A DNA stretch of 64,000 nt from Turneriella parva DSM 21527 (lineage in GTDB: Bacteria > Spirochaetota > Leptospiria > Turneriellales > Turneriellaceae), in the NCBI RefSeq assembly GCF_000266885.1, contig NC_018020.1, positions 1,054,001 to 1,118,000 on the forward strand, in the 5' to 3' direction. Position 1 is the first letter of the stretch. Each line of letters opens with the position of its first letter. A model generated the notes under the pieces. That model saw only the letters and a list, made by a program, of their open reading frames with translations, was not told where the DNA came from and did no database searches. Below, one piece after another: positions 1-64,000 of the stretch. Made by a program: the position numbers and the translations under genes.

Positions 1-210
1 CCTCTCGCCACCAAGAAGGCGGCAACCCCACTGAACGTCTCTCTAAAACTGCTGCCGGGTCAATGCGAGGCTGGCCGGCAGATCGCTTTGCAGTCTGCTT
101 TGTGGTTTCTTTTCGCCGGTGTAGAGCCATAATATAATACCCGGTTATTATATATGCCGTGACAATATTTTTTTATTTGACGCGGGATTATCAGGCATGC
201 TGCCTTGGCC
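1..210. other. Left edge, no confident gene
   Basis: Two plus-strand frames stay open from base 1, one to a stop at 130-132 and one to a stop at about 136. Either could be the 3' tail of a gene entering from the left, but 43 codons are too few to decide and neither is recognisable. An AT-rich, roughly palindromic stretch with a TATAAT at 133-138 follows at 129-156. It could be a terminator for the incoming gene or a promoter for the membrane protein starting at 211; no good -35 box is visible. Confidence 0.3.
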
Positions 211-615
211 ATGATACCAAAAATCATCTGGTCAATTTTCTTTGTGATTTCAGCCGTGACAGTTTCGGCCAATTGGTCGCCGAATTTGTGGCAATATAAC
301 GGAGCACGTTCGGTCGGCAAGTATGTGCTGTGGCTCACCTATTTTGCCTTTGTTGCTTATGGCCTCTACGCAACGAAGCACGAAGACTTCTTCAGGGCGC
401 TGCGAAAAATCGGTGGGTATTACTGGGGAAAACAAATCGGCATCGATCTCTATATTGGCTTCGCTTTCTTTCTGGTTTTTATTGGCTGGCACCAGGGGTT
501 TTACTCAGCACTCGTCTGGGCTCTGCCCGTGCTCGTCTATGGCAACCAGCTCACGCTGCTATACCTGGCCGTGCATTACGAAGCGATCTTCATCAGGTTG
601 GCTGCTTCGGCCTAA
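211..615 (+). CDS. Small integral membrane protein, unknown function
   Basis: A 134-residue protein beginning MIPKIIWSIFFV. It has about four hydrophobic segments (near residues 3-20, 34-50, 75-92 and 95-115) separated by short charged loops, including a KHEDFFRALRKIGG stretch that should be cytoplasmic or an interfacial helix. I do not recognise the family. The frame is also open to a TTG two codons upstream, but the ATG at 211 is the more natural start; neither has a strong ribosome binding site. It is convergent with the DUF4421 barrel gene that ends at 644 and stands alone. Confidence 0.6.
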   Translation: MIPKIIWSIFFVISAVTVSANWSPNLWQYNGARSVGKYVLWLTYFAFVAYGLYATKHEDFFRALRKIGGYYWGKQIGIDLYIGFAFFLVFIGWHQGFYSALVWALPVLVYGNQLTLLYLAVHYEAIFIRLAASA

Positions 616-643
616 GCCATGCGCTGAAGCCGGCAGAAAACCG

Positions 644-1705
644 TCAGAATAACCCATCGAAAAGACGGGCGTAGAAAAACTGAAGGCGCGACGTTCTCGA
701 GTTGAGCGCGAACTCATCGATGACAATACGGTTCGCATCGATCATCGCGACGACACCGAGAAATTCGTCGCGAAATTCAAACCAAAGTGAAGCGCGCAGG
801 CGCGCGCTGTAACTGACCTGCCAGTCTGAACTTGAACCGCTGTCGGTAAAATTTTTCTGTCGTTGCAGATTCGGGCCCAGAGCGAAGAGCGCACCCAAAG
901 TCATGCGCCGGTAGATAAAATTGTAGCCATAGCCCAAACGGGCGACCCATAGCCAGTATTCACCACCGCGATAACGATCAAGGTCAGGATACAGCGATGC
1001 CTGTGAAGGCGGTACGAGACTCGCCCCGGTGTCAATCTGCGTGTAGGTAACCGATGTGTCGGCAACAAACGAGCCGGCCGATGTCAGCTGGCGCTCCCCC
1101 TGAGAAAAGGCGGCGTTGGCAGAGTATCTGTCATTAAAATTATAGAATGCCCCAACCCCGGTATTGAGAATGCTTAAACCGCCGAACTGCGGGTTGGGCG
1201 CACCGGGTGCATAGTCATTCGCAAATTTTTCGGGGTCTTTGAGGTAGAAGCCGCGGTAGTTCTGATAAAAGAAGTCGGCCCCCCAGCGGCGCGATGCATA
1301 GTTGAATTGAAAATCGAAGTAACTCGTTTTGCCATATTTGTTCGTGTCGTTGTTCGCATTCGATAACGGCAACGAGCCCGAAATGCCGTAACCCAGGTAC
1401 GCGATGCCGAGCCCGAAGTTTGTACTGATATTCGGCTCAAACTCGATTAACTTGCCATCGATGGCATCAGAACGCTTCTGCGAAGAAATATCCTGAAATC
1501 CAAAACTATACACTGGCACTTCGAGAAAAGTCCGTATGGTGACATCGTCGTCGAACGATCGAAAATTGCCATCTTCGCAGCGGCCGCGGTATTCAAACTG
1601 TATGTCTTCGGGGTCGCCGGTGGGGCATTGGGGGGTTGGCACGGGGTCGGCGGCGACCAATGCACTGCTGGCAAGGCAACAAGCCAGCACGATTGACTTT
1701 TGCAC
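644..1705 (-). CDS. DUF4421-like outer-membrane beta-barrel protein
   Basis: A 353-residue protein starting at a GTG, with a Sec signal peptide (MQKSIVLACCLASSALVAA, cleavage near residue 19). The mature protein has a short Cys-containing N-terminal segment and then alternating aromatic/polar strands (for example FGLGIAYLGYGISGSLP and SYFDFQFNYASRRWGADFF) and ends in F-Y-A-R-L-F-D-G-L-F, a barrel-like C-terminus. The FDDDV / IEFEPN / GLGIAYLGYG / QNYRGFYL pattern fits DUF4421 (PF14391), outer-membrane barrels of unknown role. It is transcribed alone and convergent with the gene at 211. Family assignment is by eye. Confidence 0.75.
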   Translation of the reverse strand: MQKSIVLACCLASSALVAADPVPTPQCPTGDPEDIQFEYRGRCEDGNFRSFDDDVTIRTFLEVPVYSFGFQDISSQKRSDAIDGKLIEFEPNISTNFGLGIAYLGYGISGSLPLSNANNDTNKYGKTSYFDFQFNYASRRWGADFFYQNYRGFYLKDPEKFANDYAPGAPNPQFGGLSILNTGVGAFYNFNDRYSANAAFSQGERQLTSAGSFVADTSVTYTQIDTGASLVPPSQASLYPDLDRYRGGEYWLWVARLGYGYNFIYRRMTLGALFALGPNLQRQKNFTDSGSSSDWQVSYSARLRASLWFEFRDEFLGVVAMIDANRIVIDEFALNSRTSRLQFFYARLFDGLF

Positions 1706-1752
1706 GCCGTAGATTTAATGCTGAGCGACAACCAGTCAACGACGATCGGCTC

Positions 1753-3174
1753 TCAGCCTTTGCGGCGCTTATTCTTATAGAACTTCTTTCCCGACCTGGG
1801 TGGATAGTTTCCAGGGCGGTGGTTGTCGCTTTTCGCTTTTTTCATCTCGTCTTGTGCAGAGATAAACTGCGTCTTGGTGTCATAGTTCTTATTGTCTTTT
1901 TCGAGCAACATCTTGATCGCTGCTGCCGCGACCTCTTCTGCCGAAACCTCATCGTTCGTCAGGTCTTGCACGTATTCAAGGTACTGCGCGAGTTTTGCGC
2001 GTTTTGTCACCTCGCCGATTTCACCCAGCAAGGCAGAGACCTTCTTTTTCTGCAGCGCCTCTGCGGCGGGCACGTCGTGCGGCAGAATTCGAATGCTATG
2101 CAGCTTTTCGAGGCGCTTGAGCTTGTTCAGCTCGGTCGGGCGTACGAATGAAAAACTGCGCCCGCTTTTGCCGGCCCGGCCGGTGCGGCCGATGCGGTGA
2201 ATATAATCTTCGACGTCGCGCGGCAGGTCGAAGTTAAAGACCGCTTCGATATGGCTGATATCGATGCCGCGGCCGGCAACGTCGGTCGCCACGAGCAGGC
2301 GCGCCTGCCCGCTTCGCAGTTTACCCATAACCTTATCGCGCTGGTTCTGGTTGAGGTCGCCGTGAATGCCTTCTGCGGTCATACCGCGCTCGTTGAATTG
2401 CTGCGTCAGTGAATCGACCTGCGAGCGCATATTGCTAAAGATGAGCGCCGATTTGAAATCGTAAAAATCCATTAGGCGAATGGTGGCTTCGACACGGTTC
2501 TTTTCGGGAACCAGCAAGAAAAACTGCTCGATCTTCGGCTTGTTGCTTTGCCCGGCGAGCACGTCTGCGCGCTGCGGGTTGTTCAGAAACTGCGAAGTGA
2601 TTGCGAGAATCTCTTTCGACATGGTCGCTGAAAAGAGCACCGTCTGCCGTTCTTTGGGAGCATCTAAAAGAATATGTTCGATATCTTCGCGAAAGCCCTG
2701 CGCGAGCATTTCGTCGGCTTCATCAAGCACGAAGAACTTCACCGTGTTCATTTTGATGGTCTTGCGGCGCATGTGGTCCATCACACGGCCGGGTGTGCCG
2801 ACGACGATCTGAGGCTTCAGCTTTAGATCGCGAAACTGCGTACCGATTTGCTGACCGCCATAGACTGTGGCAACCAAGATATCCTTCTTATATTTCAGAA
2901 GTTTCTTGAATTCGGCGGCAACCTGCATTGCAAGTTCGCGCGTGGGGCAAAGCACCATTGCCTGAAGCTCTTTTGCTGACGTGATTTTTTCGATCACCGG
3001 AATCGCGAATGCCGCAGTTTTGCCTGTGCCGGTCTGCGCCTGCCCGATGAGGTCGTGGCCTTCGAGCAGAATCGGTATGGCCTTCTCTTGTATCGGCGAC
3101 GCCTCGCGAAACCCCATGTCTGTTATCGCCTGCACAAGTGCAGGCGATAACCCTAATTCGTAGAAACTCTTCAC
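1753..3174 (-). CDS. DEAD-box ATP-dependent RNA helicase
   Basis: A 473-residue helicase with all DEAD-box motifs in order: Q motif (GFREASPIQ, about residue 21), motif I AQTGTGKT (about 47), Ia PTRELA, Ib TPGR, II DEAD (about 151), III SAT, V GRGID and VI HRIGRTGRAG. A Lys/Arg-rich tail (KKFYKNKRRKG) replaces the longer RNA-binding domains of some relatives. It unwinds short RNA duplexes in ribosome assembly or mRNA turnover, resembling the RhlE/CsdA group. The start is a GTG overlapping the msrA stop by one base (TAGTG), so translation is probably coupled to msrA. A 13-bp hairpin lies within its first 20 codons (see the entry at 3122). Confidence 0.93.
   Translation of the reverse strand: MKSFYELGLSPALVQAITDMGFREASPIQEKAIPILLEGHDLIGQAQTGTGKTAAFAIPVIEKITSAKELQAMVLCPTRELAMQVAAEFKKLLKYKKDILVATVYGGQQIGTQFRDLKLKPQIVVGTPGRVMDHMRRKTIKMNTVKFFVLDEADEMLAQGFREDIEHILLDAPKERQTVLFSATMSKEILAITSQFLNNPQRADVLAGQSNKPKIEQFFLLVPEKNRVEATIRLMDFYDFKSALIFSNMRSQVDSLTQQFNERGMTAEGIHGDLNQNQRDKVMGKLRSGQARLLVATDVAGRGIDISHIEAVFNFDLPRDVEDYIHRIGRTGRAGKSGRSFSFVRPTELNKLKRLEKLHSIRILPHDVPAAEALQKKKVSALLGEIGEVTKRAKLAQYLEYVQDLTNDEVSAEEVAAAAIKMLLEKDNKNYDTKTQFISAQDEMKKAKSDNHRPGNYPPRSGKKFYKNKRRKG
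3122..3151 (-). promoter_or_regulatory. Perfect hairpin inside the helicase 5' coding region
   Basis: On the minus strand, 13-nt arms (3139-3151 and 3122-3134) are perfectly complementary around the loop CTTG. The hairpin begins about 23 nt after the GTG start and covers codons 9-18. CUUG is a known stable RNA tetraloop. A stable stem at the start of a helicase gene could reduce its own translation until helicase activity resolves it. That role is inference; the complementarity is seen directly. Confidence 0.5.
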
Positions 3175-3680
3175 TAAATATAGCTGTTAAAATATATGCG
3201 ATGGCACGTATAGCCGTTTGGGTTTTTCTGCAGGTAGTCTTGGTGGTAGTCTTCTGCTGGCCAGAATTTTCCCGCAGCACCAAACTCTTCGCCTAAAGGT
3301 TCAAGCGTGGTGACAACAGGCTTCGGCCACCGCTTTGATGCATCGACGATTTTTATGAAATCCTCAGCTTCGCGTTTTTCTTCTTCGTTCGCGTAAAAAA
3401 TTGTCGAGCGATAAGAGCTGCCGATGTCGTTGCCCTGGCGGTTGAGCGTTGTCGGGTTGTGAATCTGAAAGAAAAAATTCAGCAGGTTTCTGAAATTCGT
3501 TTTTGTTTCGTCATAGGTGATCTCGAGCGCCTCGGCGTGACCCTCGTGGTTGCGATAAGTGGGATTTTCAACCTGACCGCCGCAATAGCCGCATTCGGTG
3601 TCAATTACCCCTGGCTGAGAGCGCAGCAGCTCTTCGAGCCCCCAGAAACATCCGCCGGCGAGAATTGCCTTCTTTTGCAT
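3174..3680 (-). CDS. msrA: Peptide methionine-S-sulfoxide reductase MsrA
   Basis: A 168-residue enzyme that reduces the S-epimer of methionine sulfoxide in proteins. The catalytic motif GGCFWG places the nucleophilic Cys at residue 11; [17 protein letters not shown] and the later EDYHQDYL stretch are all typical of MsrA. Length is normal for a stand-alone domain. The ATG at 3680 has no competing start. The gene lies 37 bases after msrB on the same strand with a 19-bp palindrome between them, and its stop overlaps the helicase start. The methionine-repair pair plus an RNA helicase suggests a stress or repair cluster. Confidence 0.95.
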
Positions 3681-3683
3681 AAG

Positions 3684-3726
3684 GCGAAATAACTGTTGCG
3701 CGTGTAGCGCGCAACAGTTATTTCGC
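3684..3726. terminator. 19-bp perfect palindrome between msrB and msrA
   Basis: Arms 3684-3702 and 3708-3726 are perfectly complementary with a 5-nt loop. The msrB stop codon lies inside the right arm. No clear T-tract follows on the minus strand. It probably acts as a terminator or attenuator after msrB, or as a 3'-end stabiliser. Confidence 0.7.
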
Positions 3727-4080
3727 AGCTCTAAATTTCAGCGAGATCGAATTCACGCAGTGGCGCGTGTTCTTCGGCGTGAAGCGTTCACCTTCAAAAA
3801 CGTGGCCAAGGTGGCCGCCGCAAGCTGCGCAGATGATTTCGACTCGGCGGCCGTCGGCGTCGGGCACGCGCTTCACGGCCCCTGGAATTTCATCGTCAAA
3901 ACTCGGCCAACCACAACCCGAATCGAATTTTGATTCAGAGCGGTAGAGCTCCGTATCGCACTGCCGGCAAGTGTAAACGCCCGGCGCGTAGTGTTTGTTG
4001 AATTCGCCTGTGCCGGGGTATTCGGTGCCTTTGCGCAGAATCACCCGCGCTTCTTCGTCAGTCAGAGGGTTTAGTTTCAT
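3718..4080 (-). CDS. msrB: Peptide methionine-R-sulfoxide reductase MsrB
   Basis: A 120-residue single-domain MsrB, reducing the R-epimer of methionine sulfoxide and complementing the neighbouring MsrA. Visible hallmarks are the zinc-binding pairs CRQC and CAAC, the GCGWPSF motif, GGHLGHVF, and the C-terminal RHCVNSISL carrying the catalytic Cys. The resolving Cys is in GCGWPSF or nearby. It begins with ATG at 4080, divergent from the SDR gene at 4168. The 87-base gap between them must hold both promoters; no obvious boxes stand out. Confidence 0.95.
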
Positions 4081-4167
4081 GATAGCTCTTTACGCGCTCT
4101 CTCGCGTACCGATCAAGATACGCGAAACGCGCGCCGCCTTCCAGTTTTTGCCCGAATACAGAAGACT

Positions 4168-5727
4168 ATGAGCTCCTCACCTGCGACCCGACACAGCCCT
4201 GAACAGATTGATAGTAGCCTCGAAGTTTTGAAGGCGCTCGCAGCAGACGCCGAAGCGTGGGCCGAACTCAGTGAAGAGCAGCGCATTGAGCTCATGAAAC
4301 TCTGCGGCGAGATTTCACGCCCGAATCGCGCCGATGTGCGCCAGCGGCAGAAGCAGATTCGCAAACGCGAACTGCTCGCCATCGTTCAGGCCGAACGCTC
4401 AGCCCGCGCGCAAACGGGCATACGCGCGGCAAGGCAGGCGACGGTGTTTACTGCACCGCAGCGGGTTCTCACCCTTCAACCCTCTCTGGTAGATGTGGCC
4501 GGCGAAAACCAGGCGAAGGCGGTGAGGCCGCGCAATTGTTATGTCTGCAAGGCAGAATACACAAAACTGCACCACTTCTATGACTCGATGTGCAGCGAAT
4601 GTGGCGACTTTAATTATGCGAAGCGCTTTCAGCGCGCCGACCTCACGGGCATGACGGCGCTCATCACCGGGGCCCGGCTGAAGATAGGGTATCAGGCAGC
4701 GCTGATGATGCTGCAGTCGGGTGCGCGTGTCGTGGTCACGTCCCGGTTTCCCGTCGATGCTGCCCTGCGCTTCAGCAAAGAGGGGGATTTCTCAAGTTGG
4801 CAACACCGGCTGCACATTCACGGCCTTGACCTGAGGCACATACCGAGCGTTGAAATATTCTGCGACTATTTTATCAGTCGTTACCAGAGCCTTGACTTGC
4901 TGCTCAACAACGCTGCCCAAACGGTGCGGCGACCACCGGCGTTTTACAGTCACCTCATGCCCGGTGAATTGCTCGAATTCAGCGCTTTGCCGCCGGGAGC
5001 GCAGAAGCTGCTCGAGAATTTTGAAAACTGCAAGAATCAGCTGAACGCGAGACAATCCTCATTGACGCCAACTTCAACGGCGCTGCCGGCCCTGTGGCAA
5101 GACAAAGCCCCCGGCGTGGGTATCAGAAAATCGGCAAGCCTGTCGCAGGTACCGTATAACCACGACGAGCTAAAACCAGCGGAGCAGCTTTTTCCGACGG
5201 GCAAGCTCGACGCCGATCTGCAGCAGGTCGACCTGAGAACGACCAACAGCTGGCGGCTCAAGATTGGTGAAATCGACACCGCCGAGATGCTTGAACTGCA
5301 GCTCGTCAATGCGGTTGCGCCATTTGTCTTGTGCAACCGGCTGATCGGCCTCATGCGCGAAACCAAGACCGGCAAGAAGCATGTGGTGAACGTCTCGGCG
5401 ATGGAAGGGAAATTCTATCGTTTCACCAAAGAAAGCCGCCATCCGCACACGAACATGGCAAAGGCTGCACTCAACATGCTGACGCACACTTCGGCAGGTG
5501 ATCTCGCTAAAGAGGGTATTTTCATGAACGCCGTCGACACCGGCTGGGTCACCGACGAAGACCCGGCGCAGCTCGCAGAGCTGAAACAGCAGGTGCACGA
5601 CTTTCAGCCGCCGCTCGATATCGTCGACGGCGCCGCCCGTATCTGCGATCCATTCTTGCACGGCATCAACACCGGCGAACACGTTTGGGGAAAATTTCTG
5701 AAAGACTACAAGCCGATCGATTGGTGA
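4168..5727 (+). CDS. SDR-family oxidoreductase with N-terminal zinc-ribbon-like segment
   Basis: A 519-residue protein, twice the usual SDR length. Residues 1-120 are helical and charged. Residues 124-145 hold CYVC...CSEC, a probable zinc-binding knuckle. The Rossmann part starts at [12 protein letters not shown] (about 164-174), with LLLNNAAQ (about 244-251) as the NNAG equivalent. A Pro/Ser-rich insertion occupies about 280-345. VNVS (Ser410) is followed by [11 protein letters not shown], where the usual Tyr of YxxxK is Thr428 and the Lys is 432. The YxxxK Tyr donates the proton in classical SDRs, so the chemistry may differ or use another residue. Substrate unknown. It stands alone and is followed by the structured element at 5731-5870. 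Confidence 0.82.
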
Positions 5728-5730
5728 ATG

Positions 5731-5870
5731 AGACTGCCCCGTAACCCGCTACAGTCAATGAACCAAGTTAATCGTGACAGGCGAAAGCAGGCCGTTTCGG
5801 CCGCTTTAGCAGGCGTTTGCGCGGCCAAACGCCGAGGCTTTCGCATGTCTGTCGGGTTACGGGGCAGTCT
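5731..5870. repeat. Multi-hairpin structured element, copy 1
   Basis: Outer arms 5731-5747 and 5854-5870 are 17-bp perfect complements. Inside, 5776-5788 pairs with 5837-5844 plus 5849-5853, leaving ATGT bulged at 5845-5848. Two apical hairpins follow: 5790-5802 (GGCCG-TTT-CGGCC) and 5812-5833 (8-bp GGCGTTTG/CAAACGCC). The apical core shares AAGCAG, GCTTTANCAGNCGTTTG and CAAACGNCGAGGCTT with copy 2 at 27793-27899, while the outer stems differ in sequence but stay paired. It lies between convergent genes (SDR and thiolase) and could double as a terminator. Confidence 0.65.
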
Positions 5871-5894
5871 GAATCAATTCTGCGCTGAAACCAA

Positions 5895-7403
5895 TTAGTC
5901 CAACAATACCGCTAGCGGTTTGTTTTCGACAAAACGAATCTGCGCCTGCGTTTTATCCCTCACCAATGAGTGTGTTTCTTTGAGTCCCTTGCCTGCCTGG
6001 TCTTGAATGTGTAACAGGCAAAGCGACCCGTCGCCACGGCGAAACGCGCCGAGCGCAAACGGTGTATCTGTACCAGGGTTGAACCGCACCATCACAGCGG
6101 CGTAGAGCGTCACGACCTCACCTTCACGCAGGGCCTGTGCGCGCTGCGCAGGCAAACGCTCTTCAGAAATCAGTGCTGGCTTCGGGGCGCGTGGCGATCG
6201 GGTGAGAATAGCCACCGAGTTCACTGTATCAAGACCACCATTGCCGCCAAAAAGAAACGTACGGGCCTGCGGATTCTTCTGTGCCTGCTCGAGAATATCG
6301 ATGAGGCCGGTGGCAGCGGAGAGCGAAATTGCCGCCTGCGTGTTGAGAATACCCCCCGATTGGTTCACAAAAACTTTTTTGCCGTTAAGCTCGATATAGC
6401 CTTTGGCAAGAGAGTCTGCAACACTGTTGAACTCGAGATTAAAATAGCGCGCAGCCTGCTTCACCAGCATAAGTGTAAAGCAGTCATAGATCCACGCGTA
6501 GTCGATGTCGAGTGGCGAGACACCGCTGCGCGCAAACGCACGCTCAGCGGCAACCTTGGCTGGGGTAGAAAAATCACGCCGCAGCGAGACGTACTTGTCG
6601 GTGAAGTTAGACCCAACGCCGGCAATATAGAGCGGTTCGTCGGCGAGCTTAAGCTGCAGCTCTTTTTTCAATCTGGGCAGCAGCGCATCGCTGACGACCA
6701 GAATTGCCACCGCATGGTCGGTCGCGACGGCAACCATCGGTGTAGCGTAAGGGCCTGCCAGAAATCTTTGCAGCTCGCCTTCGCGCAATGGCTTGCCGCA
6801 GGTCGCGGCCCTCGGGTTGGCCTGCGCCTGGTTGCGATAGAATGTGGTGATGGCGTCGACCTGCGCCTGCGTCAGGTTGTGATCAAACATCAGCCGGTCG
6901 GCAAACAGTGCGTAGAGCGAGATCAGGTTCGCCTGCGTATGCAGTTCTAATTCTTTGTGCAAAAGCGCATCATTCACTTCGCGGTAATAGCGACTGCTCG
7001 CTGTGAGACTGCGCGGTGCCTCAGACCCGGCAATCAGCACCGCGCGAGGCTCGCTCTCGCAAAGCCTGCGCGCGATTTCGAGCGCCGCGGGAATACTCGC
7101 TCCGCCCAAATCTACGCTATGCACCTCTATGCCCGAAAGCCCAAGGTGCGAAGCGCGCTTAACGGTATCCATCGTGTGGTGGGCATCGTAAATCGAAGCG
7201 CCGCAGCTCACGAAGTCAGTGATATAGGGGCGCAATGCGGCAAAGTCGGTTCCAATGCCCATCGCCATTTTCGTCGCCGCCGTATTGATGAAGAGCGAGA
7301 GCTTTTCTTCGAGCAGCAGCGACTTGTACGTCGACTCACCCGTAAGTTGAACTTCGATTTCGCGCTGAATCGCATCAGCAGCGGCGGCAATTATCGCTGG
7401 CAT
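5895..7403 (-). CDS. Thiolase-like protein (SCP2/acetyl-CoA acetyltransferase family)
   Basis: A 502-residue thiolase-fold protein. Recognisable features are YDCFTLMLVKQ (typical of the SCP2-thiolase branch), NQSGGILN in place of the usual NxxGG, and VAVATDHAVAILVVSD in the N-terminal half. The canonical C-terminal GHPxGATG is not present (NTQAAISLSAATG occupies that region), so classical thiolysis is uncertain. The last ~80 residues (from VVTLYAAVMVRF) look like an added beta-rich domain. The frame is open 44 codons further upstream but those overlap gloA; the ATG at 7403 lies 10 bases after the gloA stop with GAGGG before it. Likely part of lipid or ketone metabolism with the glyoxalase. 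Confidence 0.78.
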   Translation of the reverse strand: MPAIIAAAADAIQREIEVQLTGESTYKSLLLEEKLSLFINTAATKMAMGIGTDFAALRPYITDFVSCGASIYDAHHTMDTVKRASHLGLSGIEVHSVDLGGASIPAALEIARRLCESEPRAVLIAGSEAPRSLTASSRYYREVNDALLHKELELHTQANLISLYALFADRLMFDHNLTQAQVDAITTFYRNQAQANPRAATCGKPLREGELQRFLAGPYATPMVAVATDHAVAILVVSDALLPRLKKELQLKLADEPLYIAGVGSNFTDKYVSLRRDFSTPAKVAAERAFARSGVSPLDIDYAWIYDCFTLMLVKQAARYFNLEFNSVADSLAKGYIELNGKKVFVNQSGGILNTQAAISLSAATGLIDILEQAQKNPQARTFLFGGNGGLDTVNSVAILTRSPRAPKPALISEERLPAQRAQALREGEVVTLYAAVMVRFNPGTDTPFALGAFRRGDGSLCLLHIQDQAGKGLKETHSLVRDKTQAQIRFVENKPLAVLLD

Positions 7404-7413
7404 TGTGTGTCCC

Positions 7414-7833
7414 TCACCACTTGCCTGTATTCGGCATCGAGAGCCATGGCTCTTGCGGTGGCTGAGGATTTCCCCTTTGCAGCAGTTCAATCGAGATATT
7501 GTCGGGTGAACGCACGAACGCCATGCGACCATCACGAGGCGGGCGGTTGATCGTCACTCCGTGCTGCTGCAGTTTCGCGCAGGCGGCATAAATATCTTCG
7601 ACTTCAAATGCCAGATGGCCAAAATTGCGCGCGCCGCCATAATCTTCGTCGTCGTAGTTATACGTCAGCTCGACTTCGGCCTCGCGGTTGCCCGGCGCAC
7701 CGAGATAGACCAGAGTGAACCTGCCTTCGGGATAATCTTTGCGCCGGTTCTCAACAAGCCCCAGCGCACCGCAATAGAATGCAAGAGACTTTTCGAGGTC
7801 ACGAACCCGAACCATAGCGTGTAAATATTTCAT
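7414..7833 (-). CDS. gloA: Glyoxalase I-like VOC-family protein
   Basis: A 139-residue vicinal-oxygen-chelate protein close to lactoylglutathione lyase, which isomerises the methylglyoxal-glutathione adduct. The four expected metal ligands are visible: His5 (YLHAMVRV), Glu in EVELTYN, His in FGHLAFEV and Glu in [19 protein letters not shown] and [13 protein letters not shown] are typical of GloA. Length is normal. It starts with ATG at 7833, just after the third DUF1554 gene, and runs directly into the thiolase gene 10 bases downstream, so the two are probably cotranscribed. The exact substrate cannot be read from sequence. Confidence 0.88.
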
Positions 7834-7858
7834 GCCGACCTCACGCGCTGCTTTCTTT

Positions 7859-8467
7859 TCACTGCTCTGCGCAGTACAAACGAAAACTCGAATTGCATGC
7901 TGAATTTGTTGAAAAAAGCGCGATCGTGCCTAAAGAACTTGCATCGCCGGTCGCAACGAGCAATGAATCGGCAACCGACCAATTCGTGCAATTGCCCGAT
8001 GGTTGCCAAGAACCCGTCATCCCCGTCCAAACGAAAGTCGCACTGGGGTCAAATGTTGACTGCAGGGGAAATGCAAAGATTGCGTTGCCAGTCGTGTTGC
8101 CGATGAATGCACCATCGACCCGCTTATAAGACGTATTCGGTCTGAGCACCCAGTTAAAGTTTTCGCTTGCGCCACCTACCCCACAATCGGCTGAGGTGCA
8201 TGCAGTACGCAGCGGCGTCGAGCCTATCATGGCCTTCCATACTGTTTTTCCCTGTGGCCTTGCGGGGTCGTTATTGCAGTTCGCGTCGGCCCCCGTGATG
8301 CCACCCATGCCGCCTGAGTGAGCAAGAGAAGTGACAAAAATGCGGCAATCGCTGCCACAGCTGACCGTTTTTCCTCCGGGGGTTTCGAGCTGCTCAAGTA
8401 GGCCAATATTCATACAATTCGATATCCACAAAGTCAAGAATAGGGACATGAGCCTGCATGGTTTCAT
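7859..8467 (-). CDS. DUF1554 lipoprotein, paralogue 3
   Basis: A 202-residue predicted lipoprotein. The signal peptide [18 protein letters not shown] ends in an atypical lipobox, and the mature chain begins NIGLLEQLE as in its two upstream neighbours. The DUF1554 core (PF07588, abundant in Leptospira) is seen as [58 protein letters not shown] and a terminal RLYCAEQ, with paired cysteines likely disulphide-bonded. The frame is open to 8716, but that extension overlaps the neighbouring gene and would bury the signal peptide, so the ATG at 8467 is chosen. Function unknown; probably surface exposed. Confidence 0.82.
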
Positions 8468-8544
8468 AGGCGCAGCCCACGCAGGGCATGACGCACCGAC
8501 AAGCAGTAGTTGCTTTCTATTGCGCCAGAGCACCAAAAACGCGG

Positions 8545-9162
8545 CTATTGTTCGACGCAGTACAGCAGTGAGCCCGACGTACACACTGAGTTCGTCCAGT
8601 TGATTGCCTGCATGGTCGAATCGCCTGCATTGCCGACGGCTGCGAGCGATGAATCCGCTAATGTCCACCCAGTACAGTTGCCGCCTTGAAGCCAGTTGCT
8701 GGCAATTCCGGTCCATACCCCAGCACCGGCTCCGCCGATTACGGTCGTGAACGGAAAGTTAAAAATGCCACTGCTATTAGTCGTTGATACGATTGCACCG
8801 TTCAATAGGCTGTAGGTTGAATTCGGTTTTAAGACCCAATTAGAATTCTCTCCCGCGCCGCCACCGCAATTAGCAGACGTGCAAGCAATACGCTGCGACG
8901 GATGCGCGAGCAAAGCCTTCCATATGGTCTTGCTTGAAGGCCTGCTGGGGTCGTTCATACATTTCGTATCGGCGCCAGCGGGGCCGCCGAGGGCACCGGT
9001 GTAGGTATTGCTGCTCACAAATATTCGACAATTCGAGCCACAGCTTTCAACTTTTGTTGCGCCGGGGTTCTCAAGCTGCTCGAGCAGGCCAATATTGCTA
9101 CAACCTGAGGCGACAAGGCTCAAAAGAACAACTGTAGAGCTTGCCAGTGTCGAACGCAGCAT
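8545..9162 (-). CDS. DUF1554 lipoprotein, paralogue 2
   Basis: A 205-residue lipoprotein with signal peptide MLRSTLASSTVVLLSLVASGC (a good lipobox VASGC) followed by [13 protein letters not shown]. The DUF1554 landmarks CGSNCRIFVSS, GADTKCMND, IWKALLA, NSNWVLKPNSTY, VWTGIASNW, CTGWT and LLYCVEQ are all present. The frame opens 13 codons earlier, but the ATG at 9162 gives a clean signal peptide. It is the middle member of a three-gene tandem array. The copies have diverged outside the Cys/Trp landmarks, so the duplication is old. Confidence 0.85.
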   Translation of the reverse strand: MLRSTLASSTVVLLSLVASGCSNIGLLEQLENPGATKVESCGSNCRIFVSSNTYTGALGGPAGADTKCMNDPSRPSSKTIWKALLAHPSQRIACTSANCGGGAGENSNWVLKPNSTYSLLNGAIVSTTNSSGIFNFPFTTVIGGAGAGVWTGIASNWLQGGNCTGWTLADSSLAAVGNAGDSTMQAINWTNSVCTSGSLLYCVEQ

Positions 9163-9232
9163 CGGCGCACAATTACCGTGTTGAGACGCCCCGACAAGCA
9201 AGTGTTGCGTCGGCGAGGATATTACGGCCAGA

Positions 9233-9859
9233 CTATTGCTCTACGCAATACAGGTGATTACCGCTGCCGCAGCCCGGCTGTGAAGCGTTGATCGCCGTGT
9301 CAGAAAGGCTCGTCGAAGTGCCGGTTGTGCCCGCTGCAGCGGTACTGTCTGCCCAGCCGTTGCAGTTGGTGTTGATTTGCCAGTTGCTGTTGAGGCCTGT
9401 CCAGACGTTAAACAGCGTGCTGCTGATCGAATTCGAAATTCCGGAGGCGAAGATGCCGCTACCGTTTGTCACGCCGATCAACGTTCCATCGGGACGCCGA
9501 TAGGTGGTGTTGCCTTTCATCGCCCAGTCGATATTCTCGCCAGCGCCACCTACCGTGCAATTTGTGCTGGTGCACGCAAGGCGCGAGGGAGCACCCACGG
9601 CGAGCATCGCCTTCCATGGGCCCACACCTGGCCCCCGTGGATTATTAAAGTCTTGTTTGCACTTTTGGTCTGCGCCAGGGGCACCGCCGAGGTTCGCATT
9701 GAAGTTGGCCTGTGTGACGAAAATGCGGCAATCAGCACCGCATGATCTGTTCGCGCCGGCCGGGTCTTCGAGCTGGTCGAGCAAGCCAATATTGGCGCAA
9801 CCCGCCAGCAGAATTGCAGTAAAGGCCAGCGCGCAGCGACGAAGACACATATAAATCAT
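9233..9859 (-). CDS. DUF1554 lipoprotein, paralogue 1
   Basis: A 208-residue lipoprotein. MIYMCLRRCALAFTAILLAGC gives a standard lipobox (LLAGC); the start may be the ATG at 9859 or the one three codons later at 9850. The mature chain starts ANIGLLDQLEDPAG, matching its paralogues. The DUF1554 core has CGADCRIFVTQ, GADQKCKQD, WKAMLAV, NIDWAMKGNTTY, VWTGLNSNW, CNGWAD and a terminal LYCVEQ. It is first in the array; its promoter region is where the IS30 element at 9922-10975 sits, with the left IR 62 bases upstream of the start, so the insertion may alter expression of all three genes. Confidence 0.85.
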   Translation of the reverse strand: MIYMCLRRCALAFTAILLAGCANIGLLDQLEDPAGANRSCGADCRIFVTQANFNANLGGAPGADQKCKQDFNNPRGPGVGPWKAMLAVGAPSRLACTSTNCTVGGAGENIDWAMKGNTTYRRPDGTLIGVTNGSGIFASGISNSISSTLFNVWTGLNSNWQINTNCNGWADSTAAAGTTGTSTSLSDTAINASQPGCGSGNHLYCVEQ

Positions 9860-9921
9860 CTATCCAACCTCAATACGATCATTCGACGGCGCAGCCACTG
9901 CTTGTACGACACTCCGGGCAG

Positions 9922-9945
9922 ATTCCAAAACGAAGTGCGAAAGGG
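9922..9945 (+). repeat. Left inverted repeat of the IS30 element
   Basis: ATTCCAAAACGAAGTGCGA followed by AAGGG; it matches the right end (10951-10975) in reverse complement except for one base (A versus T) before the GGG. Confidence 0.85.
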
Positions 9946-10013
9946 ATAAAGTAATGTAAGGCCGCTCCCGGGTTTCGAGGTTGATTTGCGAAAAACGACC
10001 ACGGAGCCCCCGG

Positions 10014-10979
10014 ATGCGACCCTACGTTCAACTATCAAATGATGAAAGACTGCGTATAGAAGAAAGCCTTGCTGAGGGCCTCAAGGCCAGCCAAATCGCC
10101 AGAAATCTTAAGCGACACCCGAGCACTATTTTTCGAGAGATTCGGCGTAATTCAATGCCACGACATTACAGCGCGCGGTGCGCCAGAGACGAGGCGCGAA
10201 AGCGCCAGACTAATACCAACGCCGCGAAGGTTACACCAGAGCTTTGGTCAGAGATCGGAGCATCGCTCAAGTCGACGCTGTCACCAGAACAGATCGCAGG
10301 CCGCATGCGCCTAGAACGTTTCGACGGTGTCTGCATGCAGACGATTTACAATCATGTGCGCAAGAAATCCGGCACATCGAATTTTTATCGCCTGTGCCTG
10401 CGCCGCAAAGGCAAACCATACAAGCGCAAAGTGAGGATTGAGGCTGAAAACAAAGGGTTTTTTCGCATTCACGACCTGCCAGCCGAAGCTTTGACGCGAC
10501 GCAAACCCGGCTACTGGGAGGGCGATTTGGTCGAGGGTAAAATGGGCACCGGGCAGATTGCAACTTTCGTCGAAAGGCATTCGCGTTACTTGCTCGCGGC
10601 GAAACTGGAGCGCAAATTGGTGACACAGTTTAACGCTGCAGCGCGCGACCTATTCGCCGACATCGATAACGAACGGCTGCGGGGTATCATTTACGATCGG
10701 GGCACCGAGATGAGTGGCTACCGCGACCTGCAGCAAGTGCTGAACTGCGGCATCTACTTTTGTGACCCCGGCTCGCCATGGCAGAGAGGTACGAACGAAA
10801 ACACGAACGGCCTGCTGCGCGAGTCTTTTCCCAAAGGCACAGATTTTCGGCGCATCGACCAGGAACAGGTTGACGCAGCGCTTAAATTACTAAATAACCG
10901 ACCACGCAAGCGGCTGAATTACCGAACCCCGGCCGAGGTCTACTTTCGCAGCCCTATCGCACTTCGTTTTGGAATGTAA
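10014..10979 (+). CDS. IS30-family transposase
   Basis: A 321-residue DDE transposase. The N-terminus has a helix-turn-helix of the IS30 type (RLRIEESLAEGLKASQIA then HPSTIFREIRR, residues about 12-45). Catalytic residues follow the DD(33)E spacing: Asp171 in YWEGDLVEGK, Asp228 in IYDRGTEMSGY, and Glu262 in QRGTNENTNG. The frame is open 11 codons earlier, but MRPYVQLSNDERL at 10014 is the typical IS30 start. The reading frame is undamaged, so the element may be active. The final Met codon and the TAA extend past the recognisable inverted repeat. Confidence 0.93.
   Translation: MRPYVQLSNDERLRIEESLAEGLKASQIARNLKRHPSTIFREIRRNSMPRHYSARCARDEARKRQTNTNAAKVTPELWSEIGASLKSTLSPEQIAGRMRLERFDGVCMQTIYNHVRKKSGTSNFYRLCLRRKGKPYKRKVRIEAENKGFFRIHDLPAEALTRRKPGYWEGDLVEGKMGTGQIATFVERHSRYLLAAKLERKLVTQFNAAARDLFADIDNERLRGIIYDRGTEMSGYRDLQQVLNCGIYFCDPGSPWQRGTNENTNGLLRESFPKGTDFRRIDQEQVDAALKLLNNRPRKRLNYRTPAEVYFRSPIALRFGM
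10951..10975 (-). repeat. Right inverted repeat of the IS30 element
   Basis: GCCCTATCGCACTTCGTTTT then GGAAT. It is fully coding, forming the last residues of the transposase; the stop codon lies at 10977-10979, just outside. Confidence 0.85.
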
Positions 10980-11018
10980 GCCGGAGCAATAGTGCACACC
11001 CTGTATACTTCTTGACAA

Positions 11019-11039
11019 AGTGTTACAAAAGGTAACACT
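11019..11039. promoter_or_regulatory. Palindromic candidate operator before the hotdog thioesterase
   Basis: AGTGTTAC and GTAACACT form perfect 8-bp arms around a 5-base spacer (AAAAG), ending 5 bases before the ATG at 11045. A TTGACA lies just upstream at 11012-11017 and an AAGG ribosome-binding sequence falls inside the palindrome. The size and symmetry suit a TetR/FadR-type dimer site. The regulator is not identified. Confidence 0.5.
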
Positions 11040-11044
11040 GGCCC

Positions 11045-11455
11045 ATGAAGGTACTGAGAAGACAGAAGAATCTGAGTTTCGGTACCAGCCCCGACAACGA
11101 GCAAGGGCTGAAACTCGACCTGCGCTTCGACGAAGACACCAAAACAGCATACGGTGAAATTGTATTGCCCGTGCATTTTCAGGGCAACCAGCCTGAGTGC
11201 GTGCACCCAGGCATTATTGCGGTCATGCTCGACGAAGTTATGATGAAAATCAACCAGGCGCTGAATCTGAACGTCAATACCGGCGAAGTCACAATCCGTT
11301 ACCTGCAGCTTGCGAAAGTCAATGAGCCTCTCTACCTGCGTGGTTATTTTGTGAAGAAGAACAAGCGCGTCATTGAAAACCGCGCCGAACTCGAAGACGA
11401 CATCGGCAAGATCGTCGCTCGAGGCAAAGGCAAATACATAGAGCAGGATTTATAG
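11045..11455 (+). CDS. Hotdog-fold thioesterase (PaaI/4HBT-like)
   Basis: A 136-residue protein with the hotdog signature: [17 protein letters not shown] is the HGG...LDE-like helix carrying the probable catalytic Asp/Glu, followed by the strands [23 protein letters not shown] and [12 protein letters not shown]. It probably hydrolyses an acyl-CoA thioester. It starts 5 bases after a palindromic operator candidate and ends just before a strong terminator and tRNA-Leu. The substrate is not apparent. The IS30 element ends 69 bases upstream, so any promoter must lie in that short gap. Confidence 0.78.
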
Positions 11456-11466
11456 TTTTCGGCGCA

Positions 11467-11510
11467 TTGCGAATAAATAAACCCGCGTTAGCGGGTTTTT
11501 TTATTCGCAA
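11467..11510 (+). terminator. Rho-independent terminator after the thioesterase gene
   Basis: AACCCGC-GTTA-GCGGGTT (11480-11497) continues into seven Ts (11496-11502). The flanks TGCGAATAAA and TTTATTCGCA pair further, giving a long stem. It is the only stem in this window with a classical T-tract. Confidence 0.85.
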
Positions 11511-11513
11511 GCC

Positions 11514-11596
11514 GCCGAAGTGGTGAAATGGTAGACACGCCGCACTCAAAATGCGGTGGGGGCAACCCCATGTCGGTTCAAGTCCGACCTTCGGTA
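11514..11596 (+). tRNA. tRNA-Leu (anticodon CAA)
   Basis: A cloverleaf of 83 nt: acceptor GCCGAAG (11514-11520) pairs with CTTCGGT (11589-11595) with one G-T, and the discriminator A is at 11596. The anticodon stem CCGCA/TGCGG encloses loop CTCAAAA, anticodon CAA. A long variable arm (GGGGGCAACCCC) marks a class II tRNA. The T stem-loop is GTCGG-TTCAAGT-CCGAC. CCA is not encoded. Confidence 0.95.
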
Positions 11597-11707
11597 CATT
11601 GGTAAACGTCAACAGAGCCGCTGCCGCAACAGGGCTCGGGCCCTCGGCGTGCCGGTTTATGTGAAATCTGATTTAGCGGCCCCATCGTATAGCTTTGACG
11701 GACAACT

Positions 11708-12364
11708 ATGGAAACTCAGGCATATCCCAAATGGCAGCTCGCGCTCGATTCGGCTGCGATTGCACTCTTCGCTCTTTTCGGGGCGCTGCTGATTTACTCG
11801 GGCATCACGAGCTTTGCGGTAACGTCACAAAATTCTGAATTTCTCGCCGCAAAAATTCTGCTGATGGTGCTTGCCGCCTGGCTCAGCGCCGATTTTGTTT
11901 CGGGCCTGGTTCACTTTCTCGCAGACAATTTCGGCAACCCTGACACGCCATTCTTCGGCAAAGTTTTCATTTATGCCTTTCGCGAGCACCATGTCGACCC
12001 GAAGGCGATCACGCGCCACTCTTTTATTGAAACCAATGGCGCCAATTGCCTCGTTTCGCTGCCGCCGATGATCTACATCTGGGTCGCGACATCGCCCACG
12101 CATGATTATTTGCTGCGTTTATATTTCGTGCTCTTTTTTCTGAGTATATTTCTGACAAACCAGATTCACAAATGGTCGCATATGGATTCACCGCCCAGGC
12201 TCGTCGGCGCGCTGCAAAGCGCGCACGTCATTCTGCCAGTGGCGCACCACGCGGTTCACCATGCGGCACCGCACGACAAATATTACTGCATCACGTGTGG
12301 CTGGCTGAATGCACCGCTCGAAAGGTTGCACTTTTTTCAGGCAATTCGAAAGCTGCTTAAGTAA
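11708..12364 (+). CDS. Plasmanylethanolamine desaturase-like protein (CarF/TMEM189 family)
   Basis: A 218-residue membrane protein of the lipid desaturase (LED, PF10520) family. The family includes CarF of Myxococcus and animal PEDS1/TMEM189, which introduce the vinyl-ether double bond that turns plasmanyl into plasmenyl lipids. The His-rich metal-binding motifs are visible: HFLADNFG, FREHHVDP, NQIHKWSHMD and VAHHAVHHAAPHDKYYC. Four or so membrane segments surround them, starting near residues 12-30. Start ATG at 11708. Its 3' end shares a palindrome with the convergent C45 gene. If correct, the organism can make plasmalogens by the aerobic route. Confidence 0.88.
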   Translation: METQAYPKWQLALDSAAIALFALFGALLIYSGITSFAVTSQNSEFLAAKILLMVLAAWLSADFVSGLVHFLADNFGNPDTPFFGKVFIYAFREHHVDPKAITRHSFIETNGANCLVSLPPMIYIWVATSPTHDYLLRLYFVLFFLSIFLTNQIHKWSHMDSPPRLVGALQSAHVILPVAHHAVHHAAPHDKYYCITCGWLNAPLERLHFFQAIRKLLK

Positions 12365-12391
12365 TCAGGCTTTGCTGATTACTTAAGCAGC
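12352..12391. terminator. 17-bp perfect palindrome between convergent genes
   Basis: Arms 12352-12368 and 12375-12391 are perfectly complementary around a 6-nt loop. Both stop codons (desaturase at 12362-12364, C45 hydrolase at 12383-12385) lie within the structure, so it encodes the last codons of one gene and ends both transcripts. Confidence 0.75.
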
Positions 12392-14122
12392 ATCTAACAT
12401 GCTCAGGCTCAGCACCATATCAGAATAGTTGCGCTTCGTAATCAGCTGGTTTGCGTCTTTCGCCGCTGCCTGCTTGAAGTGCGCAATGTTGTGGTGGCTG
12501 AGTACGAAGACTTCTTTTCGAAGACTTGCTGCCTCGCTGCCGCGACCCGATGCAGCTGCCGCGCGCGCCGCCCAGAGCAATGCCTGCGCCTTGCGGTAGG
12601 GTGAGGTTTCGCGCTGCGCCGCTTGCACCAGATGTCGGTATGCGACGTCGGCTTCACGCGCCTCAAGCGCGAGCGCGCCTTCGACAAATTTTAGCGAACT
12701 GTCTTCGCTTGCATAAGCCGAAGCCTGCGCAACATGTTCGCGCACTTGTTCGAGCGGGCCACATTGAAAATCAGTGAGAAACGCGCGTTGAAAATGGCGG
12801 TACGCAGCCAACGCTTCACCACTCGCATAGTGTGCGGTGACAGCGCTCAGCTTCTGTTTCGCCGGGTCTACCAGCTTCAATGCGTCACCTGACCAATTGA
12901 TCTCGTGGTTGTAATAAGGGCCCCAGCCTGTCGGTGCTTCACCCAGCGACAGCGATACGATACCTGACTGCAGTTTGAACACAACTGACTGCACCGACAT
13001 GACATAGCCGATGAGCGAGCCGAGCATGCGGGGCACTCCGGGTGCATCGACCTCGAAGTCGGCGCCGAGCAGATTCTGCATATCTGTCAGCGTGGCACCG
13101 CCGCGCTGTTCTGCTTCGGCAAAAAATTTCTCTAAGAGGCGCAGGCGATCGACGGTGTACGATGTCCAACCGTTGCTCGTGGCGATTTCGCCCGGCACCA
13201 TGTCGCTGTGCAGGTAATGGTTCGTCTGGCCATGCCGGCCGTTTTTCGCCCAGGTGACGCGCATCTTTTTGGCAGTCGTCTCGATAACGGCGGCATTCCT
13301 TTCTTTCGCGGATGTCACCATGATACCCCAGGTCGACGCTACTTTGTGGCGGCTCACAATGTTGATCGCATCTTCAATGGTGCGCGAGTTGCTGACAATT
13401 TCGTGCCCGAGATCGATGACACCGGTGGCGGTGAAATCGACGTCGCGGTGAAAACGCGTGTGAAAGGTGACAGTCAGCCCTTCGGCGTTAAAGGCCGTAA
13501 TACCGGGAACATCCGCACCACGCGCGCCGATATAACCGTAGGGTATGCCATGCTCGGGTGAACAATAAACGATCGTCGGCGATTTATCCCACACACCGAC
13601 ACCGGGAAAATCGAAGTTGCGCGCATGCATCAGTTCGCCGTCTGCCGACAGCGGGCCGAATGTGACTGCAGAAGTGCACGCGCCAAGTGCGTGCACCAGC
13701 GGTCGGCCCGAATACCCGGCATCGCCCTGCACCTGTCGAAGGGCGCCGACGCGGCCCAAAACGCCGATACTGTTCTGAAAGACATCCATCACCAGCATGT
13801 GCCGCACCATCTCGGGCGAGAGATTCGCAGCGCGGGCGATCGCATGCGCGCGCTCGGTAAATTGTGGCAGCCGGCCCTTCGACATCGAGTTCACGGCCCA
13901 GTGCATCAGCTGGCCCGCGACACGGCGCAGGGGCCCGTTACGCAGGCGGCGCGGCACTCCTGAGAGGAGCAGCGACTCTGCCATGCGTGGATAAAAATCG
14001 AGCAGCGGTTCGTAACCACCCTCGGCTGCCAGAATTTCACCATATTGCGCGCCCATCTGCGCCTGTGTGCCCTTCAGGCGGATTTCTAAAAGAGGGTTAA
14101 CAATCAGGCGTTCGGGCGTCAT
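12383..14122 (-). CDS. C45-family Ntn hydrolase / acyltransferase
   Basis: A 579-residue protein related to acyl-CoA:6-aminopenicillanate acyltransferase (PF03417; MEROPS C45). These enzymes self-cleave at an internal Cys that becomes the N-terminal nucleophile; here it is probably Cys149 in LGACTSAV. Downstream landmarks are LMHARNFDFPG, VPGITAFNAEGLTVTFHTRF, ASTWGIMVTSAKERNAAVIE and GRHGQTNHYL. The N-terminal RLKGTQAQMGAQYGEIL is also typical. The C-terminal ~130 residues are Ala-rich helical repeats (TPR-like), making it longer than the family norm. No signal peptide is evident. The substrate is unknown; amide hydrolysis or acyl transfer is expected. Confidence 0.82.
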   Translation of the reverse strand: MTPERLIVNPLLEIRLKGTQAQMGAQYGEILAAEGGYEPLLDFYPRMAESLLLSGVPRRLRNGPLRRVAGQLMHWAVNSMSKGRLPQFTERAHAIARAANLSPEMVRHMLVMDVFQNSIGVLGRVGALRQVQGDAGYSGRPLVHALGACTSAVTFGPLSADGELMHARNFDFPGVGVWDKSPTIVYCSPEHGIPYGYIGARGADVPGITAFNAEGLTVTFHTRFHRDVDFTATGVIDLGHEIVSNSRTIEDAINIVSRHKVASTWGIMVTSAKERNAAVIETTAKKMRVTWAKNGRHGQTNHYLHSDMVPGEIATSNGWTSYTVDRLRLLEKFFAEAEQRGGATLTDMQNLLGADFEVDAPGVPRMLGSLIGYVMSVQSVVFKLQSGIVSLSLGEAPTGWGPYYNHEINWSGDALKLVDPAKQKLSAVTAHYASGEALAAYRHFQRAFLTDFQCGPLEQVREHVAQASAYASEDSSLKFVEGALALEAREADVAYRHLVQAAQRETSPYRKAQALLWAARAAAASGRGSEAASLRKEVFVLSHHNIAHFKQAAAKDANQLITKRNYSDMVLSLSMLDAA

Positions 14123-14124
14123 GC

Positions 14125-14149
14125 GCGCACACAGGATGTTTGTGTGCGC
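14125..14149. terminator. 9-bp hairpin downstream of the porin-like gene
   Basis: GCGCACACA (14125-14133) pairs with TGTGTGCGC (14141-14149) around a 7-nt loop in the 36-base gap after the porin-like gene and before the C45 gene start (minus strand). No T-tract. Confidence 0.45.
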
Positions 14150-14158
14150 CGCGTCAAA

Positions 14159-15763
14159 TCAAAAAATCAGCGTGAGACTAATCAGGTGCGCATAGCGCCA
14201 GGCCTGGCCATCTGTGCCATCGAAGTTGAGCACTGGGTAAGCCGAGCCGGGCTTAAACACACCAAAGCCCCAAAAGAACTGCAGGTCGGCCATCGGGTTG
14301 AATGTCACCGCGAGATCACCCGCATGACCCACATCGCTGCTCGCCTCAGTCGCCGCCGGGTCAGAGATGCCGCCCGGCGCGACGCTTTTGCGGTAATAGC
14401 TGTATTTGAGCTGCACGGCGAGGTTACGAAGGGCAAAGTTCGGCTTCAGCGGACGAAAGTACGTGCCGAGCCTTACGACTTGCAGGTTGGCGAGTCGCGG
14501 CTTTAACGCAAGACCACCAGAGAAGCTGCCGAAGTTGTGAAACGCGGTATAAGAGCCGTCGGTATTCGACTGCGAAGCATTCGTCATGCGTGAGGCATCC
14601 GCATCGCCTGAGCCCGCTGCAACTTCAGCAGTCAGTTGTGAATCGTATTGCGTCAGAACGGGAAGATTATAGGTGAAATTCACGAGAGCGGCCATGGCAG
14701 AAATTGTCGCCGGCGCAGAGACACCGTTGAGCACGAGATTGTACGTACTGCCACCCTGGTAGATCATATCTGCACGATAGCGCAGGTTCGAATTCACGAT
14801 ATATCCCCTCAGACCCAAACCGCCATACCAGGGATGATACGCATACTTCGTGCGTGAGGCATCTTCGCTAATCATGTCGCGCGAATAGAGCGCGTATGCC
14901 GTCGCCTGCGCACCGAGGTACTCTGGCGTATAATATTCAGCGGCGAAAAATATGCGCCGGCCAGAATTTTGCACACCCGAATCGGGCAAAAGGTTCGGCG
15001 TATTCACGAATGGCCCCGGGTCACCGTTGCAACCTGTGACATTCAACGCGCAGGCTGCGGCGCCATATTCGGCCGAATAGGTGGCAAAGCCGCGCAGTTG
15101 CCCGAACGGAAACCTGCCCGTGTAGCCAAAACCGTCGGCAAAGTTGGCGAATAACAGGCCCTGCTCGATCATGTAGAAACTGCGGCCTGCAGTGAAAGTA
15201 TGCCGGTCATATTTTGCTTCGGCCGCGAGTATTTCGAAGCTGCCGGTGCCCTTCGTCTGCTGCCGAGCGCCGATGGGTTCGATATAGTGCTTCACAGTCA
15301 AGAGACCGCGCGCCGTGGCGCTGTATTTTTCGTTGTAGGCGTACTTAGCGAACGGGCGATAAAAGCCGGCGAAGAGTCCAGGGTTGATGACCGGGTCGAT
15401 ATAATACGTGTTCGTTGCCATAAGTCCACCGCGCAGATAGTGGTGGTTCTGTGGCTCGTCTGCGTCTGCGGGCGGTGGGGTCACAACCAGTGCCGGCGCA
15501 CTCTCATTCTTGGTGGATTCGACCTCTGGCTTAGTTTCAGGTTTTGCTTCAGATTTCACCTCGGGGTTTTCATCGGCTTCGTCGTCACTCTCAGAAGCCG
15601 GCGCAGAAACAGGTGGCGAAACTTTCTTTGGCGGGGCGGCTTCAGAACCCGCGGCAGGCTTGGCAACCGGGGGCTTCACGGCAGGCTTAGCTTGTGCAAT
15701 CAGTGGTGCAACCAAGACGGCACACAGCAGCGCGAGAGAAATAGAGTACAATCGAACTTTCAT
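14159..15763 (-). CDS. Porin-like outer-membrane beta-barrel with Pro/Glu/Lys-rich N-terminal linker
   Basis: About 534 residues from the ATG at 15763 (a second ATG at 15769 and a GTG at 15772 are in frame; AG-rich sequence is best spaced for 15763). A signal peptide (cleavage after LIAQA) is followed by ~75 residues of low complexity rich in Pro, Lys, Glu and Ala, probably periplasmic or peptidoglycan-spanning. A ~400-residue barrel then begins at HHYLRGGLMATNTYYID, with many alternating strands and a final HLISLTLIF. It resembles alginate-export-type porins only by general pattern. It overlaps the stop of the secreted protein upstream, so the two are likely coupled. Confidence 0.75.
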   Translation of the reverse strand: MKVRLYSISLALLCAVLVAPLIAQAKPAVKPPVAKPAAGSEAAPPKKVSPPVSAPASESDDEADENPEVKSEAKPETKPEVESTKNESAPALVVTPPPADADEPQNHHYLRGGLMATNTYYIDPVINPGLFAGFYRPFAKYAYNEKYSATARGLLTVKHYIEPIGARQQTKGTGSFEILAAEAKYDRHTFTAGRSFYMIEQGLLFANFADGFGYTGRFPFGQLRGFATYSAEYGAAACALNVTGCNGDPGPFVNTPNLLPDSGVQNSGRRIFFAAEYYTPEYLGAQATAYALYSRDMISEDASRTKYAYHPWYGGLGLRGYIVNSNLRYRADMIYQGGSTYNLVLNGVSAPATISAMAALVNFTYNLPVLTQYDSQLTAEVAAGSGDADASRMTNASQSNTDGSYTAFHNFGSFSGGLALKPRLANLQVVRLGTYFRPLKPNFALRNLAVQLKYSYYRKSVAPGGISDPAATEASSDVGHAGDLAVTFNPMADLQFFWGFGVFKPGSAYPVLNFDGTDGQAWRYAHLISLTLIF

Positions 15764-15768
15764 GGGCA

Positions 15769-16410
15769 TCACTTGTCTTCAGCCGGCGGCGCGGCCGGTT
15801 TAGGTTCGTCTGCTTTTTCTTCAGATTTTTTCTCGGGCTCAAGTGGCTTGGTCTTCTGTTCCATTTCGGGGTAAGTCTCGAAACCAAATTCTTTGTACGG
15901 ATTCTTTGGCAGCATCCAGGTTGATTGTTCTTGCGCACGCTGCATCGCGATATCCATAATTGTCACCAACTCTTCGCCGCTTAGGTTATCCCAACTATTC
16001 GAGCCTTTTTCGATCAGAGAAAGAATTTCAGCATTTTGGATTGCGTACCATTCTATACCGGTCAGCCGAAAGAGCAGGGTTTTTTCGAGGTTGTAAAGAT
16101 TCAGAACGGCTTTCGCGACCGCACCCTTGGTCACAGGTTTCAGATGAATATGCCCCACCGAGGTGGTATCGTATATTTTGAGCTCGGCCAGGCGCGCGCA
16201 GCGCTCTTCGTCGGTATTATACTTCTCAAGCTCATTGCGGTGAATCAGCACCATTTTGCAGAGGTCTGAGAAGGTGGCTTTTTTGGTGACGGTAATTGCA
16301 CGGAGCGCCGAAAGCTCTTCATCGAGAATGAGGTTTTCGCTGAGGGGCTGCGCAGCGGCGGCTAACGCCAGCATCACCGACGCTGTTGCGATTCTGAGTA
16401 AGTCTTTCAT
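15769..16410 (-). CDS. Secreted protein of unknown function, coupled to porin-like barrel
   Basis: A 213-residue exported protein: signal peptide MKDLLRIATASVMLALAAAAQ, a mostly helical body (LSENLILDEELSALRAITV, then KAVLNLYNLEKTLLFRLTGIEW), and a charged Pro/Glu/Lys-rich tail (EKKSEEKADEPKPAAPP) like the linker of the next protein. No family recognised. The stop overlaps the start region of the porin-like gene, and the propeller lipoprotein gene ends 6 bases upstream, so 21672-14159 may be one operon (fecR-like, propeller lipoprotein, this gene, porin). Confidence 0.7.
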   Translation of the reverse strand: MKDLLRIATASVMLALAAAAQPLSENLILDEELSALRAITVTKKATFSDLCKMVLIHRNELEKYNTDEERCARLAELKIYDTTSVGHIHLKPVTKGAVAKAVLNLYNLEKTLLFRLTGIEWYAIQNAEILSLIEKGSNSWDNLSGEELVTIMDIAMQRAQEQSTWMLPKNPYKEFGFETYPEMEQKTKPLEPEKKSEEKADEPKPAAPPAEDK

Positions 16411-16416
16411 ATTGTG

Positions 16417-19400
16417 CTAATAGGCGGTGCCACTTACCAAATCCACTGCCGCAAGGCGATTGCGGGTCTTGCTATTGATGATGGTCAAGTCGCCCCCTGC
16501 ATAAAGGGTCTGGTTCAAGAGTGAAATCGTGCGCACGATGCCATTGCTATTGGGGTTGAAGGCTGTTGCATTGTTGGTATTGATCGTGGTATCGAGCCCG
16601 GCGAGTCGGTTCCGCGCAAGACCGCCGACATTCGTGAAAGAGCCACCCAAGTAGAGTGTTGTGCCCGAAAGAGCGATTGTGCTGACGGTATTGTTGGCCG
16701 ATGGGTTCCATGCCGTCGCGCTGCCCGTCGCGGTATCGAGTGCCGCAACATAATTTCGCGCCTGCCCGCCGATGAAAGAAAACTGTCCGCCGACGTAGAT
16801 GTTAGTGCCCGAACTGACAAATGCATTCACGATGCCGTTGGCATTCGGATTCCATGCTGTGGCGTTGTTGGTATCTATGGTTGTATCGAGCGCCGCAATG
16901 TAATTGCGTGTCTGGCCACCTATTGAAGTAAAGGAGCCGCCCGCGTAAAGCGTCGTGCCCGAAATCGCCACGGCGTTCACAACGGTGTTTGCACCCGGGT
17001 TCCACGTGGTTGCGTTGTTGGTATTTATCGTCGTGTCGACGGCCCCGATGTAGGCGCGTGATTGCCCGCCCAGCGTACTGAAATTGCCTCCTGCATAGAG
17101 CGTTGTTCCCGCTACGACGATCGAATTCACTGTTGTGCTCGCACCGGGGTTCCACGCGGTTGCATTGTTGGTATTCACCGTAGCATTCAGCGCAGCGAGA
17201 TAATTGCGGGCTTGTCCCCCAATATTGTTGAACGACCCGCCAGCATATACGGTCGTCCCCGAAATGGCGAGCGTGTAGACGATGTTGTTCGCATTGGGGT
17301 TCCACGCCGTGCCGGCTCCCGTGACCAAATCGATCGCGGCGATGTAGTTGCGAACGAATCCCGTGACCATAGTAAAATCGCCACCGAGATAAACCGTAGA
17401 ACCTGAAAGCGCCATGGCGTTTACCGGACTGTTAGCCGAAGGGTTCCAGGTGGTCGCCGTACCTGAGGTTGTATCGATTGCCGCAATGTGGCTGCGCGCC
17501 TGCCCTCCGATCGTCGTAAATCCACCGCCTGCGTAGACGACAGTGCCAGCAACCACGAGTGCCGTAACGGTTGAATCGGCGTTGGGGTTCCACGAGGTGG
17601 CGGTTCCGGTAGTGATATCCAGGGCCGCGATACGGCTGCGCGTTTGGCCGCCAATGCTGCCGAATGTACCACCCACATAAATAGTGGTACCCGAAATTGC
17701 CATTGCGCTAACTGAATTATTTGCATTCGGGTTCCAATTTGTGGCGTTGTTTGTGTCGAGCGTTGTGTTGAGCGCAGCGATGCGATTGCGCGTCTGGCCG
17801 CCAATGGTTGTAAATCCGCCACCCACATAGAGCGTCGTGCCGCTCAAGAGCAGCCCATAAACGGCACCGTTCGGCGCAGGATCAAATGCCGTTGCATTGT
17901 TAGTTGCAATCGTCGTATCAATAGCTGCTAAACGATTACGCGTCTGGCCACCGGCAAAGGTAAACGTGCCGGCAATATAAAGCGTGGTGCCCGAGAGCTG
18001 CATTGCGTACACGATGTTGTTCACATCGGGGTCAAATGGATGCAACGTGCCATCGGCATTAATGCGTGCAAGCCGGTTGCGCGCCATGCCGCCGATTTGA
18101 GTGAACGTGCCGCCAACATACCAACCACCGGCGCCATCGGGAACGACGGCGTAGATGCTGCCATTATTGTACAGGTGGTTGGTCGGGGAGATCGCCGCGC
18201 TTGAGGTATCAATGGGTGCGCCGCCACCTGTCTGAGGGCCGATAAACGTGAAATTCCCGCCGATATAGAGCGTGTTGCCGCTGATCACTGATGTATTGAC
18301 GCTTCCATTGGTCTCCCAAATGCGCGTGACGCCGGGGGTTGCGCTAAAGGTCACATTCGTGCTCGTGACCGTCGTCGCCGCATTACCAGCGGCATCAGTG
18401 CAATTGAATGCGATCGAATAGATTGCACCTGAAACAAGGGTTGGGTTGTTGGTCAGTGTGATATTATTGTGCGCACCCGACGTGAGTTCTGAGCCGACCA
18501 GCGAGCGCATGTGAGGCGAACCGCCATCGACAGAGCCACCCGTTCGCGTCCATGTGACATTGCCTGAGGCGCAGGCCTCTGAGAACGTGAAGCTCACCTG
18601 CGTATTTGACACAGTCGCACTCGACGCGGGGGCAGTCGCGCTGATGACGGGTGCGACAGAGTCGATGGTGTAGGTGCCACTCGTGACAGTCGAGCTGGTA
18701 TAGCCGTTGCGACAGCCGATTGCCCTGAGTTGCTGCGTGGCTGAAATGGCCACCGCGCCGCTATAGGTTGTACCGGTCGTGCACGTCGGTGTCGCATCGC
18801 AAACGGGATTCGTAACACCATCGGTCGTATAACAAATTGTTGCCGAGCCCGTTGTGGTGCTGATCGTCACATTCTGTGTTGTATTGTATGTACCGGCTAC
18901 GGGGCTGAAAGTTGGCGCGTTCACTGTCGGCCCGGCGGCGGTCGTGGCGCTCACTTGCGCTGTGTAGCCGCTGGTGTTACCGGCGAGATCACGCGAACGA
19001 ATGCGGTAGTAATAAGTGGTTGAAGCAGAGAGACCGTTGGAGTTGTAACTCGTCGCGCCGGCCGAGCTGGTGAAGGTAGCTGTAAACGTATTACATCCGT
19101 TATTCACCGTCGTCTGGCAGATTTCATACACGAGCTGCGAGACCGGCGTCAGGTTGCCTGGGTCTGATGACGCCGCCCATGTAAGTTGCACCTGCGAAGA
19201 TGTGGTGCCATCGGCGACGGGCGACGTGGGTGTACTGGGCTGGCCGCCATCTGAAACATGCGTTGCAGCCACGACCGCCGAATCAGTCAGTCCTGCCTTG
19301 CAGGCGCGTGCGCGAAAAGTGCGCGTCAGGTTATAGAAACTGATGGCACTGCTGTAGGTGCTCCCGGTGGTGCAGGCAGGCGTCGCAAACGGGGTCAGTC

Positions 19401-20488
19401 ACGCCGTCGGTAGTGTAACATATCACAGCGCCCGAAGTTGTGGAGCTTAACGTAACATTCAGCGGCATACCATAATGCCCTGCAGTCGGCGAATATGCCG
19501 GCTCGGCAACAGCGGTTGAGCCGCCACCACCGGTACTCGGTGGCCCGGGTGGCTTGGGGTTTATCTGCTGCCACATCTCCCAGACAGTGAGACCGTCGAC
19601 GACATACATGTCTTCGCTCGTGCCTCCGAATTCGGTGCCCGAAATAAACATGAGGGCTCCGCCGAACCCGCCACCGAGACCACCCATGACGGTGACCTGC
19701 CGAGCCGTGATACGCGCTTTGGCGATCGCGTTGTTCACCACCGCCAGATTGCCGCCATTACCATAAAGTGACATGCTCGTTATAGTGCCATCGATCAGCG
19801 AAAAGAACCCGTCACTGCGCGACGTGAAGCTGCCATCGAGATTGGCAACCGATGACGCAGTCTGCCCCGTGGCCATGCCTGCCAGCGGGTCGCCCGCCGA
19901 AGCATGGTTGATTGCATAGACGCTGCCTGCCTGGCGGGCGTAGAGGCGATTACCGGTGATCTCGACGCCGAGAACAGTCGAAGCCAGGCCTGCAGTATTC
20001 GCGATGTTCGTGAGCGTCGTGTCATATGGCCCGGTCGGCACAATCGCAGCGGTCTGCTGCACGTTACCACCGGTGTTGGTGAGAAAGACGCGCACATTGT
20101 TGCCGGTCGCGGTCGCGGCGAATTGTATGCGACTCGCGTAGTTGAGCGGCGTGCCGGCAATTGTGATCACAGTGGGATTGTCAAATGCGGGAAAAACTGC
20201 ATCGTTGTTGTAGGCGCTCGCCGAACGCGCGATAAAGAGGTTATGCCCCGTGCAGGTACCGCACGCACGGTTCGAGCCGAACACCAAAACCAGGTAGTTA
20301 TTACCCATCTGAATGACGTACGGGTTATACTCATCGCTCGAAGCCTGCGATATGGGCGCCCCGCCATTGATTTGAAACTTCGCCAGACCTTTGACCTTGG
20401 CCTCGGGCAGCTGCTTCTTGGCGCAGCCGGCAGAAAGAAGCATCGTGAGGATTACCCCCCCACACGCGACGGCTCTCATGAAATTCAT
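16417..20488 (-). pseudogene. Large propeller-repeat lipoprotein, reading frame broken near 19381
   Basis: One gene split by a frameshift. The first part (20488 to 19331, 385 residues) has the lipoprotein signal MNFMRAVACGGVILTMLLSAGC and a beta-domain, and enters a CHB_HEX_C_1-like domain (ICYTTDGVTDPVCD) before going out of frame. In the other frame the sequence continues PACTTGSTYSSAISFYNLT and then runs 951 residues to 16417: a fibronectin-like domain, a second CHB_HEX_C_1-like domain, an Ig-like domain, then about 13 propeller repeats of about 46 residues (consensus LYxGGxFTxIGGQxRNxIAALD...WNPxANxxV). The full span is 4,072 bases, not a multiple of three. It follows the FecR gene by 8 bases. 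It could be a real mutation, phase variation or a sequence error. Confidence 0.8.
16440..18330 (-). repeat. Coding tandem repeats (about 13 units, ~140 bp) of the propeller lipoprotein
   Basis: Each unit encodes a strand set with [LV]Y-x-GG-x-F-T-x-I-GGQ-x-RN and D-TT-x-x-TNNATAWNP-x-AN. Neighbouring units are similar at DNA level, which would favour recombination or slippage within the gene. Confidence 0.8.
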
Positions 20489-20496
20489 AAATCCCC

Positions 20497-21672
20497 CTAA
20501 AATTTCTGCAGCGTGGGCTCGCCTACTGAAGATGGTTGGGTGACTGAGTTGATAGAATTGTAGAGACCCTGAACGTCGTTGCCAAAGCCAGATTGAATGT
20601 CGGTAATATTGCCGAGAAATGACTGCTCTGCAGCCGAAGACCCCGATGAAAAATTGCGCTCCGCACGCGAATCAAAAGTGCGTGTCGAATAGGGGCCATG
20701 CAGTTCGCCGCTGGAGCGGGCCGAATCGCCCTGCGGTACATAAGCAGATTCAAGATTGTTAAAGAATACTTCGTCGTCATCGTCTGTCTGCTCTTTCTTA
20801 CGATTCGCCTGTTTTAGCGCGACGAGGTATGCCTCAAGCTCTGCCTTGTAGGCTGCCTCTGCCCAGAGTAGCTGCAGCATGGTCAGCGCGCGTACCTGCA
20901 TAAGAGCCTGAACGACTGCTTTTCGGTCGCCCTGGTTCGCCTCAAACACCTTCTCTTGCCGGGTCAATAGCTCGCGAGTCAGCGTACGATGGTCCTTAAT
21001 TTCTTGGAGTGCCTGAACAAATTCGGGCGTATCAACAGAAGGCTGCTGCAGCGCGACGAATGCCTGCCGGTCATCGTCATTTTGGGCTTTTTCTGCGAGT
21101 TTTGCCGCACGGTTCTTTTCATCGCGATCCATGAGGTATGCGCGCTCGAGTACCGCAAATGCTTTTTGCAGGCGCTCGCGGTTGGTTGCAGGCGTTGCTG
21201 TGTTGCGCAAAAAGGCCGCGGACTCTATCGCCTTGACTTCGTGCTGTGTGCCGTGGCGGGCGAGCTCCATAAAAGACCCCCGAACGCCAACCACGACGGT
21301 GGGAGTTTTGACGATAAAAGAATTCTTCTGCCCGCTTGCAGGCTTTTTGACATAGGCCCCCAGCCCACCCTGCTGAATGTAAAGCTCGGTTCGTGGTTTT
21401 GAGAGATCGGTTGCGAGCTCGTTAAAACTCAGCACCGTATTTTCTTTGAGTGCCACCTGGCTACCTTCAGGTAGCGCTACTACTGCCCCGCTACGATAGC
21501 CAACCTGCACGCTACTTTCTTGCGTGAGCCTGTTCTCGAAAGCCGCCTTAACCCAGCGCCCACCCTCGAAAACCTGTACCTTACCTTTCAGCGTCACAAA
21601 TCGCGCCTGAGCATGCAACACACTCAGACTACCGGCGAACAACGCAGTCACGATATAGCCGCAGATACGCAT
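20497..21672 (-). CDS. FecR-domain secreted protein
   Basis: A 391-residue exported protein with signal peptide MRICGYIVTALFAGSLSVLHA. Residues about 23-135 form a FecR domain (PF04773): VTLKGKVQVFEGGRWVKA, SSVQVGYRSGAVVALPEGSQVALKENTVLSF, LYIQQGGLGAYVKKP and FIVKTPTVVVGVRGSFMEL. The C-terminal half is long charged helix (residues ~160-330), probably coiled coil, with a Ser/Gly-rich tail. In spirochaetes such FecR proteins are usually periplasmic scaffold or adhesion partners rather than iron sensors; that is inference. It heads a probable operon with the propeller lipoprotein 8 bases downstream. Confidence 0.82.
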   Translation of the reverse strand: MRICGYIVTALFAGSLSVLHAQARFVTLKGKVQVFEGGRWVKAAFENRLTQESSVQVGYRSGAVVALPEGSQVALKENTVLSFNELATDLSKPRTELYIQQGGLGAYVKKPASGQKNSFIVKTPTVVVGVRGSFMELARHGTQHEVKAIESAAFLRNTATPATNRERLQKAFAVLERAYLMDRDEKNRAAKLAEKAQNDDDRQAFVALQQPSVDTPEFVQALQEIKDHRTLTRELLTRQEKVFEANQGDRKAVVQALMQVRALTMLQLLWAEAAYKAELEAYLVALKQANRKKEQTDDDDEVFFNNLESAYVPQGDSARSSGELHGPYSTRTFDSRAERNFSSGSSAAEQSFLGNITDIQSGFGNDVQGLYNSINSVTQPSSVGEPTLQKF

Positions 21673-21729
21673 ACGCGAATCCGTACCTGACCGCAGGCAT
21701 TTAATCTGTAAAGCGGTTTTCCGAATGGT

Positions 21730-21756
21730 ATATTATTAGGGAAACCCTAATAATAT
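21730..21756. terminator. 12-bp perfect palindrome at the 3' end of the HEAT-like gene
   Basis: Arms 21730-21741 and 21745-21756 (ATATTATTAGGG and its complement) with a 3-nt loop AAA. The stop codon of the 21747 gene lies in the right arm. Confidence 0.65.
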
Positions 21757-22553
21757 TCTCTCAGCAGCTCATTGGCCTCTTGCCGCACGATCACGCTCTG
21801 GCTGCGGGTGAGCGTTTTGAGGCGCACCTGTGCTTCGCGGGTTTTGGTACGGGCGAGTTCGCGCATCACCAAAATCAGTTCAGAAGCCGACTTGCAATGG
21901 TAGCTGCGCTTGATCACGTATGGCCAGGCAGACTCATCGTCGTACCACACGAGCGTGCGGTAAATTTCGACGACGACCGATGTGTTGCGCTCTTTCAGAT
22001 TCAGCAACACTGTATAGAAATACGTCTTGGTCTTGCGCTCGCTGCTGTACTTGCGCAGCGTGCGGTAGGCCGCTTCGCGCACGAGCCATTCTTTGTCACT
22101 CATGAGGCGGGCAACCTCGGTAATGAGGCGCTGGTCGCTCGCGAGCCTCTCGACGATCAGCAGCGCATGCCAGCGTATCATGGCGTCGTCGTGCTTCAGC
22201 AGGGGCAAAACCTGTGGCAGATGCTCATCGCGCTCGAGTTTGAGAATGACCTGCAAAGACGCGACGACCACTGCCGAATCATCGTCGGTCAGCGCAGCGC
22301 CGATAATTTTGTCGTCATCACCCGACCTGCCGAATTTGCCGATCGATTCAAGATATTCGACCTGCCGCTGCCAGTCTTGCAGCATAAACTGCTCAACTGT
22401 CAGTTTAGGCGGGGGCCCGCCGATCGACTGTGGCGCCGACTTACAGACGGTGATTTGCAGACAGAACAAACCGGCGGCAATCAGTCGGATAACGTAATTT
22501 CTGTATGGTCGAAACACTATAGCACCAAAAGGAAAAACTTCTATTCGCCGCAT
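21747..22553 (-). CDS. HEAT-repeat-like exported protein
   Basis: About 268 residues. A hydrophobic segment (RLIAAGLFCLQITVC) suggests export, possibly as a lipoprotein with a poor lipobox. From about residue 70 there are four to five HEAT-like helical pairs: DDKIIGAALTDDDSAVVVASLQVIL, LPLLKHDDAMIRWHALLIVERLAS, VARLMSDKEWLVREAAYRTLRKY and so on, ending in EANELLREYY. HEAT arrays bind proteins; no partner is evident. The start is doubtful: the ATG at 22553 lies in the loop of the palindrome at 22531-22572, and a GTG at 22517 would leave that palindrome intergenic. Confidence 0.65.
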   Translation of the reverse strand: MRRIEVFPFGAIVFRPYRNYVIRLIAAGLFCLQITVCKSAPQSIGGPPPKLTVEQFMLQDWQRQVEYLESIGKFGRSGDDDKIIGAALTDDDSAVVVASLQVILKLERDEHLPQVLPLLKHDDAMIRWHALLIVERLASDQRLITEVARLMSDKEWLVREAAYRTLRKYSSERKTKTYFYTVLLNLKERNTSVVVEIYRTLVWYDDESAWPYVIKRSYHCKSASELILVMRELARTKTREAQVRLKTLTRSQSVIVRQEANELLREYY

Positions 22554-22572
22554 GGCGAATAGAAGTTTTTCC
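22531..22572. other. 19-bp perfect palindrome between divergent genes
   Basis: Arms 22531-22549 and 22554-22572 are perfectly complementary around the loop GCAT. It sits at the divergent junction of the HEAT-like gene (minus) and the rhomboid-like gene (plus, start 22590), where a terminator is not expected. It may be an operator, or an insulating structure limiting transcription in both directions. Confidence 0.6.
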
Positions 22573-22589
22573 CTCAAAGATCAAACCTT

Positions 22590-23228
22590 ATGTCAATTCA
22601 AACTCCGCGATTTATCGACAACCTTGAACGCAAGTACTACCGCTTCGGTATTGAGAATCTCGGGCTAATTCTCGTCGTGATGCAGGCATTTGGTTTCTTT
22701 GCGTACCAGATTTCACCGCTCGCGAAAATGAAGTTTATGCTGATTCCCGAGCTAGTGATGCGCGGCGAGATCTGGCGGGTGATCACATTTATTGCACTGC
22801 CGCTGAGCAATGACTTTTGGATCATCATCGTTCTCTTCTTTATCTACTCTATCATGCAGATCATGGAGCAGGCCTGGGGCCCTTTCAAAACCACGCTCTA
22901 CTTTCTAATCGGCCTGATCATGTCAGTCGGCTATTCGCTCGCGACGGGCCTTGCAATCGATACGTTCATGCCTCTTGAGATGTCGCTTTTCTTTGCGGTC
23001 GCTGCTCTATACCCCCGCAACGAAGTGCTGCTCTTCTTCTTCATACCAGTGCCTCTGTGGATTCTGGCAGTTTTTCAGGCTCTAATTATCGTCTACCTGA
23101 TGCTCGTCAGCAATTGGATTCAGCGCGGTTACTATGCCGTCGTCTATCTCAACTATTTCTTGTTTTTCGGCCTACACCATTACGGGCAATACAGGGCGTG
23201 GTCAAGGCGCCGCAACTGGCAGGGTTAA
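22590..23228 (+). CDS. Rhomboid-like multi-pass membrane protein, probably non-proteolytic
   Basis: A 212-residue protein with about five or six membrane segments (LGLILVVMQAFGFFAYQI, WRVITFIALPLSNDFWIIIVLFFIYSIM, TTLYFLIGLIMSVGYSLATG, LLFFFIPVPLWILAVFQALIIVYLML). GEIWRVITFIALP after an amphipathic loop is the W-R motif of rhomboid/derlin folds. The GxSG serine and the partner His of active rhomboids are not visible, so it looks like an inactive relative. It is followed 4 bases later by the YceI gene and then 23816, forming a three-gene operon. Confidence 0.7.
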   Translation: MSIQTPRFIDNLERKYYRFGIENLGLILVVMQAFGFFAYQISPLAKMKFMLIPELVMRGEIWRVITFIALPLSNDFWIIIVLFFIYSIMQIMEQAWGPFKTTLYFLIGLIMSVGYSLATGLAIDTFMPLEMSLFFAVAALYPRNEVLLFFFIPVPLWILAVFQALIIVYLMLVSNWIQRGYYAVVYLNYFLFFGLHHYGQYRAWSRRRNWQG

Positions 23229-23232
23229 ACCG

Positions 23233-23814
23233 ATGCGCATATACCTGACTGGCCTCGTTCTTGCCTGTGTTCTTGCTCTGGCCGCTGCGCACGCTGCCGG
23301 CAAGACGGTTTGGTATGAAATCGACGGCGACGCGTCACAAATCGCTTTCGTCGCGCAGTCGCGGGTGATCAAGGCGCACGGCCTTTTTCGCAAATGGGAT
23401 TTCAAAGGCAAAATATCGGGCAACTACCATGTCGTCGGCGATCTCGCAATCGAGTGCGCGTCGATTGATACTGACAACGAACGCCGTGACAATCACCTGA
23501 GAGGTCCCGACTTTTTTGACTGCACGGCTTTTCCGCAGCACACGTTCAGGGTCAGGTCGGTGAAGCCCGATAACGCCAATTTGCAAAAAGCCAGTCGATT
23601 CGCGGTTGAAGGCGACCTGACGATTCGCGGCAAATCAAAGGGTCTGGAAATCAGTTTGCTGCGCGAGGGCAACGAACAGCGCACCACCCTCACCGGCAGC
23701 ATATTCATTGACCGCGAAGAATTCGGCATCACGTATAACAGCGCGCTCAACCCCATCGAAAAAAATGTGCGCATCGACCTTCGACTAGTGCTGAACCGCC
23801 GCACGCGGGGTTGA
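23233..23814 (+). CDS. YceI-family periplasmic lipid-binding protein
   Basis: A 193-residue protein with a signal peptide (MRIYLTGLVLACVLALAAAHA) and the YceI lipocalin-like fold (PF04264): WYEIDGDASQIAFVAQSRVIKAHGLFRKWDFKGKI, IECASIDTDNERRDNHLRGPDFFD, FPQHTFRVRSV, VEGDLTIRGKSKGLEI and an EFGITYNSAL segment. YceI proteins bind long isoprenoid or lipid chains in the periplasm. The frame is open 33 codons upstream inside the previous gene, but the ATG at 23233 gives the signal peptide. It is cotranscribed with the rhomboid-like protein and the gene at 23816, only one base apart. Confidence 0.9.
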   Translation: MRIYLTGLVLACVLALAAAHAAGKTVWYEIDGDASQIAFVAQSRVIKAHGLFRKWDFKGKISGNYHVVGDLAIECASIDTDNERRDNHLRGPDFFDCTAFPQHTFRVRSVKPDNANLQKASRFAVEGDLTIRGKSKGLEISLLREGNEQRTTLTGSIFIDREEFGITYNSALNPIEKNVRIDLRLVLNRRTRG

Positions 23815-23815
23815 T

Positions 23816-24520
23816 ATGCCGGCACCGCTGCGCCACAAGGGACTTCGAATTGTTGCAAGCCTCTTGATCGTGTCGGGCGTCGTCGCTTTCTGGGTTTTGC
23901 GCCCCTTAACAGAAACCGACATGTCGGTGGGTGACTTTACGCCGCTGCGCGATGACCGGCTCGCCGCAGAGTTTGCCCCTGTTGTTCAACCGCATGCACT
24001 TTATGGCAAGCCCGATCGAATGCTCTACCGAATGGCCAAGAATGCGGCGGGCGAGATTCACATTGCGTACCACCCTTTTTATCACGACGAAAAAAACCCG
24101 CATTCGGGCTTTGGCGCTGCCATGAGCCGTCTGATCTACACGGGGGGCCTCAAGATTAAAGACATCATGTCTGGCCCGGCAGATATCGAACTCATCGAAG
24201 TGGTGTTGGATTCAAAACGTGTTGCGGTCAAGATCGCGTACGAAGACGCAGACCGCTATAACCCCAGAAGTTTTTCGGTGCGGCACTTACCGAGAACTTT
24301 TGTATATCCCCCGAGACCATTTTGTTTCACAACCGCCAGCTGGAACCATATGTTTTCACTGCAGCCGCCGGCGAGCTGTCATCAGAAAGATGCGCTCACA
24401 CCCGAATACTTTACCGAAGCTGAATGGCAGAAATACAAGATGGTAAAAAAGACCGAGGCGATGCTGCGGCGAAACCGCATGCACCGCGTCTATGAAAGGG
24501 CCGAAGCCGCGAGGCAATAA
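23816..24520 (+). CDS. Membrane-anchored protein of unknown function
   Basis: A 234-residue protein with one N-terminal membrane helix (residues ~11-30, GLRIVASLLIVSGVVAFWVL) and a periplasmic remainder. IHIAYHPFYHDEKNPHSGFG and SWNHMFSLQ are His-rich and could bind metal, but no family is recognised. Two Cys residues (CFTTASWN and CHQKD) may form a disulphide. It is the last gene of the rhomboid-like / YceI operon and is convergent with the gene ending at 24525. A second frame is also open across 24219-24446 but its composition looks non-coding. Confidence 0.65.
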   Translation: MPAPLRHKGLRIVASLLIVSGVVAFWVLRPLTETDMSVGDFTPLRDDRLAAEFAPVVQPHALYGKPDRMLYRMAKNAAGEIHIAYHPFYHDEKNPHSGFGAAMSRLIYTGGLKIKDIMSGPADIELIEVVLDSKRVAVKIAYEDADRYNPRSFSVRHLPRTFVYPPRPFCFTTASWNHMFSLQPPASCHQKDALTPEYFTEAEWQKYKMVKKTEAMLRRNRMHRVYERAEAARQ

Positions 24521-24524
24521 GCGA

Positions 24525-25181
24525 TTATTGTATTTTGATCGCCTGTATCGCTTCTTGCGCGGCGCTTTTCACATCTTCATCGTAGCGTGACTGCAGCACT
24601 TTGAGCAGGGGTATAAACGCCTTTCGCGCGTGCATGCCCTTGAGTGCAAGACAGACTTCACGCAGCGCTTTTTCGTCAGCAGATGAATTCTGAAAGTCGT
24701 TGAGATAGCGATCAACGCGGCTGAGCAAAGCTGGCACAATAATCTCAGCATGTTTGGTGTACGTTGCGAGCGTATGCGCGCAGGCATAGATAACCGCCGG
24801 GTTGAGTTCTTCTTTGAGCGTGTTTGCAAGATTCACCACGAGTTTTGGCGCGATCGCCGATTCGTTGAACACGATCGCGGCAGTACAGGCGGCCTCGCGC
24901 ACATCGGGACTCTTGTTGACGAGCCCAAAATTCAGACCATCAAGATAGCGGGGAGCGACGATTTCACCGTCTGCTTTTGACTGCCGGTAAATGACCGACA
25001 TCTTTTCGAGCGCGCGCACTTTTGCGTAGCGCAGCGTTTCGGCATCGCGCACAATCTTGACCAAGAGGTCGCTGTGACGCATGTCGTAATCGCGAATACG
25101 GTCGAGAATTTCAGGCCGCGTTGTCTCGGCAAAAAGAGTGCCGGTTAACGAGAACGCCAGACAAATCAGAAACAGGCGCAT
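24525..25181 (-). CDS. Secreted HEAT-like helical protein
   Basis: A 218-residue exported protein: signal peptide MRLFLICLAFSLTGTLFA, then helical-pair repeats (ETLRYAKVRALEKMSVIYRQ, SPDVREAACTAAIVFNE, PAVIYACAHTLATYTKH, KAFIPLLKVLQSRYDEDVKSAAQEAI) of HEAT/armadillo type. It is the second exported HEAT-like protein within 4 kb (the other at 21747). The gene sits 3 bases after the HAMP protein stop, so the two are cotranscribed. No enzymatic motif is seen. Confidence 0.72.
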   Translation of the reverse strand: MRLFLICLAFSLTGTLFAETTRPEILDRIRDYDMRHSDLLVKIVRDAETLRYAKVRALEKMSVIYRQSKADGEIVAPRYLDGLNFGLVNKSPDVREAACTAAIVFNESAIAPKLVVNLANTLKEELNPAVIYACAHTLATYTKHAEIIVPALLSRVDRYLNDFQNSSADEKALREVCLALKGMHARKAFIPLLKVLQSRYDEDVKSAAQEAIQAIKIQ

Positions 25182-25184
25182 CGG

Positions 25185-25796
25185 CTATGCCTGCCCTCCG
25201 GTGCCCGGGCCAGGTTTATCGTAGCTGTGCTTATGCTCGTGCCGGTGTATTGCATGGTTCACCAGCCTCGCGAGGTCGTCGAGGTTGTCACCTTTGCGTA
25301 GCTTGATATCTTCATAGTCGCCGGTTGCCAGATAGTGGTTCAGGTGCTTCTTGATTTTGAAGATGGGGCCGGCAACCTTGTGCGAAAAGAACACGCTGTA
25401 GATCATGATGATGAGAATGTTGAGTAGCGTGACGACAATCACCGGCCATATGTAGAGGTCGAACGCGTTGTAGAACTTGTAGCCGCCAGAGGTCACCTTG
25501 AGCGGAAAATACTCTTGTCCCTGGCCTTCGGCGACGATTACCCATTTGCCGTCTTTGTCTTTTGCGAGGGCCTGGTGGTTATCGACATCCATTTGCGCGA
25601 GCACTGATGCGCCGTCGGGTAGCAGGCTATAGGCCTTATTCTTGAGGGCAAAAAGGGCACCAATTACGAGAACCGCCGAAATGGCGACGACAATCGAATA
25701 GCGCAGAATAAACTTGCCCTGAAAGCGCTTGTCGATGAAGTATTTGCGCTGCCAGAAATAGGGTTTCTTGGTCTTCGCCGCGGTGCCATTTGCCAT
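25185..25796 (-). CDS. Two-TM HAMP-domain membrane protein lacking an output domain
   Basis: A 203-residue protein: cytoplasmic N-terminus (KKPYFWQRKYFIDKRFQGKFILRYS), TM1 (IVVAISAVLVIGALFAL), a ~75-residue periplasmic loop, TM2 (IWPVIVVTLLNILIIMIYSVFF), then a HAMP-like segment (SHKVAGPIFKIKKHLNHYLATGDYEDIKLRKGDNLDDLARLVN) and a His-rich tail. HAMP domains pass signals from periplasm to a kinase, cyclase or chemoreceptor; here nothing follows, so it must signal through a partner. It precedes the exported HEAT-like gene by 3 bases. Confidence 0.78.
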   Translation of the reverse strand: MANGTAAKTKKPYFWQRKYFIDKRFQGKFILRYSIVVAISAVLVIGALFALKNKAYSLLPDGASVLAQMDVDNHQALAKDKDGKWVIVAEGQGQEYFPLKVTSGGYKFYNAFDLYIWPVIVVTLLNILIIMIYSVFFSHKVAGPIFKIKKHLNHYLATGDYEDIKLRKGDNLDDLARLVNHAIHRHEHKHSYDKPGPGTGGQA

Positions 25797-25896
25797 AGGT
25801 ATGCAAGACTCAGGTGCGCAACGAGTCGGTCAATTCATTTTGTCTGCTGCGCCCGATTTGCGCACCGCCGCATTCTCGCGACCGCCTGATCGTTGT

Positions 25897-26265
25897 TTAT
25901 CTGCCGGTACTGGCCGAGGTCACAAAAACAAAATAGACAGCAATCACGACACCTGCGACGATGAGGGCAAGCCCCGCAACGCCAAAGAGCAGAATGCGCA
26001 AATCTTTCTGGTAGCCGGTGAACGGGTTGTGCGTGAAAATATATTTCAATATGCGGGTAAGGCCAGAATCTTCGAGCAACGATTCGACTTCGATCGCCTT
26101 GCCCGACAACCTGCCCGAAATAATCACCGACCAGCAGCCCAACACGAAAAAGGTGATCGCGAATATGAGCACCGGCTCTGAACCGATGTACGGTGAAACC
26201 GGTAAAGAATTTTTTGCAGCGATCGGCCAGAAATAGTCAACGCAGCCAGATTTCTTGCAACGCAC
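25897..26265 (-). CDS. Small two-TM membrane protein, unknown function
   Basis: About 122 residues from a GTG at 26265 (VRCKKSGCVDYFWPIAAKN). The frame continues to 26367, but that part overlaps the divergent hemolysin III gene and has a non-coding look. TM1 is PVLIFAITFFVLGCWSVIISG and TM2 is LRILLFGVAGLALIVAGVVIAVYFVFV, with a loop GKAIEVESLLEDSGLTRILKYIF between. No family recognised. A 100-base gap separates it from the HAMP protein gene downstream on the same strand. Confidence 0.5.
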   Translation of the reverse strand: MRCKKSGCVDYFWPIAAKNSLPVSPYIGSEPVLIFAITFFVLGCWSVIISGRLSGKAIEVESLLEDSGLTRILKYIFTHNPFTGYQKDLRILLFGVAGLALIVAGVVIAVYFVFVTSASTGR

Positions 26266-26294
26266 GGCCGCCGATATGCATCTAAAAGACTCCC

Positions 26295-27080
26295 GTGAGA
26301 AAGAAAGCGAAAGCCAAAACCCTGGCGAAAAAGAAACGTGTGGTGAAAAAATCCTCACCCAAAGCACCCAAACGCAAGCAGCCCAGAGCTACCAGTAAAG
26401 TCGTCGCGCAGGCACTGCCACCGCAGCAGCTGCGCCGCAAGGGCCACCATGCGCGCTTCAGAACCGCGATGCGCCACGAAATTGCGAACCTGCTGACGCA
26501 CGGCATCGGCGCAGGCCTGGCGATCGCGGGCACTGCGTTTCTCATTGTGCGCGGCGTCGAATTCAAAGACCCGTGGCGAATCGTGGGCTATAGCCTTTTC
26601 GGTGCATCGATGGTTTTTCTCTATATGGCCTCGAGCCTCTACCACGCGCTATGGCACCCCAGAACAAAACAATTTTTAAGGCGGATGGACCACAGTGCTA
26701 TTTTTTTCGCAATTGCGGGAACCTACACGCCGATTCTGCTCGTGACACTGCGCGGCCCCATCGGCTGGACATTCTTTGGCATCGTCTGGGGCCTAGCGAT
26801 CATTGGCATCACGTTCAAGATGATATTCGGCCACCGCTATGAAGCAGTGTCGCTCACGACGTACATACTCATGGGCTGGCTCGTGATCTTTTTTGTGAAG
26901 CCGGTCTATATCGGCCTCTCGGCGGGCGGCGTGTGGCTGTTATTCGCGGGGGGCATTGCCTACACAGCCGGCACGATCTTCTATTCGATGGCACGGTTGC
27001 CCTACCACCACATGATCTGGCACCTCTTCGTGCTGACGGGCAGCGTGCTGCACTTTCTCTGCATTTACAGATATGTTTAG
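26295..27080 (+). CDS. Hemolysin III family membrane protein (PAQR/TrhA-like)
   Basis: A 261-residue protein of the HlyIII/adiponectin-receptor-like family (PF03006). Seven membrane segments follow HEIANLLTHGIGAGLAIAG. The conserved zinc-site pattern is present: SSLYHALWH, DHSAIFFAIAGTYTP and a C-terminal HHMIWHLFVLTGSVLHF. The bacterial homologue TrhA influences membrane energetics. A Lys/Arg-rich N-terminal extension of about 50 residues precedes the fold if the GTG at 26295 is used; an ATG at 26469 would remove it. The strong basic composition suggests it is genuinely translated. A palindrome overlaps its stop. Confidence 0.88.
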   Translation: MRKKAKAKTLAKKKRVVKKSSPKAPKRKQPRATSKVVAQALPPQQLRRKGHHARFRTAMRHEIANLLTHGIGAGLAIAGTAFLIVRGVEFKDPWRIVGYSLFGASMVFLYMASSLYHALWHPRTKQFLRRMDHSAIFFAIAGTYTPILLVTLRGPIGWTFFGIVWGLAIIGITFKMIFGHRYEAVSLTTYILMGWLVIFFVKPVYIGLSAGGVWLLFAGGIAYTAGTIFYSMARLPYHHMIWHLFVLTGSVLHFLCIYRYV

Positions 27081-27117
27081 ACATGACGACAAACGCTATG
27101 CGTTTGTCGTCATGTCT
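27079..27117. terminator. 18-bp perfect palindrome after the hemolysin III gene
   Basis: Arms 27079-27096 and 27100-27117 with a TAT loop. The TAG stop (27078-27080) overlaps the left arm. No T-tract follows. Confidence 0.7.
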
Positions 27118-27134
27118 CTAACCCAAAAATCAGT

Positions 27135-27767
27135 ATGCCGCTGACGAACAAGAACGAATGGCATAAGAGCCGCATCTACGGCAGCGACCCCGACGAAGCG
27201 CCCGACAAGGTGTTTGACCGGGTCGACCTGCTCATGCCCGTCAAGAAATCTGACGTGTTGCCGCTCGTCGTCGAAGAGGCTCCCTCAAAAGATGCGTTCT
27301 TTCCCGTCGAGCCCGCCGAACTTACCGAACTGATTCTGAAAGCAATAAACCCCGAAGCACGCGAGCTGACGCACATCTGGTATCGCCGCCCCAAACCCAG
27401 CGAATTTCGCGGCGGCCGCATTCCGTTTACCGAATACATCTATGCCAACGGCATCTGCCTCATGGTATTTTATCCCTGGCCTGAGACGCTGATATTTCCG
27501 CTCACGAAAAAGCCGGCTGACGCCGTGCTCAATCGCTACCGCAAATGGTCGCCCAAGGTGTTCAGCCACAAAGCCAAATGGCAGCTACAATGGAACGCCG
27601 ACACAGTGAGGGATTTCTACCTAAACGATCTTCTGAAAAACCTTTTGGCTCTTCACAACGACTTTCAAAAGAAACTCGCGCAAATGCCCGACGGCCGTCT
27701 TCGCAACGGGCAATTGGTACAATACGCGAACCAAAGATTCTTCGAACAAGCGCAAAGTTATAGCTAA
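27135..27767 (+). CDS. Cytoplasmic protein of unknown function
   Basis: A 210-residue soluble protein with no signal or membrane segment. It is rich in aromatic and charged residues: RELTHIWYRRPKPSEFRGGRIPFTEYIYANGICLMVFYPWPETLIFPLTKK (residues ~76-128 in outline) and helical C-terminal stretches. I do not recognise it. It lies between the hemolysin III palindrome and two 3' structures (27768-27788 and 27793-27899), and is convergent with glpD. Confidence 0.6.
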   Translation: MPLTNKNEWHKSRIYGSDPDEAPDKVFDRVDLLMPVKKSDVLPLVVEEAPSKDAFFPVEPAELTELILKAINPEARELTHIWYRRPKPSEFRGGRIPFTEYIYANGICLMVFYPWPETLIFPLTKKPADAVLNRYRKWSPKVFSHKAKWQLQWNADTVRDFYLNDLLKNLLALHNDFQKKLAQMPDGRLRNGQLVQYANQRFFEQAQSYS

Positions 27768-27788
27768 GGGTTTCCCTTTGGGAAACCC
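27768..27788 (+). terminator. 9-bp perfect hairpin after the 27135 gene
   Basis: GGGTTTCCC (27768-27776) and GGGAAACCC (27780-27788) around TTT, immediately after the TAA stop. Confidence 0.6.
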
Positions 27789-27792
27789 GCTG

Positions 27793-27899
27793 CTGGCGAG
27801 CGGCACCGGAAAAGAGGCAAGCAGCGCAGCGCTTTATCAGTCGTTTGGCTTTGCAAACGACGAGGCTTGCCTCTTTTCCGGATGTTTGCCGCGCGCCAG
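27793..27899. repeat. Multi-hairpin structured element, copy 2
   Basis: Outer arms 27793-27805 and 27887-27899 pair over 13 positions with one mismatch. The inner stem 27806-27822 / 27865-27881 is 17 bp and perfect, with ATGTT bulged at 27882-27886. The apical part holds AGCGC-A-GCGCT and an 8-bp hairpin GTCGTTTG/CAAACGAC (27840-27861). It shares the core sequence AAGCAG, GCTTTANCAGNCGTTTG and CAAACGNCGAGGCTT, and the 3' bulge, with copy 1 at 5731-5870. It also lies between convergent genes and in the same orientation. Confidence 0.65.
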
Positions 27900-27922
27900 A
27901 TAAGGTCGAAATTCAGGATTTG

Positions 27923-29521
27923 TTAACCAAAGTATTCTTTAAACCTTTTCTGTGCGTCTTTACCGAACAGAATCTTGCACGCTTCTTTCATGCCTTTTGA
28001 ATTGCGTATGTCTTCTTTGCGCGCGATGAGCGCAATCTTCGAGCGGCGGCGCAGAAAGTCTTCGAGCTTGGTGACCATTTCACGGCCGGCAGCCTCTCTG
28101 ATTTCAACGCGCGTGTATTCGGCGCCTTCAATCAGAAGCTCAGCTTCGGCAGGGTTCTCGCGAATTTCTTCGAGCAGCACGAGCGCGTGCGCTCCGTAGC
28201 GCCGCCAGAAGCGTGTCGAGAGTTTTTCAGAGGCCTGCGGCGCGGTGTAGCCGTCGAGGTCCATGAGTTTGGCCTGATGAAAGAATTCGTCACGAAACGA
28301 TTCGTGCGGCTCGCCATACCAACGCCGTTTCGGATAAGGCAGAGCGACACCCAGCTCTTCGACAAACTCACTCACCTCGTCGCCGACGTTGAGGCAGTCG
28401 GTCAGTTTGCCACCAAAGATCGTAATCTGCCTGCGGCCTTTATTGACTTCAATCTCATGCTTGCGCGACAGCTGAATCCAGTCTTTACCGCCGCCTTTAC
28501 CCTTCTTCACAACCAGCGGGCGCACACCGCAGCGTTCTGCGATAATGTCTTTTTCTGTCAGCGGAGCGGCAAGCTTCATCCGCTTGTTGATATTGTTCAG
28601 CACGAACTCACGGTCTTCACGGGTGACGAATGACTCGGGTGCAGTTACCCGCGTATCGGTTGTACCGATACAGGTTTTAGCCCCCATGGGGATTGCGAAA
28701 AACAGGCGACCATCGTCGGCAAAAAAAGTCAGTACGCGCTCTTCTTTTGAAAGTCGGTTTACGATGAGGTGAATTCCCTTCGAGAATACGTGCTGGTGCT
28801 CTGTAGAAACCTGGGCTGCTTCATTAAACGAGTCAGCATAGGGACCGCAGGCATTCACGACAATATCGGCTGAGATACGAAATGCCTTTTTGGTCATCAT
28901 GTCTTTCGCGGCGATTTGCCATTTGCCGTCGGCCTTTGTTGCCGAGGTTGCGGCGACGTAGTTGGCTGCGATACAGCCGTTGTTCATGGCTTGCCTCACA
29001 AACCCAAAAACGAAGCGAGCGTCATTGTCGTGCAGGTATGCATCCGAATATTCAAAGCCACCGGCAGCGTTGGCGGTGTTGATGCCCGGTTCGAGCTTGT
29101 TGATCTTGCGTTTCGTCAGATAGCGCGGGGTACGTGTGAAAAAATTACCGATGAGCCAATAGAACCAGGTACCCAGCCAAATGAACCATACAGGGAAACG
29201 AAAACCCTTCTCGATGGTGGTAAAGAAGCGAATTTCTTGCACCGTCGATGGGTAGCTGCGAATGAGGTGGTTACGCGACATGCAGAGCTTGCGCACGAGG
29301 CCGAACTCCAGCGTCTCGAGATACTTGATACCACCCCAGGCAAGGTTCGACGATTCTTGACTCGTGAACGAAGCAAAGTCACCTTTATCAATGAGGGCAA
29401 CTTTTGCGCCCTTGCCCGAAAGCGCGGCAGCCGAAACTGCGCCGTTGATGCCTCCACCGATGACGATCACATCAAAGTGGCGTTTTTTCAGCTTTTCGAT
29501 ATTGCTTTCGCGCAGGTTCAT
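27923..29521 (-). CDS. glpD: FAD-dependent glycerol-3-phosphate dehydrogenase
   Basis: A 532-residue flavoenzyme oxidising glycerol-3-phosphate to dihydroxyacetone phosphate and passing electrons to quinone. The FAD-binding motif VIVIGGGINGAVSAAALSGKG is at residues ~19-39; ESSNLAWGGIKYLE, VNACGPYADS, GTTDTRV and IFGGKLTDCLNVGDEV are typical GlpD landmarks. Length is normal for the family. The ATG at 29521 lies 81 bases after the TMEM43-like gene, with a 19-bp palindrome between them, so glpD probably has its own promoter. It links lipid/glycerol catabolism to the menaquinone pool (mqnA is at 33575). Confidence 0.92.
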   Translation of the reverse strand: MNLRESNIEKLKKRHFDVIVIGGGINGAVSAAALSGKGAKVALIDKGDFASFTSQESSNLAWGGIKYLETLEFGLVRKLCMSRNHLIRSYPSTVQEIRFFTTIEKGFRFPVWFIWLGTWFYWLIGNFFTRTPRYLTKRKINKLEPGINTANAAGGFEYSDAYLHDNDARFVFGFVRQAMNNGCIAANYVAATSATKADGKWQIAAKDMMTKKAFRISADIVVNACGPYADSFNEAAQVSTEHQHVFSKGIHLIVNRLSKEERVLTFFADDGRLFFAIPMGAKTCIGTTDTRVTAPESFVTREDREFVLNNINKRMKLAAPLTEKDIIAERCGVRPLVVKKGKGGGKDWIQLSRKHEIEVNKGRRQITIFGGKLTDCLNVGDEVSEFVEELGVALPYPKRRWYGEPHESFRDEFFHQAKLMDLDGYTAPQASEKLSTRFWRRYGAHALVLLEEIRENPAEAELLIEGAEYTRVEIREAAGREMVTKLEDFLRRRSKIALIARKEDIRNSKGMKEACKILFGKDAQKRFKEYFG

Positions 29522-29558
29522 GCCGACGAACCCGCGACGAAATTCGCCGGGTCAAATA

Positions 29559-29600
29559 GAAACCGATTATTCCCGGCTTGCGCCGGAAATAATCGGTTTC
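29559..29600. terminator. 19-bp palindrome (one mismatch) after the TMEM43-like gene
   Basis: Arms 29559-29577 and 29582-29600 pair over 19 positions with one mismatch, loop TTGC. It lies between the end of the TMEM43-like gene and the glpD start on the minus strand. Confidence 0.65.
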
Positions 29601-29602
29601 GT

Positions 29603-30769
29603 TTAGTTCGCTGCCTTCTTCGCCGCGCCGCGCTGGCGCATGAACACGATCACTCCCACCACTATGCCGATGAGAATGAGCGAAAGCACCGGTCGGTAGA
29701 AGAACCAGGCAATGGCGATTGTGACCACCGACAGAGCAAACGCCGCGATCGCCGAGGCAAGCCCCGTGCCAAAGCTCATGATGCTGCCGAGAATCGGCAA
29801 TACATCGAGCAGGGTTGAGAGGGGCTTAAAGAGCATACTGAGGCCAATCGTCATCATCAGCCAGCCGACGAGGCGCAGAACCCAGGTGATGAAGGCGTTT
29901 GACGATTCGGCAGATTTATACATCTGCTGCGCGGTCACGACGCCCTGAGAAATCATATAGATGCTGCCACCCGCATCAGCCGTGTAAGGCGCGAAAGAAC
30001 TGCTCTGCTGCACCGCAATCACACTTGCATCGGTGGGCTTCACGACTTCAAATTTAACGCGGTAGTCGCCGACCTGCGGGTTTGAGGCATTCATGCCGAT
30101 GAAGATACCTTCGCTGGTTGCAGCGACTGGCTTTGCGGCAACGGTGCGTACTTTCGCAAGCACCGCGTCGCTCGCTTCGAGCTTCACGAACGAGCTGAGG
30201 CTTGATGTCAGGTTCTGCGGCAGGCGGTACGCACCGAGTTTTGCATTGGCGGCCGTAACCGTTTCAGAGGTGTAGATCATCGGTGGGTTGGTGTGACCCT
30301 GCGGCTTCTTAAAAGAAGCAGAATCGGTTTTGCCGGCCCAGTCTTTTTTATACGTGCACTTGGTGTTGGTGGTTGTGCTGCCACCGAGATTTTTTTCGGT
30401 CTCGCTCGTGCAGCTCTCTTGCCACTGGTACATCTGCACCGTGCGGCGCAATGACAACACCTTCTCGGCTTCGACCTTGAAAGTGTCGTCGGTCAGCGTC
30501 TCTTCTGTCGATACGGGGCCCGAGACATGTATCAGTTTACCGTCGAGCGAAGAATCGACGCTGTCGGCTTTAGCCGCTATCGTCGCGCCTTTGCCTTCTT
30601 GCAGGCTCTTATACGTCTCTACCGAGCGGCCTTCGTTCCACCAGAGAACAAAAAATGCTGCGAAAAACAGCAAGAGGCCGAATGCGACTCCCTTGATTGA
30701 CCCCATGAGGCGGCTGCCCCATGATTGTGTGCTCGATTCACTATATGAATCATTGTCATTATCACCCAT
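29603..30769 (-). CDS. TMEM43 (LUMA) family membrane protein
   Basis: A 388-residue protein of the TMEM43 family (PF07787). TM1 is SIKGVAFGLLLFFAAFFVLWWNEGRSVETYKSLQEG (~25-60), with the conserved FWWNEGR-like motif. A large extracytoplasmic region follows (SLDGKLIHVSGPV, FKVEAEKVLSLRRTVQMYQWQE, YRVKFEVVKPTDASVIA), then three C-terminal membrane helices (FITWVLRLVGWLMMTIGLSMLF, GTGLASAIAAFALSVVTIAIAWFF, VLSLILIGIVVGVIVF). The role in bacteria is unknown. AAGGAGA precedes the ATG at 30769. Divergent from the YHYH lipoprotein. Confidence 0.88.
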   Translation of the reverse strand: MGDNDNDSYSESSTQSWGSRLMGSIKGVAFGLLLFFAAFFVLWWNEGRSVETYKSLQEGKGATIAAKADSVDSSLDGKLIHVSGPVSTEETLTDDTFKVEAEKVLSLRRTVQMYQWQESCTSETEKNLGGSTTTNTKCTYKKDWAGKTDSASFKKPQGHTNPPMIYTSETVTAANAKLGAYRLPQNLTSSLSSFVKLEASDAVLAKVRTVAAKPVAATSEGIFIGMNASNPQVGDYRVKFEVVKPTDASVIAVQQSSSFAPYTADAGGSIYMISQGVVTAQQMYKSAESSNAFITWVLRLVGWLMMTIGLSMLFKPLSTLLDVLPILGSIMSFGTGLASAIAAFALSVVTIAIAWFFYRPVLSLILIGIVVGVIVFMRQRGAAKKAAN

Positions 30770-30842
30770 GTTATCTCCTTAAACAAAAAAGCGTCAACGC
30801 AACTGCCGTGCCCTTGCGGAGCGGTCAAGGCAATAAGGTATC

Positions 30843-30883
30843 GCATTTGTCTGGGCTGCCCAAAGGGCAGCCCAGACAAATGC
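30843..30883. other. 19-bp perfect palindrome between divergent genes
   Basis: Arms 30843-30861 and 30865-30883 are perfect complements with an AAA loop. It lies between divergent starts (TMEM43-like at 30769 and YHYH lipoprotein at 30938), a second case where a plain terminator is not expected. On the plus strand it is followed by an A-rich run. Confidence 0.6.
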
Positions 30884-30937
30884 TCGAAAAAAAAGTGTCC
30901 GGTATATTGGGGTGGATTATCCCCGTACCAGAGGCAA

Positions 30938-32197
30938 ATGATGAAAACAACTATACTCGCAATTACGGCTATGGCTATACTCGCTATTTCGGGCTGCTCG
31001 AGCAGCGACTCGACGGCGACGACCAATACCACGACCACAAGTACGACAACCACGACGACTTCGACACCGACCTATACGCCGTCGGTATCGGCGTTTTCGA
31101 CTGCCGGCCCGCACAATATCACGATCAGCACAACAACTTCGGGGGCGGCAATCTGCTACAGCACTTCGGCGACGCCGGTCTGCAACGCAGCCAAAACAGG
31201 CTGCACTACTGGTACACTGTATTCAGCGGCTGTTTCTGTCAGTAATGCCACAAACCTCAGAGCGATTGCCTGCAAGAGCGGGAACAACGACTCGAGCGTG
31301 AAGACTGTTACCTACAGCATGAGCCAGACCTATGGCACGTTGAGCGCTTCGGTTACACCAACTTCTGCAACTTTGGGTGCCACTTGCATTGATAGTGTCA
31401 ACACAACGATGGATGCAGCTTTACCGGCAGCAATCAGAGACAATTTCAAATGCCAGACCGCCTATGTGAATGGCGCGAACAATGTCTTTAAGAGTGTGAA
31501 TATGCCGAATCACGTGAGCTTTTATTACTGCAGTCTTATATCGGCCGGTGCATGCGCAGTCGATAAACGCAATGCGACTCTATGGGCCGCGCTACCCAGC
31601 GGCAACACTTCTGCAGGTACCAATACTATCTTCGTTCAGAATCTCGAATTTACAATTCCCGCCACACCGACACTCAAAACGGGCACGCTGACCGGCACGC
31701 AAAATGGCTACGTCGCCGTCGGTGTGACAGTCAATGGCCTGGCGATCTTTAACAATGCAGCTGCACCGCCCGATACACTCGCTGCTGAGGCCGCAACCTT
31801 TGACGGTTTTGACGGCCATCCGCAGAACGCGGGCGTCTACCACCACCATGCAGGTGTGCGAAAAGTGGGTGCAAGCGGAACCGACAACAACGATGCAAAC
31901 CTGATCGGTATTGCGCTCGACGGTTATCTGATCTATGGCAAGAAATGCGACAATGCAACTGCGACCACTGCAGATGACATCACGCTGACCGCCTCGACTG
32001 GCACCTCTGACGGATCAGCCGCAGGCATCACCGGTGCCTCAGCAACGACTCTTGACCAACTCCATGGCCATACGACGACGACCCGCCATTTAGGCACAGC
32101 CACCTATCACTACCACATGGCACTCGACCCGACGGCAACAATCGACACGCTGCTCGGCTCGTACTTTCGCGGTGTGGCAGGCACGATTACCAACTGA
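30938..32197 (+). CDS. YHYH-domain lipoprotein with CHB_HEX_C_1-like domain
   Basis: A 419-residue lipoprotein; ATGs at 30938 and 30941 are adjacent, with AGAGG upstream. Signal and lipobox: TTILAITAMAILAISGC. A Ser/Thr-rich linker leads to a CHB_HEX_C_1-like domain (ISTTTSGAAICYSTSATPVCN), the same type as in the propeller lipoprotein. The C-terminal half is a YHYH domain (PF14240), with NAGVYHHHAGVRK, ALDGYLIYGKKCDN and TATYHYHMALDP. These His clusters look metal-binding, but the biochemical role is not established. It precedes a MORN lipoprotein and an SCO1 homologue, a context that hints at copper or respiratory function. Confidence 0.85.
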   Translation: MMKTTILAITAMAILAISGCSSSDSTATTNTTTTSTTTTTTSTPTYTPSVSAFSTAGPHNITISTTTSGAAICYSTSATPVCNAAKTGCTTGTLYSAAVSVSNATNLRAIACKSGNNDSSVKTVTYSMSQTYGTLSASVTPTSATLGATCIDSVNTTMDAALPAAIRDNFKCQTAYVNGANNVFKSVNMPNHVSFYYCSLISAGACAVDKRNATLWAALPSGNTSAGTNTIFVQNLEFTIPATPTLKTGTLTGTQNGYVAVGVTVNGLAIFNNAAAPPDTLAAEAATFDGFDGHPQNAGVYHHHAGVRKVGASGTDNNDANLIGIALDGYLIYGKKCDNATATTADDITLTASTGTSDGSAAGITGASATTLDQLHGHTTTTRHLGTATYHYHMALDPTATIDTLLGSYFRGVAGTITN

Positions 32198-32224
32198 TCG
32201 AGATTCAGGCGCGCAGAGAGTGGC

Positions 32225-32848
32225 ATGAAAGTGAAGGTGAGTTTTTACACCCGATTCAGCCACGCCATTCTTTGCGGCCTGCTGCTCTTGCTCGCCGGTG
32301 GCCCCGCAGCCTGCAGCAAGACAATCGAAGGTTCTGATCCGCGCATCAGTGTCTCAGGCGGTCGGCTTCTGCTCGCCGGTGAGCCGTTCAGCGGTATTCT
32401 CAGGCAGGCCATCGGCGATGGTTCTGAGATCCGCATGACGCCCTATCAAAATGGCTTGGAGCATGGCCGTCTCACAGTTCGCAAGAACAAGCAACTGGTC
32501 GAAGAGCGCGTTTATGAGCAGGGCAAAAAACACGGCACACACAAGGGCTGGCACGCGAATGGCAATCTGAGATTTGTCAGCACGTTCGCGCACGGCGAAT
32601 ATGTCGGCGACCAGTTCACCTACCACGACAATGGCCAGGTGTTTGAATACAAGAAATATAGCCCCGAAGGGAAACTGCTTGTTTCAAAAATCTTTCGCCA
32701 GACGGGCCAGATTTACACGAGCCAGGCTTTCACTGCTGAAGGCGCAGCGTATGGCCTGCCGGGCAGCAAACTCTGCAACCCGGTAACGCAAGAAAAGGCG
32801 AAGCTGCAACAGAATCAGTCGTTAACAGAGAAGGATGTTCCGCTGTGA
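32225..32848 (+). CDS. MORN-repeat-variant lipoprotein
   Basis: A 207-residue probable lipoprotein (signal FSHAILCGLLLLLAGGPAAC, permissive lipobox). It has three to four MORN_2-type repeats (YwqK-like): NGLEHGRLTVRKNKQLVEERVYEQG, KHGTHKGWHANGNLRFVSTFAHG, YVGDQFTYHDNGQVFEYKKYS and GKLLVSKIFRQTGQIYTSQ. Such beta-hairpin repeats bind membranes or proteins. The 3' end overlaps the GTG start of the SCO1 gene (GTGA), so the two are translationally coupled. Confidence 0.82.
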   Translation: MKVKVSFYTRFSHAILCGLLLLLAGGPAACSKTIEGSDPRISVSGGRLLLAGEPFSGILRQAIGDGSEIRMTPYQNGLEHGRLTVRKNKQLVEERVYEQGKKHGTHKGWHANGNLRFVSTFAHGEYVGDQFTYHDNGQVFEYKKYSPEGKLLVSKIFRQTGQIYTSQAFTAEGAAYGLPGSKLCNPVTQEKAKLQQNQSLTEKDVPL

Positions 32849-33549
32849 AACTCTGCGGGGTGGTGTTGCAGTCGTTCGCCGTAGTGCTCATGAGCCTTTC
32901 ACTTGCATGCAAGGCCAACCCACCGGGTGACGCCGATATCACTGCCTATTACGAACCTGTTGCCGGTGTGCTGCCGTATTTCAAAGGCAAGTTCATGACA
33001 CCCTGGTGGCCGGCAAAGAATGCCCCCGCAGCGGCGCTGCCTGCTGATCTGAAAGCAATGCCCTCGATGGGGTTCACCACGCATGAGAACAAGCCCTTAG
33101 CGACTTCATCTCTCAGGGGCAAATTTGTTCTGGTGAACTTTTATTTCACTTCATGCCATGGCATCTGCCCGATGCTCACGGCGAATATGCGCAGCCTTTT
33201 GCAGCTCATCAAGAAACAAGACGACCTGCAGATAATTTCGGTGTCAGTCGACCCGGCAAAAGACACGCCTGACGTGATCAAAGCCTTTCGTGCCAAGTAT
33301 GCCATAAAGAGCGACAACTGGATTTTTCTCACAGGCCCACAAGACGACGTCTTCAGAATGGCGCGCACTGCCTTCAATGCCGACACTTTTACCAAAGACA
33401 TCAACCGCGACCTGCGCGACTTTTTGCACACCGAAAACTTCTATCTGCTCGATAAAGATTCATACCTGCGCGGAGTTTACCGCGCGAAGGGCATGGGTGA
33501 TCTGGGCAGGCTGATCACTGAACTCGAAACTCTCCGCGGTGAGCCATGA
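32845..33549 (+). CDS. SCO1/SenC-family copper-delivery lipoprotein
   Basis: A 234-residue thioredoxin-fold protein. It starts at a GTG overlapping the preceding stop. The lipoprotein signal ends at Cys22 (MSLSLAC). The copper-binding motif is CxxxC at Cys104/Cys108 (NFYFTSCHGICPML), with the third ligand probably His195 (DFLHTENFYLLD); ISVSVDPAKDTP is also characteristic. SCO proteins deliver copper to the CuA site of cytochrome c oxidase. Together with the YHYH lipoprotein upstream this suggests an envelope copper/oxidase maturation unit. A palindrome follows directly. Confidence 0.92.
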   Translation: MKLCGVVLQSFAVVLMSLSLACKANPPGDADITAYYEPVAGVLPYFKGKFMTPWWPAKNAPAAALPADLKAMPSMGFTTHENKPLATSSLRGKFVLVNFYFTSCHGICPMLTANMRSLLQLIKKQDDLQIISVSVDPAKDTPDVIKAFRAKYAIKSDNWIFLTGPQDDVFRMARTAFNADTFTKDINRDLRDFLHTENFYLLDKDSYLRGVYRAKGMGDLGRLITELETLRGEP

Positions 33550-33581
33550 ATTGGGCCACTTTCAGTGGCCCAATTCATGGC
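33543..33581. terminator. 18-bp perfect palindrome between convergent genes
   Basis: Arms 33543-33560 and 33564-33581 with loop TTC. The stop codons of the SCO1 gene (33547-33549) and of mqnA (33575-33577) both lie inside it. Confidence 0.75.
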
Positions 33582-34351
33582 ATATTCTTTAGCCTTTCTG
33601 CGAAAAAATCCAGGTCGCGCTTGCGCTCTGGCGAAAATGTATGCTGAATCGTCTCCATGAGGTAGGCTTGCGTGAAGTCGGGCGAAAAGCCAAAGCGCTT
33701 AGCAGCAAGGTCTAAGTAGAGAGGTAGATCCTCACTATATTCTTTATGCGCCGCTGCGAGCACGGGCTCGAGCACGTTGCGTTTATCTTCGCGCATGACC
33801 CACAGCGCATAAACAAAGCCGCACTGAAACAGCGCGAAGTACTGCTGCTGCAGGTCGTACGAAGGTTCGGCCATGTGCGCGAGAGCCGTGTCGCCGATCG
33901 TCAGCAATGCCTCGCCCTGGCGAAGCCTCGCAATACGATCTGCCGCACCCGTGACCTCGACAAGAGCCGGTTTTACGTGCAAGTGATTGAGAATGACGCG
34001 TAGCTGCGCGACCGAACTGCGTGAAGAGACATCGGTAAAGATGGTCTGCACATTTTGCAACGCTGCCTCGAAAGGTTTGCTGACTTCGGGCATAAAAAGG
34101 CGTATCGATTTCGATTCGCGCGTTGCGGCGATACACAGCGAGTCATGGTAATAAAAGCCCTGCGGGTGCCGCAGGTATTCAACCGACGAGATGAGCGCGG
34201 CATCGAGCCGGCCCGCGTGCAGCTCCCCTGCGAGAAATGAGGGCACACCGCGCAAGAGCTTAACACCGCTATGGTTTTCCATAGCAGCCCACAGGGGGTA
34301 GGCGTTCAGGTAGTCGACGACGCCAATTCGTAACGGCGGTATTTCGCCCAC
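33575..34351 (-). CDS. mqnA: Chorismate dehydratase MqnA (futalosine menaquinone pathway)
   Basis: A 258-residue periplasmic-binding-protein-fold enzyme, with GTG start. It dehydrates chorismate to 3-[(1-carboxyvinyl)oxy]benzoate, the first step of the futalosine route to menaquinone. Landmarks are RIGVVDYLNAYPLW, VPSFLAGELHAGRLDAALISSVEYLRH, FTDVSSRSSVAQLRVIL and EALLTIGDTALAH. Length is typical. It indicates the organism makes menaquinone without the classical MenF-MenD path. No other mqn gene lies in the window. Confidence 0.9.
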   Translation of the reverse strand: MGEIPPLRIGVVDYLNAYPLWAAMENHSGVKLLRGVPSFLAGELHAGRLDAALISSVEYLRHPQGFYYHDSLCIAATRESKSIRLFMPEVSKPFEAALQNVQTIFTDVSSRSSVAQLRVILNHLHVKPALVEVTGAADRIARLRQGEALLTIGDTALAHMAEPSYDLQQQYFALFQCGFVYALWVMREDKRNVLEPVLAAAHKEYSEDLPLYLDLAAKRFGFSPDFTQAYLMETIQHTFSPERKRDLDFFAERLKNMP

Positions 34352-34387
34352 AGAGGAAAAACCGACCTTCTCATCACAGGGTAAAGG

Positions 34388-35470
34388 CTAATGAGGTTTT
34401 CCCTCGAGCACGCGCGCCAGGGGCTGCGTGATTTCGTTGCGCTCAAACACAATCTTGAGCACGGCCGTGATGGGCACCGCGAGCAACATGCCCGGTATGC
34501 CCCAAAGAAAACCCCAGAGCAACAGCGACAGCAGCACCACGACCGGGTGAAGGCCCAGCGACTCGCCCATGATACGCGGCTCAATGAGGTTACCGATAAT
34601 AAACTGGATTAACCCCGGTAAGGCCAGTGCCAGCACAAAATGCCAGCCGGTGCCGTATTGCAAGAAAGCAACGGGCAGAGGCAACAGCGTCGCGGCAATC
34701 GACCCAATACTCGGAATAAAATTTAAGAGAAACGCGAGCAGACCAAAGAGCACGGCGAGATCGACCTGAAGAATCGCGAGCACCGCCCCGACGAGAATGC
34801 CGGTGACGAGCGACGTTAAGAATTTCACCCCCAAATAGCGAGCGATCTTGTCGTTCACCGCGTAAGACATGCTGCCGGGGCGATCGGCCGCATGTCGCTT
34901 GAGCCGTGTGCCGGCGACGAGAAAGACAAAAAACAGAGCGACGAGAATCGTCTGCCCGAAGAACTCGAGCACACCTGAAGATACGCTGCGCGCCCAGGCA
35001 AGAAACGGCAATTTCTTGAGCGAGGCCGCGAGTGTCGCCGGGTCGATGGTAACCTGCACGGGCAACAGCCAGCGGTTCAGTAGCAGTGCGCTTTCGTTGA
35101 AGAGATCAAGAATGCGGTGATGGTACTGTTCGAGACTGCGAAAAGCCCCTGACAGCGAAACCACCGCCAGAAAAACAATTAATCCTGCTACTAATAGGGC
35201 TGAAGCGACAGTGAGGCCCGTAGAAACCAGTCTGGGAATTCGCAGCGAGCTTTGCAGCTTCTTGACCACCGGCGAGATGGCATAGTTCAGAAAAACAGCG
35301 ATGACAAAGGGCACGATAATATCGCGCGTCAGGTATGCGATCGCGAGAAAGATGCTCGCAGCGATAAAGAGCAGGCTCGCGACCTTAAGTCTTTCCCATC
35401 GCTCAACCTGCGTGGGCGCAGAGTGCGACGTTGCAGGCACAGTAGTTTGTGCGCTATGGCGCGCTGGCAT
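34388..35470 (-). CDS. AI-2E family (PerM-like) transporter
   Basis: A 360-residue membrane protein of the AI-2E/PF01594 family with about eight membrane segments: KVASLLFIAASIFLAIAYL, IIVPFVIAVFLNYAISPVV, LTVASALLVAGLIVFLAVVSL, then after a periplasmic helical domain VALFFVFLVAG, LAVLFGLLAFLLNFIPSIGSIAATLLPLPVA and WGIPGMLLAVPITAVLKIVFE. The family motif FIPSIGSIAATL is clear. Substrates vary and cannot be inferred. The frame extends 43 codons upstream with poor composition, so ATG 35470 is chosen; it overlaps the plsC-like gene end by 17 bases. Confidence 0.85.
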   Translation of the reverse strand: MPARHSAQTTVPATSHSAPTQVERWERLKVASLLFIAASIFLAIAYLTRDIIVPFVIAVFLNYAISPVVKKLQSSLRIPRLVSTGLTVASALLVAGLIVFLAVVSLSGAFRSLEQYHHRILDLFNESALLLNRWLLPVQVTIDPATLAASLKKLPFLAWARSVSSGVLEFFGQTILVALFFVFLVAGTRLKRHAADRPGSMSYAVNDKIARYLGVKFLTSLVTGILVGAVLAILQVDLAVLFGLLAFLLNFIPSIGSIAATLLPLPVAFLQYGTGWHFVLALALPGLIQFIIGNLIEPRIMGESLGLHPVVVLLSLLLWGFLWGIPGMLLAVPITAVLKIVFERNEITQPLARVLEGKPH

Positions 35471-36398
35471 AAACACCCCGCATCTGTTCGGGCAGCATCG
35501 CGGCGACCTTGCGGCCGATGGTATCCATCGCGTCTTGTTTGCGCGTCTCTTTCGGCAGTGTATCGGCATCAAGGTTGAGGATATCGCGCGGTGCTGCATC
35601 CGCAGGCGCTACGAAAATCGGCTCACCCAGCGTCATGCTGCCATCGGTAAGTTCAAAAGTGAAACTGTGCGAGTGCAAAATCTTGTCAGCGCCGGTAATC
35701 GCAATCGGCAAAACCACGGTACCTTCGAGGTAGTTGTAGAGAGCGCCGTGAAACTGCCCCATCTTGCCGTCGCGGCTGCGCGTACCTTCGGGGTAGAGGA
35801 CGAGAATGTGCCCCTGCCGCTGCCGTTCTTTACCTTCTTTGAATGAGCGAATGTTGAGCCGTGCGAGCTCGCGCTTAATCGGCTCATTCTCGGCCATGTC
35901 ACGCGGCGACGCCACCAGCATCGAATGGAACATGCGGCCCGCGACACGACTGTAGTCAGAGGTAAAGACGAGTCTGCCAGCTATAAAGAAAATCTTCTCA
36001 GCATATTGCTTGAGGTGTGGCTCGCGGTGCAGCAAAGCGTACACGACTGCTGCGTCGAACAAACTCAGGTGGTTTGCCACCAGCGTCACGCCGCAGGTCG
36101 TGAGCGATGGTATAACCTTCTCAAAATTCTCGAGACCCGTGACCTTGAACCGACTGAGTATCGGCGTCACAATCGCAAGCATCAGGTCGTGAATCTCTTC
36201 GTCGCGGCCCAGGTACGGCGACGCCGTCGCGGCGAGTTCAGGGTGGTGCTCAAAGTCGAGCGCCTCGGGCATGGCCGTTGTTCTCGCCAGGCGGATATAG
36301 TCTTGCAAGAGCTGTTTGGCGCGTTCTTCAGTCTCGCCCCCTGCCGCAATGGCAGCAACGCTCTGCATGAACTGGTCTTCCCACGGAAGCTTTTCCAT
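35454..36398 (-). CDS. PlsC-type 1-acyl-glycerol-phosphate acyltransferase
   Basis: A 314-residue acyltransferase of the PlsC/LPLAT family. The catalytic HX4D motif is N-H110-LSLF-D115 and the second motif is PEGTRSRDGKMGQFHGALY. These enzymes transfer acyl groups to lysophosphatidate in phospholipid synthesis; the N-terminal ~80 residues are helical and longer than in minimal PlsC, so another acyl acceptor is possible. No clear transmembrane anchor. It overlaps the permease gene downstream by 17 bases, and the AraC-type regulator gene lies 22 bases upstream on the same strand. Confidence 0.87.
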   Translation of the reverse strand: MEKLPWEDQFMQSVAAIAAGGETEERAKQLLQDYIRLARTTAMPEALDFEHHPELAATASPYLGRDEEIHDLMLAIVTPILSRFKVTGLENFEKVIPSLTTCGVTLVANHLSLFDAAVVYALLHREPHLKQYAEKIFFIAGRLVFTSDYSRVAGRMFHSMLVASPRDMAENEPIKRELARLNIRSFKEGKERQRQGHILVLYPEGTRSRDGKMGQFHGALYNYLEGTVVLPIAITGADKILHSHSFTFELTDGSMTLGEPIFVAPADAAPRDILNLDADTLPKETRKQDAMDTIGRKVAAMLPEQMRGVYASAP

Positions 36399-36420
36399 AG
36401 GGTCTAATTAGAGGTTTGGG

Positions 36421-37518
36421 TCAGTTTGGCGATTCCGTATTGGTTCGCATCAGTTGCGCGTACTCTGAAGGAGTCTTGCCTGTCAATTTTCGAAAAATCA
36501 AGTTAAAAGACGACTTTGAACCGAAACCTGCCTGGTAGGCAACCTGCAAAATATTCTCATTTTCAGGATCTGCAAGCAGTCGTTCTGCTTCTTTGACCCG
36601 ATAAACGTTAATAAAATCACGAAATGTCTGCTTCGCATGCAGGTTCAGATATTCAGAAAGCTGATGGGGTTTTAAAGAAAGACGCTGAGCAACGGTATTT
36701 AAGGTAAGCTCAAAATCTGTGAAGAGCTTTTCATTCTGCATTAAATCTGACAGCTTCTGCTCCAATTCATCGATTTTGAGACCGGCCAAACGCGTCTTGG
36801 CATAGCGTACGGTTTCAATTTCCTGCAGATAAGCGGTCGTATGCGCCGAACGCTGCATGAATATATAACCAAGACAGGCCGCAATCAATAGCCCACCCGC
36901 GGAAATCTTGATAAAAGCAACGCTCGTGAACAGGTGAGCAAGAATAATCAACACTAAAGAAACGATACTTATGCCCGCGCACATCAGCACGAGTATCAGC
37001 AGACTACGACCTGCGCCTTTAATTTGAGTGTATGCATGCAACATTGTCCAGAGAATCAGCATCGGAAACACAATATTATAGGCCAGCCCAAGAAGCAAGA
37101 GTCCTTCTCGCCAGCTGATCTGATGATATACATAGAAAGCCTGAATTGCCGTCCGCTTTGCTTCTGCGCCACTAAAAAGAAATGGCACCATAACTATTGT
37201 GACTACCAGAAAGGGGGCGAGATAGAACTCGTGCCTTTCTCGTGCATGGGGGTTCAGCCAATTGCGAAAATAGGCATAGTAGAAATATCCTGGCAAAAAA
37301 CTAATTGGAATATGCAGACCATAGAAATGCGGCCATTGCATCAGCAAGTCAGAGAATATCAGAAACGAGAAGAAAATCATGGCCCCGGTTGAAAAATATG
37401 CAGCTGACCAGTAATACTTTTTTCGACCAGCCTTAGCCAGAAACAAATGCCCCAGACCTATCAAGAGGCATATACCCGCAACGACGAAGAAAGATAGGGA
37501 AAAAAGATCGATAGGCAT
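36421..37518 (-). CDS. Membrane-bound AraC-family regulator, paralogue 1
   Basis: A 365-residue protein. Residues ~1-220 form about seven membrane helices (LFSLSFFVVAGICLLIGLGHLFLA, AYFSTGAMIFFSFLIFSDLL, FYLAPFLVVTIVMVPFLF and others). After a linker (ETVRYAKTRLAGLKIDELEQKLSDLM), an AraC-type double helix-turn-helix closes the protein: LTLNTVAQRLSLKPHQLSEYLNLHAKQTFRDFINVYRVKEAERLL and NILQVAYQAGFGSKSSFNLIFRKLTGKTPSEY. It should sense a membrane or periplasmic signal and bind DNA directly. It is a close paralogue of the gene at 38543; the two flank the barrel gene at 37738. It is divergent from that gene with 219 bases between, including the CGGATA motif. Confidence 0.87.
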   Translation of the reverse strand: MPIDLFSLSFFVVAGICLLIGLGHLFLAKAGRKKYYWSAAYFSTGAMIFFSFLIFSDLLMQWPHFYGLHIPISFLPGYFYYAYFRNWLNPHARERHEFYLAPFLVVTIVMVPFLFSGAEAKRTAIQAFYVYHQISWREGLLLLGLAYNIVFPMLILWTMLHAYTQIKGAGRSLLILVLMCAGISIVSLVLIILAHLFTSVAFIKISAGGLLIAACLGYIFMQRSAHTTAYLQEIETVRYAKTRLAGLKIDELEQKLSDLMQNEKLFTDFELTLNTVAQRLSLKPHQLSEYLNLHAKQTFRDFINVYRVKEAERLLADPENENILQVAYQAGFGSKSSFNLIFRKLTGKTPSEYAQLMRTNTESPN

Positions 37519-37640
37519 AAGTTAGTCTCTGCGCCGGGCCTCTTCACCGTCGTCAATCATAACGCGCAAACACGGCAGAATCGCCGTTTTGGGTTTCTAA
37601 ATACCTTATTATAAATCAGACAGTCCGTTCGTAAAAAGTT

Positions 37641-37665
37641 GAGTCTCAACGGATACGTTCGGTCG
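37641..37665 (+). promoter_or_regulatory. CGGATA regulatory block, site A (barrel gene 37738)
   Basis: AGTCTCAACGGATACGTTCG within 37642-37661, extending to GGTCG, matches the block before 47475 at about 19 of 25 positions. CGGATA is at 37650-37655, 88 bases before the ATG. The arms are less symmetrical than at 40728, 47408 and 52197. Probable operator. Confidence 0.5.
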
Positions 37666-37737
37666 ATTTGCAATCTGAATTGTGCTAAGAATCACTCGCT
37701 TCACGAGAAGTGAAGCAAATACTTTCAGGAGTAAACG

Positions 37738-38478
37738 ATGAAAAAAACAATGATGATTCTTGCGTGTGTTGCCAGTGCATCCAGCGTGATGGCGCAGGCA
37801 AAAAAGGCCAATGCTAAAAATGCGGCTGCTAATGCACCGGTAACAGCGCCTGCTGTTACGAACGCACCGGCACCAGCTCAGGCCCCCATAGCTGCCGCCT
37901 CGGCAGATTCAGGGATGCGCTTAGGCATTTGGGGTGGCTATAACGTGGCCAACAGCGACAGCTTTAGCAGCATTGACAAGAGTGTGACTGAAGCAGATAG
38001 CAACTTCACAGCACGTAAAACCTCCACTGTTACCAAAGGGGGCATTGCCGCGGGAGCAGACATCTGGCTAGGCAACGACTTTCAATACGGCCTCGGGATA
38101 GCATACCTACAGGTGTACAAGCTTGCCTGGGCCAATACTGAAGGGGCGGCGAAAGCGAACATCGACGCAAATATCGCCTACTTGCCAGTACATTTGCAGG
38201 CATTGTACGAAGTTTCAGGTTTCAAAATCGGCGCAGGTGCGGGGCTCTCACTCGGATTCGGAGAGACGACAAGCGTGCTCTCGGGCTTCGGAGTTGGTAC
38301 TGATGGAACCACCACGACGAAAGTAAAAGGTTCAGCGCTGTCTGCGGGCGTTATTGTGGCATATGGTGTAAACTTTGGCAATGTAACCGCAGATATCGGC
38401 GTGCGCTACTACGCCATTTTCGAAGACAAAATTGTTCAGAATATTGTACCGAATATCACACTCGGATACCGTTTCTAA
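37738..38478 (+). CDS. Small outer-membrane beta-barrel with Ala/Pro-rich N-terminal linker
   Basis: A 246-residue protein with signal peptide MKKTMMILACVASASSVMAQ. A 40-residue Ala/Pro/Asn/Lys linker is followed by an eight-strand-type barrel (MRLGIWGGYNVANS, GIAAGADIWLGNDFQYGLGIAYLQVYKL, AYLPVHLQALYEVSGFKIGAGAGLSLGFGE, VTADIGVRYYAIF) ending IVPNITLGYRF with the expected terminal Phe. AGGAG precedes the ATG. A small hairpin (37698-37716) and the CGGATA block lie upstream. The position between two membrane AraC regulators suggests it is their target or sensor partner. Confidence 0.8.
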   Translation: MKKTMMILACVASASSVMAQAKKANAKNAAANAPVTAPAVTNAPAPAQAPIAAASADSGMRLGIWGGYNVANSDSFSSIDKSVTEADSNFTARKTSTVTKGGIAAGADIWLGNDFQYGLGIAYLQVYKLAWANTEGAAKANIDANIAYLPVHLQALYEVSGFKIGAGAGLSLGFGETTSVLSGFGVGTDGTTTTKVKGSALSAGVIVAYGVNFGNVTADIGVRYYAIFEDKIVQNIVPNITLGYRF

Positions 38479-38542
38479 AATTCATGTAGTCTGACACTTT
38501 GGGATAGACAACTTTGCGGCTGCTCTCGCTGCCAGAAATTGT

Positions 38543-39625
38543 TTATCCCCGTTTTTTGAATTGATCGCGATACTCACCAGGAGTGAGCCCCGTTGCCTTC
38601 TTGAACAGAGAATTAAATGATGACTTCGAGCTAAAACCCGCAGCGAGCCCGGCCCGCAACAGATTTTCGCCACCTTCATCTACAAGTAGGCGCTTTGCTT
38701 CGTGTATGCGAAATTCGCCGATATAATCAGAGAACTTCTTCTTTTCGTGGATATTCAGGTACTCAGAAAGCTGATGGGCATTTAATCCCAGTGCTTCGGC
38801 TAATTGAGCCAGACTGAGATCAAAATCAGTATAAAGCTTCTGTTCGTCCATTAACTCTCGTAAGCCTTGTCTTATCTTGTTCAAATCGACGCCATTTAAG
38901 CGGGTCTTTCTATAGCGCTCTTGCTCAACCGAAGCCGAAAGCTCTTCGCTGATATGCGACGAGCGCTGCATGAAAAAATAGCCAAAGGCGGCCGCAACAA
39001 CCAAACCTACCATTCCATACGACTCGAGCACTCTATCGCCGATTGCATATGCAATCATGATTATTAATACAGAAACAACGCTGATTGCGGCGCATAGCGC
39101 GGTTAAAACAAAAATACTGCGTCCTGCAACATGAATATGTTTATGCAGAACTCGAGCCTCCCAGGTTAACAGACCGGAATAAATGACGTTGCTCAGCAGT
39201 CCGATTTCAAACAGATATTCGCGCCAGCTAAATACTCCATTCTTATAATATGAAATAATCGCCGCCTGCTTGGCCTGCTCGTTTTCAAGCAAGAAAGGCG
39301 CTGCAATGACGAATGCAATGCTTGCAGGTATCAGATGCCAGTAAGTTCTCAGAGGCAAATCAGGGTATAGCCAGAATCTGAAATAGAAATAATACATCAT
39401 CGCCGGCAGAAAGATGATGACCAGATGCGGACCGTATATATGCGGATACTCTAATAACCGGTCACTGTGCACCAAATAAGCGAAAACGAAACAGAGGCCC
39501 ACGAAGAAATATGCCGCCGCCCAGATATATTTTTTCTTTCCTGTTCTCGCGAGAAATAATTGCCCAAGCGCGATGAGCAGACAAACACCCGAAGCGAATA
39601 AGAGCATTGTAAGGTAAGCATTCAT
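38543..39625 (-). CDS. Membrane-bound AraC-family regulator, paralogue 2
   Basis: A 360-residue paralogue of the gene at 36421 with the same layout: about seven helices in residues ~5-220 (YLTMLLFASGVCLLIALGQLFLARTGKKKYIWAAAYFFVGL shows clear similarity), the linker RYRKTRLNGVDLNKIRQGLRELM, and a C-terminal AraC domain (LSLAQLAEALGLNAHQLSEYLNIHEKKKFSDYIGEFRIHEAKRLL; LLRAGLAAGFSSKSSFNSLFKKATGLTPGEY). It probably arose with paralogue 1 by duplication. Its own upstream region (39626-39721) shows no CGGATA block. Confidence 0.87.
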   Translation of the reverse strand: MNAYLTMLLFASGVCLLIALGQLFLARTGKKKYIWAAAYFFVGLCFVFAYLVHSDRLLEYPHIYGPHLVIIFLPAMMYYFYFRFWLYPDLPLRTYWHLIPASIAFVIAAPFLLENEQAKQAAIISYYKNGVFSWREYLFEIGLLSNVIYSGLLTWEARVLHKHIHVAGRSIFVLTALCAAISVVSVLIIMIAYAIGDRVLESYGMVGLVVAAAFGYFFMQRSSHISEELSASVEQERYRKTRLNGVDLNKIRQGLRELMDEQKLYTDFDLSLAQLAEALGLNAHQLSEYLNIHEKKKFSDYIGEFRIHEAKRLLVDEGGENLLRAGLAAGFSSKSSFNSLFKKATGLTPGEYRDQFKKRG

Positions 39626-39721
39626 AGACTAGAGACCTCGAGCATCGCAGGGTTTCAGCGTCAAGTCTATCGAAGCCTTGACCAGAAACCCACATGTGTA
39701 TACGCAGGCTTTCATTGGCAT

Positions 39722-40531
39722 TCAGGCGGCAAAAAATTTCTTTTCAGAATTTGACAATCTCCTGCTTTCGGCATGAAGTTTTCGCAGTGCGGCGTCACTG
39801 AGACTGCGATCTTTGTCAAAAAAATTCAAACCCACCCTGCGCAGACTGAGCTTTCGCGAACGCATTAAATCCAAAGGATTCTGGATTAACCTTCGCATGA
39901 AAATTTCACCTTTTTCCGCAAGCACATCTGTTTGAAAAATGTCATTCGCCAGACCCAATCTTTTGAGACTGTCATGCGGTGGCGCCCAACCCGATCTAAT
40001 GAGAGACTTGAAGTTCTCCAACCCGATGCCTGATGCGATTGTCTGGGCCATAGCATTGGTCAGCTGCAAGCCAGGCATGACGTCGACGAAAGAAACCCCG
40101 CGCACCTCAGAACTCAAAAACCGCCAGTCGCAGGCCATCATGAGCACAGCCCCGGCACCTGAAACAGGCCCATATCCCAAAAATAACTCAGGTTTCGAAA
40201 ACGCATAGATTGCCCGCGTGACGCTTGCGAAATAGCGATACAAACGAAGCCTGACTTCAGTATCCATAACAGACAATTTTGTTTTGTCAAGCGCACCCAA
40301 CGCACCGCCGCTCGGGTGTGTCGACCAGATAACGCCATGAATATTCTCATCGTATTCGAAGCGTTCATGCACGAGGGCAATTTCAGTCAAAAGCTGTTCG
40401 TCTATCGTCCAACCTGAACCTTCGCGCAGACGAATGAAGCCGATATTAGCACGAGTTTCAATTTCAAGATGAACATACCTTTCTTCTTCATGTGCAAACC
40501 GAGCAGTTGTAATATCCGACTTTTTAAGCAT
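39722..40531 (-). CDS. Crotonase-fold protein, probably non-classical
   Basis: A 269-residue protein with the enoyl-CoA hydratase/isomerase fold: VHLEIETRANIGFIRL, FEYDENIHGVIWSTHPSG, YAFSKPELFLGYGPVSGAGAVLMMACDWRFLSSEVRGVSFVDVMPGL and the C-terminal LARLGLANDIF-like region. Both usual catalytic glutamates seem absent (GAGAVLMM and FVDVM in place of the GGG-E and P-E contexts), so hydration is doubtful. The ATG at 40531 has GGGAGAAG upstream; an earlier open stretch to 40648 looks non-coding. It is a distant paralogue of 46546 and is divergent from the giant lipoprotein at 40795. Confidence 0.78.
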   Translation of the reverse strand: MLKKSDITTARFAHEEERYVHLEIETRANIGFIRLREGSGWTIDEQLLTEIALVHERFEYDENIHGVIWSTHPSGGALGALDKTKLSVMDTEVRLRLYRYFASVTRAIYAFSKPELFLGYGPVSGAGAVLMMACDWRFLSSEVRGVSFVDVMPGLQLTNAMAQTIASGIGLENFKSLIRSGWAPPHDSLKRLGLANDIFQTDVLAEKGEIFMRRLIQNPLDLMRSRKLSLRRVGLNFFDKDRSLSDAALRKLHAESRRLSNSEKKFFAA

Positions 40532-40727
40532 AAGCTTCTCCCTGTTACCGCAATTTAGCAATGAGGATTTATCACAGAAAAAGCCGTCTGTCGCCGTTGC
40601 GGATGATTTGAGACCGTGAGCGTATACGATTGCACTCCTTTTGCGCATGAGTCAAATCTGCATTTTCTGCACCAGTAGGGCGACTTGGCCCTTTCGTCAC
40701 AGGCTTAACTGCAAGAAACCAGAGTTT

Positions 40728-40794
40728 AGTCCCATCGGATAAGTCTGGACTCATGTATTGGCACAGTCTAATGCCTTTGTGCGTTATTATCTGC
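40728..40794 (+). promoter_or_regulatory. 67-nt conserved operator-promoter block, site B
   Basis: AGTCC (40728-40732) and GGACT (40747-40751) form an inverted repeat enclosing CGGATA (40736-40741). TGGCAC follows at 40759-40764 (36 nt before ATG) and GCGTTATTAT at 40781-40790 (14 nt before ATG). The block aligns without gaps to those before 47475 and 52265. No Shine-Dalgarno sequence is present, and TTGGCA-N18-CGTTAT would start transcription at or near the ATG, implying a leaderless message. Confidence 0.68.
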
Positions 40795-43700
40795 ATGAGA
40801 ATCTATCTAATTTGGACATTGATGTTTGTGGTCAGCCTAAGCTATTGCTCGGGTGGCATGTTTAATTCTAAAACAAACTACGCGGAAAATAAAAAAAATG
40901 ACGCGAATCACCCGTTTAACGAGTCCACATTCCGCAGCGCCATCGGTGAAGAGAAATACCAGGCACTTTTCAATGGGAGTGCTGACGGTGACTTAAAACT
41001 GCTCCTATACGGCATCGGGCAGTCGAACGCAATTGATTTGGTGAATGCCGTGAGCGATGTGAACCGAATTTCAGAAATCCTCAATGCCCCAGAGGCGATT
41101 TCGGCGCTGACCCTTGTGGGTCTAATCAACGCGGTAGATGCTCATATACGTAATGGACGAAAATATGCTGAATTGGCAGAACCCAACGATACACTCCGCA
41201 AGATTTCGGTGCTTTTGAACTATGTCGATAGCATGACGACTCTCAAGAAGATTATTAAAGGTATGACTGAACAGCCCGCCGACCCGCACGGCTTCAGCCC
41301 AACCGAACGCCTGGCGCTGCTTGTGGCTATGACCAATGAAGAAAAAAAGACCATTGCGATTTTCCTCAACCGTATGGTGACCCCAGATGAGAGTCTTGAT
41401 GCGGTAAACCTGGCAAAGGTGCTGCGGCTGCTGAACGAGACCAAAGACCTGAGCAACCTCGCAAAACTGCTGAACGGAATAGCCGAAGGAGTTCCCGAAG
41501 CGCCTATAGGCTTAGGTTTGCTCAACGCGATTGATTTACTAAGGGCACTGGACGACCTCAATATAACGAAACTGCTACGCATCATAAATGAAAGCAACGA
41601 CGTATTACGCCTCGCGGCCCTCATGAACACGATTTCGCCTGCGGGTGTCGAAAATGTGATCGGCCTAATTCAAAACCTCGACGACAATGGCATTACGCAT
41701 ACAATACTCTTGTTGAATGACGAAAAAGTCAGTATAAGTCGCTTTTCGCAAGTCGTCAATGGCCTAACCCAATCTGCATTCGCACGCCCAAACAATGACG
41801 ATTTTTCTTCCGCAGCAGCGGGCTCATTACCCATGGGTGTTCACAGCTGGGTAGGTTGGAGTACCCCCGGAGTCGCGCAGCAATGGAATTATAATCCGGC
41901 GTCACAGTATGGGGCGGCCTTGCAATACGACCTGAATGGCCTCGGTGATGGTAAGGTGGCAATTCTCCGCACCCGCATCCGCACGACCGTTGCGGGCAAC
42001 ATCTCTTTCACCCTGCGCAAACCAGAGATGTTAGCCGCCAACGAAGGCGTATTAGTCTATTGCGATGGTGCTACCCTCGGACCATATGCCGCGAATTACA
42101 CCGACACCGTTTCGTGTTCGGTGAACGCGGGTTTACACGATCTCAAAATTTTAGTCCGTGCCACGTCAACGCCCGGCACGGTTTACCTGCAGAATTTCAT
42201 GGCGCCGGGTATGCAGGGTGCCGAGCGCTCTGCGGTGCAAAAAGTTGCGATTCTACTCAACCAGATCAACATCACCGGAGTAAGCTCGGTTGCCCAGATA
42301 CTTTCGGGCTTAAACGAGACGGGCACCTCAAGATTTTTAGCACTGCTTGAGCGCACCCAATACCCTGCTGCGCTTGCAGAACCTTGCCGGTTAACCACAG
42401 TCGTTAATTCTCTGAGCAAAGTAGCCGTACTCGTATCGGCGCTGAACGGTGCGGACGCAAACGGCGTCGCTCGGCTGGGCGAAATTATTAATTTTACTGC
42501 TGACAATGATTTGCCGAAGATTGTGGCCTTTCTGAACGGTCTGGACACGGTCGCTGCGCCCAAAGTTCCCGAAATCTTAAATAGCCTGACCGCAAACGGC
42601 AGTTTTTCCCTGCTCGATGTGTTAAACGAGATGCCAGTGCAAAATATTCCTCATCTCGTCGAATTAGTCGGTGGCGTGCAATACGTCAATCATTACGGAA
42701 ATATTCTCTCGAGTCTGTCACCCCTGAGTTACACACGGCATCCCGACGGCGGCACTTTTCATTACTTTACGGAAGTCAAATCTGAATGGTCCGGTGCGCG
42801 AAAGCTGGCAAGTATTCTGAACAAGATTATCGCGCGGGCCGATACAGAGTTCACGGTCAAGCGGCACATGGTACGGCTATCCGATGACCTTGTGACTTCA
42901 CAGGGCAAGGGGCTAATTCAGGTTATCGACGGTCTGTCATTTTTCGCGCCGACTCAAGATGGCCTCGCGCGAATAGAAGACCTGATGTACCGCCTGCGCA
43001 AGATGTCGCCAGACCCTGACAGGTATTATAACCACCCTTTCGAACTCTCTGAAAATGGGTCAGACTTCGGCCCTGCCGGAAATTCTGCCGACCCTAACGA
43101 TCATTTTGGTCGCCTCAGCACGCTCGCTAACGCCATCGACCAAAATGGTGCGGCGAGCATGGCCGCGATGGTGAATTATACGCCGTACAATGCAGATAAT
43201 TTCGAAAAGTTAGTACAGCTAATTACAGCGGCGCGGCGCATTCAGTATGTTGCAGATATGGCTAATAAATTGCACAATTATGCACTGCTTACGTCCGCAA
43301 TACCCCTCGTCAATATGACAGCGATGGTCGAGATCTTGAACGGTATCGGCGATTCGACCAAGAGAGGCAATGGAATCAAATTGGCAGGGGATATGTACAT
43401 TTTTGCCGATGCGATGAATCGATTGAGATTTAAGCCCGACGGCTCTCCACGGAGTCCCGCAAAGCAGCAGCAAATCATTCGCCTAATCAACGAAGTGACG
43501 TATTGCGGTATCAAAGCCGCTCACGAAGGCGAAGAATTGCCTGATAGCTCCAAATTCATTCTCGAAAAGAGTGCATCGGATTGTGTGCAAAATGGTTCGG
43601 ATAACGTGCTCAAGCGCGCAACGAATGTGATGCTTGGTCTCGAAAATGCGAAAGCACTGGCGGTGCTGGTCGGCGATATCACAGATGTAAATAAGATCAT

Positions 43701-44814
43701 TCTACTCATGAATAGCGTGAGGGATTCTAGCCGCATCACCCGCCTCGTGAACCTGGTACCGGAGCAGGTGATGCTCACGCATCTGGAAAATCTCTCTTAC
43801 GGCGCCGCCACCAACGAGGCGTGGGCGGGTTATGGCGATGCGATCAGCCGTTCTCTGGTACCCATCGTCAATACGCTTGAGCCCGAAGATATCGCCCGCA
43901 TGGTGCACTTCGGTACGGGAATCGGAAAGGGCACCGCTGTCTCTGCCTGTATACTCTACTATGCCAGCGGTGTATACTACCCCGGTGGACATCGTGGTTT
44001 TCTCGACAAATGGGGAAGGACGCCGGCCGACTGCACCAAGGAAAAAGGAGACCCGGATCAATTGGTCTGGCATGTAGCGCGCCAGTACAAACTGGATCGC
44101 AAACGAACCCTAGACTCGCCGGAAGGTTGCAACTATTACCACGGCGCAGGCCCAAAACGCATGGCACGGCTCTTGAATATTGAGAACGGTGCGAACATGC
44201 TGTGGCGCATTAACAAGTTCGGTCCGCGGACCGTCACCGCGGCTCTCAGTTGCGGTTTGGCCGGAGCGCCGGGAACGCAACAAGGGATTGAAGGAACCAT
44301 ATTTATTGGCGGAGCGAAGAAAAAAACCTTTCTATCGTCGACGGAAGAACAAACAATCTTTCGACCCAACGGCACTTTTTATGGGCTGACCTATCGCGCG
44401 TCAAGTGACGGTGCTTGTTCGACTGAATATCGCGGCGAAATTAATAGCTACATATCGAATTGGGTCCATCCATACGAAAATGACCCAACAAAATGGGAAT
44501 TGAAAAATCGCGGCTATTTTCCCAATGTCACTTCAATTTACTCACCGTGGAGTTCGCCGAGCGATCCACCGCAGAATAGGGATAATGGTGCGGGGTTTGA
44601 ATATCCTGAAATGCACGTTGATCCGAATTTTTGGAACACAGTAACGGACCAAAAATTACACGGCTCCTTGGGCGCACAGTGGCTTTGGATGGGCTCTTAT
44701 CTCTTGAGTCCAGTGAACAATTACCTTCCCGCCGATTGCGACGTTGTGCCCGAACATGACACTTTTACCGGAACCACCAACGCTGTCGGCGACGGCGGCC
44801 CCCCGCCGAGCTGA
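40795..44814 (+). CDS. Giant helical-repeat lipoprotein (LLN repeats), paralogue 1
   Basis: A 1,339-residue lipoprotein (MRIYLIWTLMFVVSLSYC, lipid-modified Cys18). The start is set by exact alignment of the upstream block with 47475 and 52265; an earlier in-frame ATG at 40753 lies inside that block. The N-terminal motif FRSAIGEEKYQALFNG opens an array of ~20-25-residue helical repeats with L-x-x-L-[LI]-N (for example KVLRLLNETKDLSNLAKLLN). Around residues 320-430 a beta-rich insertion (GNISFTLRKPEML, LQNFMAPGMQGAERS) interrupts it, then repeats resume. The C-terminal ~250 residues include GCNYYHGAGPKRMARLLN and many Cys and aromatics. No known family recognised. Confidence 0.8.
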   Translation: MRIYLIWTLMFVVSLSYCSGGMFNSKTNYAENKKNDANHPFNESTFRSAIGEEKYQALFNGSADGDLKLLLYGIGQSNAIDLVNAVSDVNRISEILNAPEAISALTLVGLINAVDAHIRNGRKYAELAEPNDTLRKISVLLNYVDSMTTLKKIIKGMTEQPADPHGFSPTERLALLVAMTNEEKKTIAIFLNRMVTPDESLDAVNLAKVLRLLNETKDLSNLAKLLNGIAEGVPEAPIGLGLLNAIDLLRALDDLNITKLLRIINESNDVLRLAALMNTISPAGVENVIGLIQNLDDNGITHTILLLNDEKVSISRFSQVVNGLTQSAFARPNNDDFSSAAAGSLPMGVHSWVGWSTPGVAQQWNYNPASQYGAALQYDLNGLGDGKVAILRTRIRTTVAGNISFTLRKPEMLAANEGVLVYCDGATLGPYAANYTDTVSCSVNAGLHDLKILVRATSTPGTVYLQNFMAPGMQGAERSAVQKVAILLNQINITGVSSVAQILSGLNETGTSRFLALLERTQYPAALAEPCRLTTVVNSLSKVAVLVSALNGADANGVARLGEIINFTADNDLPKIVAFLNGLDTVAAPKVPEILNSLTANGSFSLLDVLNEMPVQNIPHLVELVGGVQYVNHYGNILSSLSPLSYTRHPDGGTFHYFTEVKSEWSGARKLASILNKIIARADTEFTVKRHMVRLSDDLVTSQGKGLIQVIDGLSFFAPTQDGLARIEDLMYRLRKMSPDPDRYYNHPFELSENGSDFGPAGNSADPNDHFGRLSTLANAIDQNGAASMAAMVNYTPYNADNFEKLVQLITAARRIQYVADMANKLHNYALLTSAIPLVNMTAMVEILNGIGDSTKRGNGIKLAGDMYIFADAMNRLRFKPDGSPRSPAKQQQIIRLINEVTYCGIKAAHEGEELPDSSKFILEKSASDCVQNGSDNVLKRATNVMLGLENAKALAVLVGDITDVNKIILLMNSVRDSSRITRLVNLVPEQVMLTHLENLSYGAATNEAWAGYGDAISRSLVPIVNTLEPEDIARMVHFGTGIGKGTAVSACILYYASGVYYPGGHRGFLDKWGRTPADCTKEKGDPDQLVWHVARQYKLDRKRTLDSPEGCNYYHGAGPKRMARLLNIENGANMLWRINKFGPRTVTAALSCGLAGAPGTQQGIEGTIFIGGAKKKTFLSSTEEQTIFRPNGTFYGLTYRASSDGACSTEYRGEINSYISNWVHPYENDPTKWELKNRGYFPNVTSIYSPWSSPSDPPQNRDNGAGFEYPEMHVDPNFWNTVTDQKLHGSLGAQWLWMGSYLLSPVNNYLPADCDVVPEHDTFTGTTNAVGDGGPPPS

Positions 44815-44902
44815 GCCATGGGGTGAAAGAGGTAAATAACCTGGTGCATGGCGCGCTCTCTTCGATCTGGTTTAGAGGGACAGCCTGATTATTCTGGTAC
44901 AG

Positions 44903-44942
44903 ACTTATCCGCCTGGTACTCAAGCGGATACGCTGGGTCGAC
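44903..44942 (+). promoter_or_regulatory. CGGATA regulatory block, site E (lipoprotein 45030)
   Basis: CTCAAGCGGATACGCTGGGT at 44919-44938, extending into CGA, closely resembles site A, especially CTCAA and CGGATACGYTSGGTCGA. CGGATA is at 44925-44930, 105 bases before the ATG. TATCCGC (44906-44912) and GCGGATA (44924-44930) also form a 7-bp inverted repeat. Confidence 0.45.
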
Positions 44943-45029
44943 AGCGCGTAATTTTCATGATAGTCTCTCAAAATTGCAGACGAGCCCAGACGGTGAGTCG
45001 CGCAAGTCAAACACTGAGGAGCCAAGAAC

Positions 45030-46529
45030 ATGAAAATAACACACCTGATATGCGGTCTGGCATTTCTCACGACCCTTTTCTTGGGCTGCGCAAAGTCAAG
45101 GGATGGTTCTGCTACGACAGAGACAGCAACTCAAGTTGCACCCGGTATCTCACTGAATCCGGCGACCGGCCCGACAGGCACCCTGCTCACCATCACCAGT
45201 ACTGGCTTTGATCTCGCAAGCTTATCTGGTGTCACGATCAATGGCACCGCGGCCATAATTCTTACGAAAGAATTGAATATGGCTCGGGTCATGGTGATGC
45301 CGGGCTCAACAAGCGGCCCGCTGATAGCAACGACGACCGTAGGCACTCAATCGGCCAGTTTCACTGTGGCGCAAGTCGCGCCCATTGCCCGTCAGCAGGG
45401 CGCAAAGCTCGTCGGTGGGGCAACTTCAAGCGAAACGCGTTTTGGGTACAGCGCCGCCTTGAGCGCCGACGGCAACACAGCAATCATCGGGGGTTATGGC
45501 GACAATGGGTCTCAGGGGGCTGCCTGGGTTTACACCAGAAGCGGTACAAACTGGGAACAGCAAGGCGAAAAGCTTGTAGGCACAGGAAATGTCGGCAATG
45601 CATCGCAAGGCTCCAGCGTCGCCTTAAGTGCAGACGGCAACACCGCGATTGTTGGCGGTAAACACGACAATGGTGCGCATGGCGCCGCCTGGATCTTCAT
45701 TCGCAGAGGCGCAACCTGGCAACAACAGGGTGAAAAACTCGTCGGTACGGGTGGCCATTCACCCCAGCAAGGCGACGGTGTAGCCCTGAGCGCAGATGGC
45801 AATACCGCAATCGTCGGGGGCCCAGGCGATAACCAATCTCAAGGGGCTGCCTGGGTTTTTGTACGCAATGGCTCTACCTGGTCGCAACAGGGTGAAAAAC
45901 TCGTAGGCACCGGCAACATGGGTGCAGCATTTCAGGGCAGAAGCGTTGCTTTAAGCGCAAATGGAAATACGGCGATCGTCGGCGGATATTTTGACAATTT
46001 GCGCCAAGGCGCTGCGTGGATTTTTTTTCGCAACGGTTCTACCTGGTCGCAGCAGGGTGAAAAACTCGTCGGCCTGGGAAATGTAGGCGTGGCACAGCAG
46101 GGTTACAGCGTGGCCATAAGTGCCGACGGCGATACGGTAATTGTCGGTGGGCGCACGGACGATAACGATCGAGGCGCTGCGTGGATCTTCGTACGAAATG
46201 GCACAACCTGGTCGCAACAGGGCAACAAGATTGTCGGCACCACCAGTGAGCCTTGGGCGTCACAAGGTCATAGCGTGGCTTTGAGCGCAGATGGTGATAC
46301 TGCAATCCTCGGGGGATATAGCGATAATTCTGACCAAGGGGCAATTTGGGTTTTCAAGCGAACTGCTACCACATGGTCGCAGATTGGCAACAAACTTGTT
46401 GGCACAGGTAGCTCTGAATCAACCCGAGAGGGTCAATGCGTTGCATTGAGCGCAGATGCAACGACCGCAATTTCAGGAGGCGATATGAATAACTCGGGCA
46501 TCGGAGCCGCCTGGGTTTGGGTTCCATAA
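45030..46529 (+). CDS. TIG-domain plus FG-GAP-like repeat lipoprotein
   Basis: A 499-residue lipoprotein (MKITHLICGLAFLTTLFLGC, lipid Cys20), with GAGGAG upstream. Residues ~40-115 form an IPT/TIG immunoglobulin-like domain (ISLNPATGPTGTLLTITSTGFD...VTINGTAA). About seven repeats of ~52 residues follow, with consensus W-x-QQGEKLVGTGN, QG-x-SVALSADGNTAIVGG and DN-x-x-x-GAAW[IV]F-x-R, an FG-GAP-like seven-bladed propeller. Probably a surface adhesin or binding module. It follows the giant lipoprotein gene by 215 bases and has its own CGGATA block; the crotonase gene begins 16 bases after it. Confidence 0.82.
   Translation: MKITHLICGLAFLTTLFLGCAKSRDGSATTETATQVAPGISLNPATGPTGTLLTITSTGFDLASLSGVTINGTAAIILTKELNMARVMVMPGSTSGPLIATTTVGTQSASFTVAQVAPIARQQGAKLVGGATSSETRFGYSAALSADGNTAIIGGYGDNGSQGAAWVYTRSGTNWEQQGEKLVGTGNVGNASQGSSVALSADGNTAIVGGKHDNGAHGAAWIFIRRGATWQQQGEKLVGTGGHSPQQGDGVALSADGNTAIVGGPGDNQSQGAAWVFVRNGSTWSQQGEKLVGTGNMGAAFQGRSVALSANGNTAIVGGYFDNLRQGAAWIFFRNGSTWSQQGEKLVGLGNVGVAQQGYSVAISADGDTVIVGGRTDDNDRGAAWIFVRNGTTWSQQGNKIVGTTSEPWASQGHSVALSADGDTAILGGYSDNSDQGAIWVFKRTATTWSQIGNKLVGTGSSESTREGQCVALSADATTAISGGDMNNSGIGAAWVWVP
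45408..46500 (+). repeat. Coding tandem repeats (~156 bp, about 7 copies)
   Basis: Units starting at TGGTCGCAACAGGGTGAAAA-like sequence recur at roughly 156-base spacing and encode the propeller blades of the 45030 lipoprotein. Confidence 0.78.
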
Positions 46530-46545
46530 CAGCCAGGGAAAATTG

Positions 46546-47367
46546 ATGCAAACCACCCTATCAACGAAATCGGCTGTAAGCGCGATGCTACCCGGCATTT
46601 TCAAATTTCTGCGTCTTGAAAAGAAAGACCATATCGGCTACATATATCTGGCCAAAAGCGAAAACAACGAACTCGACGCAGATTTTCTGAACGAGATAAT
46701 TCTCGCTCACGACTTGTTTGAAGCCGACGACGATGTCTGGGGGGTAATCTGGACTTCAGATTCGCCCAGCTGTTTTTGTAGCGGCTTCGACCCGCGCTAC
46801 ATGCATTCGCTTGACAAGGCCGGCAAAATGATGACCTTCCATAAACTCTTCAAGACGACGCACCGCGTATTTGCGTTCAGCAAGCCCGAACTTGTTCTGC
46901 TGACCGGATATGCGCTTGCGGCCGGTTCGGTTATTATGATGGGGGCTGACTGGCGATTCTTGAATGAAGACAAAGCACGTATTTCTTTTCCCGAGGTGAT
47001 GCTGGGTATATCGATTCCATCTGCCATGATCGCCATGCTGCGCCTGCACGCCGGTGAACAAAATCTCAGCCGACTCGTGCAGATGGGTGATTCCATAAAA
47101 CCACAAGAAGCACTGAAGCTCGGCATCGTGAACGAAATCATGCCGTTGGCCGACCTGATGCCCGCGGGTGAGCGGTTTATGAAGCGCCTCTTTCAGAAGC
47201 CTCTGGGGGGATTCAGAGCTGTCAAAAAGAACCTGCGCCGTGATGTTCTGGCTCTTTTCGAAAACGACCCCAGTCTCGGTGATTTTGAAGAATTGATGGG
47301 GGCAAATTTCGACGAAGCGCTGCTCTCGATTATTGAAAAGCGGAGACCGAAATTCAATAATCCTTAA
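46546..47367 (+). CDS. Crotonase-family (enoyl-CoA hydratase/isomerase-like) protein
   Basis: A 273-residue crotonase-fold protein. Landmarks: HIGYIYLAKSENNELDADFLNEI, DDVWGVIWTSDSPSCFCSGFDPRYM (the FSAGAD-like oxyanion loop), KPELVLLTGYALAAGSVIMMGADWRF and ARISFPEVMLGISIPSAM. One catalytic glutamate (FPEVMLG) is kept; the other position is not Glu. The ATG at 46546 has AGGGAA before it; a TTG precedes it by one codon. A relative of 39722. It is the last gene of the unit before the next CGGATA block and is presumably cytoplasmic, acting on acyl-CoA. Confidence 0.85.
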   Translation: MQTTLSTKSAVSAMLPGIFKFLRLEKKDHIGYIYLAKSENNELDADFLNEIILAHDLFEADDDVWGVIWTSDSPSCFCSGFDPRYMHSLDKAGKMMTFHKLFKTTHRVFAFSKPELVLLTGYALAAGSVIMMGADWRFLNEDKARISFPEVMLGISIPSAMIAMLRLHAGEQNLSRLVQMGDSIKPQEALKLGIVNEIMPLADLMPAGERFMKRLFQKPLGGFRAVKKNLRRDVLALFENDPSLGDFEELMGANFDEALLSIIEKRRPKFNNP

Positions 47368-47407
47368 CGGCGAACGGGTGCCTGAATACCCCGGAAATCG
47401 GTAAATA

Positions 47408-47474
47408 AGTCCCATCGGATACGTTTGGACTCCCGTAATGGCACGGACGGGCTTCGGTGAGCGTTATTACACGT
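47408..47474 (+). promoter_or_regulatory. 67-nt conserved operator-promoter block, site C
   Basis: AGTCC (47408-47412) and GGACT (47427-47431) flank CGGATA (47416-47421). TGGCAC is at 47439-47444 and GCGTTATTAC at 47461-47470. Spacings to the ATG at 47475 (59, 36 and 14 nt) equal those at sites B and D. No Shine-Dalgarno sequence. Confidence 0.68.
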
Positions 47475-50400
47475 ATGCAAAAACGCCGGTTTCTGATCAT
47501 TGTGGTGGCCTTAGGGCTCAACTATTGCGCTGGTGGAGTATTCAATTCCAACACAAGCTACTCGAAAAACAAACAAAATGATGAAAACCATGCGTTCAAT
47601 GAGGCCACATTTCGCGGCGCCATCGGCGAAGAAAAATATAATGCGCTTTTTGGCGGTGCGGCAGACGCAGATCTCAAGCTACTGCTCTACGGTGTCGGGC
47701 AGTCGAACGCGATAGCGCTCGTCAATGCCGTCACCGATGTGAACCGCATTTCACAGATTCTGAATGCACCCGACGCAGTATCGTCGACGAAGCTGGTTCA
47801 GCTGATCAACTCGGTCGACGCACACATACGTGAAGGCAGAAAATATACTGCTTTGGCAGAACCTAACGACACGCTGCGCAAGATATACACGCTGGTCAAT
47901 AACGTCGACAGCGCCTCTTCGATCAAGAGCGTCATTCTCGGCATAGCATCTCAACCCGCAGACCCTCAGGCGTTCAATGCAATCGAGCGCCTTGCGCTGC
48001 TCGTGGCATTGACCAATGAAACGAAAAATGTGATCCCTAAGCTGCTCAATGCCATAGTCACTCCCGAGCCAACGTACAACCTCGATACCCCGAACCTACT
48101 TAAGCTATTGAGGGTGCTCAACGAGACCCATGACATCGCGAGACTCGCTCACCTCATCAACGGCATCGACGATGGTGTGCCTGCCGCCACGGTCGGCGCC
48201 GGGGTCGTCAATGTCGCGAACCTAATTCGCACACTGAATCACTCTGGCATAGATCGCGTCATCGAGCTCTTGAACGATGCAGCGGTGAATATCGATCATA
48301 TCTGCCAGATGATGAATACCTTGTCGTTGAACGGTATTGCCTTGTCGAACAGCGACAACTATGCGGGCACCCCGGACTGGGCAGTGCCTTCTCAGGTACA
48401 CAATTGGGCTTCGTACACCTCTTACTCCTCAACGGGAAACTGGTATTTCACGTCTGGTACGGGTTTCTTGAATTTTCATATGGCACCAACACCGGCCGCG
48501 AAGTACGCAGTTCTGCATACCAAGCTGCGCCTTCTCGCAGCCGGCACATTAAGTTTCAATTTGAACATCGAATCGCTCGCTGGCGGCTCTCAGGTCTCCG
48601 CAGCCATCACCGGATGTACGAATGACAATCAGACACGCACCACTGCCGGCAACCATGCGATCTCGCTCAACCTTTCTGCAGGCATTTGCCACCTCAAAAT
48701 TATCGCCAAAGGCTCAGGTGGATATATCGCGATCTCAAATATTGTCGCCCCCGGTTCGCAGGGCGCCGACCGCAGCCCAGCCGAAAAAATCGCCGTGTTG
48801 CTCAATCAGATAGATGTGCAGGGGACCGGCACGCTTGCGCAGATTCTCAGCTCTGCCGTTGGTGCAGGGCAGGCTCTGAGCTCCTCAGGGCTAACGAACC
48901 TTATTGCCTTGATCGAGCGAGCGCACTTTCCCGCTGACCTGAATGCAACCCCGAGGCTCGTGACGCTGATAAACGGCATCACGAATGTCGATGTTCTGCG
49001 CCGCATCGTCAACGGTATCTCGCCTACCGGCACCCGCCAGCTCACCGAAATAGCAAATTTCTTAGCCGACCTGAACAAGGGTGCGGGTTTTATCAACCGC
49101 CTTTACGCAGAAGATACCCCGAAAGTTTTTGCGGTGATCAATGCTCTGACGCCCGGCGCGACCTGGTCACTGATCGACACGCTCGACAATCTGGCGGCTG
49201 ATCGAGTGCCCCATCTTGTTAGTTTCATCAGACTCGTTTCAGACGTGAGCCATTTCAGCACAATTCTCAACACGCTATCGCCTGTGCATTACACGGTTCG
49301 ACCGGGAGTATCCACGTCATATTTGCCATCGGCCTCTGGAGGGCAGAAGCTCGCGGATTTTCTATCCCTCGTCATCACTGGCGGTTCGATGACCGTCGAA
49401 AACGAAATCGTTCGCCTCTCTAATGACATCGCTGCGGGAGGCGGCTCGCATAATCTGGCGCTACTCTTGAGCGCGTTAGATCCGAATGCTCCACAGGCAT
49501 CAGGGGTTCAGCGCCTTTACGCTCTGGTAGATAGCCTGAAATCTCAAGCCTGGCCAAGATACAACCATGCTTTCGACTTAAGTGACGGCGGTGCAGACCA
49601 CACGGCAGGCGGCGATACAGCAAGTTCGGGGGATCATTTTGGCCGCCTCACGACGCTTGCGAACAGTCTAACCGGCGATGGCCCCGCCATCATGGCGGCG
49701 ATGGTGAACTACGTAGACCAGAGCCAGTTCCCGAAGCTGACACAGCTCGTAGCCACCGCGCGCAGAATTAAATACGTTTCCGATCTCGCGAGCAGACTCA
49801 CAAATCTGGAACTCTTGATACAGGCAATTGCGCCCGCTGACATGACGCAGATGGTTCATATACTGAACGGAATAGGCGATTCAACGCAGAATGGCGACAA
49901 GCCAGCTAAAGCAATAGGTGATATGTTCATCTTTGTCGATGCCATGAACAGGCTAGCCTATCATCCGAATGGCTCGCCTCGCCCCATTGCAAAGCAACTT
50001 AACATTGTGCAGCTCATAAACCAGGTGAATAAATGCGGCCTGCATCCTGCGAGCGCCGAAGACCATATTTGGCCCAAACAATATATCAATGAACTCAGCG
50101 GTTCGTGTACCGGCACCGGGTATGACAACTGGCGCAAGAGAGCCACGAATGTGATGCTGCGACTCAACAACGCAAGCGGGTTGGCCGTACTGGTTGGAGA
50201 TATCAACGATCTGAATAAAGTGATCTTGCTCATGAACGGTGGTCTCAATGAGTGGGCTCTCGGTCGCTTGGTTAATCTGATTCCCGGTGAAGTTATGCTC
50301 GTTCATCTCAATAACCTGAACTTGCCTGCAGGCCCCCCGGTCGGGATTACGGGAAGCGCCGCACCGAATGCCGTCGAGCGGTCGCTCATCTACATGATCA

Positions 50401-51305
50401 ACACGATGCATCCCGACGACATTGCCCGGCTTGTGCATTACGGTACGGGAATCGGCCGAGGCACACGGTGGAAAAGACGTGTCGAATGGTTTGGCGAGGT
50501 TCCCTATGACAAGGGTTATGCCGAAGAAACGGATGCCTGCGGCGGAGAATGGCGTGTGGGCATATACTACGGCTATACCTGCTACCAGCATTACAAGACA
50601 GATCGACGCGCTACTAATTCAGGATGCAACTATTATCGCGGCGTTGGCCCTGCCCGAATGGCCGCATTTCTCAATATCGAACGAGGCTTTCATCTGAGCT
50701 TTCTTGTCAATAAATATGGCCCGCGGGTGATGACTGCAGCCGTTGGGTGTGGCACTGCACTCACGAGCCAAGTTATTGTCGCGAACGACCTCTCGCGCAG
50801 CGGCGCTATTCCACCATCGGAAAGCGTTACAATCCACCAGCTGGGATACACGCATAATTACGGGGCATCTTCCCTGAATGCGTGCACGACCGATTATGGC
50901 CGAGGCACAAATTACTCGCGGGGCATAGTTCACTATAATGCGGGTTGGGCGCATGGAGTTGTCGACTGGAATGCAAATCGCCGCGGTTACCTGCCCGAGG
51001 TGTACCTGTCGGGTGGGTTCTATCCTGTTTGGGCATTGAATCCGCATTCGAGTATATTGGACTTTGGATTAATATTCGCCCCCAATGATCCAGCGCCGGG
51101 AACCAATCTCGTGTTTGCCGGACGTGTATTGGACAATCTCATCTATGACAAGCTGGGTCTGAATTACGGATTGTTGCCTTCGTCAACACTACCGGATACA
51201 GCCGCAAGTACACCCGCCGACTGCGATGTCGCGCCGAATGTAAACCCGAATGATGCGGGTAGCAACAATGCAATCTCAGGCCCATGGGGCCAGGCCCCCA
51301 ATTGA
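47475..51305 (+). CDS. Giant helical-repeat lipoprotein (LLN repeats), paralogue 2
   Basis: A 1,276-residue lipoprotein (MQKRRFLIIVVALGLNYC, lipid Cys18), co-linear with the 40795 protein along its whole length: AGGVFNSNTSYSKNKQND, FRGAIGEEKYNALFGGA, then L-x-x-L-[LVI]-N repeats (NLLKLLRVLNETHDIARLAHLIN). A beta-rich insertion is at ~300-430 (HNWASYTSY..., LSFNLNIES, IAISNIVAPGSQGADRS), then more repeats and a C-terminal domain with GCNYYRGVGPARMAAFLN. A GTG six codons upstream is in frame but lies inside the conserved block. The pair is old enough to differ throughout yet keep layout, suggesting both are functional. Next gene starts 7 bases after the stop. Confidence 0.8.
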   Translation: MQKRRFLIIVVALGLNYCAGGVFNSNTSYSKNKQNDENHAFNEATFRGAIGEEKYNALFGGAADADLKLLLYGVGQSNAIALVNAVTDVNRISQILNAPDAVSSTKLVQLINSVDAHIREGRKYTALAEPNDTLRKIYTLVNNVDSASSIKSVILGIASQPADPQAFNAIERLALLVALTNETKNVIPKLLNAIVTPEPTYNLDTPNLLKLLRVLNETHDIARLAHLINGIDDGVPAATVGAGVVNVANLIRTLNHSGIDRVIELLNDAAVNIDHICQMMNTLSLNGIALSNSDNYAGTPDWAVPSQVHNWASYTSYSSTGNWYFTSGTGFLNFHMAPTPAAKYAVLHTKLRLLAAGTLSFNLNIESLAGGSQVSAAITGCTNDNQTRTTAGNHAISLNLSAGICHLKIIAKGSGGYIAISNIVAPGSQGADRSPAEKIAVLLNQIDVQGTGTLAQILSSAVGAGQALSSSGLTNLIALIERAHFPADLNATPRLVTLINGITNVDVLRRIVNGISPTGTRQLTEIANFLADLNKGAGFINRLYAEDTPKVFAVINALTPGATWSLIDTLDNLAADRVPHLVSFIRLVSDVSHFSTILNTLSPVHYTVRPGVSTSYLPSASGGQKLADFLSLVITGGSMTVENEIVRLSNDIAAGGGSHNLALLLSALDPNAPQASGVQRLYALVDSLKSQAWPRYNHAFDLSDGGADHTAGGDTASSGDHFGRLTTLANSLTGDGPAIMAAMVNYVDQSQFPKLTQLVATARRIKYVSDLASRLTNLELLIQAIAPADMTQMVHILNGIGDSTQNGDKPAKAIGDMFIFVDAMNRLAYHPNGSPRPIAKQLNIVQLINQVNKCGLHPASAEDHIWPKQYINELSGSCTGTGYDNWRKRATNVMLRLNNASGLAVLVGDINDLNKVILLMNGGLNEWALGRLVNLIPGEVMLVHLNNLNLPAGPPVGITGSAAPNAVERSLIYMINTMHPDDIARLVHYGTGIGRGTRWKRRVEWFGEVPYDKGYAEETDACGGEWRVGIYYGYTCYQHYKTDRRATNSGCNYYRGVGPARMAAFLNIERGFHLSFLVNKYGPRVMTAAVGCGTALTSQVIVANDLSRSGAIPPSESVTIHQLGYTHNYGASSLNACTTDYGRGTNYSRGIVHYNAGWAHGVVDWNANRRGYLPEVYLSGGFYPVWALNPHSSILDFGLIFAPNDPAPGTNLVFAGRVLDNLIYDKLGLNYGLLPSSTLPDTAASTPADCDVAPNVNPNDAGSNNAISGPWGQAPN

Positions 51306-51312
51306 GGCAATA

Positions 51313-52194
51313 ATGGAATCAGAAAACCTACACCTGCGAATAGTCAGCCAACTTCAGCCACCGCAAAGCAAGAATATTCAGATTAAACCTCACCGCATTG
51401 CGGTTGGGTTCGACGACACGCTACCAAAACATTGGTTCGGGAATAGCGCTTTTCTCACACATCTGCTAAACTCATGGACGATTATTTTTCCCGATATGGA
51501 ACTCTATTTTATACGCTGGGCAAAAAAATCGTTAGATAGTGTTACAGACATGAAAGTCCGCAAAGACATTCTCGGCTTCATTGCTCAAGAGATGCAACAC
51601 GCCAAGCAGCATGAAAAAGTCTGGCAAACCCTTGAAAACCAAGGCTATAACATAAAACCGGCCGTCTGGCTGTTGCGTAAAGTCGGTTTCGATACAATCG
51701 AAAAAAGTTTGCCTGACAATTTTAACTACGCGGCGATTGCCGGGTTAGAGCATTTCACCGCTCTTTTTGCCGAAATCGGCCTTGAGAACCCACAACTTCT
51801 CGAAACGATGCATCCGCACATGCGGCTACTTTTCGAGTGACATGCTGCTGAAGAGATTGAACACAAAGCCGTTGCGTTCGACCTGCTGGAGCAAGTTGAT
51901 TCCCGGTATTCAACGAGGGTCATCGCAATGTGGGGAGCGTTTGCAACCCTGTACGCTCTCACTTTTGGCAATACGTTTTATATGATGTGGCAGGATAAAT
52001 CGATTTTCAAGCTTTCGGAATGGAAAACCATTTATGAGGCTTTGATTAGCGAGCACCAGCTATTGCCCAAAACCATGGTAAAGTTCTTCGAATACTTCAG
52101 CCGCGATTTTCATCCTTGGCAAAAAGATAACTACCATCTCGCCGCAACCATATTCAACCGTCTTTCTGAAGCCATTGGAGGACAAAATGCATAA
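51313..52194 (+). pseudogene. PF10118-type metal-dependent hydrolase-like protein with in-frame TGA
   Basis: A 293-codon frame interrupted once by TGA at 51838-51840 (codon 176). Sequence on both sides belongs to one protein of the COG3687/PF10118 type: FPDMELYFIRWAKK, GFIAQEMQHAKQHEKVW, GLEHFTALFAEIGL before the stop and HAAEEIEHKAVAFDLLEQ after it. In the family as I recall it, Trp precedes HAxEExEHKAVAFD, so TGA most simply reflects TGG changed to TGA. Start ATG 51313 with TGAGG overlapping the previous stop. A second product could initiate at 51928. TGA is an ordinary stop elsewhere here. Probably a recent pseudogene, read-through or a base error. Confidence 0.78.
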
Positions 52195-52196
52195 TT

Positions 52197-52264
52197 ATGT
52201 CCAGGCGGATACTTTCGGACATGCCATTTGGCACTCAAGTGCTTTCCGTTGCGTTATAAAGCCG
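52197..52264 (+). promoter_or_regulatory. 67-nt conserved operator-promoter block, site D
   Basis: ATGTCC (52197-52202) and GGACAT (52217-52222) flank CGGATA (52206-52211). TGGCAC is at 52229-52234 and GCGTTATAAA at 52251-52260. Relative to sites B and C, the outer A-T pair of the inverted repeat is swapped to T-A, keeping complementarity. The block begins right after the 51313 frame ends and heads a five-gene coupled operon. Confidence 0.68.
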
Positions 52265-55200
52265 ATGCGAACAAGAAACTTGAGATTTTTCACGCAGGCA
52301 GTACTGCTTGGGCTTTTGCTGTGCGCTCTGAGCTGCGCCAACGCCGGTTCTACCCTGATCGAGCTGGCCCCCGATTTGCCGCCTTCTCAGGCACCGCTGT
52401 TGTCAAACGCCCCTGGCTCAGGGCCAAGTGGCGGGCCAGTCGAATACAGTTTTTGGATAAAAGACCGTCGGGCAAATGCTCCGGCGGGTTTAGCTGCGTA
52501 TTCGCAGAAGTCAGCGAAAAAACTGGCTTCCACCGCACATTTTGTTCTCTACGGTGATCAATCCGCCCAGCAAATCTTGAACTCTTCCACGGCGAAATTG
52601 TATCTTGATTTTCTTGAACCGCAACTGTCAAACCTGAAGCAGATTTATGGAGATGGTGTCTTTCCTGACCTACAAAAGACAGGCCGCATCGTCATTCTTG
52701 CTCTTGATATTCAAGATGATTACGCAGGTGGGTCATCTGGCTTCATCTCGGGGTATTTTGCGCCACGCGATCTTTTTAACGACGCGTACACCAGCGCACT
52801 TTTCAGCGACACCTCGCTGATCAACTCAGTTTCGCTCGAAACCCTCGCAGAACATGCGGGCCGATCAAATATGCTGCCGATGGTTTATGCCGACGTGAAG
52901 CCTTTTCTCAACGGTGATGCATTCTCTGGCGACTTGCTGAAGTCGCAGAATCTGTTTCGCGAAATGCTGTTACATGAATGTTCGCATCTTTTCACATATT
53001 ATTTTCGGCATGTCTATCGTAACCTGCCGCGCCTGCCCACATTTCTTGCTGAAGGTTTGGCCGAAAATGCGCCGATGCTCACGGCAGGCCTTTTTGCGTC
53101 GCAAAGACTCAGGCTCGCCGACTTCTCAGACCCGATCGTTCAATATGCCTTCAAAACGCCAGTTACATTGAGCCAATGGATTCAGGGAGAAAGCGAAAAG
53201 CCCGGTTACGTGCGTGCGAACCTCTTCATGAACTACCTGCGGCATCGGTCGCTGGCAAACGCCGGTCAGGTGACCAGGCAGATCGTGAGCAATAACGGCG
53301 ACATGGTTTCGCTCAATACTTTGATCGGTTCGTCTGGAATCGCCGGCGGCATGAGCACGCTCTACCATGATTTCGTAGTCTCGTTGTACATAGCTTCAGG
53401 GGGATTTAATCTTCAAACGTATATTGAAGCCGGCACAACACGCGATGTCAATGCCGGCAGTCCACAAACCCTGAAACAATCGTTGAGCTTTGCCTCGGCG
53501 GGCATAAATAAATTTGGCGAAAGCGGTGTGGCATTTTTACCAGCGCTGAATCAGGCCCCACTGCCTGCAGCCTTTGCCGCGACCACATGCTTACCGCCAT
53601 TGTCGTTTCAGATCTATCATTATTACACACTGGCGGGTGAAACCTTTAAACCGACAGAAATTGGGGCCGATGGAGGACTCAAATTCGTTGTCGCTTACCA
53701 TGCGAACAGCTCTCTGAAGAATATCGAGCTGCACAAGTATAGCGCAACAGACAATATTTCGCTCACAGCAAATGTCATCAGTGGTGGTGTCTTGCGTAGT
53801 TTTTACCACATTATCGTTATCAATGACCAGCTCACGGGAAGCTGCAAATCGCCGGGCAATCTGCCGCGCAATCTCAACGAAGGCAATATTGCCGCCTGGG
53901 TGGGCGGAGGTAAATCGGGCTGGCAAGGCGGCCCTGGGGCAGCCAATGGCAATTTAGTTGATTACTTCATGCGCACCGCTGGCTTGGCGACGAATATTGC
54001 GCATGCAGGCCGGTCGAAGACATATTTCTATACGACCGACTATTTGAATCATAAAGTCGCACGCTACGAGATGGCCTCTGGTAGTTTTGCCGGTGTACTG
54101 GGTGACCCGCTTCCCCCGTCGGAAAACTCGAACTGCGCAAGAGATTCTGAGCCCCCCGATACCTTTAAACTGGAGAACAGAACCTACCAGAATTATTGCC
54201 GCCGCTCGTTCAACGCGCCCAGGGCAGTTGCGACCACGACGAATGGTGACATTATTGTCGCCGACACCGATAACCACCGTCTCGTACTCTACAGCGCAGA
54301 CGGAGCCTTTGTCGCCTGGTTGGGCGATCAAGCGAGTGATCGGTGGCAGTGCGAGACAGGCAGGTCGCACCCATATTGCTCTGTGGGACAAAATGCTTCA
54401 CCCGTTTCTGCGCATAATCTCGCAGCGGCGCCACTGAAGGTGAACATGTTCTACTATCCAGCTGGCCTCAGCATTGACGAATCGGAAACAACAAAATATA
54501 TCTACGTGAGTAATTACGGAAATTCGCGGATTGTAAGGCGTAATCTTGAGACGGGCGAGTTCGCCGGCTTCATCGGCAACGGTTACGATGCATGGAACAC
54601 CTCAATTACCTTAACCACTGGCGCTACAGGCTCTACCCGCAATTTTCTGCATTCACCGACCGGCATCACGCATGACGAGACGTATATCTACATCGCCGAT
54701 ACCAATAACCACCGCATTTCCCGGTATTTAAAGAATGGCGTGCAAGCAGACCATACGGGCAGCGTACATTCCGTTTTCATCGGCGGCAACACGGTCGGCT
54801 GGCATGATGGCCCAACAAACCAAACCAATGCTGAATCGGGATTTAAGTTTCCCTCGGCGGTGTACCTCGGCGAAATCGAAGGCCTGGACAATCAGGTGCA
54901 TCGCTACCTATTCGTTGCCGATACGGCGAACCACCGTATCTCGCGCATTCTCTTGCGAACTCACGAAAAAGCTAACCCGACAAATATTAGCTGGGCTGCC
55001 GCAAGCCGGGGTTGGCTGGGCGCGGGCTTTCTGAATTGGCAAAGCACCGCAAATGCCTATGACTATTCAGGATTAACCACCTCGCAGCTTTTTCCTCCCG
55101 AATTCATCTATAGCCCGCAGGCGGTGCTGTTCATGCCCGCATCTGCTTCGGGGCTTACACGGGACTACCTGCTCGTTACGGCCACGTACAGCGCGCGGGT

Positions 55201-55279
55201 CTCTCGCTGGAACTTCAACTGTCTGTGGCAGCAAGACGAGCAGACAACTTTCAACAAAAACTGCGCAGGTGAACCATGA
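52265..55279 (+). CDS. Lipoprotein fusing an HExxH metallopeptidase domain to NHL-type repeats
   Basis: A 1,004-residue lipoprotein (lipid Cys24; VLLGLLLCALSC). Residues ~60-400 look like a zinc metallopeptidase of the gluzincin/M30 (hyicolysin-like) type: MLLHECSHLF gives H237-E238-x-x-H241 and FLAEGLAEN supplies the downstream Glu. From ~600 on there are NHL propeller repeats (FNAPRAVATTTNGDIIVADTDNHRLVLYS, GITHDETYIYIADTNNHRISRY, LFVADTANHRISRI), usually ligand- or protein-binding. The ATG at 52265 is fixed by the upstream block; the frame extends to 52175 but that is regulatory sequence. It overlaps the next gene by ATGA. Confidence 0.82.
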   Translation: MRTRNLRFFTQAVLLGLLLCALSCANAGSTLIELAPDLPPSQAPLLSNAPGSGPSGGPVEYSFWIKDRRANAPAGLAAYSQKSAKKLASTAHFVLYGDQSAQQILNSSTAKLYLDFLEPQLSNLKQIYGDGVFPDLQKTGRIVILALDIQDDYAGGSSGFISGYFAPRDLFNDAYTSALFSDTSLINSVSLETLAEHAGRSNMLPMVYADVKPFLNGDAFSGDLLKSQNLFREMLLHECSHLFTYYFRHVYRNLPRLPTFLAEGLAENAPMLTAGLFASQRLRLADFSDPIVQYAFKTPVTLSQWIQGESEKPGYVRANLFMNYLRHRSLANAGQVTRQIVSNNGDMVSLNTLIGSSGIAGGMSTLYHDFVVSLYIASGGFNLQTYIEAGTTRDVNAGSPQTLKQSLSFASAGINKFGESGVAFLPALNQAPLPAAFAATTCLPPLSFQIYHYYTLAGETFKPTEIGADGGLKFVVAYHANSSLKNIELHKYSATDNISLTANVISGGVLRSFYHIIVINDQLTGSCKSPGNLPRNLNEGNIAAWVGGGKSGWQGGPGAANGNLVDYFMRTAGLATNIAHAGRSKTYFYTTDYLNHKVARYEMASGSFAGVLGDPLPPSENSNCARDSEPPDTFKLENRTYQNYCRRSFNAPRAVATTTNGDIIVADTDNHRLVLYSADGAFVAWLGDQASDRWQCETGRSHPYCSVGQNASPVSAHNLAAAPLKVNMFYYPAGLSIDESETTKYIYVSNYGNSRIVRRNLETGEFAGFIGNGYDAWNTSITLTTGATGSTRNFLHSPTGITHDETYIYIADTNNHRISRYLKNGVQADHTGSVHSVFIGGNTVGWHDGPTNQTNAESGFKFPSAVYLGEIEGLDNQVHRYLFVADTANHRISRILLRTHEKANPTNISWAAASRGWLGAGFLNWQSTANAYDYSGLTTSQLFPPEFIYSPQAVLFMPASASGLTRDYLLVTATYSARVSRWNFNCLWQQDEQTTFNKNCAGEP

Positions 55280-57795
55280 GAATATTCAATCAGCGTCGTT
55301 TCTTGCGCTCAGGCATTGTTTCCTGGCTAATGATAATCGGCCTGCTCGGATCATGTGCTCGGTCGCGCAAGGTTACTGAATTCAGAAAAAAACAGGCGGC
55401 AGATGCTGGTGTCGTTTACACACCGACACAGTGGGTTCAGGCAATTGGCGAGCAAAAAGCAAACTATCTGCTAACGCACAATGGTCGCGAACTGAACCAG
55501 CTCACCTCGGGCGCCGGGGTGTCGAACATCGTGGAGCTGCTCAAAGCGATCAGCGACGTCACGCGAATAGGGGCGCTCATAGGCAATGATTATGAAAACT
55601 CTGGTCTCGGGGTGGCGCGTCTGCTACGTCTCATGGTGCGCGTCGACGACTTTATGGCCGAAGTCCGATTTGACGGAGAAGAGCCACGAGATTATGACAC
55701 GATAGCCGATCTCGCTGCTATTGTGAATGGCCTCAGCGACGTCGCCGCGGTGAATGATAAAATCGTCGCACTCTTTAACGCAATGGAAGTCACGCGCACC
55801 ATGATCGATGGAAATAATGGCGAGAACGATGAACGAAAAATAGACAAAGTTGCGATACTCATTGCACATTTAGACCCGGTATCTACTCTTCATCTGCTCA
55901 TCAATGAGATGAGCGCAGATGCCGTGAAAGGAAATCTGGCTCATATATTACTTGGGGTCAACTCGCCGAACCATCTCGTCGATGTGGTTGAGAATATCGC
56001 CTCTGCCGGTTCTGGTAATTACCGCAGACTTGTGTATATACTCAATAATATCAATACCTCCGCAGCTGATATATTGGCACGACTCATCAACGATGTATAC
56101 TTGATGCGGTCGCCGAGCCATGCAAGCCGGGCAAAGCTCTATGCTCTGGTCAATCTAATTGAAAGCGGACTCGATTGGTCTGAGGCAAATATGGCAGTTA
56201 ACCAGCCGGGTGGTATCCAGAACTTTAACATCGAGTTTTCGACCCCCCATGGCCCGGATTCAGGCATGGCTCGTCTGGTCGCACTGCTAAATGAAGCGGG
56301 CGGCGATTCCGCTGACACAGCAGTTGAGGCGAGCAAACTGGCTTGGCTCATCAATAATCTCCCGGAAGGGGACGGGACCATAAAGTTGGTACGCCTGCTG
56401 CAAGACATGGATCGAATAACCGATCTGACAAACGCCGAAGACAACGGATTGCTCGAATTGCTCACAAACCCCGCCACCGACAGCACAGGCATTAAGAACC
56501 TTACGAATCTCGTCGAAACTATACCGCTCGCGGATTTTCGCCGCTTGCGGATATTCGTCAATGGTGTTCAGGGCAACGGTCTGGGCGGTACCCTAAGCGA
56601 TCAATCCGACTTCAGATCTCAGGTGGCTGAGGTACTCAAGCAGGTGCCGAACAGTCATATCAACCGGGTATTGACAATTCTGCAAACCCTCTCACCGGCG
56701 GACGGAATTCTAAACCTCATTCGCGTGCTGAAAGATTCATCTGTGCCCAAATTGGTGCCGCTGATTTGCGATGTACAAACAGAGAGACTAACCTACCTGA
56801 TTGAGACAGTCCCCAACCCAATAAAACTCACGCAACTGATCAATAGATTCCATATTTTAAAAATGAATCTGGTGGTTTTGCTGATAAATGGCGTGACGGG
56901 ATCTCACAATATCGACACAGCCGCGGGACAACGCTCGGGAGCAACGGGGCTCGGCAAGCTCGTCAACTTGATCGAATATGCGAGCTCGCGCGAAGACATC
57001 GCCGATGCCATCAATGAGTTGTCGTCTGCAGAGCATATAACCCGCCTGCTCGAAATCATTAACCCGCATGCGAACTCGACAAATCTGGTTTGTCTGTTCT
57101 CCGAACTGACCTCGGTATCTTATGCTTCAGGTGCAGATCTGGGGCTTGTCATAGCAGGCCTCGACGACGAGTCGTATGATCCCAGAAAACTTCGTTTGAT
57201 ATTGACGCATATCACGCAATGCGGCGGTGCTCAGGAAACGCTGACCGGTTTAACGAATATACCCTCCGATTTCACGCTGCTTGCCCAGCTGATGGGTACA
57301 CAATCAACGCATACGCAGGGCGTCGGCCACGCGGCTGTCGCACAGCTCATCAAGAGTCTGCAAGAAGAACCCAACCTTGAGGCAACCGCAGAACGTCTCG
57401 CGCGAGTGCTTAAGGGAGTCAACGCAGAAGTAACCTATGTGCCGGCAATTGAGGGAAGAATTTCAAAACGAGAAGCATTCGTCAGACTGTTGAATACCAC
57501 CGTTGGTTCTGGCATTGTTTATTCCGATGAATCAGTCGGCCCTATCGCATTTCCTGGTCTGGGCCCTATACATCTGGCCACGATGATCAATAAAGCGGCA
57601 GATCCGATTCCCCCTCAGGTATTGGATTCGTTGACTATATTGCTCAACGACAATGACTTAATGGAGAAATTGGCGTTCGTTGGCTGCATCGACAGGGTCG
57701 GGGATCCCGATCCCTTCGTGGCAGGCCATGTCCAGTCTCCTGATTTCTACACCCCCTGCGCCGCCATGGGCGCAGCCGAAAAATGGCTGCCATGA
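55276..57795 (+). CDS. Helical-repeat lipoprotein (LLN repeats), paralogue 3
   Basis: An 839-residue lipoprotein (FLRSGIVSWLMIIGLLGSC, lipid Cys27). The mature start carries WVQAIGEQKANYLLTHNG, matching AIGEEKYxALF of the two giants. The rest is almost wholly L-x-x-L-[LIV]-N helical repeats (KLVNLIEYASSREDIADAINELS, VARLLRLMVRVDD). It lacks the beta insertion. The C-terminal part has ISKREAFVRLLNTT and FPGLGPIHLATMINKA, shared with paralogue 4 at 59872. It overlaps its neighbours by 4 bases on both sides, so translation is coupled and stoichiometry with the barrels is likely controlled. Confidence 0.8.
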   Translation: MRIFNQRRFLRSGIVSWLMIIGLLGSCARSRKVTEFRKKQAADAGVVYTPTQWVQAIGEQKANYLLTHNGRELNQLTSGAGVSNIVELLKAISDVTRIGALIGNDYENSGLGVARLLRLMVRVDDFMAEVRFDGEEPRDYDTIADLAAIVNGLSDVAAVNDKIVALFNAMEVTRTMIDGNNGENDERKIDKVAILIAHLDPVSTLHLLINEMSADAVKGNLAHILLGVNSPNHLVDVVENIASAGSGNYRRLVYILNNINTSAADILARLINDVYLMRSPSHASRAKLYALVNLIESGLDWSEANMAVNQPGGIQNFNIEFSTPHGPDSGMARLVALLNEAGGDSADTAVEASKLAWLINNLPEGDGTIKLVRLLQDMDRITDLTNAEDNGLLELLTNPATDSTGIKNLTNLVETIPLADFRRLRIFVNGVQGNGLGGTLSDQSDFRSQVAEVLKQVPNSHINRVLTILQTLSPADGILNLIRVLKDSSVPKLVPLICDVQTERLTYLIETVPNPIKLTQLINRFHILKMNLVVLLINGVTGSHNIDTAAGQRSGATGLGKLVNLIEYASSREDIADAINELSSAEHITRLLEIINPHANSTNLVCLFSELTSVSYASGADLGLVIAGLDDESYDPRKLRLILTHITQCGGAQETLTGLTNIPSDFTLLAQLMGTQSTHTQGVGHAAVAQLIKSLQEEPNLEATAERLARVLKGVNAEVTYVPAIEGRISKREAFVRLLNTTVGSGIVYSDESVGPIAFPGLGPIHLATMINKAADPIPPQVLDSLTILLNDNDLMEKLAFVGCIDRVGDPDPFVAGHVQSPDFYTPCAAMGAAEKWLP

Positions 57796-58880
57796 TTACC
57801 ATTCCGGTGCGAATTCAGATATCTGTATTTGCCATTTTCGCTGCAACAAGTCTGTTTGCACAAAACAAGCCACCGCACAAGCCGCCCGGCGAAAACCTGA
57901 GGCCCTTAGAGCAGACGAACGAAATCAAAGATTTCGTCGAACCGATGGCCTCTGAACGCAAACACCATCTTCTGAATGAAGGCGAATGGTACCTGCATCT
58001 TTCAGGCACCACAAGCTACTTTAATCTAGGCCAGGATTTTGGGCGGGCCATCGGGCAAATCGAAAGTCTATTCGCCGGGCAAAATATAAACCTGCCTTTG
58101 CTGACACTGAATACCTCGTTTAGCATGCAATCTTCTCAGCGCATTTCGCGCGCTCCAACATATTTCATACCGACAGGAAATATCGGTTTCGGCATCACCA
58201 GGGGAAATCATTCATTTGAGTCGGAGTTCTCGTTTGCAGGAGTTGTACCGCTTAACACGATAGCAGAAAGTTCAAATATGCGCCTCTCTGAGCATCGAAC
58301 CTGTGCTGATGCAGAATTAGACGCCTGCCCGATGGCTAAACTCGGTTTTGTCGATCAGGCAACAGGCCAGGGGGCTTACGATCTTAAGATTAATGTAAAT
58401 GAAAATATCTGGCTGATTTCTCCGGTTTTCTATTACAACTACAACATTACGAAATTTCGGTTTGGCAACCTGAAACTCGGCGGCGGCGGCGGGGTCGTCT
58501 TCATTTCAGCAAAACAACAATTGACATTTTCTGCGCGCAGAAATGACACCGTACTTTCAGGCAGCACCGCTCTGCAAGGATACCAAACACGCGTGATTGA
58601 AGGCATCGCCCAGTCAACGGCGATCTCAGATCCGGGGCCAATCATTCGGCTATTCGTTGCACTCGAGCCACCCCGGTTCAAAACCATTCAGAGCGTAGTG
58701 CGGCTCGGCATGAGCTATGGTTTTGTTAATCTGCATCGAGACGTCGAAGGCTCGGGAAATGTCATATTAGGCGATACGCTTTCAGCTACTTTTCCCACGA
58801 CGAGCTTGGGTTTTCAGAGTAAAGATACGACGCGCTTCGAAATGTTCGGCGTATTTCTCCAGGCAGGCATCTTGTTATGA
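57792..58880 (+). CDS. Outer-membrane beta-barrel protein, operon member 1
   Basis: A 362-residue exported protein; ATGA overlap with the previous stop fixes the start at 57792 (another ATG three codons earlier is possible). Signal peptide MITIPVRIQISVFAIFAATSLFA. A short linker leads to strands such as WYLHLSGTTSYFNLG, IGFGITRGNHSFESEFSFAGVVPL, FRFGNLKLGGGGGVVFISAKQQLTF and FKTIQSVVRLGMSYGFVNL, ending FGVFLQAGILL. Function unknown; its embedding between helical-repeat lipoproteins suggests a pore or anchor for them. Confidence 0.75.
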   Translation: MITIPVRIQISVFAIFAATSLFAQNKPPHKPPGENLRPLEQTNEIKDFVEPMASERKHHLLNEGEWYLHLSGTTSYFNLGQDFGRAIGQIESLFAGQNINLPLLTLNTSFSMQSSQRISRAPTYFIPTGNIGFGITRGNHSFESEFSFAGVVPLNTIAESSNMRLSEHRTCADAELDACPMAKLGFVDQATGQGAYDLKINVNENIWLISPVFYYNYNITKFRFGNLKLGGGGGVVFISAKQQLTFSARRNDTVLSGSTALQGYQTRVIEGIAQSTAISDPGPIIRLFVALEPPRFKTIQSVVRLGMSYGFVNLHRDVEGSGNVILGDTLSATFPTTSLGFQSKDTTRFEMFGVFLQAGILL

Positions 58881-59875
58881 AATCCTGGATTAGCATGCCA
58901 ATGTTGATTATCGGGAGCACATTCGCTTTTATGCAGCCAGCGTGGACGGATGCTATCGACGAAAAAGGGTCGCTGATTGCTTACAAAACTCCGTGGTTTC
59001 TCAACGTACGCGCTGGTTGGCACATAATGCGCGAATCGACAGCTATATCTCAAGCCCGCTCAGACCTCGTGGCTTCGCATATATTTTTTCAAGGAGAACA
59101 AACCTATTTTTCAAACGCGCAGACACCTGTCATCAGGCAGAACCAATCTGCACCCGTTCTGAATATAGAAGTTGCTACCACCATTCAATTTGACAGGATT
59201 CCAGGGTTTCGCAGCATAAAATCTCTCAGCAAGAGCAAAAACTTTCGCATCGGGGCTGGTATGTCTTACTATCCAAAGATGGGCCGAGATACACAAATTT
59301 TTGAAGGTCTAGTCACGTATTCGAATAGAGTCACGGCAGATCCTGCTCTGCAAACGATGAACTATCAGGCACAAATTTCTGCCGAAGAGAATTTTTTCAG
59401 CCTTGTGCCAGAAATGTCGCTGTATTACCAGTGGCCGAGAATCGGTAAAGACTCCGGACGAGCCGCGGTTTTCATGGATATATATACCGGAATCACCTCG
59501 GGTTTCGGCATACTGAGCGGCAAGAGAAAGATCACGATGACCAGCACTGATCTCATCGTGAATTCGCGAATCTATAACGCAAATGCCAACTATCAAGACA
59601 CAATAATCGACGGTCTCGGCCTTAAGACGGCCCTTTCGCTCGGGACCTTCGTGCACATAAAGGACGGTCATTTCGTCGACATCCGATTCTCTTATGTTTG
59701 GCATGAAACAAATGCGGCGTTCACGCGCAGTGGCTACTGGAACGAAACCGAGAAAGACGCGGCCGGCAATCTTGGTTACACGATCGCCCGTCGCAACATC
59801 AACGAAGAAGTGCGTTACCGATTCGACCAGGGCGGTATTCTCATAACAGCAGGATATAGCGCGAGGCTTAAATGA
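58877..59875 (+). CDS. Outer-membrane beta-barrel protein, operon member 2
   Basis: A 332-residue exported protein (signal MKSWISMPMLIIGSTFAFMQPAW) of the same general type as the preceding barrel: TPWFLNVRAGWHIM, FRIGAGMSYYPKMG, VPEMSLYYQWPRIG, AVFMDIYTGITSGFGILSG, LSLGTFVHIKDGHFVDIRFSYVWH and a final GGILITAGYSARLK. It shares length and strand rhythm, not obvious sequence, with 57792. Overlaps by ATGA on both sides. Two adjacent barrels could form a hetero-oligomeric outer-membrane channel. Confidence 0.75.
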   Translation: MKSWISMPMLIIGSTFAFMQPAWTDAIDEKGSLIAYKTPWFLNVRAGWHIMRESTAISQARSDLVASHIFFQGEQTYFSNAQTPVIRQNQSAPVLNIEVATTIQFDRIPGFRSIKSLSKSKNFRIGAGMSYYPKMGRDTQIFEGLVTYSNRVTADPALQTMNYQAQISAEENFFSLVPEMSLYYQWPRIGKDSGRAAVFMDIYTGITSGFGILSGKRKITMTSTDLIVNSRIYNANANYQDTIIDGLGLKTALSLGTFVHIKDGHFVDIRFSYVWHETNAAFTRSGYWNETEKDAAGNLGYTIARRNINEEVRYRFDQGGILITAGYSARLK

Positions 59876-62082
59876 TGAACATAAAATCGAAAACCAGACT
59901 GCCGGGATTCTTATTCCTGTTGCCAGCGATCTTGCTAGCAGCATGCGTCGGCAAAGGCGACGATGTGCGGACACGCAAGCAATCTTCAGACCTTTTACCC
60001 ACCTACCTTGTACACGCCGTCGGCACCGAGAAGATCAACCAACTTCTGCACAACCCGTTAGATACGACGGCACCGGGATTTTTTATTGAAGATATGCTCT
60101 ATTTGCTCGACCGCAGCGAAACAAACAAGCTCATACGCTTTGTGCGAGACGTCGATTCGGCCCGAATCTTGAGACTGACGTATAATATCAAGCGCATGGG
60201 CTGCAACAAGGCGCACCCACCGCTTGATCTGCTGTTACCGCCGTCTTATTCACGGTGCACCCTCGACATATTTAATCATCTCGAAATACTCGTGAGCATG
60301 GTGAATGGAACGAATGACGTTGGTCAACTCATTGAGATCGTAAACCAGAACAGTCTCGGCCCGGCAGTAAGCACTCAAGATGCCTATCTCGAAAAACTCG
60401 CATACCTGATCGTATACATCGGCGGCGTTGAAAAGATCTTTCAGCTTCTCAACGGAATTCACGACACGCGCGACATCATATTCTTTATCGATCGCCTTGA
60501 TCCAGACCTCAACACACCGGGTACTGTCCCTGTTTCGTTTCAACAAATAGACGATGGAATCAGGCTTGGTAATATGGACAGCGTTCTGCGCATTCTCGTC
60601 AAGCTAACCGATGGCAACAAGATATTCGAACTTATCAACGGTGTGCGACCGATCGACGAAAATGATGACGACAGGCAGCGAGCATACCTGATCAATCTGA
60701 CCACAGTGATGCAAAACACTGAACCCGAAGTGAATCGCGATTGCCCAAACGACACTGCGATTACGACGCTCGCTGCCATGATCAACAATCTCTCCAATGC
60801 ACTGTCCCTGGTGAATCTGATTGAAGAGTTAAACCCCGGAAATGTCGCAGCACTTGTCAATAGCGTCGCGAAAACTTCTCAGCACACAAATGCACTGCCA
60901 GATGATACCCTGAATCCACCAGCGAACGGGTCACAGGCTTGCCTCTTACGCGATGACCTTGAAGCTGGCGGCAAGAAGCTGGCCAAAATCATGAATCAGG
61001 TAACTCGCACGTATGACCTGGTTTACATCATCAATCAGCTTGGCGGCCAGCAAAGTTCAGGTGTACAGACTCTTGCTGATCTCATTGGCCGGCTCGACGT
61101 CGATAAGTCCGAGAATCTGGGTGCGTTGCTGAACAACGTTACACCTTTTACACCGGCGGTGGACCGGTATAAATATGTGCCCACTCTTCATTCACGTCAT
61201 ACGTCTACAGGGATCGGCAAAGTTGTCAATCTGCTCAAAGGCCTCGATTCCGGCGGATCGCTTGTTAAACTGCTGAATAATATTGATGAGAAAAACAAGT
61301 TGCCGAGACTTCTCAACGAGACGACAAACTCATCAAATTTGGTCGGCTTTCTGAACGCAATCTTGCGAACCCAGCCGGCGAGTTTTAACGATCTCGTTGA
61401 TTTTCTCAATATTATCAACGAAGAAAAGGGAATTCCGCGACTCATTCAGTTGATTCAAGGATTAGCGCCCGCGATAGAAACGGAGACAGTCATTGAACCC
61501 AGCTCGGTACATTTGACCATCGCGGCGATCATGGCCCCTCAGACCGGGATAGTTGCCACGGACGCGATTGGCAATGCGGGCATAGGCACCGCAGCGATGG
61601 CAACATTGCTCAACGACCTCAGCGCCTGCGACGAGCCAGTGCCATGTTCAGAATCGCCGGCAGTTGGCCGCTTAATTGACATTCTTAACGGCAGCAGCGC
61701 CGATATGGCCTACAATAGCGCGACCGCTAATATTTCGCGCAGAGAAGCTCTCGTGCGGATTATTACCTTTGGTGTGCGCTATAATCCTGAGGGGTTTAAT
61801 TATCAGTTTCCCGCCATCGGGCCCCGGCACCTCGCGACGATCATCAACAGATCTGAGAATGCGTCGCATCTAAACACGCTAATGAACTTAACAACCCCGT
61901 ACAGGAACATCACAGACCTTGTGATAGGTATCGCATGCGGCGATGGCCTTATTGTCTATCCCCATACTGAAGACCCTGCAACCGGGGTAGAGTCACACTT
62001 CATTGCGCATTCACCGACTGCCGAGATAAACTTCAAGACGCACTGTGACGCCAACAATATCGCGTGGGGCGGAGGTTGGTAA
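59872..62082 (+). CDS. Helical-repeat lipoprotein (LLN repeats), paralogue 4
   Basis: A 736-residue lipoprotein (PGFLFLLPAILLAAC lipobox). N-terminal YLVHAVGTEKINQLLHN corresponds to the AIGEEK motif of the other three. The repeats are clear (KVVNLLKGLDSGGSLVKLLNNIDEKNKLPRLLNETTNSSNLVGFLN in pieces), and the C-terminus carries ISRREALVRIITFG and FPAIGPRHLATIINRSE as in paralogue 3, so 3 and 4 form a subfamily. Starts in ATGATGA overlapping the barrel stop. It is the last gene of the coupled operon and is followed by a CGGATA-like block. Confidence 0.8.
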   Translation: MMNIKSKTRLPGFLFLLPAILLAACVGKGDDVRTRKQSSDLLPTYLVHAVGTEKINQLLHNPLDTTAPGFFIEDMLYLLDRSETNKLIRFVRDVDSARILRLTYNIKRMGCNKAHPPLDLLLPPSYSRCTLDIFNHLEILVSMVNGTNDVGQLIEIVNQNSLGPAVSTQDAYLEKLAYLIVYIGGVEKIFQLLNGIHDTRDIIFFIDRLDPDLNTPGTVPVSFQQIDDGIRLGNMDSVLRILVKLTDGNKIFELINGVRPIDENDDDRQRAYLINLTTVMQNTEPEVNRDCPNDTAITTLAAMINNLSNALSLVNLIEELNPGNVAALVNSVAKTSQHTNALPDDTLNPPANGSQACLLRDDLEAGGKKLAKIMNQVTRTYDLVYIINQLGGQQSSGVQTLADLIGRLDVDKSENLGALLNNVTPFTPAVDRYKYVPTLHSRHTSTGIGKVVNLLKGLDSGGSLVKLLNNIDEKNKLPRLLNETTNSSNLVGFLNAILRTQPASFNDLVDFLNIINEEKGIPRLIQLIQGLAPAIETETVIEPSSVHLTIAAIMAPQTGIVATDAIGNAGIGTAAMATLLNDLSACDEPVPCSESPAVGRLIDILNGSSADMAYNSATANISRREALVRIITFGVRYNPEGFNYQFPAIGPRHLATIINRSENASHLNTLMNLTTPYRNITDLVIGIACGDGLIVYPHTEDPATGVESHFIAHSPTAEINFKTHCDANNIAWGGGW

Positions 62083-62085
62083 ATG

Positions 62086-62112
62086 AAGTCCGTTTGGATA
62101 CCCCTGTACCGC
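62086..62112 (+). promoter_or_regulatory. CGGATA-like block, site F (SpoIIE gene)
   Basis: AAGTCC, then TGGATAC (62095-62101) and TGTACC: about 17 of 25 positions match site C. It lies 74 bases before the SpoIIE start. The arms pair poorly, so this is the weakest member. Confidence 0.35.
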
Positions 62113-62168
62113 CGTTGAGAGCCGATACCGGTCTATTTTCGTAAGATCTACCTCAGGCAGGGGTACAT

Positions 62169-64000
62169 ATGATTACACTGAAAATACCGCGAATTGACGC
62201 AGAGCACCGGCTGCATGTCGAATCAAGCCTTGTAGGCGAATGGTACGAAAACGTGCGTTTCGCGTCCGTTGGCTTACTGGGCGCATGGGTCGGATATTGT
62301 CTGCTCATCGTAACAGACATGGGCATTGAGCGTTTCGAAATTCTGATGGCTACGCAGTGGACAATAGCGATTCTCACGCTGATTTTTCTGTTCTACGGGT
62401 ACAGGTTCATTGGCAGTGATCGAAATCGACTCGCCTGTGGTGAACTGGCCGTTGCGCTGACATTACTCTCTGCTGGTATTGGTTTTTACAAGCAACTACC
62501 GCTGATGCGAGATCCCGGTCTACAGACAATCGCGTTTGGCATCTGTATTGGTGTCTTAGGGGCCGGCGCCTTTGCCTTTGCGCCTTCGAAACGAAGCTTC
62601 TTAATCTGCGCACTCTGTTGGGCGGGGCCGCTACAATATTATCTGGTTTTTGAATCTGAAAAGAACAGCTATAAACTGATGGGAGTTACGCAGGTTATCT
62701 ATGTAGCAGTGCTCTACTTGATTGGGCGAATCGACTATATTCGACGCGTCCAATCGATATTGCGAGAATTAAATCTACAACAGAGCAACCAAACAATTTT
62801 GAAGTTGAAAAATCAGCAAGACGGTGATTACTATCTCACTTCTTTGCTTCTACAGCCGTTGCTGCGCAATAAATCCCGAAAAAATGCAGCGATCACCATC
62901 GAACTTCTACATCATCAGTTTAAGCAATTCGAGTTTCGGCGAAAGCAGAACGAGCTTGGTGGTGACGTTTCCAGCGCTCATACTTTGACGCTCAAAGGTG
63001 CCGAATGCTCGGTCTTTATCAATGCCGATGCGATGGGCAAATCGATGCAGGGTGCTGGCGGAGCATTGGTTCTCGGGGCCGTCTTCGAATCCATCGTTGA
63101 AAGAACCAAGGTCGTGTCTGAGTATTACAATATGTATCCCGAACGCTGGCTCAAGAGCGCTTTTATTGAATTGCACAAAATTTTTGAAAGTCTTGAAGGC
63201 ACTATGCTCGTATCGGCCATTCTGGGGGTCATAGACCATGAAGCCGGCATGCTTTATTTTATCAACGCTGAACATCCTCATGCAGTACTTTACCGAAATG
63301 CCGAAGCTACTTTTATTCCCACACCCCATGTCTTTCGCAAGCTCGGCACCCCCGCTGCAGCGCAGGATATAATGATATCCACTTTTAAGCTCGAAGCAGG
63401 TGATGTGATCTTTCTGGGCTCAGACGGAAGAGATGATATTTATATAAAGATGCCTGACGGAACAATGTCGGTAAACTCAGATGAAACCCTTTTTCTGCGC
63501 CACATTGAGCGCGCAAAGGGTGAGATCGGGGCCTGCTTTGCAGAAATTTCTGCAGCAGGTGAACTCAAAGACGATGTCTCTTTGATGCGAATCGGTTTTT
63601 CGGGGATTACACAAAGCTCGCCTGAATCACCGGCGCTGAAAAAGACGCTACAGCTTGCGAGAGCCGTGAATCGATTCATACATGAAGGAAACATCTCTGC
63701 CGCCAAAGACCTGTTAAACGAAATCGCAGATTTACAAGTTCGGGATAATAAAATGCTTCGGGTATTGATTCGCCTCGCTTTCAAGGTACGACATTATTCA
63801 CTCGCGGTTAAGTGGTCAGAAGAATTCTTGAAGTTTTGCGATGATATAGGCATCATCTATCTGGCTTCAGTTGCGCACAAAAGAGTTGAAAACTATTCTC
63901 TTTCGGCTGACCTATTCGAACGTATGCGTTTGCGAGGGGTTAGAGACTCGAAAATTAACTCTCATCTGTCTGAGGTATATGAAAAACTCGGCAAGCGAGA
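62169..64000 (+). CDS. Membrane-anchored SpoIIE-type PP2C phosphatase (3' end beyond window)
   Basis: At least 610 residues, open to the window edge. About six membrane helices fill residues ~35-200 (VGLLGAWVGYCLLIV, WTIAILTLIFLFYGY, LAVALTLLSAGIGFY, and so on). A short coiled-coil linker (SILRELNLQQSNQTILKLKNQQ) precedes a SpoIIE domain (~225-480) with FINADAMGKSMQGAGGALVLG, LVSAILGVIDHEAGMLYFINAEHPHAVLY and FLGSDGRDD, the metal-coordinating DxMGK and SDGxDD motifs of PP2C phosphatases. The C-terminal part is TPR-like helical. Such proteins dephosphorylate anti-sigma-factor antagonists, so it may control a sigma factor. Start ATG 62169. Confidence 0.88.
   Translation, partial: MITLKIPRIDAEHRLHVESSLVGEWYENVRFASVGLLGAWVGYCLLIVTDMGIERFEILMATQWTIAILTLIFLFYGYRFIGSDRNRLACGELAVALTLLSAGIGFYKQLPLMRDPGLQTIAFGICIGVLGAGAFAFAPSKRSFLICALCWAGPLQYYLVFESEKNSYKLMGVTQVIYVAVLYLIGRIDYIRRVQSILRELNLQQSNQTILKLKNQQDGDYYLTSLLLQPLLRNKSRKNAAITIELLHHQFKQFEFRRKQNELGGDVSSAHTLTLKGAECSVFINADAMGKSMQGAGGALVLGAVFESIVERTKVVSEYYNMYPERWLKSAFIELHKIFESLEGTMLVSAILGVIDHEAGMLYFINAEHPHAVLYRNAEATFIPTPHVFRKLGTPAAAQDIMISTFKLEAGDVIFLGSDGRDDIYIKMPDGTMSVNSDETLFLRHIERAKGEIGACFAEISAAGELKDDVSLMRIGFSGITQSSPESPALKKTLQLARAVNRFIHEGNISAAKDLLNEIADLQVRDNKMLRVLIRLAFKVRHYSLAVKWSEEFLKFCDDIGIIYLASVAHKRVENYSLSADLFERMRLRGVRDSKINSHLSEVYEKLGKR

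Follow-up and report, generated by a model that had tools for sequence, protein, structure and literature searches.

A single in-frame TGA in a PF10118 gene of Turneriella parva is probably a recent loss-of-function mutation

The dimetal N-oxygenases AurF, CmlI, and DnfA (PF11583) are among the closest described counterparts of the protein family considered here. DnfA has seven ligands (E88, E123, H126, E182, H209, E213, and H216) that are stated to be identical in AurF and CmlI (PMC9478400). With regard to the reading of UGA, G24A is the classical Hirsh mutation, which lets a 5-bp tRNA-Trp(CCA) read this codon, and the same account also covers UGA readers with a 4-bp anticodon stem in which the top pair is lost (PMC13092985). 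The PF10118 gene described here resembles ordinary bacterial nonsense pseudogenes in having one inactivating change and intact paralogues in the genome, but differs from them in that it appears very young and has no second lesion.

The genome of T. parva H(T), DSM 21527, totals 4,409,302 bases and is divided between two contigs, one of which has 4,384,015. The window analysed is a stretch of 64,000 nucleotides corresponding to chromosome positions 1054001-1118000, and contains the following features.

51313..52194, plus strand: PF10118 gene of 294 codons (final TAA counted), interrupted by a single in-frame TGA
51838..51840, plus strand: the in-frame TGA, codon 176; all 42 aligned relatives have TGG (Trp)
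51313..51837, plus strand: N-terminal piece of 175 amino acids, the expected product if UGA terminates; putative ligands E63, E93, H96, and E146 kept
51841..52191, plus strand: C-terminal piece of 117 amino acids carrying putative ligands H177, E181, and H184

A preliminary description of this DNA placed a single in-frame TGA of a PF10118-type protein at 51838-51840, immediately before HAAEEIEHKAVAFD, with coding continuing in the same frame on both sides. Both the position and the adjoining sequence proved exact. The read-through frame encodes 293 residues and matches the PF10118 profile over positions 2-247 of 247 with 250.9 bits (cut-off 33.2), and the halves on either side of the TGA each match PF10118 alone (138.0 and 95.7 bits). 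Because one domain of 247 positions is split by a single stop with both halves in the same frame, a chance frame is impossible. The description also held that relatives have Trp at this site. In our alignment all 42 relatives, among them the eight other PF10118 genes of T. parva, have Trp at codon 176, encoded by TGG every time. Thus, the Trp that precedes HxxEExxH, invariant in intact PF10118 members, is replaced by TGA in the window gene, and a single transition suffices to account for the codon, as had been proposed. A natural break at this site in homologues, which the same description named as a refutation, occurs in none of the 42. The window gene has one stop in the alignment, whereas 41 of the 42 other rows have none. 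The exception is a congener's PF10118 gene (L052; G005:C71:3745-4614, minus strand) that has two TGA codons at the extreme end of the match; these probably reflect a frameshift at the gene end, or the natural end, in a draft contig. Of the nine PF10118 genes in the T. parva genome, only the window gene has an internal stop. Descent of the window gene from the PF10118 family is firm, but it is not an intact member: it shares the full-length match and all 25 other conserved columns with the family, whereas the protein coded is cut at residue 175.

The putative ligands E63, E93, H96, E146, H177, E181, and H184 are invariant in 28 aligned rows. Their order and local spacing (E, ExxH, E, HxxxExxH) are common to AurF, CmlI, and DnfA (PMC9478400). 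At the level of profiles the similarity is slight; the AurF family PF11583 scores 16.2 bits against the window protein, below its cut-off of 29.6, and weak profile matches among the 28 rows were to PF11583 in five, COQ7 in 11, and rubrerythrin in 21. An AlphaFold2 model from the 28 aligned rows is helical and confident, with a mean pLDDT of 90.8. All 50 matches listed by VIA-align were R2, R2-like oxidase (R2lox), AurF, CmlI, or MMOH with Z of 12.2-13.9, a range that helical bundles can reach by arrangement alone. Foldseek with the same model gave no match at E ≤ 0.001. An R2/AurF-type dimetal-carboxylate fold, a helical bundle with E, ExxH, E, and ExxH ligands, is therefore a putative assignment for PF10118 of moderate strength at most; the ligand pattern fits, but the Foldseek result and the Z attainable by helical bundles in general limit the claim. 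A comparison with PDB chains by sequence yielded none that was convincing, the best being demethoxyubiquinone hydroxylase at E 0.41. AurF-like loci were found in five of 149 genomes of the phylum. Four of the five were aligned and the third His of HxxxExxH is missing, so these loci did not serve to build an AurF profile. Literature searches returned one listing for PF10118 and none for COG3687, and of the papers listed for the hydrolase name combined with diiron or ferritin-like (10 of 91), none contains that name. Taking the ligand pattern of AurF, CmlI, and DnfA together with the R2-like bundle of the model, PF10118, currently filed as Metal_hydrol, a "predicted metal-dependent hydrolase", is more likely to be a dimetal oxidase or oxygenase. 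Such an activity is directly testable on the intact paralogues, and this by-product of the analysis is more useful than the stop itself.

The stop is most probably a recent, ordinary loss-of-function nonsense mutation in a presumably redundant PF10118 gene. A G-to-A transition would have changed the invariant TGG of codon 176 to TGA, and termination there would leave a protein of 175 residues that lacks H177, E181, H184, and one core helix. The fragment should be inactive, since three of the seven putative metal ligands would be removed. The first in-frame ATG, GTG, or TTG after the stop is at 51928, beyond the metal-ligand motif, and no in-frame restart downstream of the TGA would be predicted to rescue that motif. 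The loss would be bearable because eight intact PF10118 genes are left in the genome, one of them 57% identical, and these are presumed to be redundant with it. For annotation, the locus would be a fresh pseudogene and not a recoded gene.

The preliminary description also held that the rest of the frame shows no decay and that the event is recent or the codon read through; our comparisons bear out the lack of decay and the recent event. Among columns with at least 90% conservation in the other rows, 25 were testable in the window gene and it retains every one; the other rows themselves depart at 0 to 7 of 26 to 29 such columns. No further in-frame stop was present in 51313-52194. The end branch of the window gene is 0.34, and the paths from the same fork, summed from the tree, are 0.40 (L010) and 0.44 (L015). 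Of the columns invariant among seven clade relatives, the window gene departs in 25 of 126; as a comparison, L015, the outermost clade relative, departs from the other six in 25 of 152. Before the stop, pN was 0.23-0.26 and pS was 0.70-0.87; after the stop, the values were 0.28-0.33 and 0.74-0.96. In both halves pN is far lower than pS, and the rise from before to after the stop resembles that between intact relatives. The values are given as pN and pS because dS was saturated against the relatives checked, which left dN/dS mostly undefined. With 36-37 stops expected per unit of neutral change per site in the window frame, the absence of extra stops alone gives a rough upper bound of approximately 0.08 on the neutral distance since loss, and adding the conserved columns lowers this to less than approximately 0.03, both bounds assuming an even mutation model and ignoring indels. 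The conserved columns kept, the lack of a second stop, and a branch no longer than those of its sisters make a recent event well supported by the alignment and tree. Against the loss reading, such a clean frame is also the look expected of a leaky stop that is in use. The low pN relative to pS in the N-terminal half would fit a stop that was selected and a 175-residue fragment with its own function. However, the C-terminal half is equally undecayed, which a useful fragment does not require, and no relative among the 42 has a break at the site; we regard this explanation as scarcely credible.

We then compared the stop with single-stop genes elsewhere in the genome, using a sample that consisted of the window and 40 other stretches (864 kb, 19.6% of the genome). 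Coding-score thresholds were lowered because strict scores missed the window gene, and the sample was doubled. Of 73 same-frame stop candidates, the Pfam scan covered the 36 whose next start is distant; the other 37, where the next in-frame start lies within five codons, were left out, so that any real case there would go unnoticed. In two of the 36, the window gene and kdpA, the stop falls within a single Pfam domain. The two further genes with a clean single stop are as follows.

G000:C1:339784-339786 (L175 / L171), minus strand: one in-frame TGA in kdpA, whose match (positions 2-548) is clean apart from it
G000:C1:3301204-3301206 (L194:11204-11206), plus strand: in-frame TAA in an Alginate_exp-type porin, C1:3300775-3302229, an otherwise clean frame

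At the kdpA site the four aligned relatives all have other residues (V, V, C, and L), so that this is not a Trp site. A congener's kdpA (L178/L179, G001:C137) is matched by two pieces that overlap, which points to a frameshift or a draft error in that gene. The porin is 54% identical to an intact gene at 14162-15778 of the window (minus strand). Sixteen other matches are listed, some of which do not reach across the site; the stretch around the TAA is stop-free in 15 of them, and the remaining one has a TGA. Ordinary recent nonsense mutation would cover the window gene, kdpA, and the porin. A TGA-specific mechanism acting genome-wide was also considered and is needless, since the sample includes a TAA stop and the second TGA falls where relatives lack Trp. 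The type strain originated from a contaminated Leptospira medium, as stated in its genome paper (PMC3746428), and long laboratory culture may thus explain several clean single-stop genes.

Sampling of these genes also bears on whether the stop was introduced by faulty base calling or consensus building in the 2012 assembly, with TGG as the true codon. The genome paper states an error rate below 1 in 100,000 (PMC3746428). That ceiling allows for about 44 errors over 4.4 Mb; with about 4% of changes being nonsense, one or two false stops would be expected genome-wide. The three clean single-stop genes, found in a 19.6% sample, are more than this ceiling predicts. The assembly combined 1,675x Illumina with 47x 454 coverage and Illumina polishing, and its authors list 30 pseudogenes (PMC3746428). 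A substitution is not known as the typical 454 error. An assembly error is therefore very unlikely.

An alternative to complete loss is that the single tRNA-Trp(CCA) reads this UGA, which is followed by C, at a low level, and that the mutation is only partly damaging. The gene for this tRNA is as follows.

L075:1500-1572 = G000:C1:3002717-3002787: tRNA-Trp(CCA) with A24 and five anticodon-stem pairs, assigned by eye

UGAC is a leaky stop context. UGA is a codon that near-cognate tRNA-Trp can misread, and with Trp inserted there the protein would regain its conserved residue. The tRNA-Trp of Bacillus subtilis also has A24 and misreads UGA. The residue A24 is the one that makes Escherichia coli tRNA-Trp read UGA. 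The A at position 24 of the T. parva tRNA-Trp is the sole reason that keeps low-level reading alive. However, A24 was seen by eye in 26 of 26 tRNA-Trp from 30 loci of this genome and its relatives, which marks it as ancestral rather than as a suppressor gained here, and it proves nothing. The anticodon stem (ACGGT/ACCGT) has all five pairs by eye, and thus is not shortened as it is in the 4-bp readers. TGA is the commonest end of the long coding frames in the sample (TGA 204, TAA 137, and TAG 88; n=429), and general leakiness would burden these genes. The other clean stops, one of them a TAA and one a TGA where relatives have V, C, or L, also argue against it, and the sequence holds no positive evidence for read-through at codon 176. 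We consider leaky read-through unlikely. The fuller proposal that UGA at a conserved Trp is tolerated, with the A24 tRNA-Trp misreading it to give a trickle of normal enzyme so that a low-dose allele persists, we consider quite unlikely.

An in-frame TGA with intact coding on either side is also what programmed recoding would give, whether by selenocysteine, a reassigned code, or mRNA editing. Against this, the residue replaced is Trp and not Cys in 42 of 42 relatives, RF2 is intact, and the only tRNA-Trp seen among the 34 loci scanned was CCA, in one copy. In that scan, 30 of 39 tRNA matches had their own locus and some of the others lay within these or added loci. Neither a tRNA-Sec nor SelB was found in the genome above cut-off; the best tRNA-Sec candidate reached 45.4 bits (cut-off 47) at a locus identified by ARAGORN as tRNA-Ser, and the best SelB candidate 177 bits (cut-off 242) in a 401-amino-acid frame. 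TadA edits the motif TACG, which is absent at the stop (51838-51840). Recoding is thus extremely improbable. Selenocysteine, a code change, and TadA-type editing were rejected on the constant Trp, the lack of a tRNA-Sec or SelB above cut-off, the intact RF2, and the missing TACG.

A further point against loss of function is that the gene may still be transcribed, as it is flanked by two closely spaced open reading frames on the same strand.

47457..51305, plus strand: upstream open reading frame of 1282 amino acids, ending 7 bases before the PF10118 gene
52187..55279, plus strand: downstream open reading frame of 1030 amino acids from its ATG, sharing 8 bases with the end of the PF10118 gene

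Given the 7-base gap and the 8-base overlap, the three genes are probably co-transcribed as one transcript. Of 20 other genomes, 14 contain relatives of the downstream frame; in four genomes (G005, G006, G009, and G011) its best match is on a different contig from the PF10118 matches. No plasmid match to 51200-52400 was found. On the tree, the window gene is sister to a group of seven formed by six relatives (five of the genus and one of another genus of the family) and the T. parva paralogue at C1:3158213-3158989. This paralogue, the one that is 57% identical to the window gene, nests within the congener group, which makes it, rather than the window gene, the counterpart of the sister-genome gene. 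The window gene would then be an older copy that branched before the split from the other genus. No counterpart of it was seen among six congeners, whose genomes are drafts, so that absence there is not proven. The two copies also differ in GC3, which is 0.505 in the window gene compared with 0.718 in the paralogue.
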